Below are positions 1 through 55,332 of a DNA stretch of 55,332 nt, piece by piece. This DNA comes from Bacillus gaemokensis (lineage in GTDB: Bacteria; Bacillota; Bacilli; Bacillales; Bacillaceae_G). A model generated the notes under the pieces. The model saw only the letters and a list, made by a program, of their open reading frames with translations. It was not told the origin of the DNA and searched no databases. Every line of letters begins with the position of its first letter. Within the stretch, counting starts at the first letter, position 1. The stretch is taken from the NCBI RefSeq assembly GCF_001590835.1, contig NZ_LTAQ01000056.1, positions 69,316 through 124,647 of the forward strand. Direction: 5' to 3'. Position numbers and translations under genes: made by a program.

Positions 1-104
1 GAACGCTCGTATTCTACGAATTTTAAGAAGTCTTCGAAGTAGCGGGCGTGTGATGCTTGGTGGATTTTTAGTTCACCGGCTTCGACGATGCCTTCTTCTG
101 GCAC
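1..104 (-). CDS. Partial reading frame at left edge, probably host
   Basis: Read leftwards, positions 104 to 1 stay open and use codons like a real gene; the encoded stretch includes GELKIHQASHARYFEDF. The frame leaves the window. A stop lies directly upstream (107-105), then a GTG at 104-102 with no good ribosome binding site, so the frame may begin at the prophage junction rather than at a real start. I do not recognise the protein. It could be the 3' part of a host gene split or flanked by the prophage. Confidence 0.3.
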   Translation of the reverse strand, partial: MPEEGIVEAGELKIHQASHARYFEDFLKFVEYER

Positions 105-117
105 TTACATATATCGT

Positions 118-133
118 TACGTGAATTCACGTA
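118..133. repeat. 16-bp palindrome TACGTGAATTCACGTA, copy 1
   Basis: A perfect 16-bp inverted repeat just outside the integrase gene. An identical copy lies at 10052-10067 and a one-mismatch copy at 54041-54056. It looks like a dispersed operator; the binding protein is unknown. Confidence 0.55.
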
Positions 134-166
134 TTTTTAACGGCTGTAAGACGTAATGATAAGCGT

Positions 167-189
167 GGGACACAAATCGGGACACAAAT
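167..189. repeat. Two integrase arm-type repeats, left end
   Basis: GGGACACAAAT occurs at 167-177 and 179-189, a spacing of 12 bp. A third copy is at 1390-1400, and three degenerate copies with the same 12-bp period are at 55169-55203 at the other end. Short direct repeats with helical-turn spacing at both prophage ends fit arm-type binding sites of a tyrosine integrase. The role is inferred from position and spacing. Confidence 0.6.
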
Positions 190-192
190 CGC

Positions 193-1323
193 TTATATAT
201 TAGTGATTTTATCGAGTTGTTCCGATACAGATTTTTGCATATCAGGTAATACGTGACTGTACGTATTGAGGGTCGTTTCGATATCCGAATGGCCTAACCG
301 ATCAGCAATTAATTTAACGTTTACGTTTTGCTGTATTAATAATGTAGCGTGAGTATGTCGTAAATCGTGAAAACGTATCTTTGGCAATCCAAGTTTCTCC
401 GTTAGATTGTAAAATTCCTTACGTAAATTACGAGGAATCATCGGCTTGCCCATACGTGTACAAATCACCAAGTCATTATCTTCGTAGTCTCGACCGTGAT
501 ATAAACGTTCCTCTAAGATCATTTTTCGATGCGTCTTCAGTTCGCTAACGAGTTTGTCCGGGATATGGATAGAGCGTACACTAGAAGAATTCTTAGCACC
601 GGATTTTATTTCCGCCGACTGAGTTAGTGTTTGTCGAATATAAATTACGTTTTTTTCGAAATCAATATCTTTCCACCGTAACCCCATTATTTCACCTTGT
701 CGCATGCCTGTTAATAACGCCATTACACAAGCAGTATAACAACGCGTTAGACGATTTACGTGTTTAGATTCACGTATGAAATAGTTTACTTGCTCTAATG
801 TCCACACATTCATTTCTTTCCGCTGTCGTCTTGGTAGAGTAGTACCTGTAGCCGGATTATCTTTTATAAGCTTCATCGTCTTTGCTTTCTTGAGAGATGC
901 GCTGACTATTCGAAAGACTAGGTGAATAGTGTGCGAAGAGTAGGCTGTTTCATTTGCTAAATTATTTACAAACTTTTGAATGTGGATAGGTTCTATTTTT
1001 TGTAACTTGAAATGACCTAACCTCGGTTTTATTACATTCGCGCAATAGATTGAATGGATTTCATAAGTAGATTTCTGAAGGTAGATACGTCTCTCCTCGA
1101 ACCATTCATCAAGATACTTAGAGTAAGTCATTTGCGATAGGTCAAGAAACTCGTCGTTTAACATCTCCGCTTGTAGCTTAATTAACGCTTCTTCAGCTTC
1201 TTTCTCTGTTTTAAATCCACGTCGTTTTATTTGTCTCCTTTTTCCGGTAAAAGGATCTTTTCCTAAATCGAAAGAAAAATACCAATGCCCTCTTTGTTTA
1301 TCTTTTAATACGCTACCTTTCAC
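193..1323 (-). CDS. int: Tyrosine integrase
   Basis: Site-specific recombinase for prophage integration and, with a directionality factor, excision. The N-terminus has the arm-binding fold (KGSVLKDKQRGHWYFSFD), followed by a core-binding SAM-like domain and a C-terminal catalytic domain. Visible catalytic residues are Arg in TGMRQGE, the HDLRH box, His in RLGHSD and the nucleophile Tyr in NTYSHV, so the enzyme looks intact. Length (about 376 residues) is normal. An ATG lies at 1338, but its codons contain the GGAGG; the GTG at 1323, about 8 bases after that GGAGG, is the better start. It is the leftmost phage gene and faces the attachment end, with candidate arm sites on both sides. Confidence 0.95.
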   Translation of the reverse strand: MKGSVLKDKQRGHWYFSFDLGKDPFTGKRRQIKRRGFKTEKEAEEALIKLQAEMLNDEFLDLSQMTYSKYLDEWFEERRIYLQKSTYEIHSIYCANVIKPRLGHFKLQKIEPIHIQKFVNNLANETAYSSHTIHLVFRIVSASLKKAKTMKLIKDNPATGTTLPRRQRKEMNVWTLEQVNYFIRESKHVNRLTRCYTACVMALLTGMRQGEIMGLRWKDIDFEKNVIYIRQTLTQSAEIKSGAKNSSSVRSIHIPDKLVSELKTHRKMILEERLYHGRDYEDNDLVICTRMGKPMIPRNLRKEFYNLTEKLGLPKIRFHDLRHTHATLLIQQNVNVKLIADRLGHSDIETTLNTYSHVLPDMQKSVSEQLDKITNI

Positions 1324-1389
1324 AATTAAAACCTCCATAGAGGCCTAAATATTGAAAAATAACCTTCCATAACTTGTATTTTAAACTGC

Positions 1390-1400
1390 GGGACACAAAT
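1390..1400. repeat. Single arm-type repeat upstream of integrase
   Basis: GGGACACAAAT, identical to the two copies at 167-189, lies between the integrase start and the divergent early gene. Integrase bound here could also affect its own transcription; that is inference. Confidence 0.4.
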
Positions 1401-1532
1401 TGTATAGGGGTGGAAAAAGTAGAAAAACGTAAATTATTTATTTTTTTTTCGAAAAAAGTGTGCGAACTTACAAAGTGATGCGTCCTATATAGTATAAGGC
1501 AATCACAAGGCATTACACGGAGGTGGAAACGG

Positions 1533-1961
1533 GTGAACGAAAATAGCAACTTAGTATCAATCGAAGCCCAAACGGAATATTCAATTACGAGTGGAAAGCG
1601 AGAGACACGAATCTTTCTAAAGATGTATGTCGACGCAGTACACTCCGGTTTAATAGCGGACTTAGGTCCGGAAAGATGGACGACACTTTGCGTACTAGCG
1701 TCATTCATGGACGAAGATGGCGAATGTTACCCAACGCAAGACATGATAGCGAAGCGTCTCAATATAAGCCGTGAGAGCGCCAACAGACGCATCAAAAAGC
1801 TATGTGAGTATCGTTGGGATGGAAAGCCTTTAGTCGTCAAGGAGAGACGCAGACACGAGCGTACACAGCAATGGGAGAATACGGTTTATACGATTCTACC
1901 GATTAGTCAGCTAACGATATTCGGTAACGAGCCAGAATCTATACGTCCATGTGACGTGTGA
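1533..1961 (+). CDS. Winged-helix (HTH_36-like) DNA-binding protein, possible initiator or regulator
   Basis: A 142-residue protein starting at GTG with GGAGG 9 bases upstream. Residues 45-115 form a helix-turn-helix like those of plasmid and phage replication initiators: a cluster around PTQDMIAKRLNISRESANRRIKKL, then a basic wing. It is the first rightward gene and is divergent from the integrase. Three tandem 17-bp repeats begin 39 bases after its stop, an arrangement reminiscent of an initiator and its iterons. A second gene of the same type sits at 29514-29999, also followed by tandem repeats. Binding to these repeats is inferred; a transcription regulator is the alternative. Confidence 0.7.
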   Translation: MNENSNLVSIEAQTEYSITSGKRETRIFLKMYVDAVHSGLIADLGPERWTTLCVLASFMDEDGECYPTQDMIAKRLNISRESANRRIKKLCEYRWDGKPLVVKERRRHERTQQWENTVYTILPISQLTIFGNEPESIRPCDV

Positions 1962-2000
1962 CCACATATGGCGCCTTCCACACATGGTTGTAGTTCACAC

Positions 2001-2051
2001 TAACAAGAACTAACTCTTAACAAGAACTATCTTTTAACAAGAAAAAGATTA
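2001..2051 (+). repeat. Three tandem 17-bp iteron-like repeats
   Basis: TAACAAGAA starts at 2001, 2018 and 2035, exactly 17 bp apart; the first two units share TAACAAGAACTA. They lie directly downstream of the HTH gene in an AT-rich segment. Possible protein-binding array or origin. Confidence 0.6.
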
Positions 2052-2108
2052 AGAGCCAAAACCTTGAAGTCTATTTCTATCGAAATATCCTTCCATTATT
2101 AATATATT

Positions 2109-2139
2109 CGGCGGTAATTACTTATATAAAAGAACGCCG
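2109..2139. other. Hairpin in AT-rich non-coding segment
   Basis: CGGCG (2109-2113) and CGCCG (2135-2139) flank the AT-rich block TACTTATATAAAAGA. The same block followed by CCGCTAA recurs in the non-coding segment after the second HTH gene (about 30230-30255). There is no U-tract, so it is not an ordinary terminator. Confidence 0.45.
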
Positions 2140-2207
2140 CTAATAGATGATGAGATACAACGAGCGTAAGCGAAGTTGTAAGGTTTTGGATAAAAGGAGG
2201 ATTAAAA

Positions 2208-2423
2208 ATGGAAGAAGAGTATATCTGTGACATCGGAACTGCTTGTAGTATCCAAAAGGTTGGTGAAGACATACATATCGCTTTCTATAACGGAGATGTT
2301 TGTAAATATCGCGGAATAGTCGAAGGAAAGGATGTACTATTTATATCGCAATGGATCATCGGAAATTTCAGTAATGAATCAGCGCATGGAGGTGTTTACG
2401 ATGAAAGATATAACGGCAGGTAG
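2208..2423 (+). CDS. Small hypothetical phage protein
   Basis: A 71-residue acidic protein with a strong AGGAGG 8 bases before ATG. The sequence is compact and mixed (for example GEDIHIAFYNGDVCKYRG), with no membrane segment or metal site. It opens an early operon and its 3' end overlaps the next gene by 23 bases. Not recognised. Confidence 0.7.
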   Translation: MEEEYICDIGTACSIQKVGEDIHIAFYNGDVCKYRGIVEGKDVLFISQWIIGNFSNESAHGGVYDERYNGR

Positions 2424-2820
2424 GTTACAACGCCTTCTAGCGAATCTCAACAAGGAGATAGTCCTGTTAGAAGCGGTATTTAACGAAGTTGATCGTCAAT
2501 TAAAACATATAGAACTCGTTCAAATAGACTTGCTTTATATCGTTGAGTTAGAAACGTTCAGCTCTGTACGAGGCTATCACTTAGCGAAAAAGCTTAAAGA
2601 AGTCCGTTTGGAACGACGTACGATAAAAGATCACTGGGAGGAACTTAAGCTAGTACTAGACTCGCTAAAGGAAACGAAAGCCAAAACGAAGGAACAGATG
2701 CTAACTATTTACGAAAAGAGAAAACGCTTAGATGATCGTAAGTACCACATTCGAAAACTCGATGGTGACTTCGAAATACTCGCGGATGGTATCGTCAGCA
2801 AAAAGAAACCACTAACGTAA
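2401..2820 (+). CDS. Coiled-coil hypothetical protein
   Basis: A 139-residue, Lys/Glu-rich, mostly helical protein with heptad-like stretches from about residue 12 to 120. The frame is open further upstream, but the ATG at 2401 has GGAGG 8 bases before it inside the end of the previous gene, so this start was chosen. Probably translated with its upstream neighbour. No domain recognised. Confidence 0.7.
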   Translation: MKDITAGRLQRLLANLNKEIVLLEAVFNEVDRQLKHIELVQIDLLYIVELETFSSVRGYHLAKKLKEVRLERRTIKDHWEELKLVLDSLKETKAKTKEQMLTIYEKRKRLDDRKYHIRKLDGDFEILADGIVSKKKPLT

Positions 2821-3043
2821 ATTTTACGGTCAAATAGACAGACAAAAATCTAGGAACATACGAATGTATATAACGAGGGGTGTTATCGGTAGGGTTAGCG
2901 TTTTATAACGGGAAAAGACCCGCAATAAGCAGGTCTCTTGGCATAGTTCCCATCTGGAGATTACCTATATATTAACAAATTTAGGTCGTTTATACCATGT
3001 GGTGTGTGTTGAGAAATAAAATGGAGGACTAACAAACAATCGA
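2821..3043. other. Non-coding gap with small inverted repeats
   Basis: No frame with a ribosome binding site. There is a possible stem between AGACC and GGTCT around 2926-2938, and an AT-rich stretch before the next gene. It may hold a leader or promoter; no consensus promoter is evident. Confidence 0.3.
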
Positions 3044-3193
3044 ATGCAGCTACACGATTTATTACTGAAAGAAATCTACATCGAGGCGCTAATCCGCCGG
3101 AACATATTCAAAACGGAAGACGGACGGGACTTATGGCAGGCGTCTAACGAGGAATTACATGCGCAATTATTTGACGAGGAGGGGACGAAATGA
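3044..3193 (+). CDS. Small Fur-regulated-basic-protein-like (FbpA-like) protein
   Basis: A 49-residue protein matching the remembered FbpA small-protein pattern: an aliphatic helix (LLLKEIYIEALIRRNIF), then an acidic turn with DGRDLWQASNEEL. In Bacillus this family includes small proteins linked to iron-sparing regulation, while many phage copies have no known role. GGAGG lies 16 bases before ATG, rather far. It overlaps the next gene by 4 bases. The family call is from pattern memory. Confidence 0.55.
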   Translation: MQLHDLLLKEIYIEALIRRNIFKTEDGRDLWQASNEELHAQLFDEEGTK

Positions 3194-3363
3194 AAGACAT
3201 TATCGAAATGATTGAGCGTCAGATAGCGTACATGTTTATCGTATCTCATACAAAAGAGGAGGTACAAGCGGAAATAGACCGCGGAAATAAACACGTAGAG
3301 TGGGCGTTAGGAGAAATGAATAAATGTCAGGATGGGCTTACGAAAGGGAGTGGCACCGAATGA
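3190..3363 (+). CDS. Small hypothetical protein
   Basis: A 57-residue protein overlapping the previous gene (ATGA) with GAGGAGGGG upstream, so translation is probably coupled. It is helical and charged, with no cysteine pairs or membrane segment. Its stop overlaps the start of the next gene (ATGA). Not recognised. Confidence 0.6.
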   Translation: MKDIIEMIERQIAYMFIVSHTKEEVQAEIDRGNKHVEWALGEMNKCQDGLTKGSGTE

Positions 3364-3746
3364 CCCGCATATCAACGAAAGATTTCCGCAACCTACCAAT
3401 CGAAAAGTGGAACGTAACAACATTCCGTGAGTACCTAAAGCACGTACATGAGGAGCGTTATAAAATTCCTTATGTCACTCGAAGTTATGCGATGGAAGGT
3501 CGTATGTTGAAGATGTCACTTGCGGAATATAACCAGGAAGTTTTAAAACGATTCATTGACGCATGTTTCGCCGACTATAAGCCGACGCGGGAGTATCCCG
3601 GATTAAACTTTGCGTTTATGTATTCGTATATGCGAGGGCGGTTATTGCCGAGAGTGCTCGATGAGTTACGCAGGGAAGAAGCGAAATTACAAAGGCAAGC
3701 GGCACAGCCGGAAGTTAGTACGGAGGAAATAATTAACTATTTATAA
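3360..3746 (+). CDS. Hypothetical early protein
   Basis: A 128-residue basic protein. The ATG at 3360 overlaps the upstream stop and has AAAGGGAG before it; a further upstream start would overlap the previous gene more and lacks a binding site. A Trp/Tyr-rich N-terminal half (LPIEKWNVTTFREYLKHVH) is followed by a helical C-terminus. It lies in a run of early genes leading to the helicase loader. Function unknown. Confidence 0.65.
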   Translation: MTRISTKDFRNLPIEKWNVTTFREYLKHVHEERYKIPYVTRSYAMEGRMLKMSLAEYNQEVLKRFIDACFADYKPTREYPGLNFAFMYSYMRGRLLPRVLDELRREEAKLQRQAAQPEVSTEEIINYL

Positions 3747-3761
3747 ACGGAGGGGAAACGA

Positions 3762-4259
3762 ATGGTACGTCTTAAATTATCGTTTGAGCAAGTGAAAGCG
3801 AAGTTTGAAAAAAGGGGATATGAGTTATTAGAAACCGAGTACGAAAATGATATGCAGAGAATGCACTTTAAATGTCCGCATCATCCGGATCAAGAAACTC
3901 GAATTTCTTATGCCTCATTAAGAAGAGGATGTGGTTGTGTCTACTGTGGAAGAGAACGAACAGGAAAAGTAACTTCTGAACGAAATAAATTACCGAGAGA
4001 AGAAGAGCTTAAGTTTCCAAAACGTAAGTATTCGAGGGAAGAACGTGAAGTCGCACGTAATGAATCTATTAAATTACTAGATACCCATTGTTGGGACTGT
4101 CCGTTTAATAATCTAAACAAGCTAGAAGACGTTGAGGGTCGTTGTTATCGACATTGTCCATACGGATTAGAACTACGTAAGTGTGGTGCAATTATGGCAG
4201 GTGAGGATGTCGATGCTGTAACGGAGCATTACCGTAAGGAGGCGCTAGTAAATGAGTAA
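3762..4259 (+). CDS. Zinc-finger protein, endonuclease-associated type
   Basis: A 165-residue protein that looks like two joined modules. Residues 5-65 resemble the treble-clef repeat that accompanies homing endonucleases (KFEKRGYELLETEY, then CPHH and GCGCVYC). Residues 105-150 hold a Cys-rich module, CWDCPFNN followed by Cys/His pairs to LRKCG, seen in small Bacillus phage zinc proteins. It overlaps the following HNH endonuclease gene by 8 bases, which supports a shared DNA-binding role. No catalytic HNH residues are visible. Confidence 0.65.
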   Translation: MVRLKLSFEQVKAKFEKRGYELLETEYENDMQRMHFKCPHHPDQETRISYASLRRGCGCVYCGRERTGKVTSERNKLPREEELKFPKRKYSREEREVARNESIKLLDTHCWDCPFNNLNKLEDVEGRCYRHCPYGLELRKCGAIMAGEDVDAVTEHYRKEALVNE

Positions 4260-5046
4260 GGCTGGCGTGGCGAAGACGCAGGAGTTTCGGAAGCCGAGGA
4301 AACGTAAGAAGGTAACGTTAGAGGAACGAGTTATTGATGGTGAAGTGGTTGTCGGAAAAGAGTGTACGAAGTGTGGCGAGTGGAAACCGTTAGATGGTGG
4401 TTTTGGTACAGATACGAGAGGGGTTGGAGGTAAAACTTCAGCTTGCAGGCTATGTAAAAGGGAAGTAAGTTCTAATTGGTATATAGAAAATAAAGAAAGA
4501 AAGTTGGATAGTCATCGAAAGTGGCGCGAAGAAAATAAGGAATATTACCGTAAGTACTACGAAGAAAACAAGGGAAAAGTTGCAGGGATTACTCGTAAAT
4601 GGAGACAGCACAACCCAGAAAAATATGTACTAACAAGACATCGTCGGTCTGCCAGAAAAAAGGCGTTACCTAGCGATTTCACAATCGAGCATGTAGAAAA
4701 AGTGTTAACACATTTCAGAAATAGATGTGTTTTAACAGACTCGACAGACTTTCATTGGGATCACGTAATACCGATATCTATAGGTCATGGTGGTACAGTA
4801 TACGGGAATATGATTCCGTTACGTGGTGACTTAAATGAATCAAAAGGCGATAAAAACATTTTCGATTGGTTCAAAACGAATAGGCAACGTTTTGAATTAT
4901 CGTACGAGAAATTTAACTTTCTTATCGAATGGTTGGCATTCGTTAACGGTAAGACAGTTCAGGAATATCGAGACTATGTGTACTGGTGTCATGAAAATCC
5001 TCGTACATTAGAAAATTTAGAAACAGAAAGCGAGGTAATGTCATGA
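4252..5046 (+). CDS. HNH endonuclease
   Basis: A 264-residue protein. Residues 35-75 hold a treble-clef zinc finger (CTKCGEWKPL and CRLCK) and residues 160-210 hold the HNH core (WDHVIPISIGHGG, then NMIPLRGDLNESKGDK). The basic, Tyr/Lys-rich linker (75-140) with repeated REENKEYYRKYYEENK-like units suggests DNA binding. The second Cys pair often found in HNH is reduced to a single Cys (RCVLT). It may be a homing endonuclease or phage packaging/replication nuclease; position among early genes favours a free-standing homing enzyme. Confidence 0.8.
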   Translation: MSKAGVAKTQEFRKPRKRKKVTLEERVIDGEVVVGKECTKCGEWKPLDGGFGTDTRGVGGKTSACRLCKREVSSNWYIENKERKLDSHRKWREENKEYYRKYYEENKGKVAGITRKWRQHNPEKYVLTRHRRSARKKALPSDFTIEHVEKVLTHFRNRCVLTDSTDFHWDHVIPISIGHGGTVYGNMIPLRGDLNESKGDKNIFDWFKTNRQRFELSYEKFNFLIEWLAFVNGKTVQEYRDYVYWCHENPRTLENLETESEVMS

Positions 5047-5807
5047 AATGTATACTCGCTGACTACTGTTCACTTTACAAAAGCGATTCGTGCAATAAAT
5101 ACTGTTCGTCTTATATTGCGGTTCACGGCACGAATGGAAAAAGTGGTCGTTCATTTACAACTAGTTTACCAGATGAGTACAAGTTTATTACAGCGAAAAA
5201 CTCTCCTGTTCGAGAGTCACAACCAAAGGTTTACAAGTCAATAGACGCATATATAGGGACCTTTAAACGGCAGTTCGGTTCTACAGAAGTACAAGATGTT
5301 ACAAGTAAAATTAAATCTTTATACCTATATTCCGATGAACCAGGAACAGGAAAAACAACGACAGCATCGGCTGTGACCAACGAGTGGTTAATATATCACT
5401 ATATTGGTAGTTTACAAAACGGATTGCAGCCGTTGCAGATACCAGCGTTCTTTCTAGACGTAAATCATTTTCAAACGTTATTCAACGAATTTAACCGCTC
5501 GAACATACCGAAAGAGGTCGCGGAGAAATCCGCAAAAGAATATTACCGTCGTATGAGTAACGCAAAGACGGCACCTTTCGCAGTGCTGGACGATATTGGA
5601 GTACGGAGTGCAACCGAAGCATTTCGAGGTGATTTACATGCGGTTATTAACCATCGGGTAACGAACGGATTACCAACGGTGTACACTTCGAACATTTCTA
5701 TCGACGAGTTGGAAAGCGTGTTTGATCGTAGGCTGTACGATAGAGTGCGAGATTTGTGCGTGGTGTTGCCGTTCGAGGGCGAATCGAAAAGGGGGATGCG
5801 TAGATGA
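5043..5807 (+). CDS. DnaC-like helicase loader ATPase
   Basis: An AAA+ protein that probably loads the phage DnaB-like helicase encoded at 7512. Walker A (SDEPGTGKTT) is at residues 97-106, Walker B is FAVLDDIG, sensor 1 is TVYTSN, and an arginine follows in RRLYDRVRD. The first 22 residues carry four cysteines (positions 3, 9, 17, 21), a possible metal site not usual for DnaC/DnaI core proteins, though DnaI has an N-terminal zinc domain. It overlaps its neighbours by ATGA on both sides. Confidence 0.85.
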   Translation: MKCILADYCSLYKSDSCNKYCSSYIAVHGTNGKSGRSFTTSLPDEYKFITAKNSPVRESQPKVYKSIDAYIGTFKRQFGSTEVQDVTSKIKSLYLYSDEPGTGKTTTASAVTNEWLIYHYIGSLQNGLQPLQIPAFFLDVNHFQTLFNEFNRSNIPKEVAEKSAKEYYRRMSNAKTAPFAVLDDIGVRSATEAFRGDLHAVINHRVTNGLPTVYTSNISIDELESVFDRRLYDRVRDLCVVLPFEGESKRGMRR

Positions 5808-5989
5808 GTGTGGGAGACGTTATAGGAACGAGTTTCTTTATTGGAGCGCCTGTACTTTTCGTACTTTTCTTGGTTTACGCACTACTGACTGACGAAGACG
5901 TTAGAGATGCCTTGTTGGTATCGCTCGTATTCATAGTGGTTAGTATCGGAGTAGGCTTCGTAGTTTTAAAACTGTTAGGAATCGCTTAG
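5804..5989 (+). CDS. Small membrane protein, two TM segments
   Basis: A 61-residue protein with hydrophobic segments at about 8-27 and 38-58. ATGA overlap with the loader gene. It belongs to a series of very small membrane proteins in this phage (also at 6001, 18709, 21369 and 23142). Function unknown. Confidence 0.65.
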   Translation: MSVGDVIGTSFFIGAPVLFVLFLVYALLTDEDVRDALLVSLVFIVVSIGVGFVVLKLLGIA

Positions 5990-6000
5990 GAGGAATCAGA

Positions 6001-6156
6001 GTGAAAGAGATTATTATCGGTACCTGTATGTATCTACCCTTAACGTTTTGGCTTGGTTATTTTTGCGGACTTAGCAACGTCGAAACGCTTGGGACGATGT
6101 TTATTGTTGGAGTGACGACCGGGCTTTATAACGTAGTATTGAAGGAGACAGAGTAA
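6001..6156 (+). CDS. Very small membrane protein
   Basis: A 51-residue protein starting at GTG after a strong AGGAGG (spacing 9). Hydrophobic segments at about 3-22 and 31-45. Last gene of this operon; a shared terminator follows at 6286-6311. Confidence 0.6.
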   Translation: MKEIIIGTCMYLPLTFWLGYFCGLSNVETLGTMFIVGVTTGLYNVVLKETE

Positions 6157-6285
6157 TCGGATGTGAATTAAGACCAAATTTGAATTTTATAGAGAAAAAA
6201 AGAAATATAAATGAGCTTTGGACAAGGTATTGAACGTTGAAAAAGTGGTAAGAAAGTTGCATGTTGTGTGTGGGGTGCGTAAAAA

Positions 6286-6311
6286 AAAGGCACTTTCATA
6301 AGTGCCTTTTG
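6286..6311. terminator. Bidirectional intrinsic terminator
   Basis: The 11-base arm AAAAGGCACTT, loop TCAT and perfect complementary arm have A-runs on one side and T-runs on the other. It separates the rightward early operon from the leftward secreted-protein gene. Confidence 0.9.
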
Positions 6312-6316
6312 ACAGA

Positions 6317-6700
6317 TTATCTATTTACAGTTATGTATGCTGTAAGTTCTCCATGATATGTTCTTTCAGATCCCCAAGCTCCATTAGCTACAACATCATA
6401 TTGACCTGCAGAAACGCCGTTTAGATAGAAACTTTCGTTAAACCATTTGCCATTGATACCAGCGTCTACATCTATACGTTTAACAACGTCGCCACCTTTG
6501 CTTACTAACTCAAGAACGCATCCTCCTGGAGGAGCTTGTCCAGATACATCAATAGATGTGGCATTTCTTGAATAAGTATTAGCATCTGTACTGAAACTAA
6601 TACTACCTTTTGATCCCATTGCAAATGCGTCAGAAGTACCGAATAGTAGGCCACTGCATAAAATACCTGCGGCTAACACGGATTGTCCAAATTTTTTCAT
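6317..6700 (-). CDS. Secreted Ig-like protein, likely lysogenic-conversion gene
   Basis: A 127-residue protein with a clear Sec signal peptide (MKKFGQSVLAAGILCSG, cleavage near DAFA). The mature part is Gly/Ser/Asn-rich with alternating beta-strand pattern (SIDVSGQAPPGGCVLELVSKG), like a small Ig fold. The ATG at 6700 with GGGGAGG 8 bases upstream is the start; an earlier TTG at 6718 overlaps that site. It stands alone, opposite to all surrounding genes, with its own terminator, and its codons are more AT-rich than the neighbours. This is the usual pattern of a moron expressed in the lysogen. The activity is unknown. Confidence 0.75.
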   Translation of the reverse strand: MKKFGQSVLAAGILCSGLLFGTSDAFAMGSKGSISFSTDANTYSRNATSIDVSGQAPPGGCVLELVSKGGDVVKRIDVDAGINGKWFNESFYLNGVSAGQYDVVANGAWGSERTYHGELTAYITVNR

Positions 6701-6775
6701 GTTGCATATCCTCCCCAAATAAATGTTATATACAAATATTAGGTTAACACGAATGGCAATATTTGGTCAACGAAA

Positions 6776-6801
6776 AATAATATGCAATTTTGCATATTAT
6801 T
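6776..6801. promoter_or_regulatory. 26-bp perfect palindrome upstream of secreted-protein gene
   Basis: Arms AATAATATGCAA with a two-base centre (TT). It lies about 75 bases upstream of the start of the leftward gene, with TTGACC next to it on the same strand. A dimeric regulator site is the simplest reading. Confidence 0.55.
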
Positions 6802-6992
6802 GTTAATTAATGGGAGTCGATGGAGGTAAAGGAATAAAAAGGTTTATTTTTGAGATAAGGATGATGCTAGTTCAAGAGGATTGGTGGAAGTCAAAATAAG
6901 ATATGAAGCGGTGAAGAAGTCAAAATATTTTTTGGAAAGTAGGGAAGAAAACTCCACAAAATAATCCTTTTAGAAGAAAGTGAGGCTACAAA

Positions 6993-7271
6993 ATGAACGC
7001 ATATTCAACGAAAGAACAAGAAACGGTATTGACTTTCGATAACGAAACGAAGGAATGGAGCGCATATTCTTGCGTTCCTAAACACATTCGTAAATTAATA
7101 GCTTTGGTCGGAGAGGAAAACGTTACTGTTATCGAAAAGGATGGCGATTCTACCCTAGCGGTGAAATGTACGTTAGACGAAAAGCAAGTAAGTATGAAGA
7201 AAATACGTCAGTATAGCGAGGATCAGAAGCGAAAGATGGCGGATAGAATGCGGGCGATTAGAGGAGTGTGA
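6993..7271 (+). CDS. Hypothetical early protein
   Basis: A 92-residue protein after GAAAGTGAGG. The N-terminal half is beta-like (ETVLTFDNETKEWSAYSCVPKH) and the C-terminus is a basic helix (EDQKRKMADRMRAIRGV). Similar proteins occur in Bacillus phages near replication genes, as far as I remember. A 240-base AT-rich gap without an evident gene separates it from the helicase. Confidence 0.65.
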   Translation: MNAYSTKEQETVLTFDNETKEWSAYSCVPKHIRKLIALVGEENVTVIEKDGDSTLAVKCTLDEKQVSMKKIRQYSEDQKRKMADRMRAIRGV

Positions 7272-7511
7272 AATTAAGTGTGCCGACCGTTAAAATTAAT
7301 AAGTATGTGTTATGTAACGTAACGGTTTGTATGAGAATTTTGAATGCAGAATTTTTTACGATACACTTATAAACACAAACGCTCCTTGATAACTGAATGA
7401 AAAATGACCTAAGTTTAAGTTTCTGAACAAAACACATAGTAGTCAAATAAGTAAGTTTAATGAGAACTAAATACAAATTAATCAACAGATGCTATAGTGG
7501 AGGTGTAGTTA

Positions 7512-8855
7512 ATGAACTACGGAGAAATGCTTTTATCGAAAGTAATAGATACCGCTAACCCCGTTCAGCTTAACCATGTAACAGAACGAGATTTTGTTAC
7601 AGAGGCGGAGCGTAAAGCGTACCGTTTTATTAAAGATTACGTAGAGACGAATCGAGGGAAAACGCCAGACTTCCGAACGTTAGTAGCAGAAGTCGACGGC
7701 TTTACTTACGTCCCACAAGTCGAGGATAGTTTCGAGTATTTAACGAAACAGGTGAAATCTTATTCCGCCAAGATCGAAGTGATGGAACTTTTACAAAACG
7801 AGGCGCCTACCCAATTTGAGGAAAAAGACGGAAATAGTTTCCTAGAATGGTTGCGAGAAAAAGTAGACGGGGTTATAACTAGAACAAACGTTCGTGATAA
7901 AGTGGGAACAAGTTTGAAGGCTGATGCGAATAAGTTTCTAGAGGAATACGAACGTCGTAAAAAAGGCGAATCATATCGTATCTGGCACTCTCGTTTTCCT
8001 TTCATTAATAAAGCGATTGGCGGTTACGTAAGCTCGAACGTTTACACAATCTACGGAAAGTCAGGTCGAGGTAAATCCGCAACGACTATCGAAGAGGGCG
8101 TAGAAATGGCGTTTCAAGGTGCGAACGTACTCATCTGGCTAATGGAGATGGGATGGTACGAAGGAATGGTCCGGTTATATACTTCGATATCTAGCCGTAT
8201 CGGTGCGACGGTAGCAGAGTTAGATGGCGTAAATTTAGAAGCGGGGTTTGATTCGAAAGAAATCCGACATGGTAAGTTATCCGAAGAGTTCGAAGCTGGA
8301 TTTAAAGCGTTCCTAGCGAACATAAACGAAATCTTACCAGGTAACATTATCGTCCGAGGTGTAGATGATGACGACTTCCATCGAAGAGACTTACGTCAGT
8401 TAGAAGTAGATATAACAGAGACGAAAGCTGATGTCGTTATAGTTGATCCGTTCTATTATCTCGACTATGAGACAAATACGTCAAAGACGGCGGGTGGGGA
8501 CGCAGCGGCAACTTCGAAAGCGCTCCGTCGATTAGCAGGTAAGACAGGCGTAGTAATGTTCGCTATTACACAAGCGGATGAAGTAGATAATGGTGAAGAT
8601 GACGACGGCAATCGTGAATTGCGATTACCGAAACGTAGCGAGGTAAAGAAAACGAAAGCGTTATTAGAGGATGCAGCGTTACTGATAGCCGTGGATACTG
8701 ACGCCAAGCAAGGACGAGGTATGATCGGTATTAATAAAGGCCGTGACGGCGGCGAAGGTGAATCAGCCGAGATTATTTATATGCCGCAGATTGGCGTGAT
8801 TAAGGAAATGGAAACTGGCGAACAGGCAGCGAAACAATTTACTAGCGTATTTTAA
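7512..8855 (+). CDS. Replicative DNA helicase, DnaB-like
   Basis: A 447-residue protein: small helical N-terminal domain (1-130), linker, then a RecA-like core. Walker A is GKSGRGKSA at 182-190; a Walker B-like strand is VVIVDPFYYLDY near 310; the later conserved segment RGMIGINKGRDGG fits DnaB motif 4. It should unwind DNA at the phage fork with the DnaC-like loader (5043) and the Toprim primase (9089). Shine-Dalgarno GGAGGTG precedes ATG. Length matches the family. Confidence 0.9.
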   Translation: MNYGEMLLSKVIDTANPVQLNHVTERDFVTEAERKAYRFIKDYVETNRGKTPDFRTLVAEVDGFTYVPQVEDSFEYLTKQVKSYSAKIEVMELLQNEAPTQFEEKDGNSFLEWLREKVDGVITRTNVRDKVGTSLKADANKFLEEYERRKKGESYRIWHSRFPFINKAIGGYVSSNVYTIYGKSGRGKSATTIEEGVEMAFQGANVLIWLMEMGWYEGMVRLYTSISSRIGATVAELDGVNLEAGFDSKEIRHGKLSEEFEAGFKAFLANINEILPGNIIVRGVDDDDFHRRDLRQLEVDITETKADVVIVDPFYYLDYETNTSKTAGGDAAATSKALRRLAGKTGVVMFAITQADEVDNGEDDDGNRELRLPKRSEVKKTKALLEDAALLIAVDTDAKQGRGMIGINKGRDGGEGESAEIIYMPQIGVIKEMETGEQAAKQFTSVF

Positions 8856-8875
8856 AACAAGGGAGTTGATAGAGG

Positions 8876-9070
8876 ATGGAGGATATAAAAGAATTCTTAT
8901 CAAAAAGAATACGCCACGCAAGAAATAGAGCCATTGCAATAAAAGAAACGCACGGAGATAACCCAAACGAAACTCATAATTATTTTGGCGGACATACCTT
9001 AGGATACTGGGAAGGAAAGTTATCCGCATATCAATCCATTCTTGATGAAATCGAATACGATGAGACTTAA
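8876..9070 (+). CDS. Small hypothetical protein between helicase and primase
   Basis: A 64-residue charged helical protein with GGGAG upstream. The central motif THNYFGGHTLGYWEGKLSAYQ is rich in aromatic residues and is seen in small phage proteins of unknown role. Its place between helicase and primase suggests a replication accessory role, which is only inference. Confidence 0.65.
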   Translation: MEDIKEFLSKRIRHARNRAIAIKETHGDNPNETHNYFGGHTLGYWEGKLSAYQSILDEIEYDET

Positions 9071-9088
9071 AACGAAAGAGGTGACAAC

Positions 9089-10087
9089 ATGCCAACGATT
9101 AAGATTCGCGGACAAGACGTAAACGTTGATATCGAGTACGAACTCAGACAGCATTCCTGGACTAATGAACGATGGTCATCTGATAAGCTGATTGCTGCAA
9201 GTCCGTTCCGATTCGAACATACACCGAGTTTCTTCGTCAACCTAGACGGAGATTACGCAGGTACGTGGAAAGACTCAGGCGCATTCGATGCAGAATGGGA
9301 AAGTGGCAACTTTACCCAACTGATATCCTACTTGCGAAATGAAACGTATGAAGAAACGGAAGAGTATTTGTTAGAATCGTACGGCACTAGTTACACTTAC
9401 GACAACCTCGTACTAAAACCAACGAAACTCCGGATTGACACCGGTCGCAAGGCCCTCGATTTTGGTCGGTTGCAAGAGTACGCGTTTAGACATCCATACT
9501 TAGAACAACGAGGCATTAGCGAGGAAGTACAACGGCAGATGAAGATCGGTTACGACCGCTTTAGGCAGGCGGTGGTAATTCCGTGGTTTGATACAAATGG
9601 TAGATTGGCGAATATTAAGTATCGAAAAACGCGCGGCAAAGCGTTTTGGTACGAAAAGGACGGAAAGCCAATAGGAGATTTAATATACGGTTTACACCTT
9701 GCTTACAAACGGAACATAAAACGTGCAGTATATTGTGAGGCGGAGATAGATGCGGTGTCGTTTATGACGGCAGGAGTTTTCGGATTGGCAAACGGAGGCT
9801 CGTCGTTTAATGAGCGTAAGGCGGAACAAATATTGAAGTCGCCAATAGAAGAACTTGTTATCGTGGCGGATAACGACCCGGCAGGCGAGAAACTTCGGAG
9901 AGAACTTGAGAAATATTTAAACGGTAAAATACGGTTGACGAACGGTTATATAAACGGATTTAACGATGCAAATGAGGCGTTGGTAAAGGAAGGGGTAAAT
10001 TCTTTACGATCCGTAGTTGATAATGCGGAGCCAGTTCGATTAAAATTATTATACGTGAATTCACGTAGTGATGGTCGGGGGAAGTAA
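9089..10087 (+). CDS. DNA primase, Toprim domain
   Basis: A 332-residue DnaG-type protein. The C-terminal Toprim domain shows the conserved Glu in VYCEAEIDA (about 217-219) and the DxD in VADNDPAG (261-263). The N-terminal 100 residues resemble the zinc-binding CHC2 region in layout (ASPFRFEHTPSFFVN) but lack its cysteines. It probably primes lagging-strand synthesis with the helicase at 7512. The dispersed palindrome TACGTGAATTCACGTA lies inside its last 40 bases. Confidence 0.85.
   Translation: MPTIKIRGQDVNVDIEYELRQHSWTNERWSSDKLIAASPFRFEHTPSFFVNLDGDYAGTWKDSGAFDAEWESGNFTQLISYLRNETYEETEEYLLESYGTSYTYDNLVLKPTKLRIDTGRKALDFGRLQEYAFRHPYLEQRGISEEVQRQMKIGYDRFRQAVVIPWFDTNGRLANIKYRKTRGKAFWYEKDGKPIGDLIYGLHLAYKRNIKRAVYCEAEIDAVSFMTAGVFGLANGGSSFNERKAEQILKSPIEELVIVADNDPAGEKLRRELEKYLNGKIRLTNGYINGFNDANEALVKEGVNSLRSVVDNAEPVRLKLLYVNSRSDGRGK
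10052..10067. repeat. 16-bp palindrome TACGTGAATTCACGTA, copy 2
   Basis: Identical to the copy at 118-133, embedded in the primase 3' end just before the convergent regulator gene. Confidence 0.55.
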
Positions 10088-10111
10088 TAAGACCTTCCCG
10101 TTAATTAGATG

Positions 10112-10339
10112 TTAATCCGTACTCCCATCTTCCCATTCGTATAAATCCTCGATGTCACAATGTAGTATAGAAGCGATGTTGCGCGCTCGTTCTACATTCG
10201 GTAAATTACGCAGGCTGACATAATCCGTTATGGATTGCGGTACGATACCGACTTTCCTAGCGAGATCAGCTTGTGTAATACTGTTTTTCTTACATAGTTC
10301 GGGAATACGGCACCTTCCGACTTTAAACGATGTAATCAC
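10112..10339 (-). CDS. Cro/CI-type HTH regulator
   Basis: A 75-residue protein that is essentially one XRE-type helix-turn-helix (ITQADLARKVGIVPQSITDYVS, residues 20-45). The GTG start at 10339 sits immediately after AAAGGAG, with TAGGAA a little further up; an internal start is possible. Together with the next leftward gene it forms a small operon divergent from aimR, so it is placed to control the lysis-lysogeny switch. Confidence 0.8.
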   Translation of the reverse strand: MITSFKVGRCRIPELCKKNSITQADLARKVGIVPQSITDYVSLRNLPNVERARNIASILHCDIEDLYEWEDGSTD

Positions 10340-10370
10340 CTCCTTTCCTAAATCGGAGGCTTAGAAACTA

Positions 10371-10574
10371 TTACCCTTGATTGCTCACAATTTTAACTAC
10401 TTTTTCTATAGGTACGTCTAGATGTAGACAAATTTCTTCTATTGTACTTAAATTTACAGACATTCCTTTGTTAATATTCGCAATGGTTCTTGCGTTTAAA
10501 ATTTTACCGCGGAGATCACTAATTACCATTTCTTTTTCTTTTAGCGTCTCATGTAACGGAGAGTAGTCAATCAT
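10371..10574 (-). CDS. Small YozG-like HTH regulator
   Basis: A 67-residue HTH_26/XRE-like protein (VISDLRGKILNARTIANINK, then LSTIEEICLHLDVPIEKVVKI). AAGGACG precedes ATG. It starts 39 bases from the palindrome GTTTACAAAAGTAAAC that overlaps the divergent aimR promoter, so it is a good candidate to bind there. Confidence 0.8.
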   Translation of the reverse strand: MIDYSPLHETLKEKEMVISDLRGKILNARTIANINKGMSVNLSTIEEICLHLDVPIEKVVKIVSNQG

Positions 10575-10613
10575 TTTAACACGTCCTTAAAAAAGTTTCT
10601 CAACCTATTGTGC

Positions 10614-10643
10614 GTTTACAAAAGTAAACATTGGAATTATAAT
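10614..10643 (+). promoter_or_regulatory. aimR promoter with overlapping operator
   Basis: A -35 box TTTACA (10615-10620), a 17-base spacer and TATAAT (10638-10643). The perfect inverted repeat GTTTAC-AAAA-GTAAAC (10614-10629) covers the -35 box, and ACATTGGAAT (10628-10637) fills the spacer. A near copy of the operator (GTTTAC-GAAA-GTATAC) and the second motif both recur downstream of aimP, suggesting common control. Confidence 0.75.
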
Positions 10644-10688
10644 TATATTATACCAAAATTTTCTTATACAGCATAGGAGGGTTTTCAA

Positions 10689-11906
10689 GTGCCGGGGTTT
10701 CATAGAGAGATATGCGATATTATAAATGATAGAGACGATATAACATTTTCAGCAGTCGGAGAAAAAATAGAAGCATCCAAGCAGTGTATGTCTAAATTCA
10801 AAAAGGATGGAACCATAGGATTTAGAAAACTCTTGAGACTCTCCTATTACTTCTTTCCTGATAAACAACGTGAGAAGATGGATAAATGGTGTTTACAGCT
10901 AGATTCAGCCGAATCGATTCAGCAAAGCTTGGAGTATGCAGCAATTACAAGAAATGTCTCTTTGCTTAAAAAGCTTTTAAAGCTACATAAAAAAGAAACA
11001 GGTATAATCGGAGATTATGTGAATGTATATAATGTGATTTATAGATACATGAATTATGACATAGACGGTCATGAAATAATCGGAAATTTAAAAAAGATTG
11101 ATAACATTGAAGATAATACCCTTGTGATTTTAGTTAATATACTCAAGTGCTACAATTATTTTGCACAGAAAAAAATTCATCTTATGTTGGATTTGGCTTT
11201 AGAAGTAGAAGAAATGATAAAAAATCTAAGTGATAGTCGTAAATTATTTATTAAAGAATGTTATTTGCATAGACTAGCGGAAATATTAGCGCCAGTTTAT
11301 TTACATAGAAACGAGCTAGAATTATCGAGACATTACTCTTTTTTAATAATTAATGCTAATATCTGCGCGAAAACTGTATCTGATGCGTCATATTATGTAG
11401 GGATGACGTACTTGACTGAGGATGAAGAGAAATGTTTAGAGTATCTTCAGAAGAGTCACGATATCGCTAAAACTGTCGGAGTAAAAGATTTGATTATCCA
11501 AACAAGAGATAACCTAGATTATGTTAAAATTTACCTAGGAGTACCACTTGGGATGGATTCAGATGCGAGACTTGTGATGTATCAGAATAATCGATTAAAC
11601 GGAAAAATGATTGACGATTACATAGAAGAAAGGGGAGAAAGAGATTTTCTTTTGATGTACCAAGCTTGCAATCAAAATTCAATCCCTGAGTTATACGAGC
11701 GCTTTCAAAGATTCTTTTCGAATTCGAACTTCTATTTCTCTAGTCTAGTGGCTAAGGAAATATACGACAGAGGCGATCGTTCCATGATGACGCAGATGCT
11801 AACTAACTTTAAATCTAATCATACAAAGGGAGAGATTCAATTTGAAAAAAGTTTTATTAGGAGTTTCCGCAGTTTTAACTCTAGCTCTGGGGGTATTTGC
11901 GCTTAA
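10689..11906 (+). CDS. aimR: Arbitrium peptide receptor and transcription regulator, AimR-like
   Basis: A 405-residue protein with an N-terminal helix-turn-helix (about 15-60) followed entirely by TPR-like helical repeats, the architecture of AimR receptors of SPbeta-group phages (about 380-390 residues). A segment reading MDKWCLQLDSAESIQQSLEYA closely resembles the MKDYCLNLD...SALEYA block I remember from phi3T AimR. In the known system peptide-free AimR activates aimX transcription and promotes lysis; peptide binding stops this and promotes lysogeny. It starts at GTG after AGGAGGG. The next frame-shifted gene overlapping its end is a secreted prepeptide, which strongly supports the call. 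The gene is more AT-rich than its neighbours. Confidence 0.88.
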   Translation: MPGFHREICDIINDRDDITFSAVGEKIEASKQCMSKFKKDGTIGFRKLLRLSYYFFPDKQREKMDKWCLQLDSAESIQQSLEYAAITRNVSLLKKLLKLHKKETGIIGDYVNVYNVIYRYMNYDIDGHEIIGNLKKIDNIEDNTLVILVNILKCYNYFAQKKIHLMLDLALEVEEMIKNLSDSRKLFIKECYLHRLAEILAPVYLHRNELELSRHYSFLIINANICAKTVSDASYYVGMTYLTEDEEKCLEYLQKSHDIAKTVGVKDLIIQTRDNLDYVKIYLGVPLGMDSDARLVMYQNNRLNGKMIDDYIEERGERDFLLMYQACNQNSIPELYERFQRFFSNSNFYFSSLVAKEIYDRGDRSMMTQMLTNFKSNHTKGEIQFEKSFIRSFRSFNSSSGGICA

Positions 11907-11973
11907 TGGATTTGCAGATGCACAAGGGAGTAATCAACAATATAAAGCACAAGAAACTAGACCAGGCGGTTGA
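11842..11973 (+). CDS. aimP: Arbitrium prepeptide, AimP-like
   Basis: A 43-residue prepeptide in the +1 frame overlapping the last 65 bases of aimR. It starts at TTG with GGGAGAG upstream. Residues 1-27 form a signal peptide (KK, hydrophobic core, ADA-type cleavage site), then a short pro-region rich in Gln, and the last residues are ETRPGG. In SPbeta-group phages the mature signal is the C-terminal hexapeptide freed by extracellular proteases, so ETRPGG is the predicted signal. Its RPGG end differs from the RGA end common in B. subtilis peptides. A terminator follows 25 bases later. Confidence 0.85.
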   Translation: MKKVLLGVSAVLTLALGVFALNGFADAQGSNQQYKAQETRPGG

Positions 11974-11997
11974 TTATTAATTAAATAAAATTACTAA

Positions 11998-12028
11998 GGG
12001 CGGTCTTATTGATCGCTCTTTCTTTTTG
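11998..12028 (+). terminator. Terminator after aimR-aimP
   Basis: Stem GGGCGGTC with GATCGCTC (one G-T pair), loop TTATT, then TTTCTTTTT. It ends the aimR-aimP transcript and isolates the following promoter region. Confidence 0.85.
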
Positions 12029-12039
12029 TTTATTAAAAT

Positions 12040-12127
12040 GTTTACGAAAGTATACAAAGTATAAATTCCAGTACTTAGTGTACTTTGCTAAATATTCCAA
12101 TGTAACATGCTATACTTTGAACATTGG
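12040..12127 (+). promoter_or_regulatory. Candidate AimR-controlled promoter region
   Basis: Dense with inverted repeats: GTTTAC-GAAA-GTATAC (12040-12055), CAAAGTA (12055-12061) with TACTTTG (12081-12087), and CCAATGT (12097-12103) with ACATTGG (12121-12127). The last pair flanks an extended -10 box (TGCTATACT, TATACT at 12111-12116) that lacks a good -35 box, as expected of an activator-dependent promoter. ACATTGGAAT also lies in the aimR promoter. In known arbitrium phages the aimX promoter is at this position. Confidence 0.6.
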
Positions 12128-12221
12128 TAATAAACAAAAAATTTTCTTTAAAAAATATTAAAAAAAATGTGCGCGGGCTTGGCCGCTTGTGCGTCATAGT
12201 TATTGTAAGGGGGAATTGAAA

Positions 12222-12863
12222 GTGAAAGACGAACAAAAATTGAATATTAACGAAAAGGCAAACGATTATCTCAGAACCGGTGATGGTTATGCATTCACGG
12301 ATTTGTACACTAGTTTATCGGAGATATATCGGGACAAGCTACGGTATTGGAGTACGAGTACATACATGGCAACAGAACACGATATAACCGGATTGTTCCA
12401 CGATGTAATTCAGAAAGTATTGAATAATTTACGGAATAACGCTGGCGGCGATTTCGTAAAACTATTCACAGTATCATTGAAAAATGAGTACAGTTCATTA
12501 TTACGAAAGTTACGTACTAGGCGAAAGTACGAGTTATATGACGGACCAGAAAGCGATGGAGAAGAGAACACGGCAATGTTCGAAACTCTCGCTGACGATT
12601 ACGATTTAGAAGATCACGTTATAAAAAAGAAAGAAGCCGACCAGCGACAACTGATCGACTTCCTCGTAGACCCGGACAAGGTCATTGACGAAACAACGAC
12701 GACAATCGTTGAGACGTTTTTAGTGAGTAATAAGCCAACGCCGACGACAATCGGAAAAAAGTTAGGCTTACATCACTCGACAGTAATCCGCAAGCTCGGA
12801 CGCTTGGCAAAGCGTTTCGACGAGAAGCAATTCGGTGATTACCGAGATTACTTACTTGCGTAA
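12222..12863 (+). CDS. Sigma-70-like transcription factor
   Basis: A 213-residue protein. The N-terminal part resembles sigma region 2 (TDLYTSLSEIYRDKLRYW, then HDITGLFHDVIQKVL) and the C-terminus is a region-4-like HTH (TPTTIGKKLGLHHSTVIRKLGRL). GTG at 12222 follows AAGGGGGA; an upstream ATG at 12189 lacks a binding site. It is the first gene after the arbitrium locus and the candidate AimR-controlled promoter, so it could carry the lytic signal on to the replication genes. The family assignment is moderate, since region 2 is weak. Confidence 0.65.
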   Translation: MKDEQKLNINEKANDYLRTGDGYAFTDLYTSLSEIYRDKLRYWSTSTYMATEHDITGLFHDVIQKVLNNLRNNAGGDFVKLFTVSLKNEYSSLLRKLRTRRKYELYDGPESDGEENTAMFETLADDYDLEDHVIKKKEADQRQLIDFLVDPDKVIDETTTTIVETFLVSNKPTPTTIGKKLGLHHSTVIRKLGRLAKRFDEKQFGDYRDYLLA

Positions 12864-13415
12864 TAATACGTTCTATATGCTTAGGCATTGCATATAGAAA
12901 ATCCATAATAGCACATTATGTTTGTTGTACGGAGGGGTGTTAAATAGCCCCTTTGTACTTACAAATAACCGACTTGGCAGGTCGATCAATTGCAATGGTT
13001 TTGTTTAACGTTAGGCAAGTTAACTTAACTTACTTTACGTTAAATGGAAGTCCAATGGTAGGACCTCATTTTTATTATAACGTATTACGGAAGTGCGTAC
13101 AAATCAATTCTTTGTAAATTCCATCGACATTATACTACATAATACGTTTTATCCGGATATTAAAAGATAATATAACGCTGTTTATAGATGCACGTCGATA
13201 TAACGTCATTACCTGCGTATTTCCCCTGAATATGAACAACGGGTAGTGGCGTCATATGGGCGTCTGGCATTACGGTACGATGCTTTTCGTTCAAACAAAA
13301 CTTTATCTTTTCTACCGATGTATCCCCCGCGTCGGTATTGCGTAATTGAAGTCAGTTGCGTAATACGGGCGTGGGACTTACCCAAGCTCGAATAATAAAC
13401 GAAGGAGTTGTTTCA
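12864..13415. other. 550-base non-coding segment with two strong hairpins
   Basis: No frame with a ribosome binding site. Two hairpins follow the sigma-like gene: a perfect 10-bp stem TTCTATATGC/GCATATAGAA (12871-12899), and an 11-bp stem with two G-T pairs, GTACGGAGGGG/CCCCTTTGTAC (12927-12958). Neither is followed by a clear U-tract. Further on the sequence is mixed and rich in GCG/TACG words. It could encode a structured regulatory RNA or hold an origin. Confidence 0.4.
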
Positions 13416-14174
13416 ATGGGCATTAGAGAAACGTTAAAAAAGCGTGAGGAACAACGTGAAGCTAATCAAAACGGAGGTAACAACGATTTTCCAGAAGGCG
13501 TAACGAGATACGTACGAATGGGAAAACACGGTGAAGTAAATGCGGAAGGTCGCACGTTCATCTTACTAGCTGAACCGGACGAATGGTATTTCTACTTTGT
13601 ACACGAAGACAAAACATTCGATGGTAAACGTACGATCCACCGTTTCCGAAAGCATTCATGCTTACATTCACCGAAAGCCATTAACGCAGATATTACGCAA
13701 TACTTCAAGCCAGGTAAATCTGAATGTCCGTCGTGCAAAGTCGGTGCGAAACGTAAGATGTACGCAATGATTCCAGTGTACGACCTAGAGTATGAAACTT
13801 ACCGCGTGATCGATACGGCTGAGTTCCATATCAACAATATCATTGCTGACTACGACAAAGCTGAAAAGATGGGTCGTAAATTTAATCCAGACTACTCGTT
13901 GGTAGGCGAAGCGGTACACATTAAACAAGTCGATAAATCGTATTCGCTTGAATCAGGGGAAGCAACGGACGAGCAAATCGAAAAGGCGAAAACGTTTATC
14001 GGTACGGAATTTGGTTACGAAGACTTAGCAAACTTCCGTGAGGAAAGCGACGTTGTTACGTTATTACAAGATGCGGAAGATGATGCGATTGATAAATCGA
14101 AATTACCAAGTACATCAAAATCAAGCAACGAAGGCACACCAATCGAAATTACGGAAGACGAACTACCGTTCTAA
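13416..14174 (+). CDS. Single-stranded DNA-binding protein, gp32-like
   Basis: A 252-residue protein with the layout of T4 gp32-type SSBs: a basic N-terminus, an OB-fold core (EGVTRYVRMGKHGEVN to about 190) with a zinc-site pattern (HSCLHSP and CPSCKVG), and a very acidic tail ending ITEDELPF, the usual partner-docking tail. It binds exposed single strands at the phage fork. The ATG at 13416 has AAGGAG 9 bases upstream; an upstream frame extension without a site was discarded. It starts a long replication operon. Confidence 0.85.
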   Translation: MGIRETLKKREEQREANQNGGNNDFPEGVTRYVRMGKHGEVNAEGRTFILLAEPDEWYFYFVHEDKTFDGKRTIHRFRKHSCLHSPKAINADITQYFKPGKSECPSCKVGAKRKMYAMIPVYDLEYETYRVIDTAEFHINNIIADYDKAEKMGRKFNPDYSLVGEAVHIKQVDKSYSLESGEATDEQIEKAKTFIGTEFGYEDLANFREESDVVTLLQDAEDDAIDKSKLPSTSKSSNEGTPIEITEDELPF

Positions 14175-14185
14175 GGAGGGCGTAT

Positions 14186-14596
14186 ATGGCACACGAAACA
14201 ACAATTAAGGGCGGTTGCTCGGAATTACGAGTAGCCCTCGCGCTCTTAAACCTCGGTTGGGAAGTAGCGAGTTCGTTCATCCCGGAGGTTTACGACTTAG
14301 TAGCGCGTGATCCGATTAATAAACAGTGGTACACGATACAGGTAAAAACGATTCGCATACGCCACGACCGAGACGATGCTTTAGTGGTACGAGCAACAAA
14401 GGGAAATGGCGAGGCTTATACGTCTGAAGATTGCGATTATATTGCAGGGGTCGAAGGCGACCGAGTATACATGTTCGAATGTAACGGACAACGTGAGTAT
14501 TGGGCGACTGAGACTTCGGCGAGTCAGCGTTGGATTGAGTTAACGGCGGTAACTAATAATGAGGATAATGAAACGGAGGAAATTAAACATGGCTAA
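14186..14596 (+). CDS. PD-(D/E)XK nuclease, resolvase/intron-endonuclease type
   Basis: A 136-residue protein with the fold pattern of PD-(D/E)XK enzymes: an N-terminal helix (GCSELRVALALLNLGWEV), then EVYDLVARD (catalytic Asp) and WYTIQVKT (Gln-x-Lys). It resembles small Holliday-junction-resolvase-like and group I intron-associated endonucleases. Strong GGAGG. Its end overlaps the next gene by 8 bases. Cleavage specificity is unknown. Confidence 0.7.
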   Translation: MAHETTIKGGCSELRVALALLNLGWEVASSFIPEVYDLVARDPINKQWYTIQVKTIRIRHDRDDALVVRATKGNGEAYTSEDCDYIAGVEGDRVYMFECNGQREYWATETSASQRWIELTAVTNNEDNETEEIKHG

Positions 14597-16013
14597 ATTA
14601 GACGGAATTAAAGTGGTTAATGGAAATACGGTGGAATATAATGGGTTTGTTTACGCGTTAGTCGGACAGTTTGATGAAGAAACAGAAATCGGAAATTTAC
14701 TTAAATGTACGCATTCTTATTCGGATTTTACAGTCGGTGCATTTTACAAAGTTATTCACGATAGTAAAAAAGCAGTTATTGACGATGTTGGAGATAATCC
14801 TATTATCGGATCAAGTAAGTTTGATGTATTCCGCAAATCCCACGCAATTACTAACGACAAACTAACCGATGCGGAAGGCGTAGTTAAAATCACTTTACCT
14901 GACGGAACTAAACTCGAAGGTACTCCGTCTGACTTAGAAAAGATTACGCGTAAGTTGCAAGAGATGCAGGCGGAACAGGTAGATGTCTCAACGAAAGATA
15001 ATCCCGCAGAAACGGTCGAAGTAGAGGACGCAAGCGAGCCGGTACAGTCCTGTTTACAGGTTGATGATTACGCGAAGGTAATTGTCGATACTTGCGATGT
15101 ATTCGAAGAAGGAGAAATCGTTAAAATTATTCATACGGATTCTTCAATTCTTCCGTACAAAGGAGAGCAACTATCTAGCGATCGTTATGAATGGCTATAC
15201 GAATCCGATGTAGTACGTGCTACAGAAGCCGAAGTAAAAGCGGCGACTGAACCAAAGGAAGAACCTCTAAAAGTCGGCGATTATGCGAAGGTAGTAGAAG
15301 AAGATACACACGGATTTAATGAGGGTGACGTAGTTCGTATTTACGATATTGTTGATTACGGATCAAATCGCATCAGAGGTGAATATCTAAGCGGGAAGCG
15401 TATTGGGTGTGATTATTTCTTCGAACATGAGCTAGTACGAGCAACCGACGCAGAAGTCCTCGAAGCTAAGCAAGCATTATTGAAAGAAGGCGACTTTGCG
15501 AGGGTTATTGGGCGTTCGAATAACCACGATTTTGAAATCGGCACAGTTGTTAAATTAGGCGCGAAAGATTCGAATACAGATGGTACGGAATTCTTCAAAT
15601 CGTTTTATCTTGACAAATCTGATTATTGGTACGTTCGAAGATGCGACCTCGAACCACTAACGGCAGAAGAAGCGGAACACATCGCTCGTGAAGCTGAGGA
15701 AGAAAAGAAAGCGAAGGCAGAGCGTGAGGAGAAAGAAGCGGAGCGACTTAAGTGGGCGGCTATCGGTCGTGAGGTTGGTGAATTACGTAACGGCGATACT
15801 GTACATTTAGCATATCGCGATTTACTAATAGGGAAAGTTTTAGGACTTAATGAAAAACATTCTTCTCCTTCTGAACCTCGTTATTATGTTGATTTTGGAG
15901 AAAGAAACCATGGTATCTGTACTGAAAAGGCAAGTGACTTAGTACTAATTGCTCCATCGGAATCTTTATTTAATCAAGCGCCTGTAACAGAGGCGGCTGA
16001 GAGATTTGAGTAG
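14589..16013 (+). CDS. Multi-module SH3/KOW-like repeat protein
   Basis: A 474-residue acidic protein. Three related modules of about 70 residues begin near 158, 230 and 300 (DDYAKVIV, GDYAKVVE, GDFARVIG), each with a following GEIVKI-, GDVVRI- or GTVVKL-like strand and a WLYESDVV-type closing motif. This is the layout of small SH3/KOW-like beta barrels. A charged coiled segment (about 360-400) links to a last domain. ATG at 14589 with CGGAGGA was chosen over an upstream start. The N-terminus of the 23308 protein shows a similar module. Function unknown. Confidence 0.65.
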   Translation: MAKLDGIKVVNGNTVEYNGFVYALVGQFDEETEIGNLLKCTHSYSDFTVGAFYKVIHDSKKAVIDDVGDNPIIGSSKFDVFRKSHAITNDKLTDAEGVVKITLPDGTKLEGTPSDLEKITRKLQEMQAEQVDVSTKDNPAETVEVEDASEPVQSCLQVDDYAKVIVDTCDVFEEGEIVKIIHTDSSILPYKGEQLSSDRYEWLYESDVVRATEAEVKAATEPKEEPLKVGDYAKVVEEDTHGFNEGDVVRIYDIVDYGSNRIRGEYLSGKRIGCDYFFEHELVRATDAEVLEAKQALLKEGDFARVIGRSNNHDFEIGTVVKLGAKDSNTDGTEFFKSFYLDKSDYWYVRRCDLEPLTAEEAEHIAREAEEEKKAKAEREEKEAERLKWAAIGREVGELRNGDTVHLAYRDLLIGKVLGLNEKHSSPSEPRYYVDFGERNHGICTEKASDLVLIAPSESLFNQAPVTEAAERFE

Positions 16014-16182
16014 GGTTTGCGAAAATTGTAGCGCCGTACTCAACCGTAAAGAATTCGTTTATGATGATCGCGAAGGTAATTCGTTTTGCGATAAGCGTTG
16101 TTTCGAAGGGTGGGCGGACGAACACCATGAAATAGTAACGAGTTTTTATTACCGATTAAATTGTAAGGAAACGGGGCGGTAA
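16006..16182 (+). CDS. Small zinc-ribbon-like protein
   Basis: A 58-residue protein starting at TTG (16006), overlapping the previous gene by 8 bases. It has CENC (5-8) and CDKRC, the four-Cys pattern of a treble-clef or MYM-like finger, with aromatic residues between (EFVYDD...GNSF). It ends 3 bases before the DNA polymerase. The binding site is weak, so translation is probably coupled. Confidence 0.6.
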   Translation: MSRVCENCSAVLNRKEFVYDDREGNSFCDKRCFEGWADEHHEIVTSFYYRLNCKETGR

Positions 16183-16185
16183 GTT

Positions 16186-18366
16186 ATGACGCCGAAATTA
16201 ACGTTAAACTTAAAAATACCAGGTGCTGAGGACGAAGCGGCGGTAAAAGAACGAGTGGAAAAAGCGGTCGAGCGAAAGGCAAAGGCGACCGAAACGATGG
16301 AAGACGCGTGGCAACGGATTCTATCGATGAAGAACAGTGAGTCTGATAGGCAGAGACTTGCGGAAGTAAAAGAAGCGATGAAGAAGGGCGAAATTGGTCG
16401 TAGCCCTTCCGACCTCGCTAAACGTTTTAGTAAGGCGGAAGCTTTACGATTATGGAAAACGTTACATGCTCATAAGAGAGAAGATAAGATACGTGAAATG
16501 GTGTTGGCTACACCGGATAATTACGTATTAGTTATCGATGGCAAAGTATTAAAGCAAATGTTAGACGATATGAAAATGTCCGATTTAGTCGGATTTGACT
16601 GTGAGACATTCGGAGAGGATAACGGAGCGTTAGACCCATGGAAAGGTGAAGTCGCTGGCTTTTCGGTAACAACGAGAAGTCACAATTACTATGTACCGTT
16701 GAATCACGAAGAAGGCCCGAATTTAAGCGAAGATGTTTTATTGAAATACGTTAAACCTGTATTGGAGCAAGTGAAAACCGTAATGCACAACGCACCTTTT
16801 GACTGTAAATGGTTTATGCAGCGTTACGGAATAAACTTAATCGATAATTTACATGCAGATACACGTATTATGGCAATGGCATTAGACGAAAATCGAAACC
16901 ATAGGTTAAAGGATTTAATAACGGATTGGTTACGTCAGCCTAGCGATAATTTCGATGAGTTATTCGGTAAAACTCCGTTTAATCAGATTCCGTTAGATGT
17001 AGCGTTAGTGTACGCAGCGGGAGATACGGAAAAAACCTTGAAACTTTACGATTGGATTATGGAGTGGTTTGACAAACGAGAGGATTTACAAGAAATTAAG
17101 TCGCTCGTTTTTAACATAGAGATGCCCGTATGTAGGCAGTTTATTAAGTCGGATTTGATCGGTATCAACTTCGATGAAGAAAAAGCGAATGTATTAGACG
17201 AACAACTGGCTGAAGAGGAAGCGGAAATACAGCATGAGATATACGAATTATTTGACGAAGAAATTAACTTAGGTTCACCAGTGCAATTGAAGAAAAAATT
17301 ATTCGTAGATTTAAAGTTACCGGATATAGAAAACGGATCAACAGGCGTCAAAGCGTTGAAGAAGTTGAAAGGGAAACATCCTGTAATTTCTAAGATTCTC
17401 GATTATCGAGGCGTCAGTAAACTACGTGAAGCATTTACACAAAAGTTACCGAAAGAAATCAAACACGATAACAAAATACATCCGTGGCATAACACGTACG
17501 GAGCGGCGACAGGACGGTTCACATGCAAATCGCCAAACACCCAGCAAATTCCCGCAAAGCGTCCTGAGATACGCCACCTGTTTACATCGAGTGCATGTAA
17601 AATACTCGTTTCTATAGATTACTCGCAAATTGAATTACGCGTATTAGCGCATATGGCACAAGAACCGGAACTAATCAAGGCGTTCAAGGAAGGACGCGAT
17701 ATTCACTCGACTACGGCAGCGATGATTAGTAACGGTAAATATACGTATGAGGATATCGAAGCAAATAAAGATACAGACGGTTCACCGGAACAGAAATTTC
17801 GTAAGCAAGCTAAGGTAGTTAACTTCGGTATTGTATACGGAATGAGCGACAAAGGGTTAGCCGATACGTTAGGTATTACGAGAACTGAAGCGCAAACAAT
17901 TATTGATAACTACTTCAAAGGTTACAAAGGGATTCAACGATATATGGACGAGCAGAAACTATTGGCCCGTAAGCAAGGGTATATTACGGATATTTTCGGT
18001 AGGAAACGTCGGTTACACACCGAGTACAAGTCGAAAGATCGTTTCTTACATTTCCGTGCAGATCGTATGGCAGGTAACTTTCCGATACAAGCGTCAGCCG
18101 GTTCGATTTTAAAGAAAGCAATCGTAGATTTACAGAATGTTTTACCGAAATATAACGTAGATATATTACTCCAGGTACATGACGAATTATTATTTGAGTG
18201 TCCGAGAGATATTTCGAAGGAAGCATTATTCGAATTAAAAACTACGATGGAAAACGCAGTTGAATTATTAGTTCCCGTCAGATGTGACGTTGAGATAAAT
18301 CCAGAACGATGGTTAGAAAAAGTGAGTATCGAAAAGTGGTTTAACGAAGAGGAGGAAACGGAATGA
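16186..18366 (+). CDS. DNA polymerase I family (family A), exonuclease-proficient
   Basis: A 726-residue replicative polymerase. The 3'-5' exonuclease is intact: DCE (138-140), HNAPFDCKW (Asp 206) and YAAGD (276-280). The polymerase domain shows the TGRFTCKSPNTQQIP segment, motif A VSIDYSQIELR (Asp 478), motif B RKQAKVVNFGIVYG (539-552) and motif C QVHDELLFE. It lacks the 5' nuclease domain of bacterial PolA, as is usual for phage enzymes. The N-terminal 100 residues are a charged helical extension. It overlaps the next gene by ATGA. Confidence 0.95.
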   Translation: MTPKLTLNLKIPGAEDEAAVKERVEKAVERKAKATETMEDAWQRILSMKNSESDRQRLAEVKEAMKKGEIGRSPSDLAKRFSKAEALRLWKTLHAHKREDKIREMVLATPDNYVLVIDGKVLKQMLDDMKMSDLVGFDCETFGEDNGALDPWKGEVAGFSVTTRSHNYYVPLNHEEGPNLSEDVLLKYVKPVLEQVKTVMHNAPFDCKWFMQRYGINLIDNLHADTRIMAMALDENRNHRLKDLITDWLRQPSDNFDELFGKTPFNQIPLDVALVYAAGDTEKTLKLYDWIMEWFDKREDLQEIKSLVFNIEMPVCRQFIKSDLIGINFDEEKANVLDEQLAEEEAEIQHEIYELFDEEINLGSPVQLKKKLFVDLKLPDIENGSTGVKALKKLKGKHPVISKILDYRGVSKLREAFTQKLPKEIKHDNKIHPWHNTYGAATGRFTCKSPNTQQIPAKRPEIRHLFTSSACKILVSIDYSQIELRVLAHMAQEPELIKAFKEGRDIHSTTAAMISNGKYTYEDIEANKDTDGSPEQKFRKQAKVVNFGIVYGMSDKGLADTLGITRTEAQTIIDNYFKGYKGIQRYMDEQKLLARKQGYITDIFGRKRRLHTEYKSKDRFLHFRADRMAGNFPIQASAGSILKKAIVDLQNVLPKYNVDILLQVHDELLFECPRDISKEALFELKTTMENAVELLVPVRCDVEINPERWLEKVSIEKWFNEEEETE

Positions 18367-18548
18367 GATCACAAATTAAGAAAAGAGAAGATTTAATCGG
18401 TGATACAGGGACAATTACTAAAAGTTTTACGGTAGTAGATGCACAAGAGGGCTCGCACGGAGTAGACGTTCGAGTACGTGAATCTGGTGGTGAAGAATAT
18501 TGGACTTCATTAGATGACATTAGTTTAGATAGTGGGGTAACTAAATGA
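18363..18548 (+). CDS. Small hypothetical protein after DNA polymerase
   Basis: A 61-residue protein of mixed beta character (DTGTITKSFTVVDAQEGSHG), overlapping the polymerase stop by ATGA with GAGGAGG upstream. The pattern is like a small SH3-like barrel. Not recognised. Confidence 0.6.
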   Translation: MRSQIKKREDLIGDTGTITKSFTVVDAQEGSHGVDVRVRESGGEEYWTSLDDISLDSGVTK

Positions 18549-18697
18549 ACCTAACGCAAGTATCTACAAAAGAATTAAGCGAGGAATTAGAACGACGACA
18601 AGGCGTAATCACCGTCCAGGTCGAGCCTTACGAAAAGATAGAGGTCGGAGGGATTGTGGTTAACGGTCCGGCAATCGTTTTAATAAATCAAGACTAG
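18545..18697 (+). CDS. BC1881-like small phage protein
   Basis: A 50-residue protein opening MNLTQVSTKELSEELERRQG and ending in a beta stretch GPAIVLINQD. This start and ending match, as remembered, the BC1881 family named from a B. cereus prophage. ATGA overlap with the previous gene. Function unknown. Confidence 0.6.
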   Translation: MNLTQVSTKELSEELERRQGVITVQVEPYEKIEVGGIVVNGPAIVLINQD

Positions 18698-18708
18698 GAG
18701 TGAACGGT

Positions 18709-18903
18709 ATGAAATCGTTAAGATGGTACACTTTAAGCATTTTCCTTTCGGGAGGAATTTTCGTCTATACATTACTCGATTTAAAGGACGGCAATTACAA
18801 ACTTGCACTACTAGGTGCCTCAATACTAGCGTTCGGAGCTTTCGTTGATGGACATCGATATAAAGAACTAAAGGAGGTGCTAAAAGGTGATAAAACTCTT
18901 TAG
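18709..18903 (+). CDS. Small membrane protein
   Basis: A 64-residue protein with two hydrophobic segments (about 7-24 and 32-48), then a charged tail. ATG at 18709 follows AGGAG at 9 bases; a GTG at 18700 is too close to that site. Its 3' end contains the ribosome binding site of the macro-domain gene. Confidence 0.6.
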   Translation: MKSLRWYTLSIFLSGGIFVYTLLDLKDGNYKLALLGASILAFGAFVDGHRYKELKEVLKGDKTL

Positions 18904-19522
18904 GGGACCGTTAGATTTATACACTCCGGAGTCAGCAAACGAAAAGAAACTTACACTACTTGCGGTAACAAGCGAAATGTATGACGCGTTTCAATCTAGG
19001 TTTGAACGCTGGGAAAACGTTTCGGTGTACTACGGAAGGTTCGAGTCGTTAGATCAAGTCGATTGCTTAGTAAGTCCCGCCAATTCATTCGGTTTAATGG
19101 ACGGTGGTATGGATCAGCTTATTATCGATTACTTCGGTAAGGATTTAGAAGATAGAGTACGGCAGCATATAATCGATAATTTCATGGGAGAACAGCCAGT
19201 GGGTACAAGCTTTATTGTAGAGACGAATCATGAACGTATTCCTTACTTGGCTCATACACCTACAATGAGATTGCCACGTGATATCTCAAAAACGATGAAT
19301 ATGTTCTTCGCTATGAAGGCTATGTTAAATGAAATCGAGAAGAACCTCGATGTGAAAACGGTAGCCTGTCCGGCTCTTGGCGCAGGTACAGGAGGAGGCT
19401 CTCCTACCGAAGTAGCGAGACAAATGGAAGCGGCATATAGGCATTTTATGTTACGACCGAAAAAGATCGATGTTCAGTTCGCTTATGAAAGAATGGCTTC
19501 GAGTGAATTATGGAAAATTTAA
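18887..19522 (+). CDS. Macro-domain protein (ADP-ribose binding or processing)
   Basis: A 211-residue protein that is one macro domain. The ADP-ribose loop is CLVSPANSFGLMDGGMD (about 62-78, equivalent to the NAAN...GGG signature) and the phosphate loop is CPALGAGTGGG (about 163-173). Macro domains bind or hydrolyse ADP-ribose, ADP-ribosylated groups or derivatives. GTG start with GGAGGT 8 bases upstream. In a phage replication operon it could remove ADP-ribose from phage or host targets, or act on NAD-derived metabolites; both are inference. Confidence 0.82.
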   Translation: MIKLFRGPLDLYTPESANEKKLTLLAVTSEMYDAFQSRFERWENVSVYYGRFESLDQVDCLVSPANSFGLMDGGMDQLIIDYFGKDLEDRVRQHIIDNFMGEQPVGTSFIVETNHERIPYLAHTPTMRLPRDISKTMNMFFAMKAMLNEIEKNLDVKTVACPALGAGTGGGSPTEVARQMEAAYRHFMLRPKKIDVQFAYERMASSELWKI

Positions 19523-19541
19523 TTTAATAGGAGGCGTTAAA

Positions 19542-19802
19542 TTGGCTGTTTATAAGATTACTAATATAGAACGTTATAAAGGTAAGAAAGAAGACGATTT
19601 AGCTCGTCTTGGTAAACAAATTACTATACACACGCTGAAAAAAGGACACGGAGCGATTCTACCATACGCTGATACAAGTGGTTATGTTTTAGTGACATCG
19701 GTAGTTCAATACATCGATAAAACGGATAGCGGTAAGATGATTACTATTTCTACCATGAATACAACGTATACTCTTCGAAAGGTAGCTGATGACTTATTGT
19801 AA
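19542..19802 (+). CDS. Small hypothetical protein
   Basis: An 86-residue basic, beta-rich protein (YADTSGYVLVTSVVQYIDK). TTG at 19542 with AGGAGG was preferred over an upstream ATG inside the macro gene. Its last bases contain the probable ATT start and weak binding site of the following nuclease. Not recognised. Confidence 0.6.
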   Translation: MAVYKITNIERYKGKKEDDLARLGKQITIHTLKKGHGAILPYADTSGYVLVTSVVQYIDKTDSGKMITISTMNTTYTLRKVADDLL

Positions 19803-20842
19803 CGAAAACTAACGCAGCGCAATTACTACGTCAGAACACGCAAGAAACATTCGCTTATGAAATCGCAGAGGAATTCCGTAACTTCCTCGAAACGTGGCAT
19901 TCATATACGGAGCCTTACGACACGCCTTTAGACGTCTGGCTCCACGAAAGCTACGCGAAAGTATTAAGCAAAGGCGGCTATTTAGACTATCGCAGTCTTC
20001 CGTATTTCTCTCCTTCGTCAGCTAACTCCTGTCCGAGGGAGCTTTACGAAAAGGCGTTACGAAGTCCGCGCGATCAAGCCGAAGTCAAACCGTGGCAACG
20101 AAGATGGCAATTTCTTGGCACGTCAGTGGGCGATGCAGTACAGCGTGATATTTTACTAGCGGAACGACACTACGAAAAGTTCACCGGTGAGAAACCACGT
20201 TTCAAAATTGAACGTACAAATGACGGATATCCAGCGTTTGAGGATTTCGTTAAAACACGAAAGGTAATCGAACATAATGGTCAACGCTTTTCATTAATCG
20301 GCACATGTGACGGAATCCTAGAATATACCGATGAGAATGGCGTGGTTACACGCGTCGGACTCGAAATAAAATCGAAACAGACATCGTATAGCAGAACTTC
20401 TGAATATTCACTGCGCGAACCTGGCGCCGATCACGTCAAACAAGTTACATGCTACTCGTTAATGTACGACTTAGATTACTACATCGTACTTTACATGAAC
20501 GCATCGAAGAAAGCATGGAATATGAGCGAAGAGGATTACATGAAATATCCGGATTTTAGGGCGTTCGGTATTGCGGTAACAGACGACATGCGTAACGAAG
20601 TATTGGACAAGTTTGCTAGTATCGTAGCGGCCGTTAAGACGAAGCAACCTCCGAAACTAGATATCGAGCACTGGATGTTTAACAACTTCAAGACAGCGTG
20701 TGCTCAGTCGCTAAGTGACGAAGAGTACGAGGAAATCAAAACGAAGATCAGTCGAGTGAAACGTTCGAGTTTATCGGATACGAAGAAAGCTCCGTATATC
20801 GGTGCGTTGGAGTTTATCGATAAAGTACGGGAGGGAATGTAA
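19796..20842 (+). CDS. RecB/Cas4-like PD-(D/E)XK exonuclease with non-canonical start
   Basis: The core GTCDGILEY then GLEIKSK gives the PD-(D/E)XK signature, as in RecB/Cas4-type exonucleases. The first ATG/GTG/TTG in frame is the GTG at 20126, but the frame is open and protein-like back to 19796 and includes FSPSSANSCPRELYEKALR, a typical N-terminal block of this family. There is no ATG, GTG or TTG in that stretch. The candidate start is ATT at 19796, with AAAGG 13 bases upstream, giving 348 residues. The enzyme probably serves phage recombination together with the RuvC-like protein that follows. Confidence 0.75.
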   Translation: MVTKTNAAQLLRQNTQETFAYEIAEEFRNFLETWHSYTEPYDTPLDVWLHESYAKVLSKGGYLDYRSLPYFSPSSANSCPRELYEKALRSPRDQAEVKPWQRRWQFLGTSVGDAVQRDILLAERHYEKFTGEKPRFKIERTNDGYPAFEDFVKTRKVIEHNGQRFSLIGTCDGILEYTDENGVVTRVGLEIKSKQTSYSRTSEYSLREPGADHVKQVTCYSLMYDLDYYIVLYMNASKKAWNMSEEDYMKYPDFRAFGIAVTDDMRNEVLDKFASIVAAVKTKQPPKLDIEHWMFNNFKTACAQSLSDEEYEEIKTKISRVKRSSLSDTKKAPYIGALEFIDKVREGM

Positions 20843-20844
20843 CG

Positions 20845-21372
20845 ATGGCTCGAAGTAAAAAAACCTTTCGCACTCTTGCTATCGACACATCGCTCGGTTG
20901 CCCAGGTATTGCAGTAATCGATGTAATCAATGGTAAACCTAAGTTAGTCGACGTATCACACGTTAAGACAAAATCGACTGAACCAATCGCACTCCGAACT
21001 AAACACATCGAAGCATGGGTGCACTTGTTCATTCGCAAGCACGCGCCCTACGATTTGATAGTCCGGGAGGGATTCGCTAGCAAAATACCACATACGAACT
21101 ATACGGTATTTAGCGCTTGGAATGCGGTGGATCGTGCGTTAAATGATTTCGGTTTAAAGGTAGACGATAGCATCGGACAGGCTTCTGTTAAGAAGAAACT
21201 ACTCGGTAAGGGACGAGCGGAAAAGGAAGAGGTCGAGGCTGGCGTGAGGAAGTACGTTGAGTGGGGCGAGTTTAAGACAAGTGATGAAAGCGATGCGTGT
21301 GCGATAGGGCTAGCGTATTTAATTGATAAGGAAATTATTACGAAGGAAAATCCGAAGGAGGAAACGGAATGA
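20845..21372 (+). CDS. RuvC-like Holliday junction resolvase
   Basis: A 175-residue RNase H-fold protein. It begins with TLAIDTSLGCPGIAVID (first catalytic Asp); the conserved Glu is in DLIVREGFAS, and the C-terminal acidic motif is KTSDESDACAIGLAYL. This set fits RuvC and phage crossover-junction nucleases. It sits two bases after the RecB-like nuclease and so belongs to the recombination module. Confidence 0.82.
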   Translation: MARSKKTFRTLAIDTSLGCPGIAVIDVINGKPKLVDVSHVKTKSTEPIALRTKHIEAWVHLFIRKHAPYDLIVREGFASKIPHTNYTVFSAWNAVDRALNDFGLKVDDSIGQASVKKKLLGKGRAEKEEVEAGVRKYVEWGEFKTSDESDACAIGLAYLIDKEIITKENPKEETE

Positions 21373-21539
21373 AAGGTTTAGTTAAAGCAGCTATTTCCGC
21401 AATGGTACTTATAATGCTCGTTAGTCATTTGCAAATTGAGCACGGATTTAAAAGCTGGGAAACAATTACGTTTGGTATTTTCCTAGGTATATGGTGTTCG
21501 TTTACAGTACGAATGTTTACAAAGAGGGAAACGAAATGA
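21369..21539 (+). CDS. Very small membrane protein
   Basis: A 56-residue protein with TM segments at about 5-20 and 31-48. ATGA overlap with the RuvC-like gene, and its own end overlaps the next start. Function unknown. Confidence 0.6.
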   Translation: MKGLVKAAISAMVLIMLVSHLQIEHGFKSWETITFGIFLGIWCSFTVRMFTKRETK

Positions 21540-21694
21540 AATACGTACTCCACCGACTAGGAATCGTATTTTCACCGTCACTAACGAACAAAGGAGTCGG
21601 GCCATTTCCTATTAAGTCCGCGAGAAAAAGATTTGAACAACGTATTAGATTAATCGAAGAATTCTTACGTAAGCAAAGGGAGGACGCACAATGA
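21536..21694 (+). CDS. Small basic hypothetical protein
   Basis: A 52-residue Arg/Lys-rich protein. ATG at 21536 overlaps the upstream stop and follows AGAGGGAAA. The C-terminal helix RFEQRIRLIEEFLRKQRED could bind nucleic acid. It overlaps the dUTPase start by ATGA. Confidence 0.55.
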   Translation: MKYVLHRLGIVFSPSLTNKGVGPFPIKSARKRFEQRIRLIEEFLRKQREDAQ

Positions 21695-22128
21695 CCGACA
21701 AATTAAGCGAATTATTCGCATTACAATCCGATTTAGATAATCGAATTATCTCCGAAAGAAACATCGAAAAATCACTCGATGAATGGGTCGTAGGTATCAC
21801 GCTTGCAATGGAAAGTGAGATAGACGAAATTAGACGCGAAGTAAATTGGAAGTGGTGGAAGAACGAGAAACCAATCGATAAGGAAGCGTTACAAGGCGAA
21901 GTAATCGACATGTGGCATTTCTTGATTAGTCTTTCGCTTAAATGCGGTTTATCAGCAGAAGATATTTATCGTATTTACTTAGAGAAGAATCGAGAGAATC
22001 ACGCAAGGCAGGATGGGACGAGTACAAAGGAAGGTTACGAGGTAGGTATCGATTGGGCTAACGGTACTGATCATGTAGGTATATCAGGACAACTCGCATT
22101 TGATTTCGAAAATGGAGGCGTTAAGTGA
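21691..22128 (+). CDS. All-alpha dUTP diphosphatase (MazG/dimeric dUTPase type)
   Basis: A 145-residue helical protein with the metal-binding helices of dimeric dUTPases: ESEIDEIRREVNWKWWK and GEVIDMWHFLISLSLKCG (E..E and E..D pairs). It hydrolyses dUTP to dUMP, which keeps uracil out of DNA and feeds the ThyX encoded 312 bases downstream. GGGAGG start. Confidence 0.85.
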   Translation: MTDKLSELFALQSDLDNRIISERNIEKSLDEWVVGITLAMESEIDEIRREVNWKWWKNEKPIDKEALQGEVIDMWHFLISLSLKCGLSAEDIYRIYLEKNRENHARQDGTSTKEGYEVGIDWANGTDHVGISGQLAFDFENGGVK

Positions 22129-22439
22129 TGGGAAATCTCGTTAAATCACGATGTGAGAAATGCGGTCATATATTTACAGTGATTTTTCGCCAAAAACGAT
22201 TACCTAATCGAATAGATAAACATTACTTTATTTGTCCGAAGTGCAAGGAAGAATACGTAAGTTACTATTCGAATAGGAAAATGCGTCAGTTACAGGACGA
22301 GATATCGGAAATGTACAGTAGATTCCGTAAGTGTAGAACAGAAGAAGAGGCCGAAATATTAGATATTAAACTACAGAATAAACAAGCGGAATATGAACGG
22401 ATTAGGGACGAATTGAAAACTAAAGTGGAGAGTGAGTAG
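22128..22439 (+). CDS. Zinc-ribbon protein with coiled tail
   Basis: A 103-residue protein with CEKCG and CPKCK knuckles in the first 45 residues, then a Glu/Arg-rich coiled helix. GGAGGCG precedes; a GTG one codon earlier (22125) is equally possible. It lies between dUTPase and ThyX. Function unknown. Confidence 0.65.
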   Translation: MGNLVKSRCEKCGHIFTVIFRQKRLPNRIDKHYFICPKCKEEYVSYYSNRKMRQLQDEISEMYSRFRKCRTEEEAEILDIKLQNKQAEYERIRDELKTKVESE

Positions 22440-23141
22440 ATGGAGATGCTTATTAATGTACTAGACAAAGGTTACGTTAGATTAGTAGATACAATGGGAT
22501 GTGACTTATCTGTCGTAAATAGTGCGCGTGTTAGCTACGACAAGGAATCAACTGAATTGACCGATAAGGACATCCGTTTAATCAAATTCTTAGCGAGAGA
22601 AGGACATACGTCACCGTTTCGACATGCTACGTTACAGTTCGAAATTTATGCTCCGTTAATGGTAGCACGCCAACATTGGAAGTATATCGTCGGTAGTGAT
22701 CATACGATGGATGCCTGGAACGAATCTAGCAGACGTTATGTAACGGAAGAGCCGACGTTTTATGTACCTAATATTGATGAGTGGCGTTTAGCACCTGAGA
22801 ACAGTAAGCAGGGAAGCGGGGAAACAATATCAGCAGATGATTCGCGATCATACTTCACTGAGTATCTTGAGGAATATATCGAAAAAGGAGAACAACTATA
22901 TAGCCAAGCACTTAACGAAGGGATTTGCGCCGAACAGGCCCGATTATTCCTACCAGCTTACGGAATGTACGTACGTTATTACTGGACTGCTAGTTTACAA
23001 TCAGTTGTTCATTTCCTTAATCAACGGTTAGCGCACGATGCACAAGTTGAAATCCAAGCATATGCGAAAGCTGTTTTGGAATTAACGAAAGATGTATTTC
23101 CAGTAAGTATTGACGAGTTAGTAACCGTGGAGGGCAAATAA
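22440..23141 (+). CDS. thyX: Flavin-dependent thymidylate synthase
   Basis: A 233-residue ThyX, which makes dTMP from dUMP using FAD, NADPH and methylene-THF. Visible family features: NSARVSYDKES near the start, GHTSPFRHATLQFEI, the signature region ARQHWKY...NESSRRYV, and the C-terminal FLNQRLAHDAQVEIQ. The signature is longer than the classical RHRxxSxNExSxRY, with about five extra residues, a variant seen in phage enzymes as far as I remember. It acts with the dUTPase (21691) and dNMP kinase (23939). Confidence 0.92.
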   Translation: MEMLINVLDKGYVRLVDTMGCDLSVVNSARVSYDKESTELTDKDIRLIKFLAREGHTSPFRHATLQFEIYAPLMVARQHWKYIVGSDHTMDAWNESSRRYVTEEPTFYVPNIDEWRLAPENSKQGSGETISADDSRSYFTEYLEEYIEKGEQLYSQALNEGICAEQARLFLPAYGMYVRYYWTASLQSVVHFLNQRLAHDAQVEIQAYAKAVLELTKDVFPVSIDELVTVEGK

Positions 23142-23294
23142 ATGACTGTATTAGCATGGATAGTTATCGCAATTTCATTAATGTTTATTGTGGCGGTAAC
23201 AACGAATGAAAAATACGAACTAGCAGTACGAATTACAACGATAGTGCTTTTCTCACCATCGTTAGTGTTAAGTGTTTTATACCTAATTAACTAA
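23142..23294 (+). CDS. Very small membrane protein
   Basis: A 50-residue protein with two hydrophobic segments (about 3-20 and 28-49). It overlaps the ThyX stop region (TAAATG), and GGAGGG is upstream. Function unknown. Confidence 0.6.
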   Translation: MTVLAWIVIAISLMFIVAVTTNEKYELAVRITTIVLFSPSLVLSVLYLIN

Positions 23295-23307
23295 GGAGGA
23301 CGTTAAT

Positions 23308-23937
23308 ATGGCAGAGATAACTAAAATCGAAAGTAAAGACGGAAATATCTACGAGGTTGACGGAAAGAGATATCGCGAGTTAACGAAATATCCGGTGGTT
23401 GGAGATACGGTGTTAATTGTTGACGCTTGGGAAGATGGGGAGGGTTACGAAGAGGGTGAAGTTCATACACTTACTAGGATTCTTAGCTATGATCCTGAAG
23501 ACGTAAATGCAGTAAGGTTCGTCGATAAGGAAGGTAGGGATAATTGTCTTAAAATTGGCGAATTCGTAATCGTCGAACCTATTGAAAGCGAAACGCCTGC
23601 TCCTTTACCTTATTTATCTGACATACTGGACGATATTAAAACGAAACTAACACGCCTAGCAGAACGTACAGAAGAAAACCACCGAAATATCATAACGTTC
23701 TCACAAATGGCTGAATCCGCTAGAAGTGATGCGTCGAAAGCTGTCGGCGGTGTAAACGCCCTAGACGAACAATTAGATTTAGTACGTGAAGATATCGTAT
23801 TCCTTGACGGAAAGATAGACGAGTTAACGGCAACGAGAGCACCGCAGAATATCACGATTAATATCGCTAACATCAACGTTTTAGATATCGAATCTGCTAA
23901 AGCAATCGTTGAATCTTTTACGAAAGGGCGTGTGTGA
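23308..23937 (+). CDS. SH3-like module plus coiled-coil protein
   Basis: A 209-residue protein. Residues 1-90 are beta-rich with VVGDTVLIVDAWE and KIGEFVIVEP, similar in style to the modules of the 14589 protein. Residues 100-180 are a long coiled coil (AERTEENHRNIITFSQMAE...LDEQLDLVREDI), and a beta tail NITINIANINVLD follows. Strong AGGAGG. Possibly a scaffold or adaptor; not recognised. Confidence 0.6.
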   Translation: MAEITKIESKDGNIYEVDGKRYRELTKYPVVGDTVLIVDAWEDGEGYEEGEVHTLTRILSYDPEDVNAVRFVDKEGRDNCLKIGEFVIVEPIESETPAPLPYLSDILDDIKTKLTRLAERTEENHRNIITFSQMAESARSDASKAVGGVNALDEQLDLVREDIVFLDGKIDELTATRAPQNITINIANINVLDIESAKAIVESFTKGRV

Positions 23938-23938
23938 T

Positions 23939-24595
23939 TTGTTATGTAACGCTAAGAAAATCGCTATTACGGGCAAAGCCCGAAGTGGTAAAACGGAGTT
24001 ATCGCATTACGCCTGGATGCTATACGGCTTTAAGGAGTTCGACTTTTCAGCGGTATTAAAGGACGAGTTCCATCGATTGTTTCCACACATCCCACGCGAC
24101 CCGAAACCGCGTGCTTACTATCAAAAGTTCGGTCAGTGGTTACGTGAGATTGATCCGGATATTTGGGTGAAGTTGACGATGGCAAAAGTACACGAGTATT
24201 GTTTCGAGGATTCGCTAAATAAAGTGAATCACAAGTCGAAAGTGCTAGTAAACGGAGTGAGACAACCGAATGAATATCAGCGTTTAAGGGACGAAGGTTT
24301 TGTAATTATCCGAGTAAACGCATCGGATGACTTACGTATTGGTAGGGCACGTAGTGCGGGAGATGTATTTACCGAGGCTGACCTGACACATGAAACCGAA
24401 AGTCATATTGATACTTTCGAGGTAGATTACGAGATTAATAACGTTGGGAGTATCAGCGAGATGTACGGTCAGTTTGATGCGATTATGCGAGATATCGGAG
24501 TGCGGACGGTTAGTAATAGGGAGATTATGGCGGATGCTTTTAGCGATTTGAAGTCAGTTATAGAATTTGCGCCAAAAGGTATCCACCATAATTAG
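23939..24595 (+). CDS. Deoxynucleoside monophosphate kinase
   Basis: A P-loop kinase of about 218 residues. Walker A is GKARSGKTEL; the Asp-rich second strand is KEFDFSAVLKDEF; the VLVNGVRQPNEYQRLRDEGF segment and the LID-like RIGRARSAGD resemble T4 gp1-type dNMP kinases. It would phosphorylate dNMPs, including dTMP from ThyX. The TTG at 23939, one base after the upstream stop and with AAAGGG about 10 bases before, is the likeliest start; a GTG at 23930 is possible. Confidence 0.8.
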   Translation: MLCNAKKIAITGKARSGKTELSHYAWMLYGFKEFDFSAVLKDEFHRLFPHIPRDPKPRAYYQKFGQWLREIDPDIWVKLTMAKVHEYCFEDSLNKVNHKSKVLVNGVRQPNEYQRLRDEGFVIIRVNASDDLRIGRARSAGDVFTEADLTHETESHIDTFEVDYEINNVGSISEMYGQFDAIMRDIGVRTVSNREIMADAFSDLKSVIEFAPKGIHHN

Positions 24596-24607
24596 GAGGT
24601 GTAGCTG

Positions 24608-24934
24608 TTAACAGATTTCGCAGTAATAGCAACAGCTCGCAGCACTTCCTCCACTTCTTCTACATCGACGATAACATTCCCAACGGTCAGGCATCCCACC
24701 ACCGTAGGTATGAAACGGATATAGGTGTGAACTGTAAGGTGTTGCTTGACTTAAGCCGTAAGGTACTGTGGGTGCTTGACTTAAGCCGTAAGGTACTGTG
24801 GGTGCTTGATAAGCGGTTGGCATTAAGTGGGGATAGGTAGGAACTGAAGCGGGTGGGTCACACCATATATAGCAGCTAAAATAATCTTGACCACTATTTA
24901 AACAAGCTTCCATGCAAGTTGGACGACGAAACAT
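24608..24934 (-). CDS. Twin-CX3C Cys-rich, Tyr/Pro-rich protein
   Basis: A 108-residue protein on the opposite strand with AAGGAG 9 bases before ATG. Residues 7-25 follow C-x3-C-x9-C-x3-C exactly (CMEAC ... CYIWC), and the C-terminus repeats the same spacing (CYRRC ... CCYYC). The middle is Pro/Tyr/Thr-rich with two identical copies of QAPTVPYGLS, caused by a 30-bp tandem repeat. There is no signal peptide. The spacing recalls helical-hairpin CX9C/CX3C disulfide proteins; the Tyr/Cys richness also recalls spore surface proteins. It stands alone and AT-rich, so it is probably a lysogenic-conversion gene. Confidence 0.65.
   Translation of the reverse strand: MFRRPTCMEACLNSGQDYFSCYIWCDPPASVPTYPHLMPTAYQAPTVPYGLSQAPTVPYGLSQATPYSSHLYPFHTYGGGMPDRWECYRRCRRSGGSAASCCYYCEIC
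24743..24802. repeat. 30-bp tandem repeat within the Cys-rich gene
   Basis: Two identical 30-bp units (starting TGCTTGACTTAAGCC) lie head to tail, followed by a partial third. In frame, they add ten residues per unit, so copy number can vary without breaking the gene. Confidence 0.85.
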
Positions 24935-25118
24935 ATATATATCACTCCTTGGTTTAAATTAACTTTTTTATAGTCTATTGAATTCCGCACCAATTAGATG
25001 ATTGTCTTTTCGTAAATAAGTAGTATGACTATTATTGCAAAACTTGAATAAATGTTGTGGAGATTGAGACTCTTACTTGTATATAGACGTGTAAGGCAAA
25101 AGATAAGGAGGAATAGAG

Positions 25119-25274
25119 ATGCGTCATTATAGATGGAAACAATCGTTAAGGTATGAAGGAACGACAAAGGGCCTCATTACGTTTATAAAGAAAGCGAAGC
25201 GTTATTTAGGTGGTAAAACGATGACTATTGAACAAAAGAGAAATGAGCACAAGTCGAACGTAATGGGGGAATAG
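25119..25274 (+). CDS. Small basic hypothetical protein
   Basis: A 51-residue Lys/Arg-rich protein with AGGAGG 8 bases before ATG. Sequence such as GLITFIKKAKRYLGGKTM suggests a nucleic-acid or membrane-surface binder. Two bases separate it from the glutaredoxin gene. Not recognised. Confidence 0.55.
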   Translation: MRHYRWKQSLRYEGTTKGLITFIKKAKRYLGGKTMTIEQKRNEHKSNVMGE

Positions 25275-25276
25275 AA

Positions 25277-25510
25277 ATGACTAACGTAATCATTTACACA
25301 AAAAATGCTTGTCCAAACTGTGATCAAGTAAAATGGGCACTAAACGCCGCAGGAGTAACCTATGAAACTCGCAATATCGACGAAGACCCATCGCATGTAG
25401 CCTGGATGGCAGACAAAGGTTACATGAGCGCACCTGTAACCGTATTTCCTAGCGGTAAGGAATTAGTCGGATTTGATATGGGGGAATTTGCTGAAGAACT
25501 TGGTCTTTAA
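25277..25510 (+). CDS. Glutaredoxin / NrdH-like redoxin
   Basis: A 77-residue thioredoxin-fold protein with the active site CPNC at residues 12-15, the cis-proline in MSAPVTVF, and a GFDMGEFAEEL helix. It would donate electrons, most likely to ribonucleotide reductase, which is consistent with the nucleotide genes upstream. No reductase gene is in the window, so it would serve the host enzyme. Confidence 0.88.
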   Translation: MTNVIIYTKNACPNCDQVKWALNAAGVTYETRNIDEDPSHVAWMADKGYMSAPVTVFPSGKELVGFDMGEFAEELGL

Positions 25511-25536
25511 TTATATCGAATAAAGGGAGCGATTCT

Positions 25537-25806
25537 ATGACGAATAACACATTTAGATACGTATCGTTGTTTAGCGGCGTGGGCGGATTTGAACAAGCGA
25601 TGGATAAACTCGGAGGAAAATGCGTTATGTCCTCCGAGATTGATAAATTCGCAAATCAAGCTTACGAAGTGCTTTACGGACATAAAACAGTCGGTGACGT
25701 GACGAAGGTCGCAGCGGGAGATGTCCCGGATCATGACGTTTTGGTCGGTGGGTTTCCTTGTCAAGCGTTCTCAGTAGCGGGTAAGCGATTGGCAGTCGCT
25801 TATTGA
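25537..25806 (+). pseudogene. Truncated C5 cytosine DNA methyltransferase
   Basis: 89 residues that match the first quarter of a Dcm-type enzyme: motif I SLFSGVGGFEQAM, and motif IV GGFPCQAFSVAGKR with the catalytic Cys. After GKR the frame reads LAVAY and stops, so motifs VI to X and the target-recognition domain are missing. GGCAGTCG occurs at the break and again about 48 bases later, which suggests a deletion between short repeats. It still has a good ribosome binding site. The product cannot be an active methylase. Confidence 0.85.
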
Positions 25807-25866
25807 AATACTTAGCACATAACGAGATAGGCAGTCGTTATGTGACGGAAAGAGGAGCGTGAGTAA

Positions 25867-26271
25867 ATGGGCGTCAGCAAATACGATAATGAAGCGGCAC
25901 ACCGCCGTATTGAACATAATTACGCATTGGATAATCCGAAGTCAATCGACTTACTACTACGGCATTTACCGTATATGCAAGAGCGTAGGTTTAACGGTGA
26001 TTATGCTGCATCGGATGTACTAATGGATATGGAGACGGCCGTTGCAAACGCGGACTTGACGGATAGGCAGCGTCAAGTCTTGCGATTAGTATATTTCGAA
26101 GATATGAAACAGCGGGACGTGGCAATCTCGTTAGGTATAACGGCACCTACGGTTAATTTGTATAAGCGGTTGTTAGCGCAAAAGATAGCGGCAGTATTCG
26201 AACGATGGGCCTGGTCAGATGAAGGCTATAAACTAACGGTAGTAAGTACCGAAAGAAAGGCGGTCGCTTAA
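25867..26271 (+). CDS. Sigma-like late transcription regulator (region 4 HTH)
   Basis: A 134-residue protein. The segment LTDRQRQVLRLVYFEDMKQRD followed by ISLGITAPTVNLYKRLLAQK is a sigma-70 region 4 helix-turn-helix. Proteins of this size and place, last in the early/middle block of Bacillus phages, commonly switch on late genes; this one sits shortly before the packaging genes. AGAGGAGCG precedes ATG. Confidence 0.75.
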   Translation: MGVSKYDNEAAHRRIEHNYALDNPKSIDLLLRHLPYMQERRFNGDYAASDVLMDMETAVANADLTDRQRQVLRLVYFEDMKQRDVAISLGITAPTVNLYKRLLAQKIAAVFERWAWSDEGYKLTVVSTERKAVA

Positions 26272-26804
26272 TGGGTTATAAATTCGATACAAACGGAGAT
26301 TACAAAACGCAGTTCATAACGTACGTAAATACGCTAATTACCACTCACCGAGAAAGTGATTCTGGCGCGATTAGTAATAGAGATGTACGTGCAGAAGAAA
26401 TTAAATCGCTTACAGACGCTTATGTGGAAGTGGTGGGAGAACGACCAGAATCAAAACAACTCGAGCGATTAGCAGACTTGTTGCTATACGAGGAGTTGCA
26501 CGATACAGATCGAATGAAAGTACGGAACAATGAATATCCGATTATGAGTGATACGCAAATACAACGTAGGCAGGAAGGTACTCGTCAGCGGAAGGGGAAT
26601 GGCAGTGAAGTTCCGTTAAAGGCGGCTTTTGGTTTAGCGGCTGATTCGATTAACCACGGTATACCTAGACGAAGAAAGCGTACGATTAATGAAATGTTAC
26701 GAAGTGATACCACAAAGTCAAGGAATAAGGAACGTGTGGCGAAGTACAGGGAGTTTACACGGATACAGCCTATTATGAATTATGTTGTTAGGGGGGAATT
26801 GTAA
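26271..26804 (+). CDS. Hypothetical protein at end of middle operon
   Basis: A 177-residue basic protein, overlapping the sigma-like gene (TAATG). The C-terminal half is Arg/Lys-rich (GIPRRRKRTINEMLRSDTTKSR), suggesting nucleic-acid contact. A strong terminator follows. Not recognised. Confidence 0.65.
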   Translation: MGYKFDTNGDYKTQFITYVNTLITTHRESDSGAISNRDVRAEEIKSLTDAYVEVVGERPESKQLERLADLLLYEELHDTDRMKVRNNEYPIMSDTQIQRRQEGTRQRKGNGSEVPLKAAFGLAADSINHGIPRRRKRTINEMLRSDTTKSRNKERVAKYREFTRIQPIMNYVVRGEL

Positions 26805-26840
26805 AGTAGCCTCAAGGACGGCAACAGAAAAAATGCACAG

Positions 26841-26866
26841 GACCGCTTATATTGCGGTCTTTTTTT
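26841..26866 (+). terminator. Terminator of the middle operon
   Basis: Perfect 6-bp stem GACCGC/GCGGTC, loop TTATATT, then seven Ts. Confidence 0.9.
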
Positions 26867-26883
26867 GATTACATCAGCTTTTA

Positions 26884-26912
26884 TGGACAAACGACAAAAT
26901 AAGACTTAAAAT
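26884..26912 (+). promoter_or_regulatory. Candidate sigma-A promoter for the 4-TM gene
   Basis: TGGACA, a 17-base spacer and TAAAAT lie just after the terminator and before the separately expressed membrane gene. Confidence 0.55.
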
Positions 26913-26986
26913 AAAAAATACAATATTATCCTAATTAAATAACATGATAAATTCTAGGTGAATACTGGATTTGAACATCAGATCAA

Positions 26987-28894
26987 GTGTTTTTCTATAA
27001 AGAGAGAGAGGGATATAAACTGGGGAAGTATCAAAAAATAAAGCGCAAGATGAGAGACATAAAAAACTTTTTTCGAAAAGTATATTTTAAGGTGGAGAGG
27101 AAGATAAGATACCCAATAACCTATTCTTTGTTTACCTTTGTCAGATATATAGAAATAGGAATAGTCGTATTGATAACTACGATATTATTACAAAAATTCA
27201 GGGTTTTGAATTGGGAATGGTTAGAGGGAATTTTGAGTCTAATACCTACTATATCTGATGAAACACTAAATCGACAATTTTTGTTTTCACAAATCAGCAC
27301 AACCTTTCTTATTTTGTCTTTGTTTTCATTAATAACCAATCTTAAAAAAGAAAAAGTTTTTGGGATTTCTATTTATAAAATTGCCTTTGCTAAGTCTGTT
27401 TTAGGGAATATTATATTTATAAGTATTTCTGTATTTTGTCTTTTGTTTACTAATATTTGGATATATATTACCGACAGTTCTTCTAGTGTAATTTTTAATG
27501 TGTTTCTAATAACTTTGTTTTTGTTAAGTTTGTTTGTTATCAAAATTATCCTTTATTCCAACAGCCAAACGCTAAGTGTTAATAAGGTTGCTAGTATGTA
27601 TTACACTGAAAATATAAAGATAGTACGTAAACCGAGAATGAAGATAGGGGTGCAGGAAGAATTTTCAGAGTATCTATTTGATTTAAATGAAGATGCTATA
27701 GAAAAAATTCTAAAAGGAGATATAGAATATCGTAGAAACTTTTACATATACGAGAGAATAGCGAATTTATCATTGATAAACTATAAAAGTAAAGTTCAAG
27801 AAAACTATACTGAAATCTCAAGCAAACCTGATATCATATTAATGTGGGTTTCAGCTATTGAAGAGTTAGTAAAAAAGGGACTATATACAGAAGCCCTTAA
27901 TCAATACAATAGAATGATTAGTCTGTTCATTAGACACGAAGTTTATTTATCTTCATTTCGAATCAACAAAATCCTAGAGCAAATCTTGACAAGTATTTCT
28001 GCGACAGATAGTAAAGTAACCATTGAACAGAGTGAAGAATTAATATTAAATTCTATAGAAGTTACAATGGGATATGGTTACTTCAGATTTAACAATGATT
28101 TCTCCTACACACGATTAGGAAAATTAGGGGAAACGAAAAGTATGCTTTATTTAAAACCTTTATATGGTAATTTTATGAGAGATTGTTATAATCTGATTGA
28201 TAAAAATAAAAATTTTACTGACTTAGAAAAATCAAGGAAAATTTATGAGTACTTCGAAAAAATTAGAATGATGCCGTGGGGTATAGCGGAATACTTCCCA
28301 CCTGAGATAAAATATTTTGAGGTCCGTAGAGAACTTAAAAAATATAATGAAGATGTATATTTAGTAGGGATTCCACTAAGTGATTTGTTGTTATTATTGA
28401 TACAGGAAGAGAAGAAAGGGAGATTACTGTATTTCTTAAATGATTATAATAATAATTCAATATACCTGGCTTGTTTGATAGTTGCTTCTAAGTTGGCGAC
28501 TTTATATATAAGAACTAAGGAAGATGAAAAGGATAAGAAACTTATCGGAGAATATTTAGTATTGGTATTATCTAAAATAATCGAATTAGATGAGCAGAAA
28601 ATTAAATATTATTGTTATATTATAAGGCAGACAATGGGGATAGGAACGAATAATTTATATAGTGGGGTTTATTTGACGGCGAGAAATGGAGAAATTCTAA
28701 ACATTATTAAACAAACTATTATGATTAAGAAGAAAAGAATTAATTTGGAGGATATTGTTTTCTCTAATCAGGAGTTGAGTAAAGTAATAAAGCTATTTTT
28801 TGCTGAATATGATAAAAATCTTTTGAAAAATAAACAAGTGGAAGCAAATCAGAAAATTAATGAAGAATTTGGTTTGTTGGTCAATTTATTATAG
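26987..28894 (+). CDS. Large membrane-anchored protein, putative exclusion or conversion gene
   Basis: About 635 residues with four N-terminal membrane segments (roughly 43-66, 90-113, 132-157, 163-188), followed by a long, mostly helical, charged cytoplasmic region without a recognised motif. The start is uncertain: GTG at 26987 lacks a binding site, CTG at 27020 has GAGAGGG at 7 bases, and later ATGs are possible. It has its own promoter and flanking terminators, and its AT-rich codons differ sharply from the phage backbone. This is the pattern of a cargo gene expressed in lysogens, such as superinfection exclusion or defence; that function is inferred. Confidence 0.6.
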   Translation: MFFYKEREGYKLGKYQKIKRKMRDIKNFFRKVYFKVERKIRYPITYSLFTFVRYIEIGIVVLITTILLQKFRVLNWEWLEGILSLIPTISDETLNRQFLFSQISTTFLILSLFSLITNLKKEKVFGISIYKIAFAKSVLGNIIFISISVFCLLFTNIWIYITDSSSSVIFNVFLITLFLLSLFVIKIILYSNSQTLSVNKVASMYYTENIKIVRKPRMKIGVQEEFSEYLFDLNEDAIEKILKGDIEYRRNFYIYERIANLSLINYKSKVQENYTEISSKPDIILMWVSAIEELVKKGLYTEALNQYNRMISLFIRHEVYLSSFRINKILEQILTSISATDSKVTIEQSEELILNSIEVTMGYGYFRFNNDFSYTRLGKLGETKSMLYLKPLYGNFMRDCYNLIDKNKNFTDLEKSRKIYEYFEKIRMMPWGIAEYFPPEIKYFEVRRELKKYNEDVYLVGIPLSDLLLLLIQEEKKGRLLYFLNDYNNNSIYLACLIVASKLATLYIRTKEDEKDKKLIGEYLVLVLSKIIELDEQKIKYYCYIIRQTMGIGTNNLYSGVYLTARNGEILNIIKQTIMIKKKRINLEDIVFSNQELSKVIKLFFAEYDKNLLKNKQVEANQKINEEFGLLVNLL

Positions 28895-28956
28895 TTTACA
28901 GATGTTTATCTATCGTTTAACTACTAATTATTATATCATTTTGTATCCTATTAAAT

Positions 28957-28981
28957 GACGTCCATCAAGGGCGTCTTTTTT
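28957..28981 (+). terminator. Terminator after the 4-TM gene
   Basis: Stem GACGTCC/GGGCGTC (one T-G pair), loop ATCAA, then six Ts. Confidence 0.8.
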
Positions 28982-29011
28982 ACGTATTATAATCGAAGAG
29001 GAGACGATAGT

Positions 29012-29206
29012 ATGGTAGATAATTATGCGATCGAAATCAAAGACGCTGCAGACGGTAAGGTATACTTACTTTGCGAAGAAGGTAGCGCTGAAGTATTAAC
29101 GTTCGATACATACGAAGAGGCAGACGATTACAATTACGAATTTGAAGATATATTAACCGACGGACTTACGAGTCGTGCCGTTAAAACAAGCGAATATTTC
29201 AATTAA
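29012..29206 (+). CDS. Small acidic hypothetical protein
   Basis: A 64-residue acidic protein (VDNYAIEIKDAADGKVYLL, DTYEEADDYNYEFED). ATG at 29012 has AGAGGAGAC upstream; an upstream start lies inside the terminator. It is bracketed by terminators, so it forms a one-gene unit. Size, charge and isolation recall small phage inhibitors of host proteins, but nothing specific is visible. Confidence 0.6.
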   Translation: MVDNYAIEIKDAADGKVYLLCEEGSAEVLTFDTYEEADDYNYEFEDILTDGLTSRAVKTSEYFN

Positions 29207-29212
29207 AATTAA

Positions 29213-29237
29213 GGCGGTCATTGCGACCGTCTTTTTC
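29213..29237 (+). terminator. Terminator after small acidic gene
   Basis: Stem GGCGGTC/GACCGTC (one G-T pair), loop ATTGC, then TTTTT. Confidence 0.85.
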
Positions 29238-29269
29238 TATTTTACTTTAATTTATCGGAGGTTTTATAT

Positions 29270-29452
29270 ATGGAAAACAAAGAGTACTTCTATTGTTATT
29301 CGCCAGCGCTACACGTATTCTTGCGAGAGCGTGGTGTACGTTATATCTGCATGGCATTAAACGAAAATACATTACGTAAGTTTTGGCAGTATAAGAGTTC
29401 GCCAGAATTAGACGATGCACTAGCTACTTGGGCAGCGAATAAGCCTAAGTAG
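29270..29452 (+). CDS. DUF5659-like small protein
   Basis: A 60-residue protein with the pattern FYCYSPALHVFLRERGVRYI ... ALNENTLRKFWQY ... SPELDDAL, which I remember as the DUF5659 family of phage and mobile-element proteins. GGAGG with an unusual 11-base spacing. Function unknown. Confidence 0.65.
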   Translation: MENKEYFYCYSPALHVFLRERGVRYICMALNENTLRKFWQYKSSPELDDALATWAANKPK

Positions 29453-29513
29453 CTTTTTTAGTACGTTAAGTAGTTTGGTTATATCGAATATATTTTATAT
29501 GGAGGAATTGAAT

Positions 29514-29999
29514 ATGGAAAACGAAAAACAACGTGCACTACCGTTTGATTTATCGAAAGGATTCACAGCTATACCTACGGTTGTAATGCGTCACTATACG
29601 TACTTACCTGGATTTAACGGTAACGTCGTATTAGTGTACGGATACATTATCGCTATGTATAATCCGCAATATGGTTACGCGTTTCCTACACATGATCAGA
29701 TTGGATTGGCGTTGAATATGTCGAGAAAAACAGTCGGTAAACATATTAGTGTATTAGAAGACGCTGAACTTATCGAAGTAAGTAAACGTGGTGGTAGTAC
29801 AAACGATACTTATACGTTACTTAAGCCGATAGAAGATGAACGAGAATTCTATTCGAGATTTCCACAAGCGTGGGAAAAACGTCAGAAAGCGGAAGTGACA
29901 ACGGGGAAAGACGTTAAAGAACGTTACGAAAGAAAGGCTAGATACGAAGATAGTCAGGATAGTAGTGTAGACAACATCGATATCATAGCGTATTTGTAA
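29514..29999 (+). CDS. Second winged-helix (HTH_36-like) DNA-binding protein
   Basis: A 161-residue protein. Residues 20-100 form a helix-turn-helix of the same type as the 1533 protein (GYAFPTHDQIGLALNMSRKT, then HISVLEDAELIEVSKRGG). ATG at 29514 has GGAGG 9 bases upstream. Three 22-bp tandem repeats begin 14 bases after the stop, paralleling the 17-bp repeats after the first HTH gene. It is placed between the early and late halves, just before terminase, so it may control late genes, mark a packaging site or act at an origin. Confidence 0.7.
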   Translation: MENEKQRALPFDLSKGFTAIPTVVMRHYTYLPGFNGNVVLVYGYIIAMYNPQYGYAFPTHDQIGLALNMSRKTVGKHISVLEDAELIEVSKRGGSTNDTYTLLKPIEDEREFYSRFPQAWEKRQKAEVTTGKDVKERYERKARYEDSQDSSVDNIDIIAYL

Positions 30000-30012
30000 T
30001 ACGATTAATCCA

Positions 30013-30078
30013 ATGAGTAATTATTACACATTGAATGAGTAATTTTTACCCATTGAGTGTGTACTTTTTACTCCGTAT
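30013..30078 (+). repeat. Three tandem 22-bp iteron-like repeats
   Basis: ATGAGTAATTATTAC... (30013-30034) and ATGAGTAATTTTTAC... (30035-30056) share 20 of 22 bases; a degenerate third unit follows at 30057. The rest of this 320-base non-coding segment (30000-30321) is AT-rich and holds the inverted repeat at 30145-30176. Confidence 0.6.
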
Positions 30079-30144
30079 ATATATTTACTACATAGACTTA
30101 CTATAAAGATTTACTATTAAGAGATTAAAAGAACAAGAGATATT

Positions 30145-30176
30145 CGGTAAGTATTCACTAACGTTCATACTTACCG
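30145..30176. other. Perfect inverted repeat, 10-bp arms
   Basis: CGGTAAGTAT and ATACTTACCG with a 12-base loop, no U-tract. It lies in the non-coding region between the second HTH gene and terminase, before a copy of the TACTTATATAAAAGA block shared with the 2.1-kb locus. Confidence 0.5.
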
Positions 30177-30321
30177 GTAATCCTTTTCTATCGAAAAGAA
30201 TTACTATCTTATATAGTCGATAAAGTACTTATATAAAAGATACTCCGCTAAATAGTAATAAAGATAAACCATAACTGTATTGGTGGGACGGATTATTATA
30301 GTACGGAGGTGCATTGCGTTA

Positions 30322-30486
30322 ATGACTTATGAAGAAGAGGAGCGTATAAAGAAAGCGGAGTTAGAACGATTAACCTGTAATATATGCGGAGGTAAGGACG
30401 TAATAGCAAGCGGTGTTGAATACGGTGCTTACGAGATTATTTGTACTAACGATAATTGCAGAACGATATATAAAGGCGAAGGTTAA
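30322..30486 (+). CDS. Small zinc-ribbon protein
   Basis: A 54-residue protein: a charged helix (MTYEEEERIKKAELERL), then CNIC and CTNDNC knuckles. GGAGG is 13 bases upstream, rather far. Such small zinc proteins often precede terminase genes in Bacillus phages. Function unknown. Confidence 0.6.
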   Translation: MTYEEEERIKKAELERLTCNICGGKDVIASGVEYGAYEIICTNDNCRTIYKGEG

Positions 30487-30511
30487 TTAAACGGAAAGGA
30501 GGACGTAATAC

Positions 30512-30916
30512 GTGGCGTTAAAACGATTAAACACGGAACACTTAACCGCTATTAAATGGCTGGCTTTACCGAATAGAGACGGTAAGACATACGAAGAGAT
30601 AGCGAATGAGTGTGGAGTTACTAGACGTACTTTACAGGAGTGGCGTAAGGACCCGTTATTCGAACGTGAGTTAAAGAAGGAAATGGTACGTAATAGTCAG
30701 GATAAGCTACCGGAGTTAATCGCCTCACTATCCGAGATTGCTATACGAGATGGTAATGCGGCTATGGCGAAGTTAGCGTTACAAATTAACGGTATGCTTA
30801 CCGATAAGGTAGAGGTAGAAACGAAGGCTAAGACAGGCGAGATTAACTATGAAGAATTAGATAACGAGATTGCATCGTTTGAAGCGAGGATAGATGACGA
30901 TGGGAAGGCGGAATAA
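30512..30916 (+). CDS. terS: Terminase small subunit
   Basis: A 134-residue protein with an N-terminal helix-turn-helix (KTYEEIANECGVTRRTLQEWR), a helical middle and an acidic C-terminus, the layout of small terminases that recognise the packaging site and recruit the large subunit. GTG start after GGAGG. The frame stays open and protein-like for a further 58 codons after its TAA stop. Confidence 0.82.
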   Translation: MALKRLNTEHLTAIKWLALPNRDGKTYEEIANECGVTRRTLQEWRKDPLFERELKKEMVRNSQDKLPELIASLSEIAIRDGNAAMAKLALQINGMLTDKVEVETKAKTGEINYEELDNEIASFEARIDDDGKAE

Positions 30917-31356
30917 TACGTACTATATAATAGGAAGAAACTCGACACGTTTACTTCTCAATACTTCCCACGTTATCAGTCGCTCGCTCTAGACGGACGT
31001 TCCCTCGAAACTTTTCGTACAGTTTATGCATGTTCTTATGCAATGTATACCGATGTAATGAACGCTACAAACGTTGATATAACGAATGCATAAAATAACT
31101 GTCGATTAAATGAACGATAATATTTCGATAAACGTTGATATAATAACGTTTTGAATCGTAATTGAATGTAACAAAAGATGATTCTGTTACATTACATATT
31201 CGAAAAAATGTATGAAATATACGTAATAAAAAAAGCCCGGGGGCGGTAAAAAATAAAATATTTTCGCCAGGTGCGAGAGAAATCCGCGCATCAAAAATAA
31301 CGTTTGACTTTACGTAAGTGTAAAACGAAAAAGACCACGTCGTCAAGACGCAGTCC
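30917..31356. other. 440-base segment between terS and the leftward recombinase
   Basis: The first part (30917-31093) is an open, protein-like continuation in the terS frame after its stop, without its own start. The direct repeat AAACGTTGATATAA occurs at 31069 and 31130. The rest has no gene; AGACCACGTCGTCAAGACGCAGTC near 31332 (partly self-complementary) may help terminate the leftward gene. Confidence 0.4.
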
Positions 31357-31905
31357 TTAGAGGTTTATTTCGATATACACATCGTCAATTTGCTTCTGTT
31401 CGATACAAAGGTAAACGAGTGTTTCACGTTGGCTTGAGTGATTTAATATCGTTTGTAATAGCGATAAATCAGTACCGTTCTTATATGCGTGAAAAGCAAA
31501 TGTTTTTCTTAGCGTATGCGTACCTATTTCGATATTAAGACCGGCACGATCAGCCGCAGTATTTAAAATTCGATATGCTTGAACACGAGAGATTGCCTTG
31601 TCGCCCTTACGTGACGGGAATAACCAATCGTTATCGTCAGCCGTTGTTGGGACTAATTCCACGACGGCTTTTTTAACGGAATCGTTTAGACGGAAACGCT
31701 TAGACTTGCGAGTCTTCGTTTCTTTAACCGTAATAGATTCCTTTCCTCGTACATCTCCGACTTTTAACTTTAATATGTCGGAAATACGTAACGCTGAATT
31801 AATTCCGAATATGAAAAGCAGTAAGTCGCGCGGTTTTCCAGCTAGCGCCTTTTTCATTTTATCGATATCTCGTTTTGAACGAATGGGTTGAACTATGCCA
31901 GCCAT
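31357..31905 (-). CDS. Small tyrosine recombinase between terS and terL
   Basis: A 182-residue protein that is a tyrosine-recombinase catalytic domain without arm or core-binding domains. Active-site residues are visible: Arg in SALRISD, HTLRKTF, His in LNHSS and Tyr in ETLVYL. It runs against the late genes and has its own consensus sigma-A promoter (31957-31985), so it can be made in the lysogen. Similar short recombinases lie near terminases in other Bacillus phages. It may resolve multimers or act on local repeats; tyrosine-recombinase folds also serve as repressors in SPbeta-type phages, though this one keeps its catalytic residues. Confidence 0.8.
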   Translation of the reverse strand: MAGIVQPIRSKRDIDKMKKALAGKPRDLLLFIFGINSALRISDILKLKVGDVRGKESITVKETKTRKSKRFRLNDSVKKAVVELVPTTADDNDWLFPSRKGDKAISRVQAYRILNTAADRAGLNIEIGTHTLRKTFAFHAYKNGTDLSLLQTILNHSSQRETLVYLCIEQKQIDDVYIEINL

Positions 31906-31956
31906 AAGTATTACCTCCAGTTATTTAATGTAACGTTATCTCGTTTTGTTACTTTC

Positions 31957-31985
31957 AGTATAACGGTTAATTTTTCCATAGTCAA
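31957..31985 (-). promoter_or_regulatory. Consensus sigma-A promoter for the small recombinase
   Basis: On the minus strand TTGACT, a 17-base spacer and TATACT, about 50 bases before the start. It is one of the two best promoter matches in the window. Confidence 0.85.
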
Positions 31986-32013
31986 TTAAAAATTAGGGAA
32001 GGAGACGGTTAAT

Positions 32014-33792
32014 ATCGCATGGATCAACGAAGAATGGTTCGATAGAAAAGAACGAATAGAAAAAATCAATCAATTACGGAAATACATCGTACCTAGAGTA
32101 CGTAATAGACACAAACTTACTGACGATGAAAAACTCGAGCTGAAAACGTATATCCACGAGTTTAACCGTCTCCAAGATATAAACCGAGGAGAAACGGACT
32201 TACTTTTCTTCGCTTACAATTACTTCGGTGAGAATCGAAATAAAGACAACACCGGTAACTGGATACCAGAATTTCAAGTACCGGATAGTTTTAACTTAGA
32301 TAACATTACGGAATATGCGCCGCATTTCCACGAAGAGATATGCGACATTATGAACGTAGTATCTAACGACGAGATAAACAAGCGGGTCGCAGTCGCGGCA
32401 CCACGTTCGCATGCAAAATCTTCTTACTTATCGAAGGCCTTTCCGATTCATGAGATTTGTTACCGGAAAAGAGCCTACATCATCCTAATCTCGGAAACTC
32501 CTTCGGTATCTAGCGCTAACTTAGAGTGGATTAAGCTACAGTTACAGTCCAACGATAAGCTACGACGTGATTTCGGACCGTTGTTACATACGAAGCAACA
32601 AATGAACCCTCGCGACAACACTTCCGAGTTCATCGCTTGGGAACCGAAAGGGAAAGACGATAAAAAGCTGTTAACGTTAGTACAAGCGGCTTCTACTGGA
32701 CAAGCACTACGTGGCCGAAACTGGAACGGTAAACGTCCGGATTTAATCGTATGTGATGACCTAGAAGATAAGCGTAATACCAACACGGCTCAATTACGTC
32801 AGGAGTTGAAAGATTGGTTCGCTCAGGTAGTAATTCCGTTAGGTGATCCGGAAGGGAAACGGACAGCAATCGTATTTATGGGTACGACGGTTCATCCGCA
32901 GTCACTTTTAATCGATATTATGGAGCGACGTTCTGACTTTGAATCTCGTAAATATAGAGCGTTAATCACACCACCTACAAGACAAGATTTATGGGCGGAA
33001 TGTGAAAGTATTTATAAAGACCGAGAGAACAAAGCGAGAGCAAGAGACGCTGAACTGTACTTCACCGCTAATCATGACGAAATGATAGAAGGCGCCGAAG
33101 TCCTTTGGGAAGAAGTACAGCCGGTATTTAAGCTGATGAAATTCAAATGGGACAACGGCAGTAAGGCGTTTAACACTGAGTTACAAAATAATCCTATCGA
33201 CGAAGAAGTTATGGTATTCAATCCCGATAATTTCAACTACTGGAATGATAAACAAATAAACCGTAACTTCCTTAGTGGTGAATATTTCGTTTCCGTCGGA
33301 GTTGATTTGGCGATGGGAAAAGAACGCGGTGATTATTCCGCAATTTCAATCGTAGCCAAGCATAAAGAGACGGATACAATCTACGTTATCGATTCGTATG
33401 GCGAACGATTACACCCCGACAAGTTCATGAAAGTAATCGTCGATAAAGTACTACACTTTCGACCAGATGTAATTGCCGTCGAAGCACAGGCCGCACAAGA
33501 GTTCTTTGCCGATATGCTTCAAAAACGATTAATTTCGTTAGGGTATCCGGCAAACACACGATTAGTAAAAATTAAGCAACGTTCTCGTAAGGAATTACGT
33601 TTAGAAGCTTTATTACCACGAATAGAAAACGGAGAAATCCAATTTGATAGAAGACATTCGTTATTACTCGAACAATTTCAGTACTACGGAACGAACATGC
33701 ACGATGATTTACCAGATAGTTTAGAAATGGCCGTTTCAGCAGCCGGTAACAGTACGGCAGTAGTAAGGACGTTAGCAAAACGAATGCGTTAG
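32014..33792 (+). CDS. terL: Terminase large subunit with non-canonical start
   Basis: The packaging motor: ATPase plus RNase H-like nuclease. Walker A is AAPRSHAKSS, Walker B is PDLIVCDDLED, and nuclease motifs are VGVDLAMG, IAVEAQAAQEF and a C-terminal DLPDSLEMAV. The first ATG in frame (32350) falls inside the conserved region (EICDIMNVVSND). The frame is open back to about 32014, and the upstream 112 codons read like the family's N-terminus (WFDRKERIEKINQLRKYIVP). No ATG, GTG or TTG exists in that stretch; AAGGAG at 31999-32004 is 9 bases before an ATC. The full protein would be 592 residues, the expected size. Confidence 0.85.
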   Translation: MAWINEEWFDRKERIEKINQLRKYIVPRVRNRHKLTDDEKLELKTYIHEFNRLQDINRGETDLLFFAYNYFGENRNKDNTGNWIPEFQVPDSFNLDNITEYAPHFHEEICDIMNVVSNDEINKRVAVAAPRSHAKSSYLSKAFPIHEICYRKRAYIILISETPSVSSANLEWIKLQLQSNDKLRRDFGPLLHTKQQMNPRDNTSEFIAWEPKGKDDKKLLTLVQAASTGQALRGRNWNGKRPDLIVCDDLEDKRNTNTAQLRQELKDWFAQVVIPLGDPEGKRTAIVFMGTTVHPQSLLIDIMERRSDFESRKYRALITPPTRQDLWAECESIYKDRENKARARDAELYFTANHDEMIEGAEVLWEEVQPVFKLMKFKWDNGSKAFNTELQNNPIDEEVMVFNPDNFNYWNDKQINRNFLSGEYFVSVGVDLAMGKERGDYSAISIVAKHKETDTIYVIDSYGERLHPDKFMKVIVDKVLHFRPDVIAVEAQAAQEFFADMLQKRLISLGYPANTRLVKIKQRSRKELRLEALLPRIENGEIQFDRRHSLLLEQFQYYGTNMHDDLPDSLEMAVSAAGNSTAVVRTLAKRMR

Positions 33793-33814
33793 AAAATTAG
33801 AGAGGAGGTAACCG

Positions 33815-35356
33815 ATGAATCTACCTATGGCAGATTACAACATACTTAATCCAAATAATATGGACGAGCTTTTATTTTCGCCGTGGCAGCAAGCTATCGG
33901 AAAAGAAACGTGGCATCGCATTAACCGACAGATTCGTTACTACGAGTATTACGATGGTAAACAACACATTGATCCGAATACAGGACAACTCGTAAAAGCT
34001 AGAGACTTGCCTAGACCTGACGGATTGGATTACGACCCAACCCGATACGCCACGAATTACTTTAAAGTTCTAATTAACGAGAAAGCACGTTGGCAAATGG
34101 CGGGCAAACACGGTATTTCCGTATCGCCAATGCAAATCGATTCAATCGAAGAAATGTTACGTATGGATTATAAACCATCCGAAGCGCAAACGATTGAAAA
34201 TCAACGTGCAAATGATTACGAAAAGTTATTATACAAGCTTTGGAAAGAAAATAAGATGCGTGAAAAGTTAATTCAAGCCGCACGTGATCGCTTAATCGTC
34301 GGTAGAGTCGCTTGTAAAATCGCCTTTAATCCAACGAACGGTAAAATCAAGTGGGTTTTCCGTCCAGACACCGAAGTAATACCGATTTATTCGGACGATG
34401 ATTACGATGAGCTAGAGGCGGTACACTTTGTTAACTTTAAACGTCTAAATAACGAGGAAGTTATCTACAAACAAACGTTTAGTCTCGAAGAAGGGCAATG
34501 CTACCTCGAAGAAGCTTATTATGATAAAACGCTGAAAGTTATCAAGGAAATTCAGCCTAAAACGGCAATGGGTATCGACTTCCTTCCGGTGGTACTATTT
34601 CCAGTTAACGATTTGAGCGCATCTGACGCAGATAATACGGAAGTTGACGATATGAAAGAGCAAACTGACGTATTAAATCGAATGAACGAAGACGCACTTG
34701 ACTCGCTTAAATTCGAAATGTTTTCGATGACCGCTTTATTAAACGTACCGGACGGAACAGCAGATAAATTACAAATTGCTCCTGGTGCTGTTATCGAAGC
34801 AAAAGGCGGAATGGACGGAGTAACACCTGATATTAAGAAAGTCGAAGGCGGTTTCCGTTGGAAAGAAGCGTTTAAGGATCAATACGCAAGGGTAAAAGGT
34901 GCATTACACGAAATCACATCGTTACCGCAGATTGTACCGTCCGAAATGAACTTCGGGGGATTAAATAGCGAGACATTACACGTACTGTTTCACGACATTA
35001 TTCAAGAAACCGAAGAACATTGGTTATCGTGGGGTCCACGCTTAGAGGAATTACACGAAAAGACAATTCGTTACTTACAGGCGAGGGTTGACCGACCTAA
35101 ATTCGGATACGACCGCCAAATCGTGAAAGCTATCGGCGAAAATTACGACAATGAGATTCGATTCGTACTTCCTTTACCAGATAACCGTAAAGAGTTAGTC
35201 GAATTGTTAACGGAAGAAACGACCGCAGGCTTTGAATCTATTGCTGGTGCGATGAATCGTTTAGGTGTAGAGAACATTACGGCTAAAAAACAAGAGATAT
35301 CAAACGAACAACAACGACGAATACAACAAACTGATCCATACGGAGGTAGTGAATAG
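33815..35356 (+). CDS. Portal protein
   Basis: A 513-residue SPP1/gp6-type portal: aromatic N-terminus (YYEYYDGKQHI), YFKVLINEKARW, a DFLPVVLFPVNDLSASD segment and the helical stem/crown (SSLPQIVPSEMNFGGLNSETL-like region). The portal is the dodecameric channel in the capsid vertex. AGGAGG upstream. Position after terL is as expected. Confidence 0.88.
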   Translation: MNLPMADYNILNPNNMDELLFSPWQQAIGKETWHRINRQIRYYEYYDGKQHIDPNTGQLVKARDLPRPDGLDYDPTRYATNYFKVLINEKARWQMAGKHGISVSPMQIDSIEEMLRMDYKPSEAQTIENQRANDYEKLLYKLWKENKMREKLIQAARDRLIVGRVACKIAFNPTNGKIKWVFRPDTEVIPIYSDDDYDELEAVHFVNFKRLNNEEVIYKQTFSLEEGQCYLEEAYYDKTLKVIKEIQPKTAMGIDFLPVVLFPVNDLSASDADNTEVDDMKEQTDVLNRMNEDALDSLKFEMFSMTALLNVPDGTADKLQIAPGAVIEAKGGMDGVTPDIKKVEGGFRWKEAFKDQYARVKGALHEITSLPQIVPSEMNFGGLNSETLHVLFHDIIQETEEHWLSWGPRLEELHEKTIRYLQARVDRPKFGYDRQIVKAIGENYDNEIRFVLPLPDNRKELVELLTEETTAGFESIAGAMNRLGVENITAKKQEISNEQQRRIQQTDPYGGSE

Positions 35357-35432
35357 TAATAAAAGTTATCTGTGGAACTAATGTTCTTAATGTGATATGT
35401 TGGAAGTGAATATATTACATTGGAGGGGTTTT

Positions 35433-35573
35433 ATGTTAACTATTACTACATACACACGCGAGCCGGGTGTACACGATCCAGGAGGATGGAATCCTGAATT
35501 TTCATGCGATCCCGGGACTGGAATAAGTCCACTAAACTCTAAAGATCCTGGCACCGGATGGGCTCTTTCCTAA
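35433..35573 (+). CDS. Tiny Gly/Pro-rich protein between portal and scaffold
   Basis: A 46-residue protein with TGGAGGGG 6-8 bases before ATG. It is rich in DPG motifs (VHDPGGW, CDPGTG, KDPGTGW) and has one Cys. A terminator follows directly, so it is a separate unit in the head operon. Not recognised; could be a short structural peptide or an inserted small gene. Confidence 0.5.
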   Translation: MLTITTYTREPGVHDPGGWNPEFSCDPGTGISPLNSKDPGTGWALS

Positions 35574-35592
35574 ATAAAATCGCTTCATGAGT

Positions 35593-35615
35593 AACGTCCT
35601 TAGGGGCGTTTTTTA
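35593..35615 (+). terminator. Terminator between portal and scaffold
   Basis: Stem AACGTCC/GGGCGTT (one T-G pair), loop TTAG, then Ts. A partial stop within the late operon may reduce expression of upstream relative to downstream genes. Confidence 0.75.
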
Positions 35616-35644
35616 TTTCGCACAAAAATGGAGGTAACAAATAA

Positions 35645-36223
35645 ATGAATATAGATAAACCGAGTAAGTTTATTATTCCGAAAGCAAATTCGGAATACGG
35701 CTTCTTACAATTCTTTTCTGACCCTAATCCTGGCGACCCACAAGACCCGCCAACTCCACCTGAGCCACCAACGGCAACACATACTGACGAAGATGTTCAG
35801 CGGTTGATTGGCGAGGCATTAGCAAAAGCGAAAGCAGAAGCTGATGAAAAGGCGGCAAAAGAACGTCAAGAGGCGGAACGTAAGGAATTAGAGGAGAAAG
35901 AACAATTTAAGAAATTATATGAAAACTTACAACAACAATTAAACGAAGAAAAAGGAAAAGCGTTAGAAGCTAAGAAAGAAACGATTTTAGTAAGCGCTGG
36001 TTATGCACCGGAGCAAATCGTTTTAATTAAAGACCTGTTAAAAGGCGAATCGGACGAAGACTTAAAGCAGTCGTTAGAGTCCGTAAAATTAGCAGTTTTA
36101 CCTTTAGGAAGTGGCGTTGATCCTTCGCCTGGTAATTCGAAAAGAGATAACCCAGAACCGAAGGATTTAGCAGATGTTGGCCGCGAATTATACGCGAGAT
36201 TAAAAGCCAACGGTAAATTATAA
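35645..36223 (+). CDS. Scaffolding protein
   Basis: A 192-residue protein: Pro-rich linker (DPNPGDPQDPPTPPEPP), long charged coiled coil (residues 50-115, KAKAEADEKAAKERQEAERK), and a compact C-terminal helical part. This is the usual composition of capsid scaffolds and it lies just before decoration and capsid genes. Confidence 0.82.
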   Translation: MNIDKPSKFIIPKANSEYGFLQFFSDPNPGDPQDPPTPPEPPTATHTDEDVQRLIGEALAKAKAEADEKAAKERQEAERKELEEKEQFKKLYENLQQQLNEEKGKALEAKKETILVSAGYAPEQIVLIKDLLKGESDEDLKQSLESVKLAVLPLGSGVDPSPGNSKRDNPEPKDLADVGRELYARLKANGKL

Positions 36224-36245
36224 GGAAAAATGAGGAGGAATATTA

Positions 36246-36632
36246 ATGCCAATTTACACACCGAAATTTACAGAACAACCGTTTAAAAGCGGTAAGAACA
36301 TTTTAGCGAGTGAGCACTTGCAATATATCGAAGGAGGAGCGACATTAGACGCTACTAAATTCGGTGCAAAATACGTTGAATGTGGTACGGCTATTGCCCG
36401 TAATAAAACTACAGGTAAGTTTGAGCCGTATAAAGAAACAACAGCAGGTACTCTTGAATCAGGATTCGATGAGTTTGCGATTCTCGACATCGATTGGGAT
36501 TGCGATGGTAAAAGCGATGGAGTAGTCGGTCAAGTAATCGTACGCGGTTCGGTATATGAGGCGAAACTTGTAGGAGTAACAGATGCATTTAAGAAAGCAA
36601 CAACATTAATTCGGTATGTAAGACATATTTAA
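36246..36632 (+). CDS. Capsid decoration protein
   Basis: A 128-residue beta-rich protein resembling lambda gpD-like head stabilisers (GKNILASEHLQYIEGG, then TTAGTLESGFDEFAILD). It lies directly before a lambda-gpE-like capsid gene, the same order as in lambda. GAGGAGG upstream. Confidence 0.72.
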   Translation: MPIYTPKFTEQPFKSGKNILASEHLQYIEGGATLDATKFGAKYVECGTAIARNKTTGKFEPYKETTAGTLESGFDEFAILDIDWDCDGKSDGVVGQVIVRGSVYEAKLVGVTDAFKKATTLIRYVRHI

Positions 36633-36636
36633 CCAG

Positions 36637-36658
36637 GTCGCTAATATAGCGGCTTTTT
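36637..36658 (+). terminator. Intra-operon terminator before capsid gene
   Basis: Stem GTCGCTA/TAGCGGC, then TTTTT. With a fresh strong ribosome binding site after it, it probably tunes expression. Confidence 0.65.
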
Positions 36659-36695
36659 ATTATGAATTTTAACGGAAAATTGAGGAGGAATATAA

Positions 36696-37724
36696 ATGGC
36701 AGGTATTGCAGAATTAAAGGAATTTAAAAAACCGGCACTTCGCGGATTGGTTGACGCATTAGAGAAGGAAAAATTAGACGCTCCAACATTAGCGGATCGT
36801 TTCTTACCGAATGATCAAATCTTTTCGACTACATTTGCTTACGACGTAATTAAGAAAACAAACCATATCGCGGCAATGATTGGATACGGCGCAGAACCAC
36901 CTGTAGTTGACCGTGATGCAGTTGCTTCTAAAATGGGCGAACTAGCAAAAATGGGTCTTAAATATATCGCAACGGAAGAGGAATTATTAGCGTTAAATCA
37001 ATCACGTTCTGACGCTGAACATAAAGCGATGATTGATAAATTAATCGTTAAGGGCGCTGACTTAGTAAAAGCATTACAACGTCGTGTTGATATCGCGAAA
37101 TTAGAAGCTGTGACAAAAGGTAAATTCGATTACAACAAAAACGGAGTGAAAATCGTAGTTGATTACGGTATTCCATCTGATCATAAAGTTGCTTTAACCG
37201 GAACAAACGCATGGACTGATCCAAGTGCTGACGCTTTAGGTAACTTAATTGAATGGAACGATAAATATCTTGATACAAACGGTAAAAAAGCCGATGTTAT
37301 TCTTATGTCTCGTGAAACACAAGCGTTGTTACAAAAGAACGCAGGTATCATCGCTGAAGCTCGCGGTGTAGCAAAAGATGGCGTTACACGTGTATCAGTT
37401 GCTGAAGTTAACGATGTTTTAGCAGGTTATGGGTTACCGCCAGTTCAAATCGTAGAACAACGTAAGGTTACAGTACGTAACGTTTACACAGGACTAGACG
37501 AAGTAATTGAGTTCATGCCTAAATATCGTGTGGTATTCGTTTCAGAAGGTCTAGGTAATTTCGTATATGGCCCAACGGTAGAAAACGACTACAAACCAGG
37601 AATCGACTTACGAGCTTACGATAAATTCGAGCCAATCGAATCTGTACTTCGTGTAGCGGCAGCAGGTTTCCCAATCGTAGAAAAACCATCGTTATTATTC
37701 CACGCTGACGTAGCGGTAGGTTAA
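36696..37724 (+). CDS. Major capsid protein, phage E family (HK97 fold)
   Basis: A 342-residue protein resembling lambda gpE-type capsids: TLADRFLPNDQIFSTTFAYD, then EEELLALNQSRSD, a KADVILMSRETQALL strand and the C-terminal ESVLRVAAAGFPIV. It forms the shell with the decoration protein. GAGGAGG upstream and backbone codon use. Confidence 0.88.
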   Translation: MAGIAELKEFKKPALRGLVDALEKEKLDAPTLADRFLPNDQIFSTTFAYDVIKKTNHIAAMIGYGAEPPVVDRDAVASKMGELAKMGLKYIATEEELLALNQSRSDAEHKAMIDKLIVKGADLVKALQRRVDIAKLEAVTKGKFDYNKNGVKIVVDYGIPSDHKVALTGTNAWTDPSADALGNLIEWNDKYLDTNGKKADVILMSRETQALLQKNAGIIAEARGVAKDGVTRVSVAEVNDVLAGYGLPPVQIVEQRKVTVRNVYTGLDEVIEFMPKYRVVFVSEGLGNFVYGPTVENDYKPGIDLRAYDKFEPIESVLRVAAAGFPIVEKPSLLFHADVAVG

Positions 37725-37930
37725 TGACTAACGTAAAAGTAGTGGGCGGTATCGTGGATGGTCACGGTATCGGCTCACAAATCGAAATCGACGGAAAATC
37801 AGCGTTATATTTAGCGTCGATTGGCTACGTCGAAATTATTGAAACGCAAGCAGTTATGGGTGAAAAAGGTGAGTCAGCACCGAAAAAGCCCGCTACACGC
37901 AAGCGTAGTACGAAACCTAAGGAAGAATAA
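37724..37930 (+). CDS. Small protein with basic tail, head operon
   Basis: A 68-residue protein: beta-rich N-terminus (VVGGIVDGHGIGSQIEIDG) and a Lys/Arg/Pro tail (KKPATRKRSTKPKEE). TAATG overlap with the capsid gene. Likely a minor head component; not recognised. Confidence 0.6.
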   Translation: MTNVKVVGGIVDGHGIGSQIEIDGKSALYLASIGYVEIIETQAVMGEKGESAPKKPATRKRSTKPKEE

Positions 37931-37944
37931 AAGGAGTGACGGCT

Positions 37945-38301
37945 ATGGCGACGGAAGGTTTTATTAGCGTAGAAGAACTGAAACAACGGTTGCAAGCCGA
38001 CGATTTGTTATTCGAAGAAGCATTAATCGCGAATGGCTTTTCGTCGCTAACCGTTCTTAACGATAAACAAGCACAATTAGTTACGTTTTATTATCGCTAT
38101 GTGGATTTAATGGCGAAAGCAACAAGCGAAGCATCATCGTTTAAATATACAGATGGCGAAGAAAGCGTAGATAAATCTAGTGTATCGAAGAATTACCGTG
38201 ACTTGGCGCAACACTATTATGATCTATGGCGCAGCAAACGAACGGAATACGACGGTACAGGTTCTACCTTTCGAATTGCAAAGCGAGTTGATCGCCCATG
38301 A
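37945..38301 (+). CDS. Head-tail connector, adaptor type
   Basis: A 118-residue helical protein (FISVEELKQRLQADDLLFEEAL, then a Tyr-rich helix AQHYYDLWRSKRTEY), consistent with gp15/gp6-like adaptors that dock under the portal. ATG at 37945 follows AAAGGAG. It overlaps the next gene (ATGA). Confidence 0.65.
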   Translation: MATEGFISVEELKQRLQADDLLFEEALIANGFSSLTVLNDKQAQLVTFYYRYVDLMAKATSEASSFKYTDGEESVDKSSVSKNYRDLAQHYYDLWRSKRTEYDGTGSTFRIAKRVDRP

Positions 38302-39104
38302 GCGAGTTACAAAACGAATTTGACGAAGCACTCGATGAAATATCGAAGCAATACGAAAAAGAGAACGAAAAGCAAGTAGAAGAGACGGTTACGGCGATTA
38401 TGCTGATCCGTCTTTTTTTATTGGATTTAATTAACGACTATCAAAAAGACGGTGTAATTAAACGAGGTAGACTAAACGCTTTATTACGGGATTTAGACCA
38501 TTACGAAAAGGAGTTCCGCAAGCAAGCGGGAGCGTCATTCGAAAAAATGATAAAAGATACGTCGAAATGGACGACTTCCAAACTTGTTGAAACGCCTCTT
38601 AACGTAACGGCTGTAGACTCCGTAAATAAGCACGTTGTGAAAGATATGATTAAACGAGTAGGGGATGATGGTTTAATACTGTCTGACCGAGTGTGGAATC
38701 TAGCAGGTGACATGCGTGCAGAGTTAGCGAAGGTTATACGACCGGCTGTACTCAAAGGTGAAAGCATTAGTTCAATCTCTCAGAAAATACGAGAAGTACA
38801 CGATAATGAGAAATGGAAAATCGAACGTGTAGCAATTACAGAGAGCAACAATACACACCGAGCAGCCACAATCTATAACGGTAACGAGAGTGATATTGTT
38901 ACAGGTTACAAGATAATCGATAACGGACATCGCCATCGCTACCACTCAAAGCATATGTGTTACAAGTTAGCTAGACGAGATGAGTACGGTTTAGGTCCTG
39001 GTAGATATCCGAAAAAGATTCCGGAAAGTTTACTAGCTCGACTGATAAATCCGCATCCGCAGTGCTCATCTCGTTTAAATTACATTATCGGCGAGGAGGT
39101 ATAA
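38298..39104 (+). CDS. Minor head protein, Mu gpF/SPP1 gp7-like
   Basis: A 268-residue protein. The C-terminal part carries the MuF signature: VAITESNNTHRAATI, YKIIDNGHRHR, CYKLARRDEYGLG and NPHPQCSSRLNYI, with Cys/His residues. MuF proteins are packaged with the portal and help DNA delivery; the domain may bind metal. Placed after the adaptor rather than straight after the portal. Confidence 0.8.
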   Translation: MSELQNEFDEALDEISKQYEKENEKQVEETVTAIMLIRLFLLDLINDYQKDGVIKRGRLNALLRDLDHYEKEFRKQAGASFEKMIKDTSKWTTSKLVETPLNVTAVDSVNKHVVKDMIKRVGDDGLILSDRVWNLAGDMRAELAKVIRPAVLKGESISSISQKIREVHDNEKWKIERVAITESNNTHRAATIYNGNESDIVTGYKIIDNGHRHRYHSKHMCYKLARRDEYGLGPGRYPKKIPESLLARLINPHPQCSSRLNYIIGEEV

Positions 39105-39107
39105 CGA

Positions 39108-39482
39108 GTGTTAACCGAAAAAGACATCGAAGAAATCAAAGCTAACCGTGAATTAATCGAGCAACATCGCCGTGAATCTATTACTCTATGGCGAAAAGGT
39201 ATTACGGAAGAAGATCCGATCACGGGCGAAGTAATTGGCGGTGAGAGTACGAAAGAGACGGTACAGGTCGTTTGGAAGAAATTCACGCTTGAAGATAACG
39301 TGAAATTCGCGGGTACTGACGTAAAAGAAGGTGAAGCGCTCGTTACTTTTCGCCTTGATATAGATTTGAATAACGTCGAATACCTCGAAAGAAACAGCAT
39401 TAAATACGTAGTTATGCTAATAGACGAACGAGGTTTAGGCGGAATCAACCGTCGTGAAATAGTCGTAAAGAGGGTGATTTAA
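39108..39482 (+). CDS. Head closure (stopper) protein candidate
   Basis: A 124-residue protein: charged N-terminal helix and a beta barrel-like second half (VVWKKFTLEDNVKFAGTD, ALVTFRLDIDLNNV). GTG start after GGAGG. Identified by place, between MuF and the gp10-like gene. Confidence 0.6.
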   Translation: MLTEKDIEEIKANRELIEQHRRESITLWRKGITEEDPITGEVIGGESTKETVQVVWKKFTLEDNVKFAGTDVKEGEALVTFRLDIDLNNVEYLERNSIKYVVMLIDERGLGGINRREIVVKRVI

Positions 39483-39841
39483 TGAAGATTGGCGCAAGGA
39501 TAAAAGGTATGGAAGATATTTACCGTATGACCAATCCTGATCGATATAAAACACCGGTTGCGAATACAGTAGAGAAGCACGCTAGATTACAAGCGAACAC
39601 AGCTTCGAATAGAGCGCCCTTTGATAATGGACTTTTAGCGGGAAGTATTCCACCAAGCGTAAAAGCCTTCAACGGTGACCAAACCGGTTGGTCTTATGGA
39701 TCGCCTGTTGAATATGCAGCCGTTCAAGAATACACGCACAAAACGAAAAAAGGTTTCATGCGTAAGACTATGTTCGAAGGCGAGCAGCCGTTAGTATCCG
39801 ATTTAGCGAAAACAGTGAAACGAACGGCGAGAGGTTTATAA
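39482..39841 (+). CDS. Tail completion protein, HK97 gp10-like
   Basis: A 119-residue protein with the pattern NTVEKHARLQANTASNRAPFDNGLLAGS ... YGSPVEYAAVQEYT typical of HK97 gp10-like tail-connection proteins, ending in a basic helix. It overlaps the previous gene (TAATG). Confidence 0.75.
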   Translation: MKIGARIKGMEDIYRMTNPDRYKTPVANTVEKHARLQANTASNRAPFDNGLLAGSIPPSVKAFNGDQTGWSYGSPVEYAAVQEYTHKTKKGFMRKTMFEGEQPLVSDLAKTVKRTARGL

Positions 39842-39843
39842 CG

Positions 39844-40257
39844 ATGTATACAGTAAATGACGTAATGTACTCTCTCAGAAAATCGTTAGAGGAGTTCGCA
39901 CCTACTACTTGGGTATATGACGGCGTTTCTTTAATGGGAAAAGCAAAGCCGTTTCTGACGATTGAATCTTTAACGGGAACTATCGACAGGTATTCGAAAG
40001 ACAATTACGTACGAAACCACCTAATACAAATCGGAGTTTATTCCGATACAGTATCTAACCGAAATGAATTACAAGATAGAATCATCGACCGACTAGAAAG
40101 GCGACCTATCGACTTGTACGACACAAGTTCGAAAGCGCCTACGCTAGTCGGTTTTTTATATGCGGAAGTTTCATCGTTCGAACCAATTCCGCAAGAAGAC
40201 GGGACACAAATAACGGCGAAACATCGCAGTTTTATCACGATAACTATACAAAACTAG
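39844..40257 (+). CDS. Tail terminator protein candidate
   Basis: A 137-residue protein beginning with a helix (VNDVMYSLRKSLEEFAPTTWVYD), then beta strands (KPFLTIESLTG, RNHLIQIGVYSD), consistent with lambda gpU-like tail terminators. The order before the tail tube supports it. Confidence 0.68.
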   Translation: MYTVNDVMYSLRKSLEEFAPTTWVYDGVSLMGKAKPFLTIESLTGTIDRYSKDNYVRNHLIQIGVYSDTVSNRNELQDRIIDRLERRPIDLYDTSSKAPTLVGFLYAEVSSFEPIPQEDGTQITAKHRSFITITIQN

Positions 40258-40269
40258 GGAGGAATATAA

Positions 40270-40755
40270 ATGCCATCACCAGAGTTTAAAGGTAAAGAAA
40301 CGTTGTACCTTATCGATATTCCACAAACAGAAGGCGCAAGTAAAACAGTTCGCTTGTTTAACCAAACGTCAGGCTCACGTTCTATTGAAGCGGGCGAAAT
40401 CGAGTTAAAAACGAAGGATAAATCCGGTAGTGACTACGGAGATGTAACACAAGCAGTATCTATCGAGGGCGTTAGTACAGAGGGCGACGAGGCGTTAGAT
40501 TATATCGAGGAAGCAATTACGAATAAGAAACTTGTTAAAATTCACGAGGTTTCATTGCGTAGTGCTACAACAACATCCTTTAAAGCAAAAAGCGGAACTT
40601 TCATGCTAAGTAGCGTTGAGTTATCGCATGAGAACGAAGAATTCTCGAAGTATTCTATTGAAGCGAAATTAAATGGCGCGTTATCAGTAGGAACGGTCGC
40701 AACAGTTCCACCAGGAGCACCAAACGGAGATATTGCAGATAAACCTAGCGCATAA
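40270..40755 (+). CDS. Major tail tube protein
   Basis: A 161-residue beta-rich protein (GKETLYLIDIPQTEG, GSRSIEAGEIELKTKDKSGSDYGD) with a C-terminal low-complexity tail. Place just before the tail chaperones and a strong binding site fit a tube subunit of a long non-contractile tail. Confidence 0.78.
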   Translation: MPSPEFKGKETLYLIDIPQTEGASKTVRLFNQTSGSRSIEAGEIELKTKDKSGSDYGDVTQAVSIEGVSTEGDEALDYIEEAITNKKLVKIHEVSLRSATTTSFKAKSGTFMLSSVELSHENEEFSKYSIEAKLNGALSVGTVATVPPGAPNGDIADKPSA

Positions 40756-40759
40756 ATAG

Positions 40760-40784
40760 GACGAGCTTAATTGCTCGTCTTTTT
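40760..40784 (+). terminator. Terminator after tail tube gene
   Basis: Perfect stem GACGAGC/GCTCGTC, loop TTAATT, then TTTTT. Probably sets tube protein in excess over later tail genes. Confidence 0.82.
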
Positions 40785-40819
40785 AATTTCGAAAATAAAA
40801 ATAACGGAGGGTTTTATAT

Positions 40820-41194
40820 ATGGCTAAATTATATACGCGTTTTGAAGTAAAAGGAAAAGAGTACGAACTTAAATACGGATTAGAGGCGATTGAATTAATC
40901 GATGAAAATGGCGGCCCTTTTGAATTCGTTCAGAAAGCGATGCAAGGGAAAATTGGCGATTTCGTATCTGTTATTTATTACGCATTGATTCACACAGAAC
41001 AAGGAATTACGAGAAAAGACGTTGAGGAAGAAATTAAACGTCAGTTAGCATCTGAAGAATTGTCATTCGATGACGTTCTAAAGTTTAATAAGGCGGTTGT
41101 TCTCAATAGTTTTTTCTTCCAGAAAACAGTGAACAAGTTACTGGCGAGCATGACGGAGGAACAGAAGAAATCATTCGAGAGCCTGTACGAATAA
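40820..41194 (+). CDS. Tail assembly chaperone, short form (gpG-like)
   Basis: A 124-residue protein (TRFEVKGKEYELKYGLEAIELI) of the tail chaperone type, which coats the tape measure during assembly. At codon 97-99 the heptamer T TTT TTC allows a -1 shift into the next frame, making a longer form. Confidence 0.8.
   Translation: MAKLYTRFEVKGKEYELKYGLEAIELIDENGGPFEFVQKAMQGKIGDFVSVIYYALIHTEQGITRKDVEEEIKRQLASEELSFDDVLKFNKAVVLNSFFFQKTVNKLLASMTEEQKKSFESLYE
41110..41116 (+). other. -1 ribosomal frameshift site, T TTT TTC
   Basis: The heptamer has the right phase (AGT TTT TTC in the 0 frame). After a -1 slip the new frame (CTT CCA GAA ...) is open until 41538. This gives the G and GT products known for siphovirus tails. 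Confidence 0.82.
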
Positions 41195-41538
41195 ACGTCG
41201 ACGACTTAAAAGCCGATTGCTTTCGGTATTTTGGTATGGATGCGTTACGAGCAAAACGATTAAGCATCAAAGAATATCACATCATGCTTACCGGATATCA
41301 TGAGCGTCTTTTAGATACTTACGAGATTGCTAGTATCCAAGCGTTATTTAACCGAAATGCCCAAAGCGAGAAAGTTAAGTCTTTAGACGACATATATAAA
41401 CGTCCTGAAAATGCTCAGATGATAGATGCGAAAGAAAAAGAACGTGAGCGTATCACCGAAAAGATACACGCTAATGAAGCTCTATTTGACGACATCGAAC
41501 GAGCATTACGAAGTCAGAACGGAAAGGACGGTGAATAA
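41116..41538 (+). CDS. Tail assembly chaperone, frameshifted extension (gpT-like)
   Basis: The -1 frame adds 140 residues to the first 99 residues of the chaperone, for a 239-residue fusion. The extension includes TEEIIREPVRINVDDLKADC and FGMDALRAKRLSIKEYHIML. There is an ATG at 41236 but no ribosome binding site there, so synthesis by frameshift is far more likely. Confidence 0.8.
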   Translation, partial: LPENSEQVTGEHDGGTEEIIREPVRINVDDLKADCFRYFGMDALRAKRLSIKEYHIMLTGYHERLLDTYEIASIQALFNRNAQSEKVKSLDDIYKRPENAQMIDAKEKERERITEKIHANEALFDDIERALRSQNGKDGE

Positions 41539-41540
41539 CT

Positions 41541-44500
41541 ATTAGTCAAAATCGTGTAGAAGTACAGTTATTAGCGGATATATCGTCGTTAAGGAGTAAT
41601 TTGACACAAGCGACACAACTTTGGCGTAATTTTCATCAAACAGTCAGTCAGCCGATAAACATACCAGCGCCTAATATGAGCGGTTGGAATTCAGCCGTTC
41701 AGAGCGCTGGGCAACATGTACAACAATTAAACAGCCAACTCCAACATGTGACGCCACCACCTCCGCCAAACATGAGCTCCTGGCAATCTACGTTTCAGAA
41801 TGTAGGAAATCGAGTGCAGGAGATGGGGAATAGAGTACAGCAGACAGGTCAAACGATGCAGAACGCATTCGCACCTGCCGCAGCCGCTTCGGGATTCGCA
41901 TTAGGAAGAATGATTCAAGACTCTCGTGAATTCGAATCTCAAACTCGCAAAGCAGCGGTACTTACCGGTGGGGCATATAACCAGGTAAAATCCGATATTT
42001 TAGAGATGGCGAAGACTTCCGTGTATTCAACAGGCGAAGTAGCTGCTGCCTACGCCGAACTTGGTGCGAAAGGATTCGAAGCGGCGCAGGCAACTGACGC
42101 ATTACCTGGCGTTTTATCAGCGGCAGCAGCTTCCGGAGAAGATCTCGGAATGGTAGCCGATACAATTACTTCCGCATTAAATGCGTTCAGCATGGAGGCG
42201 AAAGATAGCGGTCACGTGGCGGACGTGTTAGCACAAGCGGCCAACGCGACGGCAGCGGGTGTGTACGATATGCAATACGCCTTTAAGTACGCGGCAGGTC
42301 CGGCAGCACAGTTAGGTATCGGAATGGAAGAATTAGCAGCTTCAGTCGGAATTATGTCTAACGCAGGTATTAAGGGAGAGACGGCCGGTACGGCTTTAAG
42401 GTCGGCAATGTTACGTTTGGTTAAACCACCAAGAGCAGCCGCTAATATGTTGGAAGAGCTTGGAGTCACTACTACTGATAGCGCTGGTAACATGAAGTCG
42501 CTATCTCAAATTATTGGCGAATTACAAAAAGGCATGGAAGGAATGACGAGCGCTCAAAAAGGCGCAGCATTAGCGACAATCTTCGGTACGGAAGCCGTTT
42601 CAGGTATGATGGCGCTTGTATCCGCAGGACCGGAGAAAATCGATAAATTAACGCAGTCACTCGTTAAATCTGATGGAGCTTCGAAAAAGGCGGCAGATTC
42701 GATGCTTGAAGGTTGGGCGGGTGCGATGTCGAAGATGGAATCCGCATTAGACGTAGCAGCACGCGCGTTTACGGATGCTTTAGCGCCAGCCATTACTGCG
42801 GTTGCAGGAGGTATTGAAAAATTAGCGAACGCTTTTACGGGATTACCTCAACCTGTACAGACCGCGATAGCAGCTACGGTAGCTTTCACAACAGCGTTCT
42901 TAATTTTCGGTACGGTGTTAGGTATTATGATTAATTCTATCGGTGGCGGTATTATTATGATCGGTAAACTAGTCGGTTGGTTAGGAAGAAGCGCAGTAGT
43001 TGCGAAGATAGCGAGCGCAGCAATGGTTGGCTTACGAGCAGCTTTCGCATTCCTAACGGGTCCTATCGGCATAGTCATCATGGCATTGTCAGCAATGGGA
43101 ATCGCATTAGTCCAATTGTATAAACGAAACGAAGCATTTCGTAACGGAGTCAATAGCGCTTGGGACTCCATAAAATCGAAAGTGACCGAATTATCATCCG
43201 CGTTCATGAATTTCGCAGGTCCAGCAATCGATGCAGTAGTCGCAGGTTTTAATCGTTTGAAATCGGCTATTATGGCAGCTTTTTCCGGAGACTTCAGTCA
43301 ACTAGGTGAGATTTTTAAAACAATCGGTCCGTCTATTGCAGCCGCTATTATCGGTGGCATCCCCGGCATTATTATTTCAGTGTCTCGTTTCTTACCGGCA
43401 ATAGCCGAACATCTTAACGCAAATAAAGGAATTATCGTAGAGGCTATTACGAACGTGTTTAATTCTATAAAGGGATTTTTAACTACGACTCTACCACAAC
43501 TAATCGAAGTAGGCTCGCAGATTATTATGTCTCTCGTTAACGGTCTAGTCCAAGCGGCACCTTCGATACTAGAAGCGATGGTCGGCGTAATCAATACGGT
43601 AATGCAGTCGATTGCAGTGAATCTACCGATCCTTATCGAAGCCGGTATGCAAATTTTACAAGCGATAATTACCGGGATTGTACAAGTACTACCTACGATT
43701 ATCGAGACGGGTCTACAGCTAATTCTTACGTTGATTCAAGGAATTATGCAAATGATACCTACGTTAATCCCAGTAGCCATAACAATTATTCAGACGATTA
43801 TTAACGGAATCATGACGTTTTTACCGCAGCTAATCGAAATGGGTATTAATTTACTGACTACATTAATCACCGGAATCACACAAGCTCTCCCAATGATTGC
43901 ACTAGCTATTATCACGGTAATTACAACGCTGATAGATGCGATTACAGCGAATTTACCAGCGATTATTCAGGCTGGTATTACGGTATTGACGACACTGATT
44001 AACGGTATTATCCAAACGTTGCCTCAACTTATCGACTTAGCAGTTAGTTTAATAACGAAAGTTGCTGAAACGATTCTAGCGAATTTACCGGCAATTATCG
44101 ACGCAGGCGTTAAAATTCTAATGGCGCTAATCGACGGTATCGCTAAAGTATTACCTCAGTTAATTAACGCAGCCCTGACGTTAATTGTTAAAGTCGCAGA
44201 AACATTGATTGCTAATTTACCGAAAATTATCGAAGCTGGTGTGAGAATTCTAATGGCGTTAATAGCCGGTATATTCAAGATAATTCCTCAGTTAATAGCA
44301 GCGGGACTTAAATTAATTGTAACGCTAGTCGGCGAATTGATTAAGAATTTACCGAAATTACTAGAAGCAGGCGTTAAATTAATAGAAGCGCTAATCAAAG
44401 GTATTCTATCACTTTTAGGATCGCTAGGTAGTGCCGCGCTAGAACTAGGTAGAAAGATAATAGATACGCTTAAAGAAGTCAACTTATTTGATATCGGCGC

Positions 44501-45182
44501 AAATATTATTAAAGGTTTGATTAATGGTATCGGTTCAATGTTCAGTTCGGTATGGAGCAAGATGAAAGAGCTCGGAAGCGGTATTAAGGAAAAATTTACA
44601 AGTATAATGTCGATTCACTCACCGTCACGTGTTTTCCGCGACTACGGTGTATACATTGGAGAAGGGTTAGTCAACGGTATAGAAAGTATGGTTGGAGCGG
44701 TTGGAAAAGCAACGGAGAAAATCGCGGCGGCGGCGAGCCCGAGATACGAAACGATTGCACCTTCGGAGTTATTCCAGTTTAAAGGCGACAACCCACTCGC
44801 TAACTATTTTAACGCTATTTTCGAAGACGGCGATTACCTTAACGATTGGATTACGCACATACCGGAATCAATTCAAGGCGCTGTAAGAGACATCGGTAAG
44901 CAAATGGAACGTTTCGAAGGTTTAACGAAAACGGAAGTTAATAGTTTAGCGAGACGTAGATTACAAGTCGGACCAGCGAATCAATTGGAATATCGTATTG
45001 TTAACGAGGGGGCTAAGCCTCAACGGAATAATCAATACGACCAAGGCGGACAAACAGTTAACTTTGAGCGTATGTTTGAAGGCGCAGTGTTTAATGTTCG
45101 TAATGATAGCGATATTAAAGGCGTTGCACGCGAATTACACGGACTAACAGAAGCGACGAAAAGAAGGAAGGGGATTCGATGA
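41541..45182 (+). CDS. Tail tape measure protein with non-canonical start
   Basis: About 1213 residues; it sets tail length and helps DNA ejection. A phage-tail region (about 110-330) is followed by hydrophobic helices, then about eight imperfect repeats of 38-40 residues (around 636-956) on the pattern LPxIIxAGxxILxxLIxGI, and a C-terminal IHSPSRVFRDYGVYIGEGLV motif typical of the family. TTG at 41601 has AAGGAG only 4-5 bases away, but the conserved start (SQNRVEVQLLADISSLRSNL) lies upstream in frame, with no ATG/GTG/TTG; ATT at 41541 with AAAGGA 12 bases before is the likely start. The TTG remains an alternative. Confidence 0.9.
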   Translation: MSQNRVEVQLLADISSLRSNLTQATQLWRNFHQTVSQPINIPAPNMSGWNSAVQSAGQHVQQLNSQLQHVTPPPPPNMSSWQSTFQNVGNRVQEMGNRVQQTGQTMQNAFAPAAAASGFALGRMIQDSREFESQTRKAAVLTGGAYNQVKSDILEMAKTSVYSTGEVAAAYAELGAKGFEAAQATDALPGVLSAAAASGEDLGMVADTITSALNAFSMEAKDSGHVADVLAQAANATAAGVYDMQYAFKYAAGPAAQLGIGMEELAASVGIMSNAGIKGETAGTALRSAMLRLVKPPRAAANMLEELGVTTTDSAGNMKSLSQIIGELQKGMEGMTSAQKGAALATIFGTEAVSGMMALVSAGPEKIDKLTQSLVKSDGASKKAADSMLEGWAGAMSKMESALDVAARAFTDALAPAITAVAGGIEKLANAFTGLPQPVQTAIAATVAFTTAFLIFGTVLGIMINSIGGGIIMIGKLVGWLGRSAVVAKIASAAMVGLRAAFAFLTGPIGIVIMALSAMGIALVQLYKRNEAFRNGVNSAWDSIKSKVTELSSAFMNFAGPAIDAVVAGFNRLKSAIMAAFSGDFSQLGEIFKTIGPSIAAAIIGGIPGIIISVSRFLPAIAEHLNANKGIIVEAITNVFNSIKGFLTTTLPQLIEVGSQIIMSLVNGLVQAAPSILEAMVGVINTVMQSIAVNLPILIEAGMQILQAIITGIVQVLPTIIETGLQLILTLIQGIMQMIPTLIPVAITIIQTIINGIMTFLPQLIEMGINLLTTLITGITQALPMIALAIITVITTLIDAITANLPAIIQAGITVLTTLINGIIQTLPQLIDLAVSLITKVAETILANLPAIIDAGVKILMALIDGIAKVLPQLINAALTLIVKVAETLIANLPKIIEAGVRILMALIAGIFKIIPQLIAAGLKLIVTLVGELIKNLPKLLEAGVKLIEALIKGILSLLGSLGSAALELGRKIIDTLKEVNLFDIGANIIKGLINGIGSMFSSVWSKMKELGSGIKEKFTSIMSIHSPSRVFRDYGVYIGEGLVNGIESMVGAVGKATEKIAAAASPRYETIAPSELFQFKGDNPLANYFNAIFEDGDYLNDWITHIPESIQGAVRDIGKQMERFEGLTKTEVNSLARRRLQVGPANQLEYRIVNEGAKPQRNNQYDQGGQTVNFERMFEGAVFNVRNDSDIKGVARELHGLTEATKRRKGIR

Positions 45183-46012
45183 AATTAGAAACGGTAGAAA
45201 GCGGCGTATTTATTGACGACGTGAAACTACAAGACATCGGAGTTATGGCGCTACTAGATTCGGACGAACCTCTCTTTCCTGACGTCCGTGAGAATAGCGT
45301 AGTGATACCAGGTAGACACGGCGCATATAACTTCGGTTCATATTTACAACCGTTAGAGTTCGAATTGAAGTGCGCTTTTGATAGGCAAGAAACATATACG
45401 GATTTAGCGTATCAAATACGAGAGTTTAAAAAGTTGTTTATCGATGGTTACGGAAGACCAAAACGAGTGAAACTCCGGTTTGAATCCGAGCCGGACAAGT
45501 TTTATTACGTGGAATATAACGGCAGAGTGCCGATTGAAAGGATAGCCCATTTCGGGCTTTTTTCTTTGCCGTTAAAAGCGTATGATCCACACGCTTATTC
45601 TACTTCGGAGAGTACGGACGATGTATTGTGGGGAAGCGACGTAGTAACTTTTATGTCAGATATTTTACTAGGGATTGGCGATTCTAGTTACGTAGTTACA
45701 TCTCCGCAAACGATTAGTATAGATAATGTTGGTTCACTAATCGTACGCCCAATCGTAGAAATTTCGGGCAGTGCGGAGAATCTAGCGCTCACTTTAAACG
45801 GTGAGCGTTTTTTAATTGGTAGTTTTACGAACTCTTCATTCGTAATAGATGCGGAGCGTTATTCCGTAATGAAGGACGGAAAAAACTACTTATTTCAAAT
45901 GCAAGGAAACTTAGAAAAACTAGAACTAGTACCAGGCGCAAATGCAGTGAGCATAGGCGGTTCAAACCTAAACGTCAACATTGCATTGAAATTCCGCGCA
46001 AAATATATATAG
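45179..46012 (+). CDS. Distal tail protein (Dit)
   Basis: A 277-residue protein with the siphovirus tail-family pattern: VFIDDVKLQDIGVMALLDSDEP, PGRHGAYNFGSYLQPLEFELKCAF, FGLFSLPLKAYDPHAYS, and a C-terminal galectin-like beta domain. It forms the hub between tube and baseplate. ATGA overlap with the tape measure gene. Confidence 0.85.
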   Translation: MKLETVESGVFIDDVKLQDIGVMALLDSDEPLFPDVRENSVVIPGRHGAYNFGSYLQPLEFELKCAFDRQETYTDLAYQIREFKKLFIDGYGRPKRVKLRFESEPDKFYYVEYNGRVPIERIAHFGLFSLPLKAYDPHAYSTSESTDDVLWGSDVVTFMSDILLGIGDSSYVVTSPQTISIDNVGSLIVRPIVEISGSAENLALTLNGERFLIGSFTNSSFVIDAERYSVMKDGKNYLFQMQGNLEKLELVPGANAVSIGGSNLNVNIALKFRAKYI

Positions 46013-46024
46013 GTGGTGACGAAT

Positions 46025-48037
46025 ATGGCTGATGCGCCTGAATTGAACATAGACACGAATTTTACACCGGCACAGGAACTGTTACCAACGGACAAGTTAC
46101 GGGAAGGTTATCCGAAGATAAACCAAGCAATTCGTAACTCTAATACAGCAATGCAACCAACGCCACGGAGTCGTATTGCTGACAATGCTGTGAACTTTGA
46201 AAAAATGTATGTTCCTGAGGCTCAAGTACTCAATCGAAACTATATTGAGGTTAATTATAAAACTAGAAAAATCACAGTTCTAAAGAATTGTTATATCTCT
46301 ATTGAAAAATACGCATTTAATATATCGCCGTCACAAATTGAATTATCATTACCGGATTCAAGTAATGACGGTATATTACATTTATTAGTTTATAACCATA
46401 TAACAAGCGAACTAAGTTGTAAGCCATATACTTCAGCAGGAGATAATGAATTATCAATCGCTCGTTTTTATGGAAAGAAAGTGTATGGTCAAAACTACGA
46501 ATTTATTACATTCATTAGCGATGATGATAATTACAACTATCTAACTGATAGAAAAATACCTGTTACAAATCAAAATATCGCCTCGGATACATTAGATTAC
46601 ACTCGTATCAATATGTATGAGACGACGATTATAGAAAAAGATAAAATTACAGTTGATTTGAAGAGTAAAAAGCTAATTATTAAACCCAATGCATTTTCTA
46701 CGATGGGTAACGATATTTTTAATTTAAATCAAACAGGGACAAATCTTTACGTTGATCTCCCTTCTGACGCAAGATTATATGCATTTGTGGTAGATATAAC
46801 AAAATCTCCTTATACAGTCTCGTTTGAAGTGTATAACGACAAGGCTAAATTTAAGAATAAAAGGCTATTATTTTATTATTACAACAATGTTCCTCTAGGG
46901 AAAAATACAAGCTTTATTAAGGTAATAGGAGAAATGGGCGAGATCCTAACAATTAAGGAAATCATTCACAAACACTTGAATAACCCATTTGTTCGAACAA
47001 TCATTAAGTTAATTGGAGACTCCATTACGGCAGGGTTATGTGGCACAGGATATAGCGCTACAGATAAACCTATTGGTAATACCGGGTATAAAACAAACGT
47101 AACAACCGCAGTTTGTTGGGCTAATATGCTCAGGGATCATGTTTTAGCTGAGTACAATCGTGAATTCGATGTCTCGGTAAACGATCCGAATATTACTTTC
47201 TTAGCAGCAACACATCAAATTGTAGAAAATAACGCTGCAACATTTAAATGGCAAGCTTTCTTCTCTAATACAACCACAAATAACGGCATTCAGTTTAATT
47301 TCTACGGTGACCATTTCAGTATTTATCATGCGACTGTTGGTGGTGGCGGTATTATGGACATCTATGTTGATGGTGTGAAGTGGGGAGAATTAGATACGTA
47401 TGGCACATATGCCGACAATGTAGAAAAACAAGTTATTGGATTAACATTAGGTGATCATTTAGTGGAAATTCGTGAAACAAACCGAAAAAACGCTAGTGCA
47501 TCCGGCAATTCAATCTATATTCAAGGGTTAAAGATACCTAAGACGGCAGATGTTATCAATTTTGGAATTAGTGGTAAACATTCGCAATATCTATACCAAC
47601 AAAGGGACCAGTTAATTGAATCAACTGACAGTGTTGTTATTATGCAAATCGGTACAAATGACCGTCATAATTTCAAAACAACAGCCGTAACGAAAAGTTA
47701 CCATAGAGAGCTAATTAAGTACATTCGCTCTTTAGGAAAAGATGTAATTGTTATGTCAGCTAACCCTGTCGGAGTAGAAAATGATATGGAATCTGTTAGA
47801 AATTTTAAAATGGACGATGTGGATCGAGCTATTCATCAAGTAACAAAAGAATTCAAGATGGATTATATTTCGAATTATAAAGGTTTCATGGAACATGCGG
47901 TTAACACAGGAACAACTGTTGATTCCTTTCTTTTCGATAAACTACATCCTAATGATCCAGGGTACGAATTAATGTTTGAACTTGTAGCGAAGGGACTTGG
48001 TTTAACATTGTTAAGGGAAGGAGTTACTAATGCATAA
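46025..48037 (+). CDS. Baseplate protein with SGNH hydrolase/esterase domain
   Basis: A 670-residue protein. The N-terminus (MADAPELNIDTNFTPAQELL) looks like a tail attachment part, then beta-rich segments, then an SGNH hydrolase: block I IGDSIT near residue 333, block III GTND near 542, and the Asp/His block DKLHPND near 637. A beta insertion (about 375-500) is consistent with a carbohydrate-binding module. It could deacetylate or de-esterify a surface glycan during adsorption. It lies between Dit and Tal, where most phages have none, and its codons are less ACG/CGA-rich than its neighbours, suggesting acquisition. Confidence 0.82.
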   Translation: MADAPELNIDTNFTPAQELLPTDKLREGYPKINQAIRNSNTAMQPTPRSRIADNAVNFEKMYVPEAQVLNRNYIEVNYKTRKITVLKNCYISIEKYAFNISPSQIELSLPDSSNDGILHLLVYNHITSELSCKPYTSAGDNELSIARFYGKKVYGQNYEFITFISDDDNYNYLTDRKIPVTNQNIASDTLDYTRINMYETTIIEKDKITVDLKSKKLIIKPNAFSTMGNDIFNLNQTGTNLYVDLPSDARLYAFVVDITKSPYTVSFEVYNDKAKFKNKRLLFYYYNNVPLGKNTSFIKVIGEMGEILTIKEIIHKHLNNPFVRTIIKLIGDSITAGLCGTGYSATDKPIGNTGYKTNVTTAVCWANMLRDHVLAEYNREFDVSVNDPNITFLAATHQIVENNAATFKWQAFFSNTTTNNGIQFNFYGDHFSIYHATVGGGGIMDIYVDGVKWGELDTYGTYADNVEKQVIGLTLGDHLVEIRETNRKNASASGNSIYIQGLKIPKTADVINFGISGKHSQYLYQQRDQLIESTDSVVIMQIGTNDRHNFKTTAVTKSYHRELIKYIRSLGKDVIVMSANPVGVENDMESVRNFKMDDVDRAIHQVTKEFKMDYISNYKGFMEHAVNTGTTVDSFLFDKLHPNDPGYELMFELVAKGLGLTLLREGVTNA

Positions 48038-50112
48038 TGAAACACATAAAACTATACGATAAACAATTACGCCTAAAAGCGTACTTAGAAAACGCATATA
48101 AAATCTCTTACGAGCAGCGACTCAACGAAACTTGGGACGCTGCTTTTTCTTTACCCTTTGACGACGAGAAACGGCTAGAAATCGTCGAACTAGACTTCGT
48201 TGAAATATTCGACCAGGATAAACGCATCGGTATGTTTCGTATTATGCCGAATGCCACTGAACGAAACGAAGAGGAGCGAACCATACGATATAACTGTGAG
48301 CACGTCTTGTCCACGCTATTGGACGACGTGCTTTTTGGTTATCACCAGCTTTCGAATCATACGACGGTACAAGTACTCGAGTATATCCTATCGAAGCAAG
48401 AGACTAAACGGTGGAAACTCGGTCAAGTCGACTTCACGCGGTATTTCCATTACGGTTGGGAGAACGAAAATACGTTGCTCGGTCCGTTGCTAAGTATCCC
48501 GAAACCGTTTAATGAGTCGTACCAATGGACGTGGGACGATACGACTTATCCGTGGACGCTTAATTTAGTACGAGCAAGCGATGAAATAACCGGTGAAATT
48601 CGTTACCGTAAGAACTTACGAGGTATTAAAAAGAACGTCGACCCTTCGAATATTATGACTCGCATCTATCCGTTGGGTTACGGAGAAGGCGTTAACCAAT
48701 TAACGATTAAGGACGTAAACCCTACCGGTCAGCACTACATCGAAGCGCCGGCGAATATTATCGAAAAGTACGGCATGCATAAATACATTTGGGCTGACCG
48801 TCGTTTTACTGTCGCGCAATCTCTATATGATTCGGCTAAAGCGTTATTGGACGAGCGATGTGTACCGAAAATAACATACGAAGTCCAAGCAGTAGATTAC
48901 GAGCTTATCGATCCATATAAACTAGAAAAATACGAAATAGGTAAACTAGTACGAGTACATGACGAAGAACTCGGTATTCTAGAAGACGTAAGGGTCATGC
49001 GTAAAGGTAAGGGCGATGTAACTGGAAATCCGTTAGATGTGACGTTCGATATTGCTAATAAGACGGATGACTTAGGGACGACGCAAGCGGATATTGAGAA
49101 ACGGCAGCAGGTTAACGAAGTGTATGCGCAGGGAAGTACGGGAATTGACTCGCATAACTATTGCGATAACTGTGATCCGGAGAATCCAGCGAAAATTATG
49201 TTCTTTTTACCGGACGATTTAGTGAACGTAAATACGTTAGAGTTAACGTATGAGACCGAAGAATTTCGTACGTACGGACGAGCTACAGAAGGCGGCGGAG
49301 CGACTACCGTTTCTAGTTCGGCAGGGGGTGCAGAAGTTACAAGTACGAGCGCAGGGGGGGCTGTAGTTACGAGTACGAGTGCAGGTGGCGGAGTAGTAAG
49401 TAGTACGAGTGCAGGCGGTGGGGTAGTAAGTAGTACGAGTGCAGGCGGAGGTACAGTTACTAGTACGACGAGTGGTGGGCAAGGTAGTTATACTTCTAGT
49501 GCAGGCGGAGGTACAACGCAAACCACTGCATCTAAGATTTTTGGTACATTACGCATTGAGACGACTCCTTCAACCGGAGGCGATTTAGACAACCATCGCC
49601 ACGAGACAATATTCGAAGATCAATTCAATCATGACCATACGATAACTATGGCGCCGCACAGTCACTCAGTCCAACTGCCCTCTCATGCCCATGAAGTGCA
49701 ATTGAATCCACATCAACATGATATTAACTTATCTCCACATCAACATGATATTAACTTATCCCCGCATCAACATGATATCGAAATTAAAGATCACCAACAT
49801 GTAGTGGAGATTAAAGACCACCAACATACGCTAACATTGCCCGACCATGTTCACGCCATTGAGCACGGTATTTACAAACTATCAGAACGTCCGAGTAAGG
49901 TAACAATATTAGTAGACGGGAATCCAGTTCCAGGCGATTCTATTTCAGCGCAAAATATTAACTTGATTCCGTACCTATCGAAAGATAATAGCGGCAAAAT
50001 CAATCGAGGACAATGGCACACGGTAGAAATATATCCAGATAAATTAGGACGTGTAAATGCGAATATCATTTCACGTCTTTTTATTTCGTCTCAAATCGGA
50101 GGAACTTTCTAA
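48037..50112 (+). CDS. Tal-like tail protein with Gly/Ser/Thr repeats and His-x-His needle
   Basis: A 691-residue protein. Residues 1-360 match the Tal/prophage endopeptidase hub (KLYDKQLRLKAYLENAYKISYEQ, NPSNIMTRIYPLGYGEG-like segment). Residues 418-505 are a Ser/Thr/Gly-rich repeat with the unit SAGGGVVSST. Residues 518-610 hold ten H-x-H motifs, many spaced 9 residues apart (SPHQHDINL, KDHQHVVEI). In T4 gp37 and related fibres, HxH motifs of a trimer coordinate iron along a needle; the same is likely here. A small beta domain ends the protein. Confidence 0.85.
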   Translation: MKHIKLYDKQLRLKAYLENAYKISYEQRLNETWDAAFSLPFDDEKRLEIVELDFVEIFDQDKRIGMFRIMPNATERNEEERTIRYNCEHVLSTLLDDVLFGYHQLSNHTTVQVLEYILSKQETKRWKLGQVDFTRYFHYGWENENTLLGPLLSIPKPFNESYQWTWDDTTYPWTLNLVRASDEITGEIRYRKNLRGIKKNVDPSNIMTRIYPLGYGEGVNQLTIKDVNPTGQHYIEAPANIIEKYGMHKYIWADRRFTVAQSLYDSAKALLDERCVPKITYEVQAVDYELIDPYKLEKYEIGKLVRVHDEELGILEDVRVMRKGKGDVTGNPLDVTFDIANKTDDLGTTQADIEKRQQVNEVYAQGSTGIDSHNYCDNCDPENPAKIMFFLPDDLVNVNTLELTYETEEFRTYGRATEGGGATTVSSSAGGAEVTSTSAGGAVVTSTSAGGGVVSSTSAGGGVVSSTSAGGGTVTSTTSGGQGSYTSSAGGGTTQTTASKIFGTLRIETTPSTGGDLDNHRHETIFEDQFNHDHTITMAPHSHSVQLPSHAHEVQLNPHQHDINLSPHQHDINLSPHQHDIEIKDHQHVVEIKDHQHTLTLPDHVHAIEHGIYKLSERPSKVTILVDGNPVPGDSISAQNINLIPYLSKDNSGKINRGQWHTVEIYPDKLGRVNANIISRLFISSQIGGTF

Positions 50113-50140
50113 AATATTCTAAACTATTAATATTCAAAAG

Positions 50141-50163
50141 AAAGGAGGTGTGGTAAAATGTAG
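50141..50163 (+). promoter_or_regulatory. Start-stop element before lipoprotein gene
   Basis: A strong AAAGGAGGTG, then 7 bases and ATG directly followed by TAG (50158-50163). After this stop the same frame stays open to a TGA that overlaps the lipoprotein ATG at 50190. Either a regulatory start-stop or a leader peptide broken by a nonsense change. Confidence 0.6.
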
Positions 50164-50189
50164 GAAAAAGTGAATGAGGGGTTCGGGGG

Positions 50190-50684
50190 ATGAAAAAACG
50201 TCTGATTCTTACACTAGCGTTTACATTATCGGTAGGTAGTTTAGTAGCATGTAGCGAGGATAAAGCCGCTGATAAAACTGAGTCAAAAGTCGAAAGTACT
50301 AGTTCGACAAGTGAAACAAGGGAAGCGCCTACGAAAAGGACAGTTGATTTAAAGTCCGAAACATATCCTTGGCGTTTTGCTTCTCGCGATATTATTAAAG
50401 ATTGGCAGAACAAAGGCGAAACAGTCTACCTATGGTCAGATGCCAATGCTATAGAGGAGTATATAACTAAAGAAATAACACGTGAAAATAAACATAAACA
50501 AGAGGATTTACCTAGATCAGCGGAATATGTTCATCTATTTATCGCTGAAGTGAAGAAACAAAAGCCAGACCAAAAAGAATATTTCGATAAAATGTCTGAA
50601 GCTGTTAATGATATGAAAGCCGTTAATATTGACGGCGCAAAAACGAAAATTGAAGAAGCGAAGAAACTAAGGGAAGCGAAATAA
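50190..50684 (+). CDS. Lipoprotein, possible superinfection-exclusion gene
   Basis: A 164-residue lipoprotein with signal peptide and lipobox SLVAC (Cys at 21), a Ser/Thr-rich linker and a helical C-terminal domain (Lys/Glu-rich). It would be anchored outside the membrane. Position between tail tip and lysis genes is unusual for a structural protein, so it may be expressed in the lysogen and block DNA entry, as known lipoproteins of some phages do. The function is inferred. Confidence 0.65.
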   Translation: MKKRLILTLAFTLSVGSLVACSEDKAADKTESKVESTSSTSETREAPTKRTVDLKSETYPWRFASRDIIKDWQNKGETVYLWSDANAIEEYITKEITRENKHKQEDLPRSAEYVHLFIAEVKKQKPDQKEYFDKMSEAVNDMKAVNIDGAKTKIEEAKKLREAK

Positions 50685-50701
50685 TTCGTTTCTCTTTTTT
50701 A
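50674..50701 (+). terminator. Terminator after lipoprotein gene
   Basis: Stem AAGCGAA/TTCGTTT (one G-T pair), loop ATAA, then a T-rich run. It overlaps the stop codon. Confidence 0.6.
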
Positions 50702-50723
50702 TTTTTTCCGAGGAGGGCGTCTA

Positions 50724-51170
50724 ATGCAAACAATTGAAATTTATGCGAAAAGCGGTGCTAAAAGGCTCGTGCAAATGGAATCGTACGATGCTGATTTACT
50801 TAACGGACAAATTAATAACAAGGATTTGGTGACCGTTCTTATCGGTGATTTAATTTATTCGCGTCTCGATATTAAATGCGTATTACCTCAAAAAGAGAAC
50901 GGAGTAGGCGCGCGTAAGATTGAAGTTCGTACAAGTGACGGTAAAATATTCGAGATTACAACTGACGATTACGATCCCGTATATATTAACGAGCAGTTAA
51001 ATAGCTCGAATACAATCACGGTTGTAATTGGCGATTATATCTTTTCACGTTTAGATATCAAGCAAATTGTTCCGGTAAAAGTCGAACCGACCGAACCAAC
51101 TCCTCCGCCAGTAGAAGAGAATCCGGACGGAAGCGGTACGACGGAAACATCTACGGAGGTGGCTAGCTAA
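50724..51170 (+). CDS. Tandem-repeat protein before lysis genes
   Basis: A 148-residue protein made of two copies of a 55-residue unit (IEIYAKSG ... VLIGDLIYSRLDIKCVLP and IEVRTSDG ... VVIGDYIFSRLDIKQIVP), then a Pro/Thr/Ser tail. An internal duplication is evident. Possibly a tail-tip or holin-associated part; not recognised. Confidence 0.65.
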   Translation: MQTIEIYAKSGAKRLVQMESYDADLLNGQINNKDLVTVLIGDLIYSRLDIKCVLPQKENGVGARKIEVRTSDGKIFEITTDDYDPVYINEQLNSSNTITVVIGDYIFSRLDIKQIVPVKVEPTEPTPPPVEENPDGSGTTETSTEVAS

Positions 51171-51415
51171 TGAAATGTACAATCGGTGAAATTCAACTCG
51201 AAGGTACGACGGAAGAAATCACTAAGTTTGTAGATTGGTACAAGTTTCGTTTAATCCGTGATTGTGGCGGTAAGTCCTACGGTCCTGTATCGACAACGAG
51301 CGAAAGTAGTACGGTGTATTCAACGACAAGCGGCGGTGGCTCGGTTCAAACATCAAGTAGCTACCCGATAACAATTCCTAAACACGATCACACTGCACAT
51401 CACGAATTTATTTAA
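51170..51415 (+). CDS. Small Ser/Gly-rich protein with His tail
   Basis: An 81-residue protein: an XkdX-like N-terminus is not evident; instead IGEIQLEGTTEEITKFVDWY, then a Ser/Thr/Gly linker and HDHTAHHEF. The linker and HxH end resemble the Tal-like protein, suggesting that it may trimerise or pair with it. TAATG overlap. Confidence 0.6.
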   Translation: MKCTIGEIQLEGTTEEITKFVDWYKFRLIRDCGGKSYGPVSTTSESSTVYSTTSGGGSVQTSSSYPITIPKHDHTAHHEFI

Positions 51416-51427
51416 AGGAGGGCGACG

Positions 51428-51697
51428 ATGTTTATGCCGGAAGAAATCTTTAAATTAGCGATATCACAAGGACTCTTAGCAGTCCTTTTTGTTTGGCTAC
51501 TTTTCGATTCACGTAAAGAGAATAAGGAGCGTGAAGAAAAGCAACGTGTTGAAAATGAAAAGCGCGAAGGTAAATTACAAGCGGTTATCGAGAAGAACCA
51601 GGAGGTAATTGAAGAGCAAGCGAAAGCCTTCGGTTCGTTATCGAAAGATGTAACGGAAATCAAACAGATTTTAAATACGAAGGAGGACGTAAAATGA
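51428..51697 (+). CDS. Holin, BhlA/UviB-like
   Basis: An 89-residue protein with one N-terminal TM segment (FKLAISQGLLAVLFVWLLF), then a charged coiled helix, the BhlA/UviB layout. It would permeabilise the membrane in lysis. Strong AGGAGGG. Overlaps the endolysin gene by ATGA. Confidence 0.88.
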   Translation: MFMPEEIFKLAISQGLLAVLFVWLLFDSRKENKEREEKQRVENEKREGKLQAVIEKNQEVIEEQAKAFGSLSKDVTEIKQILNTKEDVK

Positions 51698-52782
51698 AAC
51701 GTATTACAAAACTATTAATCTCGATGGCTACCGTAATGGTAGTCTTTTTTTCGTTCATGGGCGGTGCTTTAGCGGATTCGATTAACCGTATGCTTATTCC
51801 AGATTTACCGAAACAGTCATATCGTTACGGAGTCGGCGCATACGAGGGTGTCGTAGCTCACTCGACAGCTACTCCGGAAGCACCCGCTATTAATATTCGA
51901 AACTATGAAGCTAGAACTTGGCACAACGCATTCGTTCATTTTGCAACGGATTGGAACGAAACGATTCAAATCGCCGATACGAAATACATCGCTTACGGCG
52001 CAGGGCAATATGCGAATAAACGATTCGTTCACGTTGAATTATCTGAGTCGAAAGACCCAGCAAAGTTTAAATCTTCATACGAACGATACGTTAAACTACT
52101 AGCGAAGATTCTAAAGGATAACGGCTTATCAGTCGAACAAGGGCTATGGACTCACGAAGATGTAACGAAGAAACTAGGCGGAACAGATCACGAAGACCCA
52201 CGCGCATACTTAGCTTCTCACGGTGTATCTATCGCCCAATTACGTGCTGACGTGAAACGCGCGTACGATGATAACGAAGCTCCTATCGTAGTAAAACCGA
52301 CGGAACCTAAGCCGGAAGTGCCTGCCGAAGTTAAACCAACTAATGGCGTTGCATACATCGACGGAACAAACGTTAACTTACGCAAAGGCCCAGGCGCTGA
52401 CTACTCTAAACTACGTAAGTTAAATAAACCGGAAGCATACCAAGTATGGGGCGAAGTAAACGGACATAACGGTAAATGGCTATGCTTAGGTAACGACCAG
52501 TGGGTGAAATACGATTCGTCTTATATTCGTTATGATAACGGAAGTGCGCCTGTAAGCGATAGCGTAGTAGACAAACGTGTAGTATCGAAAGTGGACGACT
52601 TGAATTTCTATACGAAAGCAACGTGGGATAAATCATACCTAGCCGGTACTGTTGACATTGGTCTCGGCTTTACTATCGATGGAAAAGTTGACGTAAATGG
52701 TTCACCGCAATATAAAGTGCACAATTCGAAAGGAAATACGTTCTACATTACGGCTAGTGATGCGTATGTGAATGTACGATAA
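51694..52782 (+). CDS. Endolysin: signal peptide, Amidase_2 and SH3 domains
   Basis: A 362-residue N-acetylmuramoyl-L-alanine amidase. Residues 1-28 are a Sec signal peptide (MKRITKLLISMATVMVVFF, cleavage near ALADS). The amidase domain (30-190) has VVAHSTAT, TWHNAFVHF and the zinc-site segment GTDHEDPRAYL. A Pro-rich linker leads to an SH3 domain (about 213-285, YIDGTNVNLRKGPGADYSKL) and a further beta domain. Signal peptides are uncommon in endolysins and suggest Sec export independent of holin. Confidence 0.9.
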   Translation: MKRITKLLISMATVMVVFFSFMGGALADSINRMLIPDLPKQSYRYGVGAYEGVVAHSTATPEAPAINIRNYEARTWHNAFVHFATDWNETIQIADTKYIAYGAGQYANKRFVHVELSESKDPAKFKSSYERYVKLLAKILKDNGLSVEQGLWTHEDVTKKLGGTDHEDPRAYLASHGVSIAQLRADVKRAYDDNEAPIVVKPTEPKPEVPAEVKPTNGVAYIDGTNVNLRKGPGADYSKLRKLNKPEAYQVWGEVNGHNGKWLCLGNDQWVKYDSSYIRYDNGSAPVSDSVVDKRVVSKVDDLNFYTKATWDKSYLAGTVDIGLGFTIDGKVDVNGSPQYKVHNSKGNTFYITASDAYVNVR

Positions 52783-52794
52783 CATGACGAAAAA

Positions 52795-52827
52795 GACCGC
52801 TTATTACGGGCGGTCGATTTTTTTTTT
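52795..52827 (+). terminator. Terminator of the late operon
   Basis: Stem GACCGC/GCGGTC, loop of 9, then a run of nine or more Ts after GA. Confidence 0.88.
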
Positions 52828-52829
52828 GT

Positions 52830-53156
52830 TTATTTCCATTCAATTAGTGTATTCTTCTTACAACTACCGCACTGGTAACTTCCGATACCTTTCTTAATTA
52901 CCTGTTTTCGATTACAGTTCGGACATTCTACCCGCTGATACCCTAGTGATGCAGCAATCAGTCCAATTGACGTAACGGCTAACGGAATAGCAACGATAAT
53001 TCCTATTATAGTAATAAATAGTACCATCGAAAGTAAAAACCCACCGATACCTAATAGCATCGATATTAAGCGCATAGCACGTTTAGTATTAGATGATTTC
53101 TCACGTTCTACCTCAATTATAAACGATTGACCGTCCGCGGTTTTTCGTAACTCCAT
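52830..53156 (-). CDS. Membrane protein with zinc ribbon
   Basis: A 108-residue protein: a charged N-terminus, two TM segments (about 33-70), and a C-terminal zinc ribbon CPNCNRKQ ... CGSCKK. ATG at 53156 has GGGAGG 8 bases upstream. It is co-directional with the repressor gene and separated by that gene's terminator. Probably expressed in the lysogen; function unknown. Confidence 0.65.
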   Translation of the reverse strand: MELRKTADGQSFIIEVEREKSSNTKRAMRLISMLLGIGGFLLSMVLFITIIGIIVAIPLAVTSIGLIAASLGYQRVECPNCNRKQVIKKGIGSYQCGSCKKNTLIEWK

Positions 53157-53221
53157 AGTAAAACCTCCCCATAATTTCCCTACGTCAAGTATATCAAAAT
53201 AAACAGTAAATTTCTCCAATA

Positions 53222-53243
53222 AAAAAGAACGCCTTATTCAGCG
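53222..53243 (-). terminator. Terminator of the repressor gene
   Basis: On the minus strand the stem GACGC/GCGTT and TTCTTTTTT run, overlapping the end of the coding region. Confidence 0.65.
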
Positions 53244-53437
53244 TCCTCCACAACGAATAAATCTTCGATTTTCAATTCTAACGCATTGCTGATACGGATC
53301 AATGTTTCGATTTCGTATCGAGACTGACGACTGAATCGACTAATCGTAGCCTCTGTCGTACCAGCCATCTCCGCTAAATCCTTTTGCCGTAAGTTACGTT
53401 CCGCTAAAATCTCCGACAAACGTGGCGTTACTTTCAT
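53234..53437 (-). CDS. Small XRE-type repressor
   Basis: A 67-residue protein that is one helix-turn-helix (RQKDLAEMAGTTEATISRFS), ending IEDLFVVEDAE. GGAGGTACT precedes ATG. It is divergent from the gene at 53594, and the intergenic region carries three palindromic sites, one over the -10 box, so it is very likely the repressor of that promoter. Confidence 0.82.
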   Translation of the reverse strand: MKVTPRLSEILAERNLRQKDLAEMAGTTEATISRFSRQSRYEIETLIRISNALELKIEDLFVVEDAE

Positions 53438-53473
53438 AGTAGTACCTCCGTCCTAATTATCCTTAGTTACATC

Positions 53474-53566
53474 TTACAGTTTCGTAATTATTTCGTCAAT
53501 AACTATTGACTTGCGAATTACACAAGTGTAAGATGAAATCATAAATAACGAATTACACATACGTAA
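53474..53566. promoter_or_regulatory. Three 14-bp palindromic operators
   Basis: TTACACAAGTGTAA (53518-53531, perfect), TTACACATACGTAA (53553-53566) and TTACAGTTTCGTAA (53474-53487). The shared core is TTACA...GTAA. They span the region between the repressor and the rightward gene. Confidence 0.75.
53506..53534 (+). promoter_or_regulatory. Sigma-A promoter under repressor control
   Basis: TTGACT, a 17-base spacer and TAAGAT. The perfect operator covers the spacer end and -10 box. Confidence 0.85.
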
Positions 53567-53593
53567 TGAGTAATGTGAAAGGGGATAAACGGA

Positions 53594-53920
53594 ATGTCAA
53601 AGTTCAAAACGTTACTTAACGCTCCACAACTTTTAACCTTCGAAGAATTACCCGCAGAATTACAAAATGAGATTAATAGCGTTTCCGATTACGAGAAAAT
53701 AGAGTTATTTAAAACTCGCTCGTTCGAACTTAATGGACGCTTACACATGGTTGTTTACATTGAAACTGTATCAGATTATTACGTATTCACTTATTTAGAA
53801 TATCGCAATGGGACATCGATTAAGAAGCAGTCGATAAGCAAAACGACGATTAGCATGTTTCAATTGTTACGGAACGAAGATGAAGAGGATGAGGGCGTGA
53901 GACTATGTTCGCAAAACTAA
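53594..53920 (+). CDS. Hypothetical protein driven by the repressed promoter
   Basis: A 108-residue protein (LPAELQNEINSVSDYEKIELFK, then a beta sheet part YIETVSDYYVFTYLEYRNGT) with an acidic tail. AAAGGGG start. It is the first gene controlled by the TTACAC operators and so could be an antirepressor or excision factor; nothing in the sequence proves either. Confidence 0.6.
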   Translation: MSKFKTLLNAPQLLTFEELPAELQNEINSVSDYEKIELFKTRSFELNGRLHMVVYIETVSDYYVFTYLEYRNGTSIKKQSISKTTISMFQLLRNEDEEDEGVRLCSQN

Positions 53921-54030
53921 ACGGCTACTTCGGTCTTGATACGACATCCGATCGCATTTGGTATTACGGAGTTTTCGGCGTAGGCGGGTTATTATATACC
54001 GTCGATATGTTTATTGCTTATATACTTTAA
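53905..54030 (+). CDS. Very small membrane protein
   Basis: A 41-residue protein with one hydrophobic segment (about 23-40). It overlaps the end of the previous gene in another frame; GAGGATGAGGG lies upstream. Coding is plausible but not certain. Confidence 0.45.
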   Translation: MFAKLNGYFGLDTTSDRIWYYGVFGVGGLLYTVDMFIAYIL

Positions 54031-54040
54031 CGGACTTGTA

Positions 54041-54056
54041 TACGTAAATTCACGTA
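54041..54056. repeat. 16-bp palindrome, copy 3 (one mismatch)
   Basis: TACGTAAATTCACGTA differs by one base from the copies at 118 and 10052. It lies just after the last right-end gene unit. Confidence 0.5.
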
Positions 54057-54185
54057 GTTAAATGACAACTAAATAACGGAAATTATCCGTCTAGCCTCAT
54101 GCAATCATTCGTTTTTAAAAAGCGAGATTCAAGAGGCTTAGTTTTCTATTGTCTTTTTTAGGAGCTACGGAGGTAATTTCCGAAC

Positions 54186-54359
54186 GTGGAATTGCCTGTA
54201 AACCACGCTAAAAACTGTTTCCCGTTATGTGTTCACAAAACGCTTAACGGCTTGGATCGCCTACGTTCGTGCAGGAAGTGCAGAGTACGCTTCTACAAAG
54301 TAGGCAACCCGCAACGTATTCCTATTCGTACGTTGCGGGAAGGTGAGAGCGACCTATAA
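54186..54359 (+). CDS. Small Cys-rich protein
   Basis: A 57-residue protein starting at GTG with GGAGG 13 bases upstream. Four cysteines (NCFPLC and SCRKC) suggest a zinc finger; the tail is basic. Not recognised, and the distant binding site lowers certainty. Confidence 0.5.
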   Translation: MELPVNHAKNCFPLCVHKTLNGLDRLRSCRKCRVRFYKVGNPQRIPIRTLREGESDL

Positions 54360-55084
54360 CGGCTCGGGTGGTAGCCATTAACGTTACGGCGTTAGGGAAC
54401 ACGTTCAGCTTGTCGCACAGGGGTGGCTTTGTGTAGTGGACAGGTCATTGTTAAAGGACGTGGCGGTGAAGACCGACAGGCGAATAGGGTCTATACATAC
54501 GGAACACTGACGAAGCAAGGCATGGCGAAGACCATGAAATAAAACGTAGACGCTTGTCCCTCTTACGCGCTTCGTTTATTTTTTAACGTAGCGACGTAGG
54601 GGACAAGTCCGCCTGCCAGCCGTTTTCCTAACTTCGCTTCAGCATGATAAAAACCTTAAGACCTTAAAGTCAAGGGATAAAATGAAAAAATAACGCCACT
54701 AACTAAGATAGATGGAGGACGGAAGTGACTACCGCTAACTAAGCGAAGTGGAGGACGAAAGTGATCAGTAAGATGGTGGAGGGAGAGGCCGTAAATACTA
54801 ACGTGAGTTTTAAGTGGAAATAACGAGATAATACGTTGATAAATTGGAGGAGGATAAGCGAATGGGGATTACGGTAAGGGGAGGAGAGTTAACGTAGAAT
54901 ATCGAGAGTATTCGCTAGAGTACAGTCGGTAAATAAGAGGTGGAGGACAGAAGGAATATATAATAGAAGGAAGTGGTCAGACATTCGGTTGGTCAGCGAT
55001 ATAAAAGAGCGTAAATAAGGGCGTTTTGGTATCCGTATATTTTTAGTGACCAGTGATTGGACACATGGTTTCGAGTAAAATAAA
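54360..55084. other. 700-base right-end segment without convincing genes
   Basis: The first 250 bases are relatively GC-rich and contain the long imperfect hairpin at 54553-54607. The rest is purine-rich with many GGAGG-like motifs but no matching frames. Two related blocks, CTAACTAAG...TGGAGGACG...AAGTGA, start near 54698 and 54734. It may encode a non-coding RNA. Confidence 0.4.
54553..54607. ncRNA. Candidate structured RNA hairpin
   Basis: CTTGTCCC pairs with GGGACAAG, and inside them CGCTTCGTT pairs with AACGTAGCG around a T-rich loop. The long stem with no coding frame suggests an RNA or a DNA structure. No known RNA family recognised. Confidence 0.35.
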
Positions 55085-55107
55085 AGAGCACTAGTAAAAA
55101 GTGCTCT
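55085..55107 (-). terminator. Terminator reading leftwards near attR
   Basis: Perfect stem AGAGCACT/AGTGCTCT; on the minus strand it is followed by TTTTATTTTA. It would stop transcription coming from the host gene at the right edge. Confidence 0.75.
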
Positions 55108-55168
55108 AATCATAAACCGTGATATGGAAGTTTTTATTCAATATTAGGCCATAATTTTATACGTTATA

Positions 55169-55203
55169 GGGACACATTTTGGGTCACAAATCGGGACACA
55201 TTC
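55169..55203. repeat. Three arm-type repeats, right end
   Basis: GGGACACATTT, GGGTCACAAAT and GGGACACATTC begin at 55169, 55181 and 55193, a 12-bp period. With the left copies they form a CACAAATCGGGACACA direct repeat (171-186 and 55185-55200). Confidence 0.6.
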
Positions 55204-55219
55204 ATGTGACCACAACCAA

Positions 55220-55332
55220 TTAAAACTCCGTCATTGAAGCTTTCTTTTCAATCCGCTCAATCACATCTTGCAACTCGTCCGGCTTCAGAAACTCAATAGG
55301 AGAGAAGCCTTTCTCAAACGTAAGTGTATCCG
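55220..55332 (-). CDS. C-terminal part of a reading frame at right edge, probably host
   Basis: Read leftwards, the frame encodes TFEKGFSPIEFLKPDELQDV and more, ending MTEF and a TAA at 55222-55220. The codons look genuine. It enters from outside the window. I do not recognise the protein. The stop may be the natural end or one created at the prophage junction. Confidence 0.5.
   Translation of the reverse strand, partial: DTLTFEKGFSPIEFLKPDELQDVIERIEKKASMTEF

Follow-up and report, generated by a model that had tools for sequence, protein, structure and literature searches.

Does this stretch of Bacillus DNA (55,332 nucleotides, hereafter the window) carry an arbitrium peptide switch, and if so, which peptide does it speak and what does that peptide control? 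Most probably the locus is such a switch, in which the receptor AimR would activate a rightward promoter into a possible sigma factor gene and the peptide ETRPGG would shut that promoter off, favoring lysogeny. The peptide system probably lets the phage choose between killing its host and hiding in it. To our knowledge, the targets of AimR outside SPbeta-like phages are poorly known. Here the candidates can be placed to the base: a target promoter with its probable operator, a site for a competing repressor, and a possible downstream regulon. This opens peptide control of the lysis/lysogeny decision to direct tests in phages that do not appear to be SPbeta-like.

Receptor and prepeptide genes

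10689..11906, + strand: aimR, arbitrium receptor (GTG start, 405 aa, AGGAGG upstream)
11842..11973, + strand: aimP, prepeptide with signal sequence (43 aa, TTG start, ribosome site inside aimR)
11996..12030, + strand: terminator-like hairpin and T tail 3′ of aimP

Both open reading frames are real and match the preliminary description, which had reported a 405-residue helix-turn-helix plus TPR protein and an overlapping 43-residue prepeptide with a signal sequence, followed by a terminator; the prepeptide, the overlap, and the hairpin are all confirmed. The position at which the locus had been taken to begin (10614) is no gene start; a palindrome covering the predicted aimR promoter begins there. 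The receptor is AimR on both family model and fold. In the comparison that the description had proposed, its TPR region matches AimR families with scores well beyond the cut-off: The Pfam AimR match spans residues 61–358, and the structure model also backs the TPR part. The DNA-binding end is supported by fold, the alignment to full-length AimR chains beginning at residue 1; a separate HTH family match for the N-terminal part was not found. The AimR tail from about residue 378, which overlaps aimP, is poorly predicted.

The two genes overlap by 65 nt in different frames. AimP begins with basic residues, continues with a hydrophobic core, and ends in QETRPGG (the signal-like N terminus was judged by eye and pattern), and it matches none of the family models at cut-off (AimP_fam, E = 0.12; Phr_nterm, E = 0.016). 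A small prepeptide gene with a C-terminal signal, an invariant tail, and a constrained frame thus lies directly 3′ of aimR, which, with the family and fold of the receptor, supports the proposed aimR-aimP arrangement.

We collected relatives from IMG/VR scans, genome contigs, and phage and plasmid matches, at identities from 86% down to about 30%. The organisms or hosts named for them are Bacillus, Peribacillus, and Mesobacillus, with Staphylococcus pasteuri for SpaA1. The count of 74 loci leaves out a fragment (L064), a near-identical copy of the window (L002), repeat hits (L085–L092), and L003–L011, which are the same records as L019–L021, L025–L028, L032, and L037. A signal-peptide-like ORF occurs at the 3′ end of aimR in 72 of the 74 loci (the window counted), many of these 72 being near-copies of one another. 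L014 and L037 have a broken aimR frame in an otherwise conserved region, and no aimP was placed in them for that reason; L014 does show one ending DIRIGA. In 57 of the 72 loci, the distance from the aimP start to the final base of the aimR stop codon is exactly 64 nt; the start codon is TTG in 62 and ATG in 10, and 70 prepeptides end in GG. Across the loci compared, the overlap is a family-wide feature rather than a quirk.

The AimP ribosome site and start fall in aimR codons for a KG...FE stretch that is seemingly conserved in AimR. Among 11 loci of the ETxPGG clade (see below), 249 of the 489 pairwise differences in the overlap lie at aimP third codon positions, compared with 153 at first and 87 at second positions (29 variable sites: 9, 7, and 13 by aimP codon position). 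This pile-up at third positions suggests that aimP behaves as a selected gene with the AimR tail largely its passenger, and aimP looks like the more constrained frame. Compared with the window, eight of the other 10 loci differ at 4–5 of 66 overlap positions and at 174–211 of 1152 positions in the rest of aimR. L031 differs at 13 overlap and 292 other aimR positions and L033 at 20 overlap positions (the whole-gene count has L033 out of register, so its value of 826 was left unused). Automatic annotation overlooks aimP: It is missing from the gene lists of KLEB27-1, phi18-2, and two plasmid records, the plasmid tables being incomplete by design, and a third plasmid record lists a 42-aa ORF at this position.

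In one ETRPGG relative (L029), a group II intron (4430–4686; Rfam RF02001, 124.8 bits; RF01998, 46.2 bits) lies between aimP and the AimR target region, shortly 3′ of the aimP terminator region. Near the locus in the window, Rfam gave only sub-gathering matches, which we take as chance.

Candidate output and control region

12164..12213, + strand: conserved bipartite element TGCGCG-N14-TGCGTC, probable promoter of the sigma-like gene
12222..12863, + strand: possible phage sigma factor gene (213 aa; Sigma70_r2 in relatives, weak folds)
1453..1500, + strand: second copy of the bipartite element (21 bits, E = 1.7e-05, outside the model-building set)
1533..1961, + strand: replication-initiation-like DNA-binding gene, directly 3′ of the second element (phrog_12720, E = 3.3e-53; phrog_270, E = 3.7e-07)

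Sigma70_r2 is matched in five of 15 relatives (best E = 7.4e-08) but not in the window's own copy of the 213-aa protein; the fold matches are weak and nearly all to sigma factors. PHROGs and tblastn gave no direct match for the window's protein, which slightly lowers our confidence in the sigma factor as output. The element copy at 1453–1500 has a log-odds score of 29.2, compared with 12.8 for the highest of four shuffles. In relatives, each record has one to seven matches (E up to 1), some of them tandem copies about 40–60 bp apart that precede the first gene after the integrase.

At slightly less than an even chance, we propose that a phage sigma factor fills the "aimX" slot, the arbitrium output, in this group of phages. 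Its transcription would be started by AimR, sigma would feed back on its own element and turn on the replication-initiation operon, ETRPGG would cut the first step, and the XRE repressor and AimR would compete at an overlapping operator. In relatives from the Bacillus subtilis group, sigma would drive aimP as well, from an element lying within aimR, which would close a negative loop. The target of the peptide shut-off may, then, be the phage's own sigma factor. Such wiring is not described in the titles and abstract openings of the literature matches listed for arbitrium with sigma or for phage sigma with lysogeny, and the proposed link from AimR through sigma to replication is part of what this analysis adds.

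The element at 12164–12213 could instead be an RNA leader of the sigma-like gene (a hairpin attenuator) or the AimX RNA itself, which we consider possible but unlikely. A 10-pair hairpin can be drawn at 12169–12194; its pairing (63.5% vs. 57.7% in shuffles) and covariation (0.250 vs. 0.173) are reached by none of 500 shuffles (L049, having no promoter match, was left out of the leader alignment). However, six of the 10 pairs are broken in at least six of 19 sequences, shifting the pairing by −2 or +2 gives nearly the same result (55.6% and 56.6%), RNAalifold gives no structure in the element region, and copies recur 5′ of other operons, tandems included. We keep the element as a probable promoter.

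Three further candidates were rejected. An element match inside aimR (11359–11398; 10 bits, E = 0.06) has no counterpart there in the ETxPGG-clade records searched, and one at 10710 exceeds the highest shuffle (log-odds 16.0 vs. 12.8) but reaches only 4.5 bits in a second scan. A leader mini-ORF, MCAGLAACAS, considered as an AimX peptide, has no stop in L018 and no ATG in L024 and L033. KLEB27-1 has two weak element matches at or just inside an annotated gene start, not before the gene.

10112..10339, − strand: second divergent XRE/Cro-like regulator, 75 aa (PF13443, E = 6.1e-10)
10371..10574, − strand: small divergent XRE/Cro-like regulator, 67 aa (PF13443, E = 2.7e-05)
10614..10629, unstranded: perfect palindrome GTTTACAAAAGTAAAC, probable XRE repressor operator O1, covering the −35 of the predicted aimR promoter
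10615..10643, + strand: predicted aimR promoter TTTACA-17-TATAAT (11 of 12 consensus matches)
12040..12055, unstranded: degenerate copy of O1, probable O2, overlapping the left arm of the AimR box
12047..12086, + strand: probable AimR operator AAAGTATACAA-N18-TAGTGTACTTT, predicted from a family-level palindrome excess
12108..12116, + strand: extended −10 TGCTATACT of the probable AimR-dependent promoter, predicted from its spacing to the palindrome arm motif

The aimR promoter comes from a scan that overall found five promoters against 9.1 in shuffles. The O1 palindrome adjoins the divergent XRE genes, and of the 28 loci that include DNA upstream of aimR, 16 have a GT-N4-type palindrome (5–6 of 6 pairs) there, ten of them in the ETxPGG clade. 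Besides 12040–12055, an O1-type site is found nowhere else in the window, by a pattern that was drawn from these two sites and that has as many matches in 10 of 100 shuffles.

The N18 repeat is likewise the only such site in the window, and the operator claim rests on a summed palindrome test and a spacing test. Summed over 22 loci, the best N18 palindrome reaches 184, whereas the shuffles give 163.3 ± 3.5 and never exceed 174 in 300 sums; because the loci are related, this excess overstates independence. A coding control shows no excess (145 vs. 152.3 ± 3.6). Taken singly, only four of the 22 loci fall below 0.05, and most single-locus tests are not significant, with P values as high as 0.99. 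In the window itself the palindrome is imperfect (9 of 11, P = 0.047). The motif TTT-N21-TGnTAnnnT is present in 13 of the 22 loci compared with 0.45 expected, the exact 21-bp spacing being absent in nine, with smaller peaks at 12, 20, 22, 26, and 30.

The arms of the AimR box look similar to the repressor palindrome. The receptor–peptide pair could be real and the downstream repeat nonetheless be the XRE repressor's, with AimR acting elsewhere: In relatives the arms (AGTAAAC/GTTTACT) are similar to the palindrome that covers the aimR promoter, a copy of which contains the left arm. We judge this improbable. The arms face the opposite way across an 18-bp gap, at a set distance from the extended −10 in 13 of 22 loci, and an EIKPGG record (L043) has a visible N18 repeat (7 of 9, P = 0.5 alone) with no such palindrome found upstream of its aimR. 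The geometry also resembles that of the SPbeta-type AimR box, described as lying downstream from aimP too, with 6-bp arms and a 25-bp gap (PMC9232636). We read the region 12047–12116 as a probable AimR-activated promoter at which the repressor would compete.

Predicted mature peptide and dialect

11953..11970, + strand: coding sequence of ETRPGG, the predicted mature hexapeptide (unchanged in 18 of the 72 related loci)

The tails of the 72 loci are ETRPGG 18, ETKPGG 1, ETTPGG 2, EIKPGG 10, TIKPGG 1, DIKPGG 1, DIRPGG 6, ELRPGG 4, GIKVGG 4, ANKVGG 1, AEKVGG 1, PEKVGG 2, INAIGG 8, INIIGG 5, INKIGG 1, INSIGA 1, ANQLGG 5, and KVTPGM 1. In L038 (1166–1315), AimP has two tandem EIKPGG copies (...AEIKPGGIQYAEIKPGG), a double-message prepeptide.

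ETRPGG is constant across its 18 loci while the residues upstream vary. The related EIKPGG is the reported hexapeptide pheromone of Wbeta phages (PMC8878798, citing Stokar-Avihail 2019), and without its first E it is reported unable to replace the intact peptide (PMC8878798). For this reason ETRPGG, the signal named in the preliminary description, is our best prediction of the mature peptide and is well supported by comparison. A neighboring form such as QETRPGG or TRPGG is quite improbable: The residue before E is Q in all 18 ETRPGG loci and in the two ETTPGG loci but A in the ETKPGG locus (L031), and the reported failure of the Wbeta peptide lacking E also counts against such a form.

The suggestion of a distinct communication group holds for the spelling ETRPGG but not for a new class, since PGG endings are known from Wbeta; among the sequences compared, ETRPGG is a dialect of the known PGG group. 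In a 59-row tree of the AimR core, in which the tree tool flagged some long branches, ETxPGG receptors form one clade of 19 rows (support 100/100), nested in a larger group with EIKPGG-type and xxKVGG receptors (99/97), and the peptide dialect follows the receptor. Such matched dialects in one alignable family are material for learning how receptors read peptides. Neither ETRPGG nor QETRPGG was found in the printed text that the search covered, and the tables of Stokar-Avihail 2019 may list it; we make no claim of first report, and its place in the family is what the analysis adds.

In Kat-AimR, R228 is described as binding the peptide carboxylate, N273 as holding the peptide backbone, and N206, N329, and D360 as holding Arg4 of the RGA type (PMC9232636). 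With these columns matched by eye on a distant alignment (~15%–18% identity), the R228 column has K or R in 27 of 27 sequences of the profile alignment (K228 here), N273 falls on N275 (N in 23 of 27), and N206, N329, and D360 fall on H, G, and N, position 4 of the peptide here being Pro. The backbone contact N202 is P202 here, and the contacts are only partly carried over.

Although Rap/PlcR-type regulators share the superfamily of AimR, Rap chains are the next best fold matches after AimR, and Phr_nterm is, below threshold, the best NCBIfam model for the prepeptide, it is highly improbable that the phage has taken up a host quorum regulator of that type rather than an arbitrium system.

In the arbitrium switch as we picture it, AimR would be made early after infection, and its dimer would bind the inverted repeat at 12047–12086 and activate the extended −10 promoter at 12108–12116, which would read rightwards into the possible sigma factor gene. 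AimP would be translated from its start within the end of aimR and, as in known arbitrium systems, be exported, cut to ETRPGG, and re-imported, here through the host oligopeptide permease. Abundant ETRPGG would bind the TPR groove of AimR and turn the promoter off, favoring lysogeny. In the lysogen, a small XRE repressor would probably act through the two related palindromes to keep the promoter of aimR and the target promoter of AimR repressed.

Phage type and known arbitrium systems

The preliminary description had placed the arrangement among SPbeta-group phages, which this phage does not look like: Its AimR is about 16% identical to SPbeta AimR by fold alignment, tblastn of AimR against phage records gave six records, none SPbeta, and none of the best 25 of at least 5000 DNA polymerase matches is SPbeta. 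Among those 25, the polymerase (16186–18366) is closest to Bacillus phages 268TH002/007 and Listeria, Sporosarcina, and Enterococcus phages; the relatives listed are 31%–36% identical and come from phages mostly of 56–68 kb. Megablast gave no match for window positions 9000–14000 and 30000–54999 against 50,697 phage records (searches that may leave out near records of the window itself) or for 1–25000 against plasmids, and no tRNA was found in the window. A minus-strand ORF with a signal-like start (6317–6718; phrog_28404, function not known, E = 4.2e-32) sits within the rightward early region.

Bacillus phage vB_BtS_B83, of arbitrium clade 7 (PMC6669507) and compared here through its published description, also has AimR/AimP-like genes between XRE regulators and PGG near the propeptide end, printed as ADPGGSVG. 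KLEB27-1 (DIRPGG), phi18-2 (INAIGG), and plasmids of B. paralicheniformis and B. glycinifermentans share the order helicase, primase/toprim, XRE, aimR (the XRE genes being unlisted in the B. glycinifermentans record) and the bipartite element, with AimR only 31%–33% identical. KLEB27-1 and B. glycinifermentans annotate the gene after aimR as a sigma factor, phi18-2 and B. paralicheniformis as hypothetical; unlike the window, phi18-2 and the two plasmids have an extra element copy 5′ of aimP. The two plasmid-annotated records, of 65 and 39 kb (L015, NZ_CP126497.1; L016, NZ_MF996510.1), have the same arbitrium and replication gene order and may be phages or phage-plasmids.

Closer in the receptor are the Wbeta-type phages (EIKPGG/TIKPGG; PMC8878798) and SpaA1 (EIKPGG), with AimR 42%–49% identical, aimP overlapping aimR, a PGG peptide, and in several an N18 inverted repeat. 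They differ in having EIKPGG where the window has ETRPGG and in the bipartite element, present here but not found in their records except for one weak match among 10; SpaA1 has a sigma70-annotated gene that does not adjoin aimP, whereas the sigma-like gene here does. The arbitrium systems of SPbeta, phi3T, and Katmira (GMPRGA, GIVRGA, etc.) belong to a different phage type, with AimR 15%–18% identical and RGA rather than PGG endings, whereas in the window aimP overlaps aimR and a sigma-like gene stands in the aimX position.
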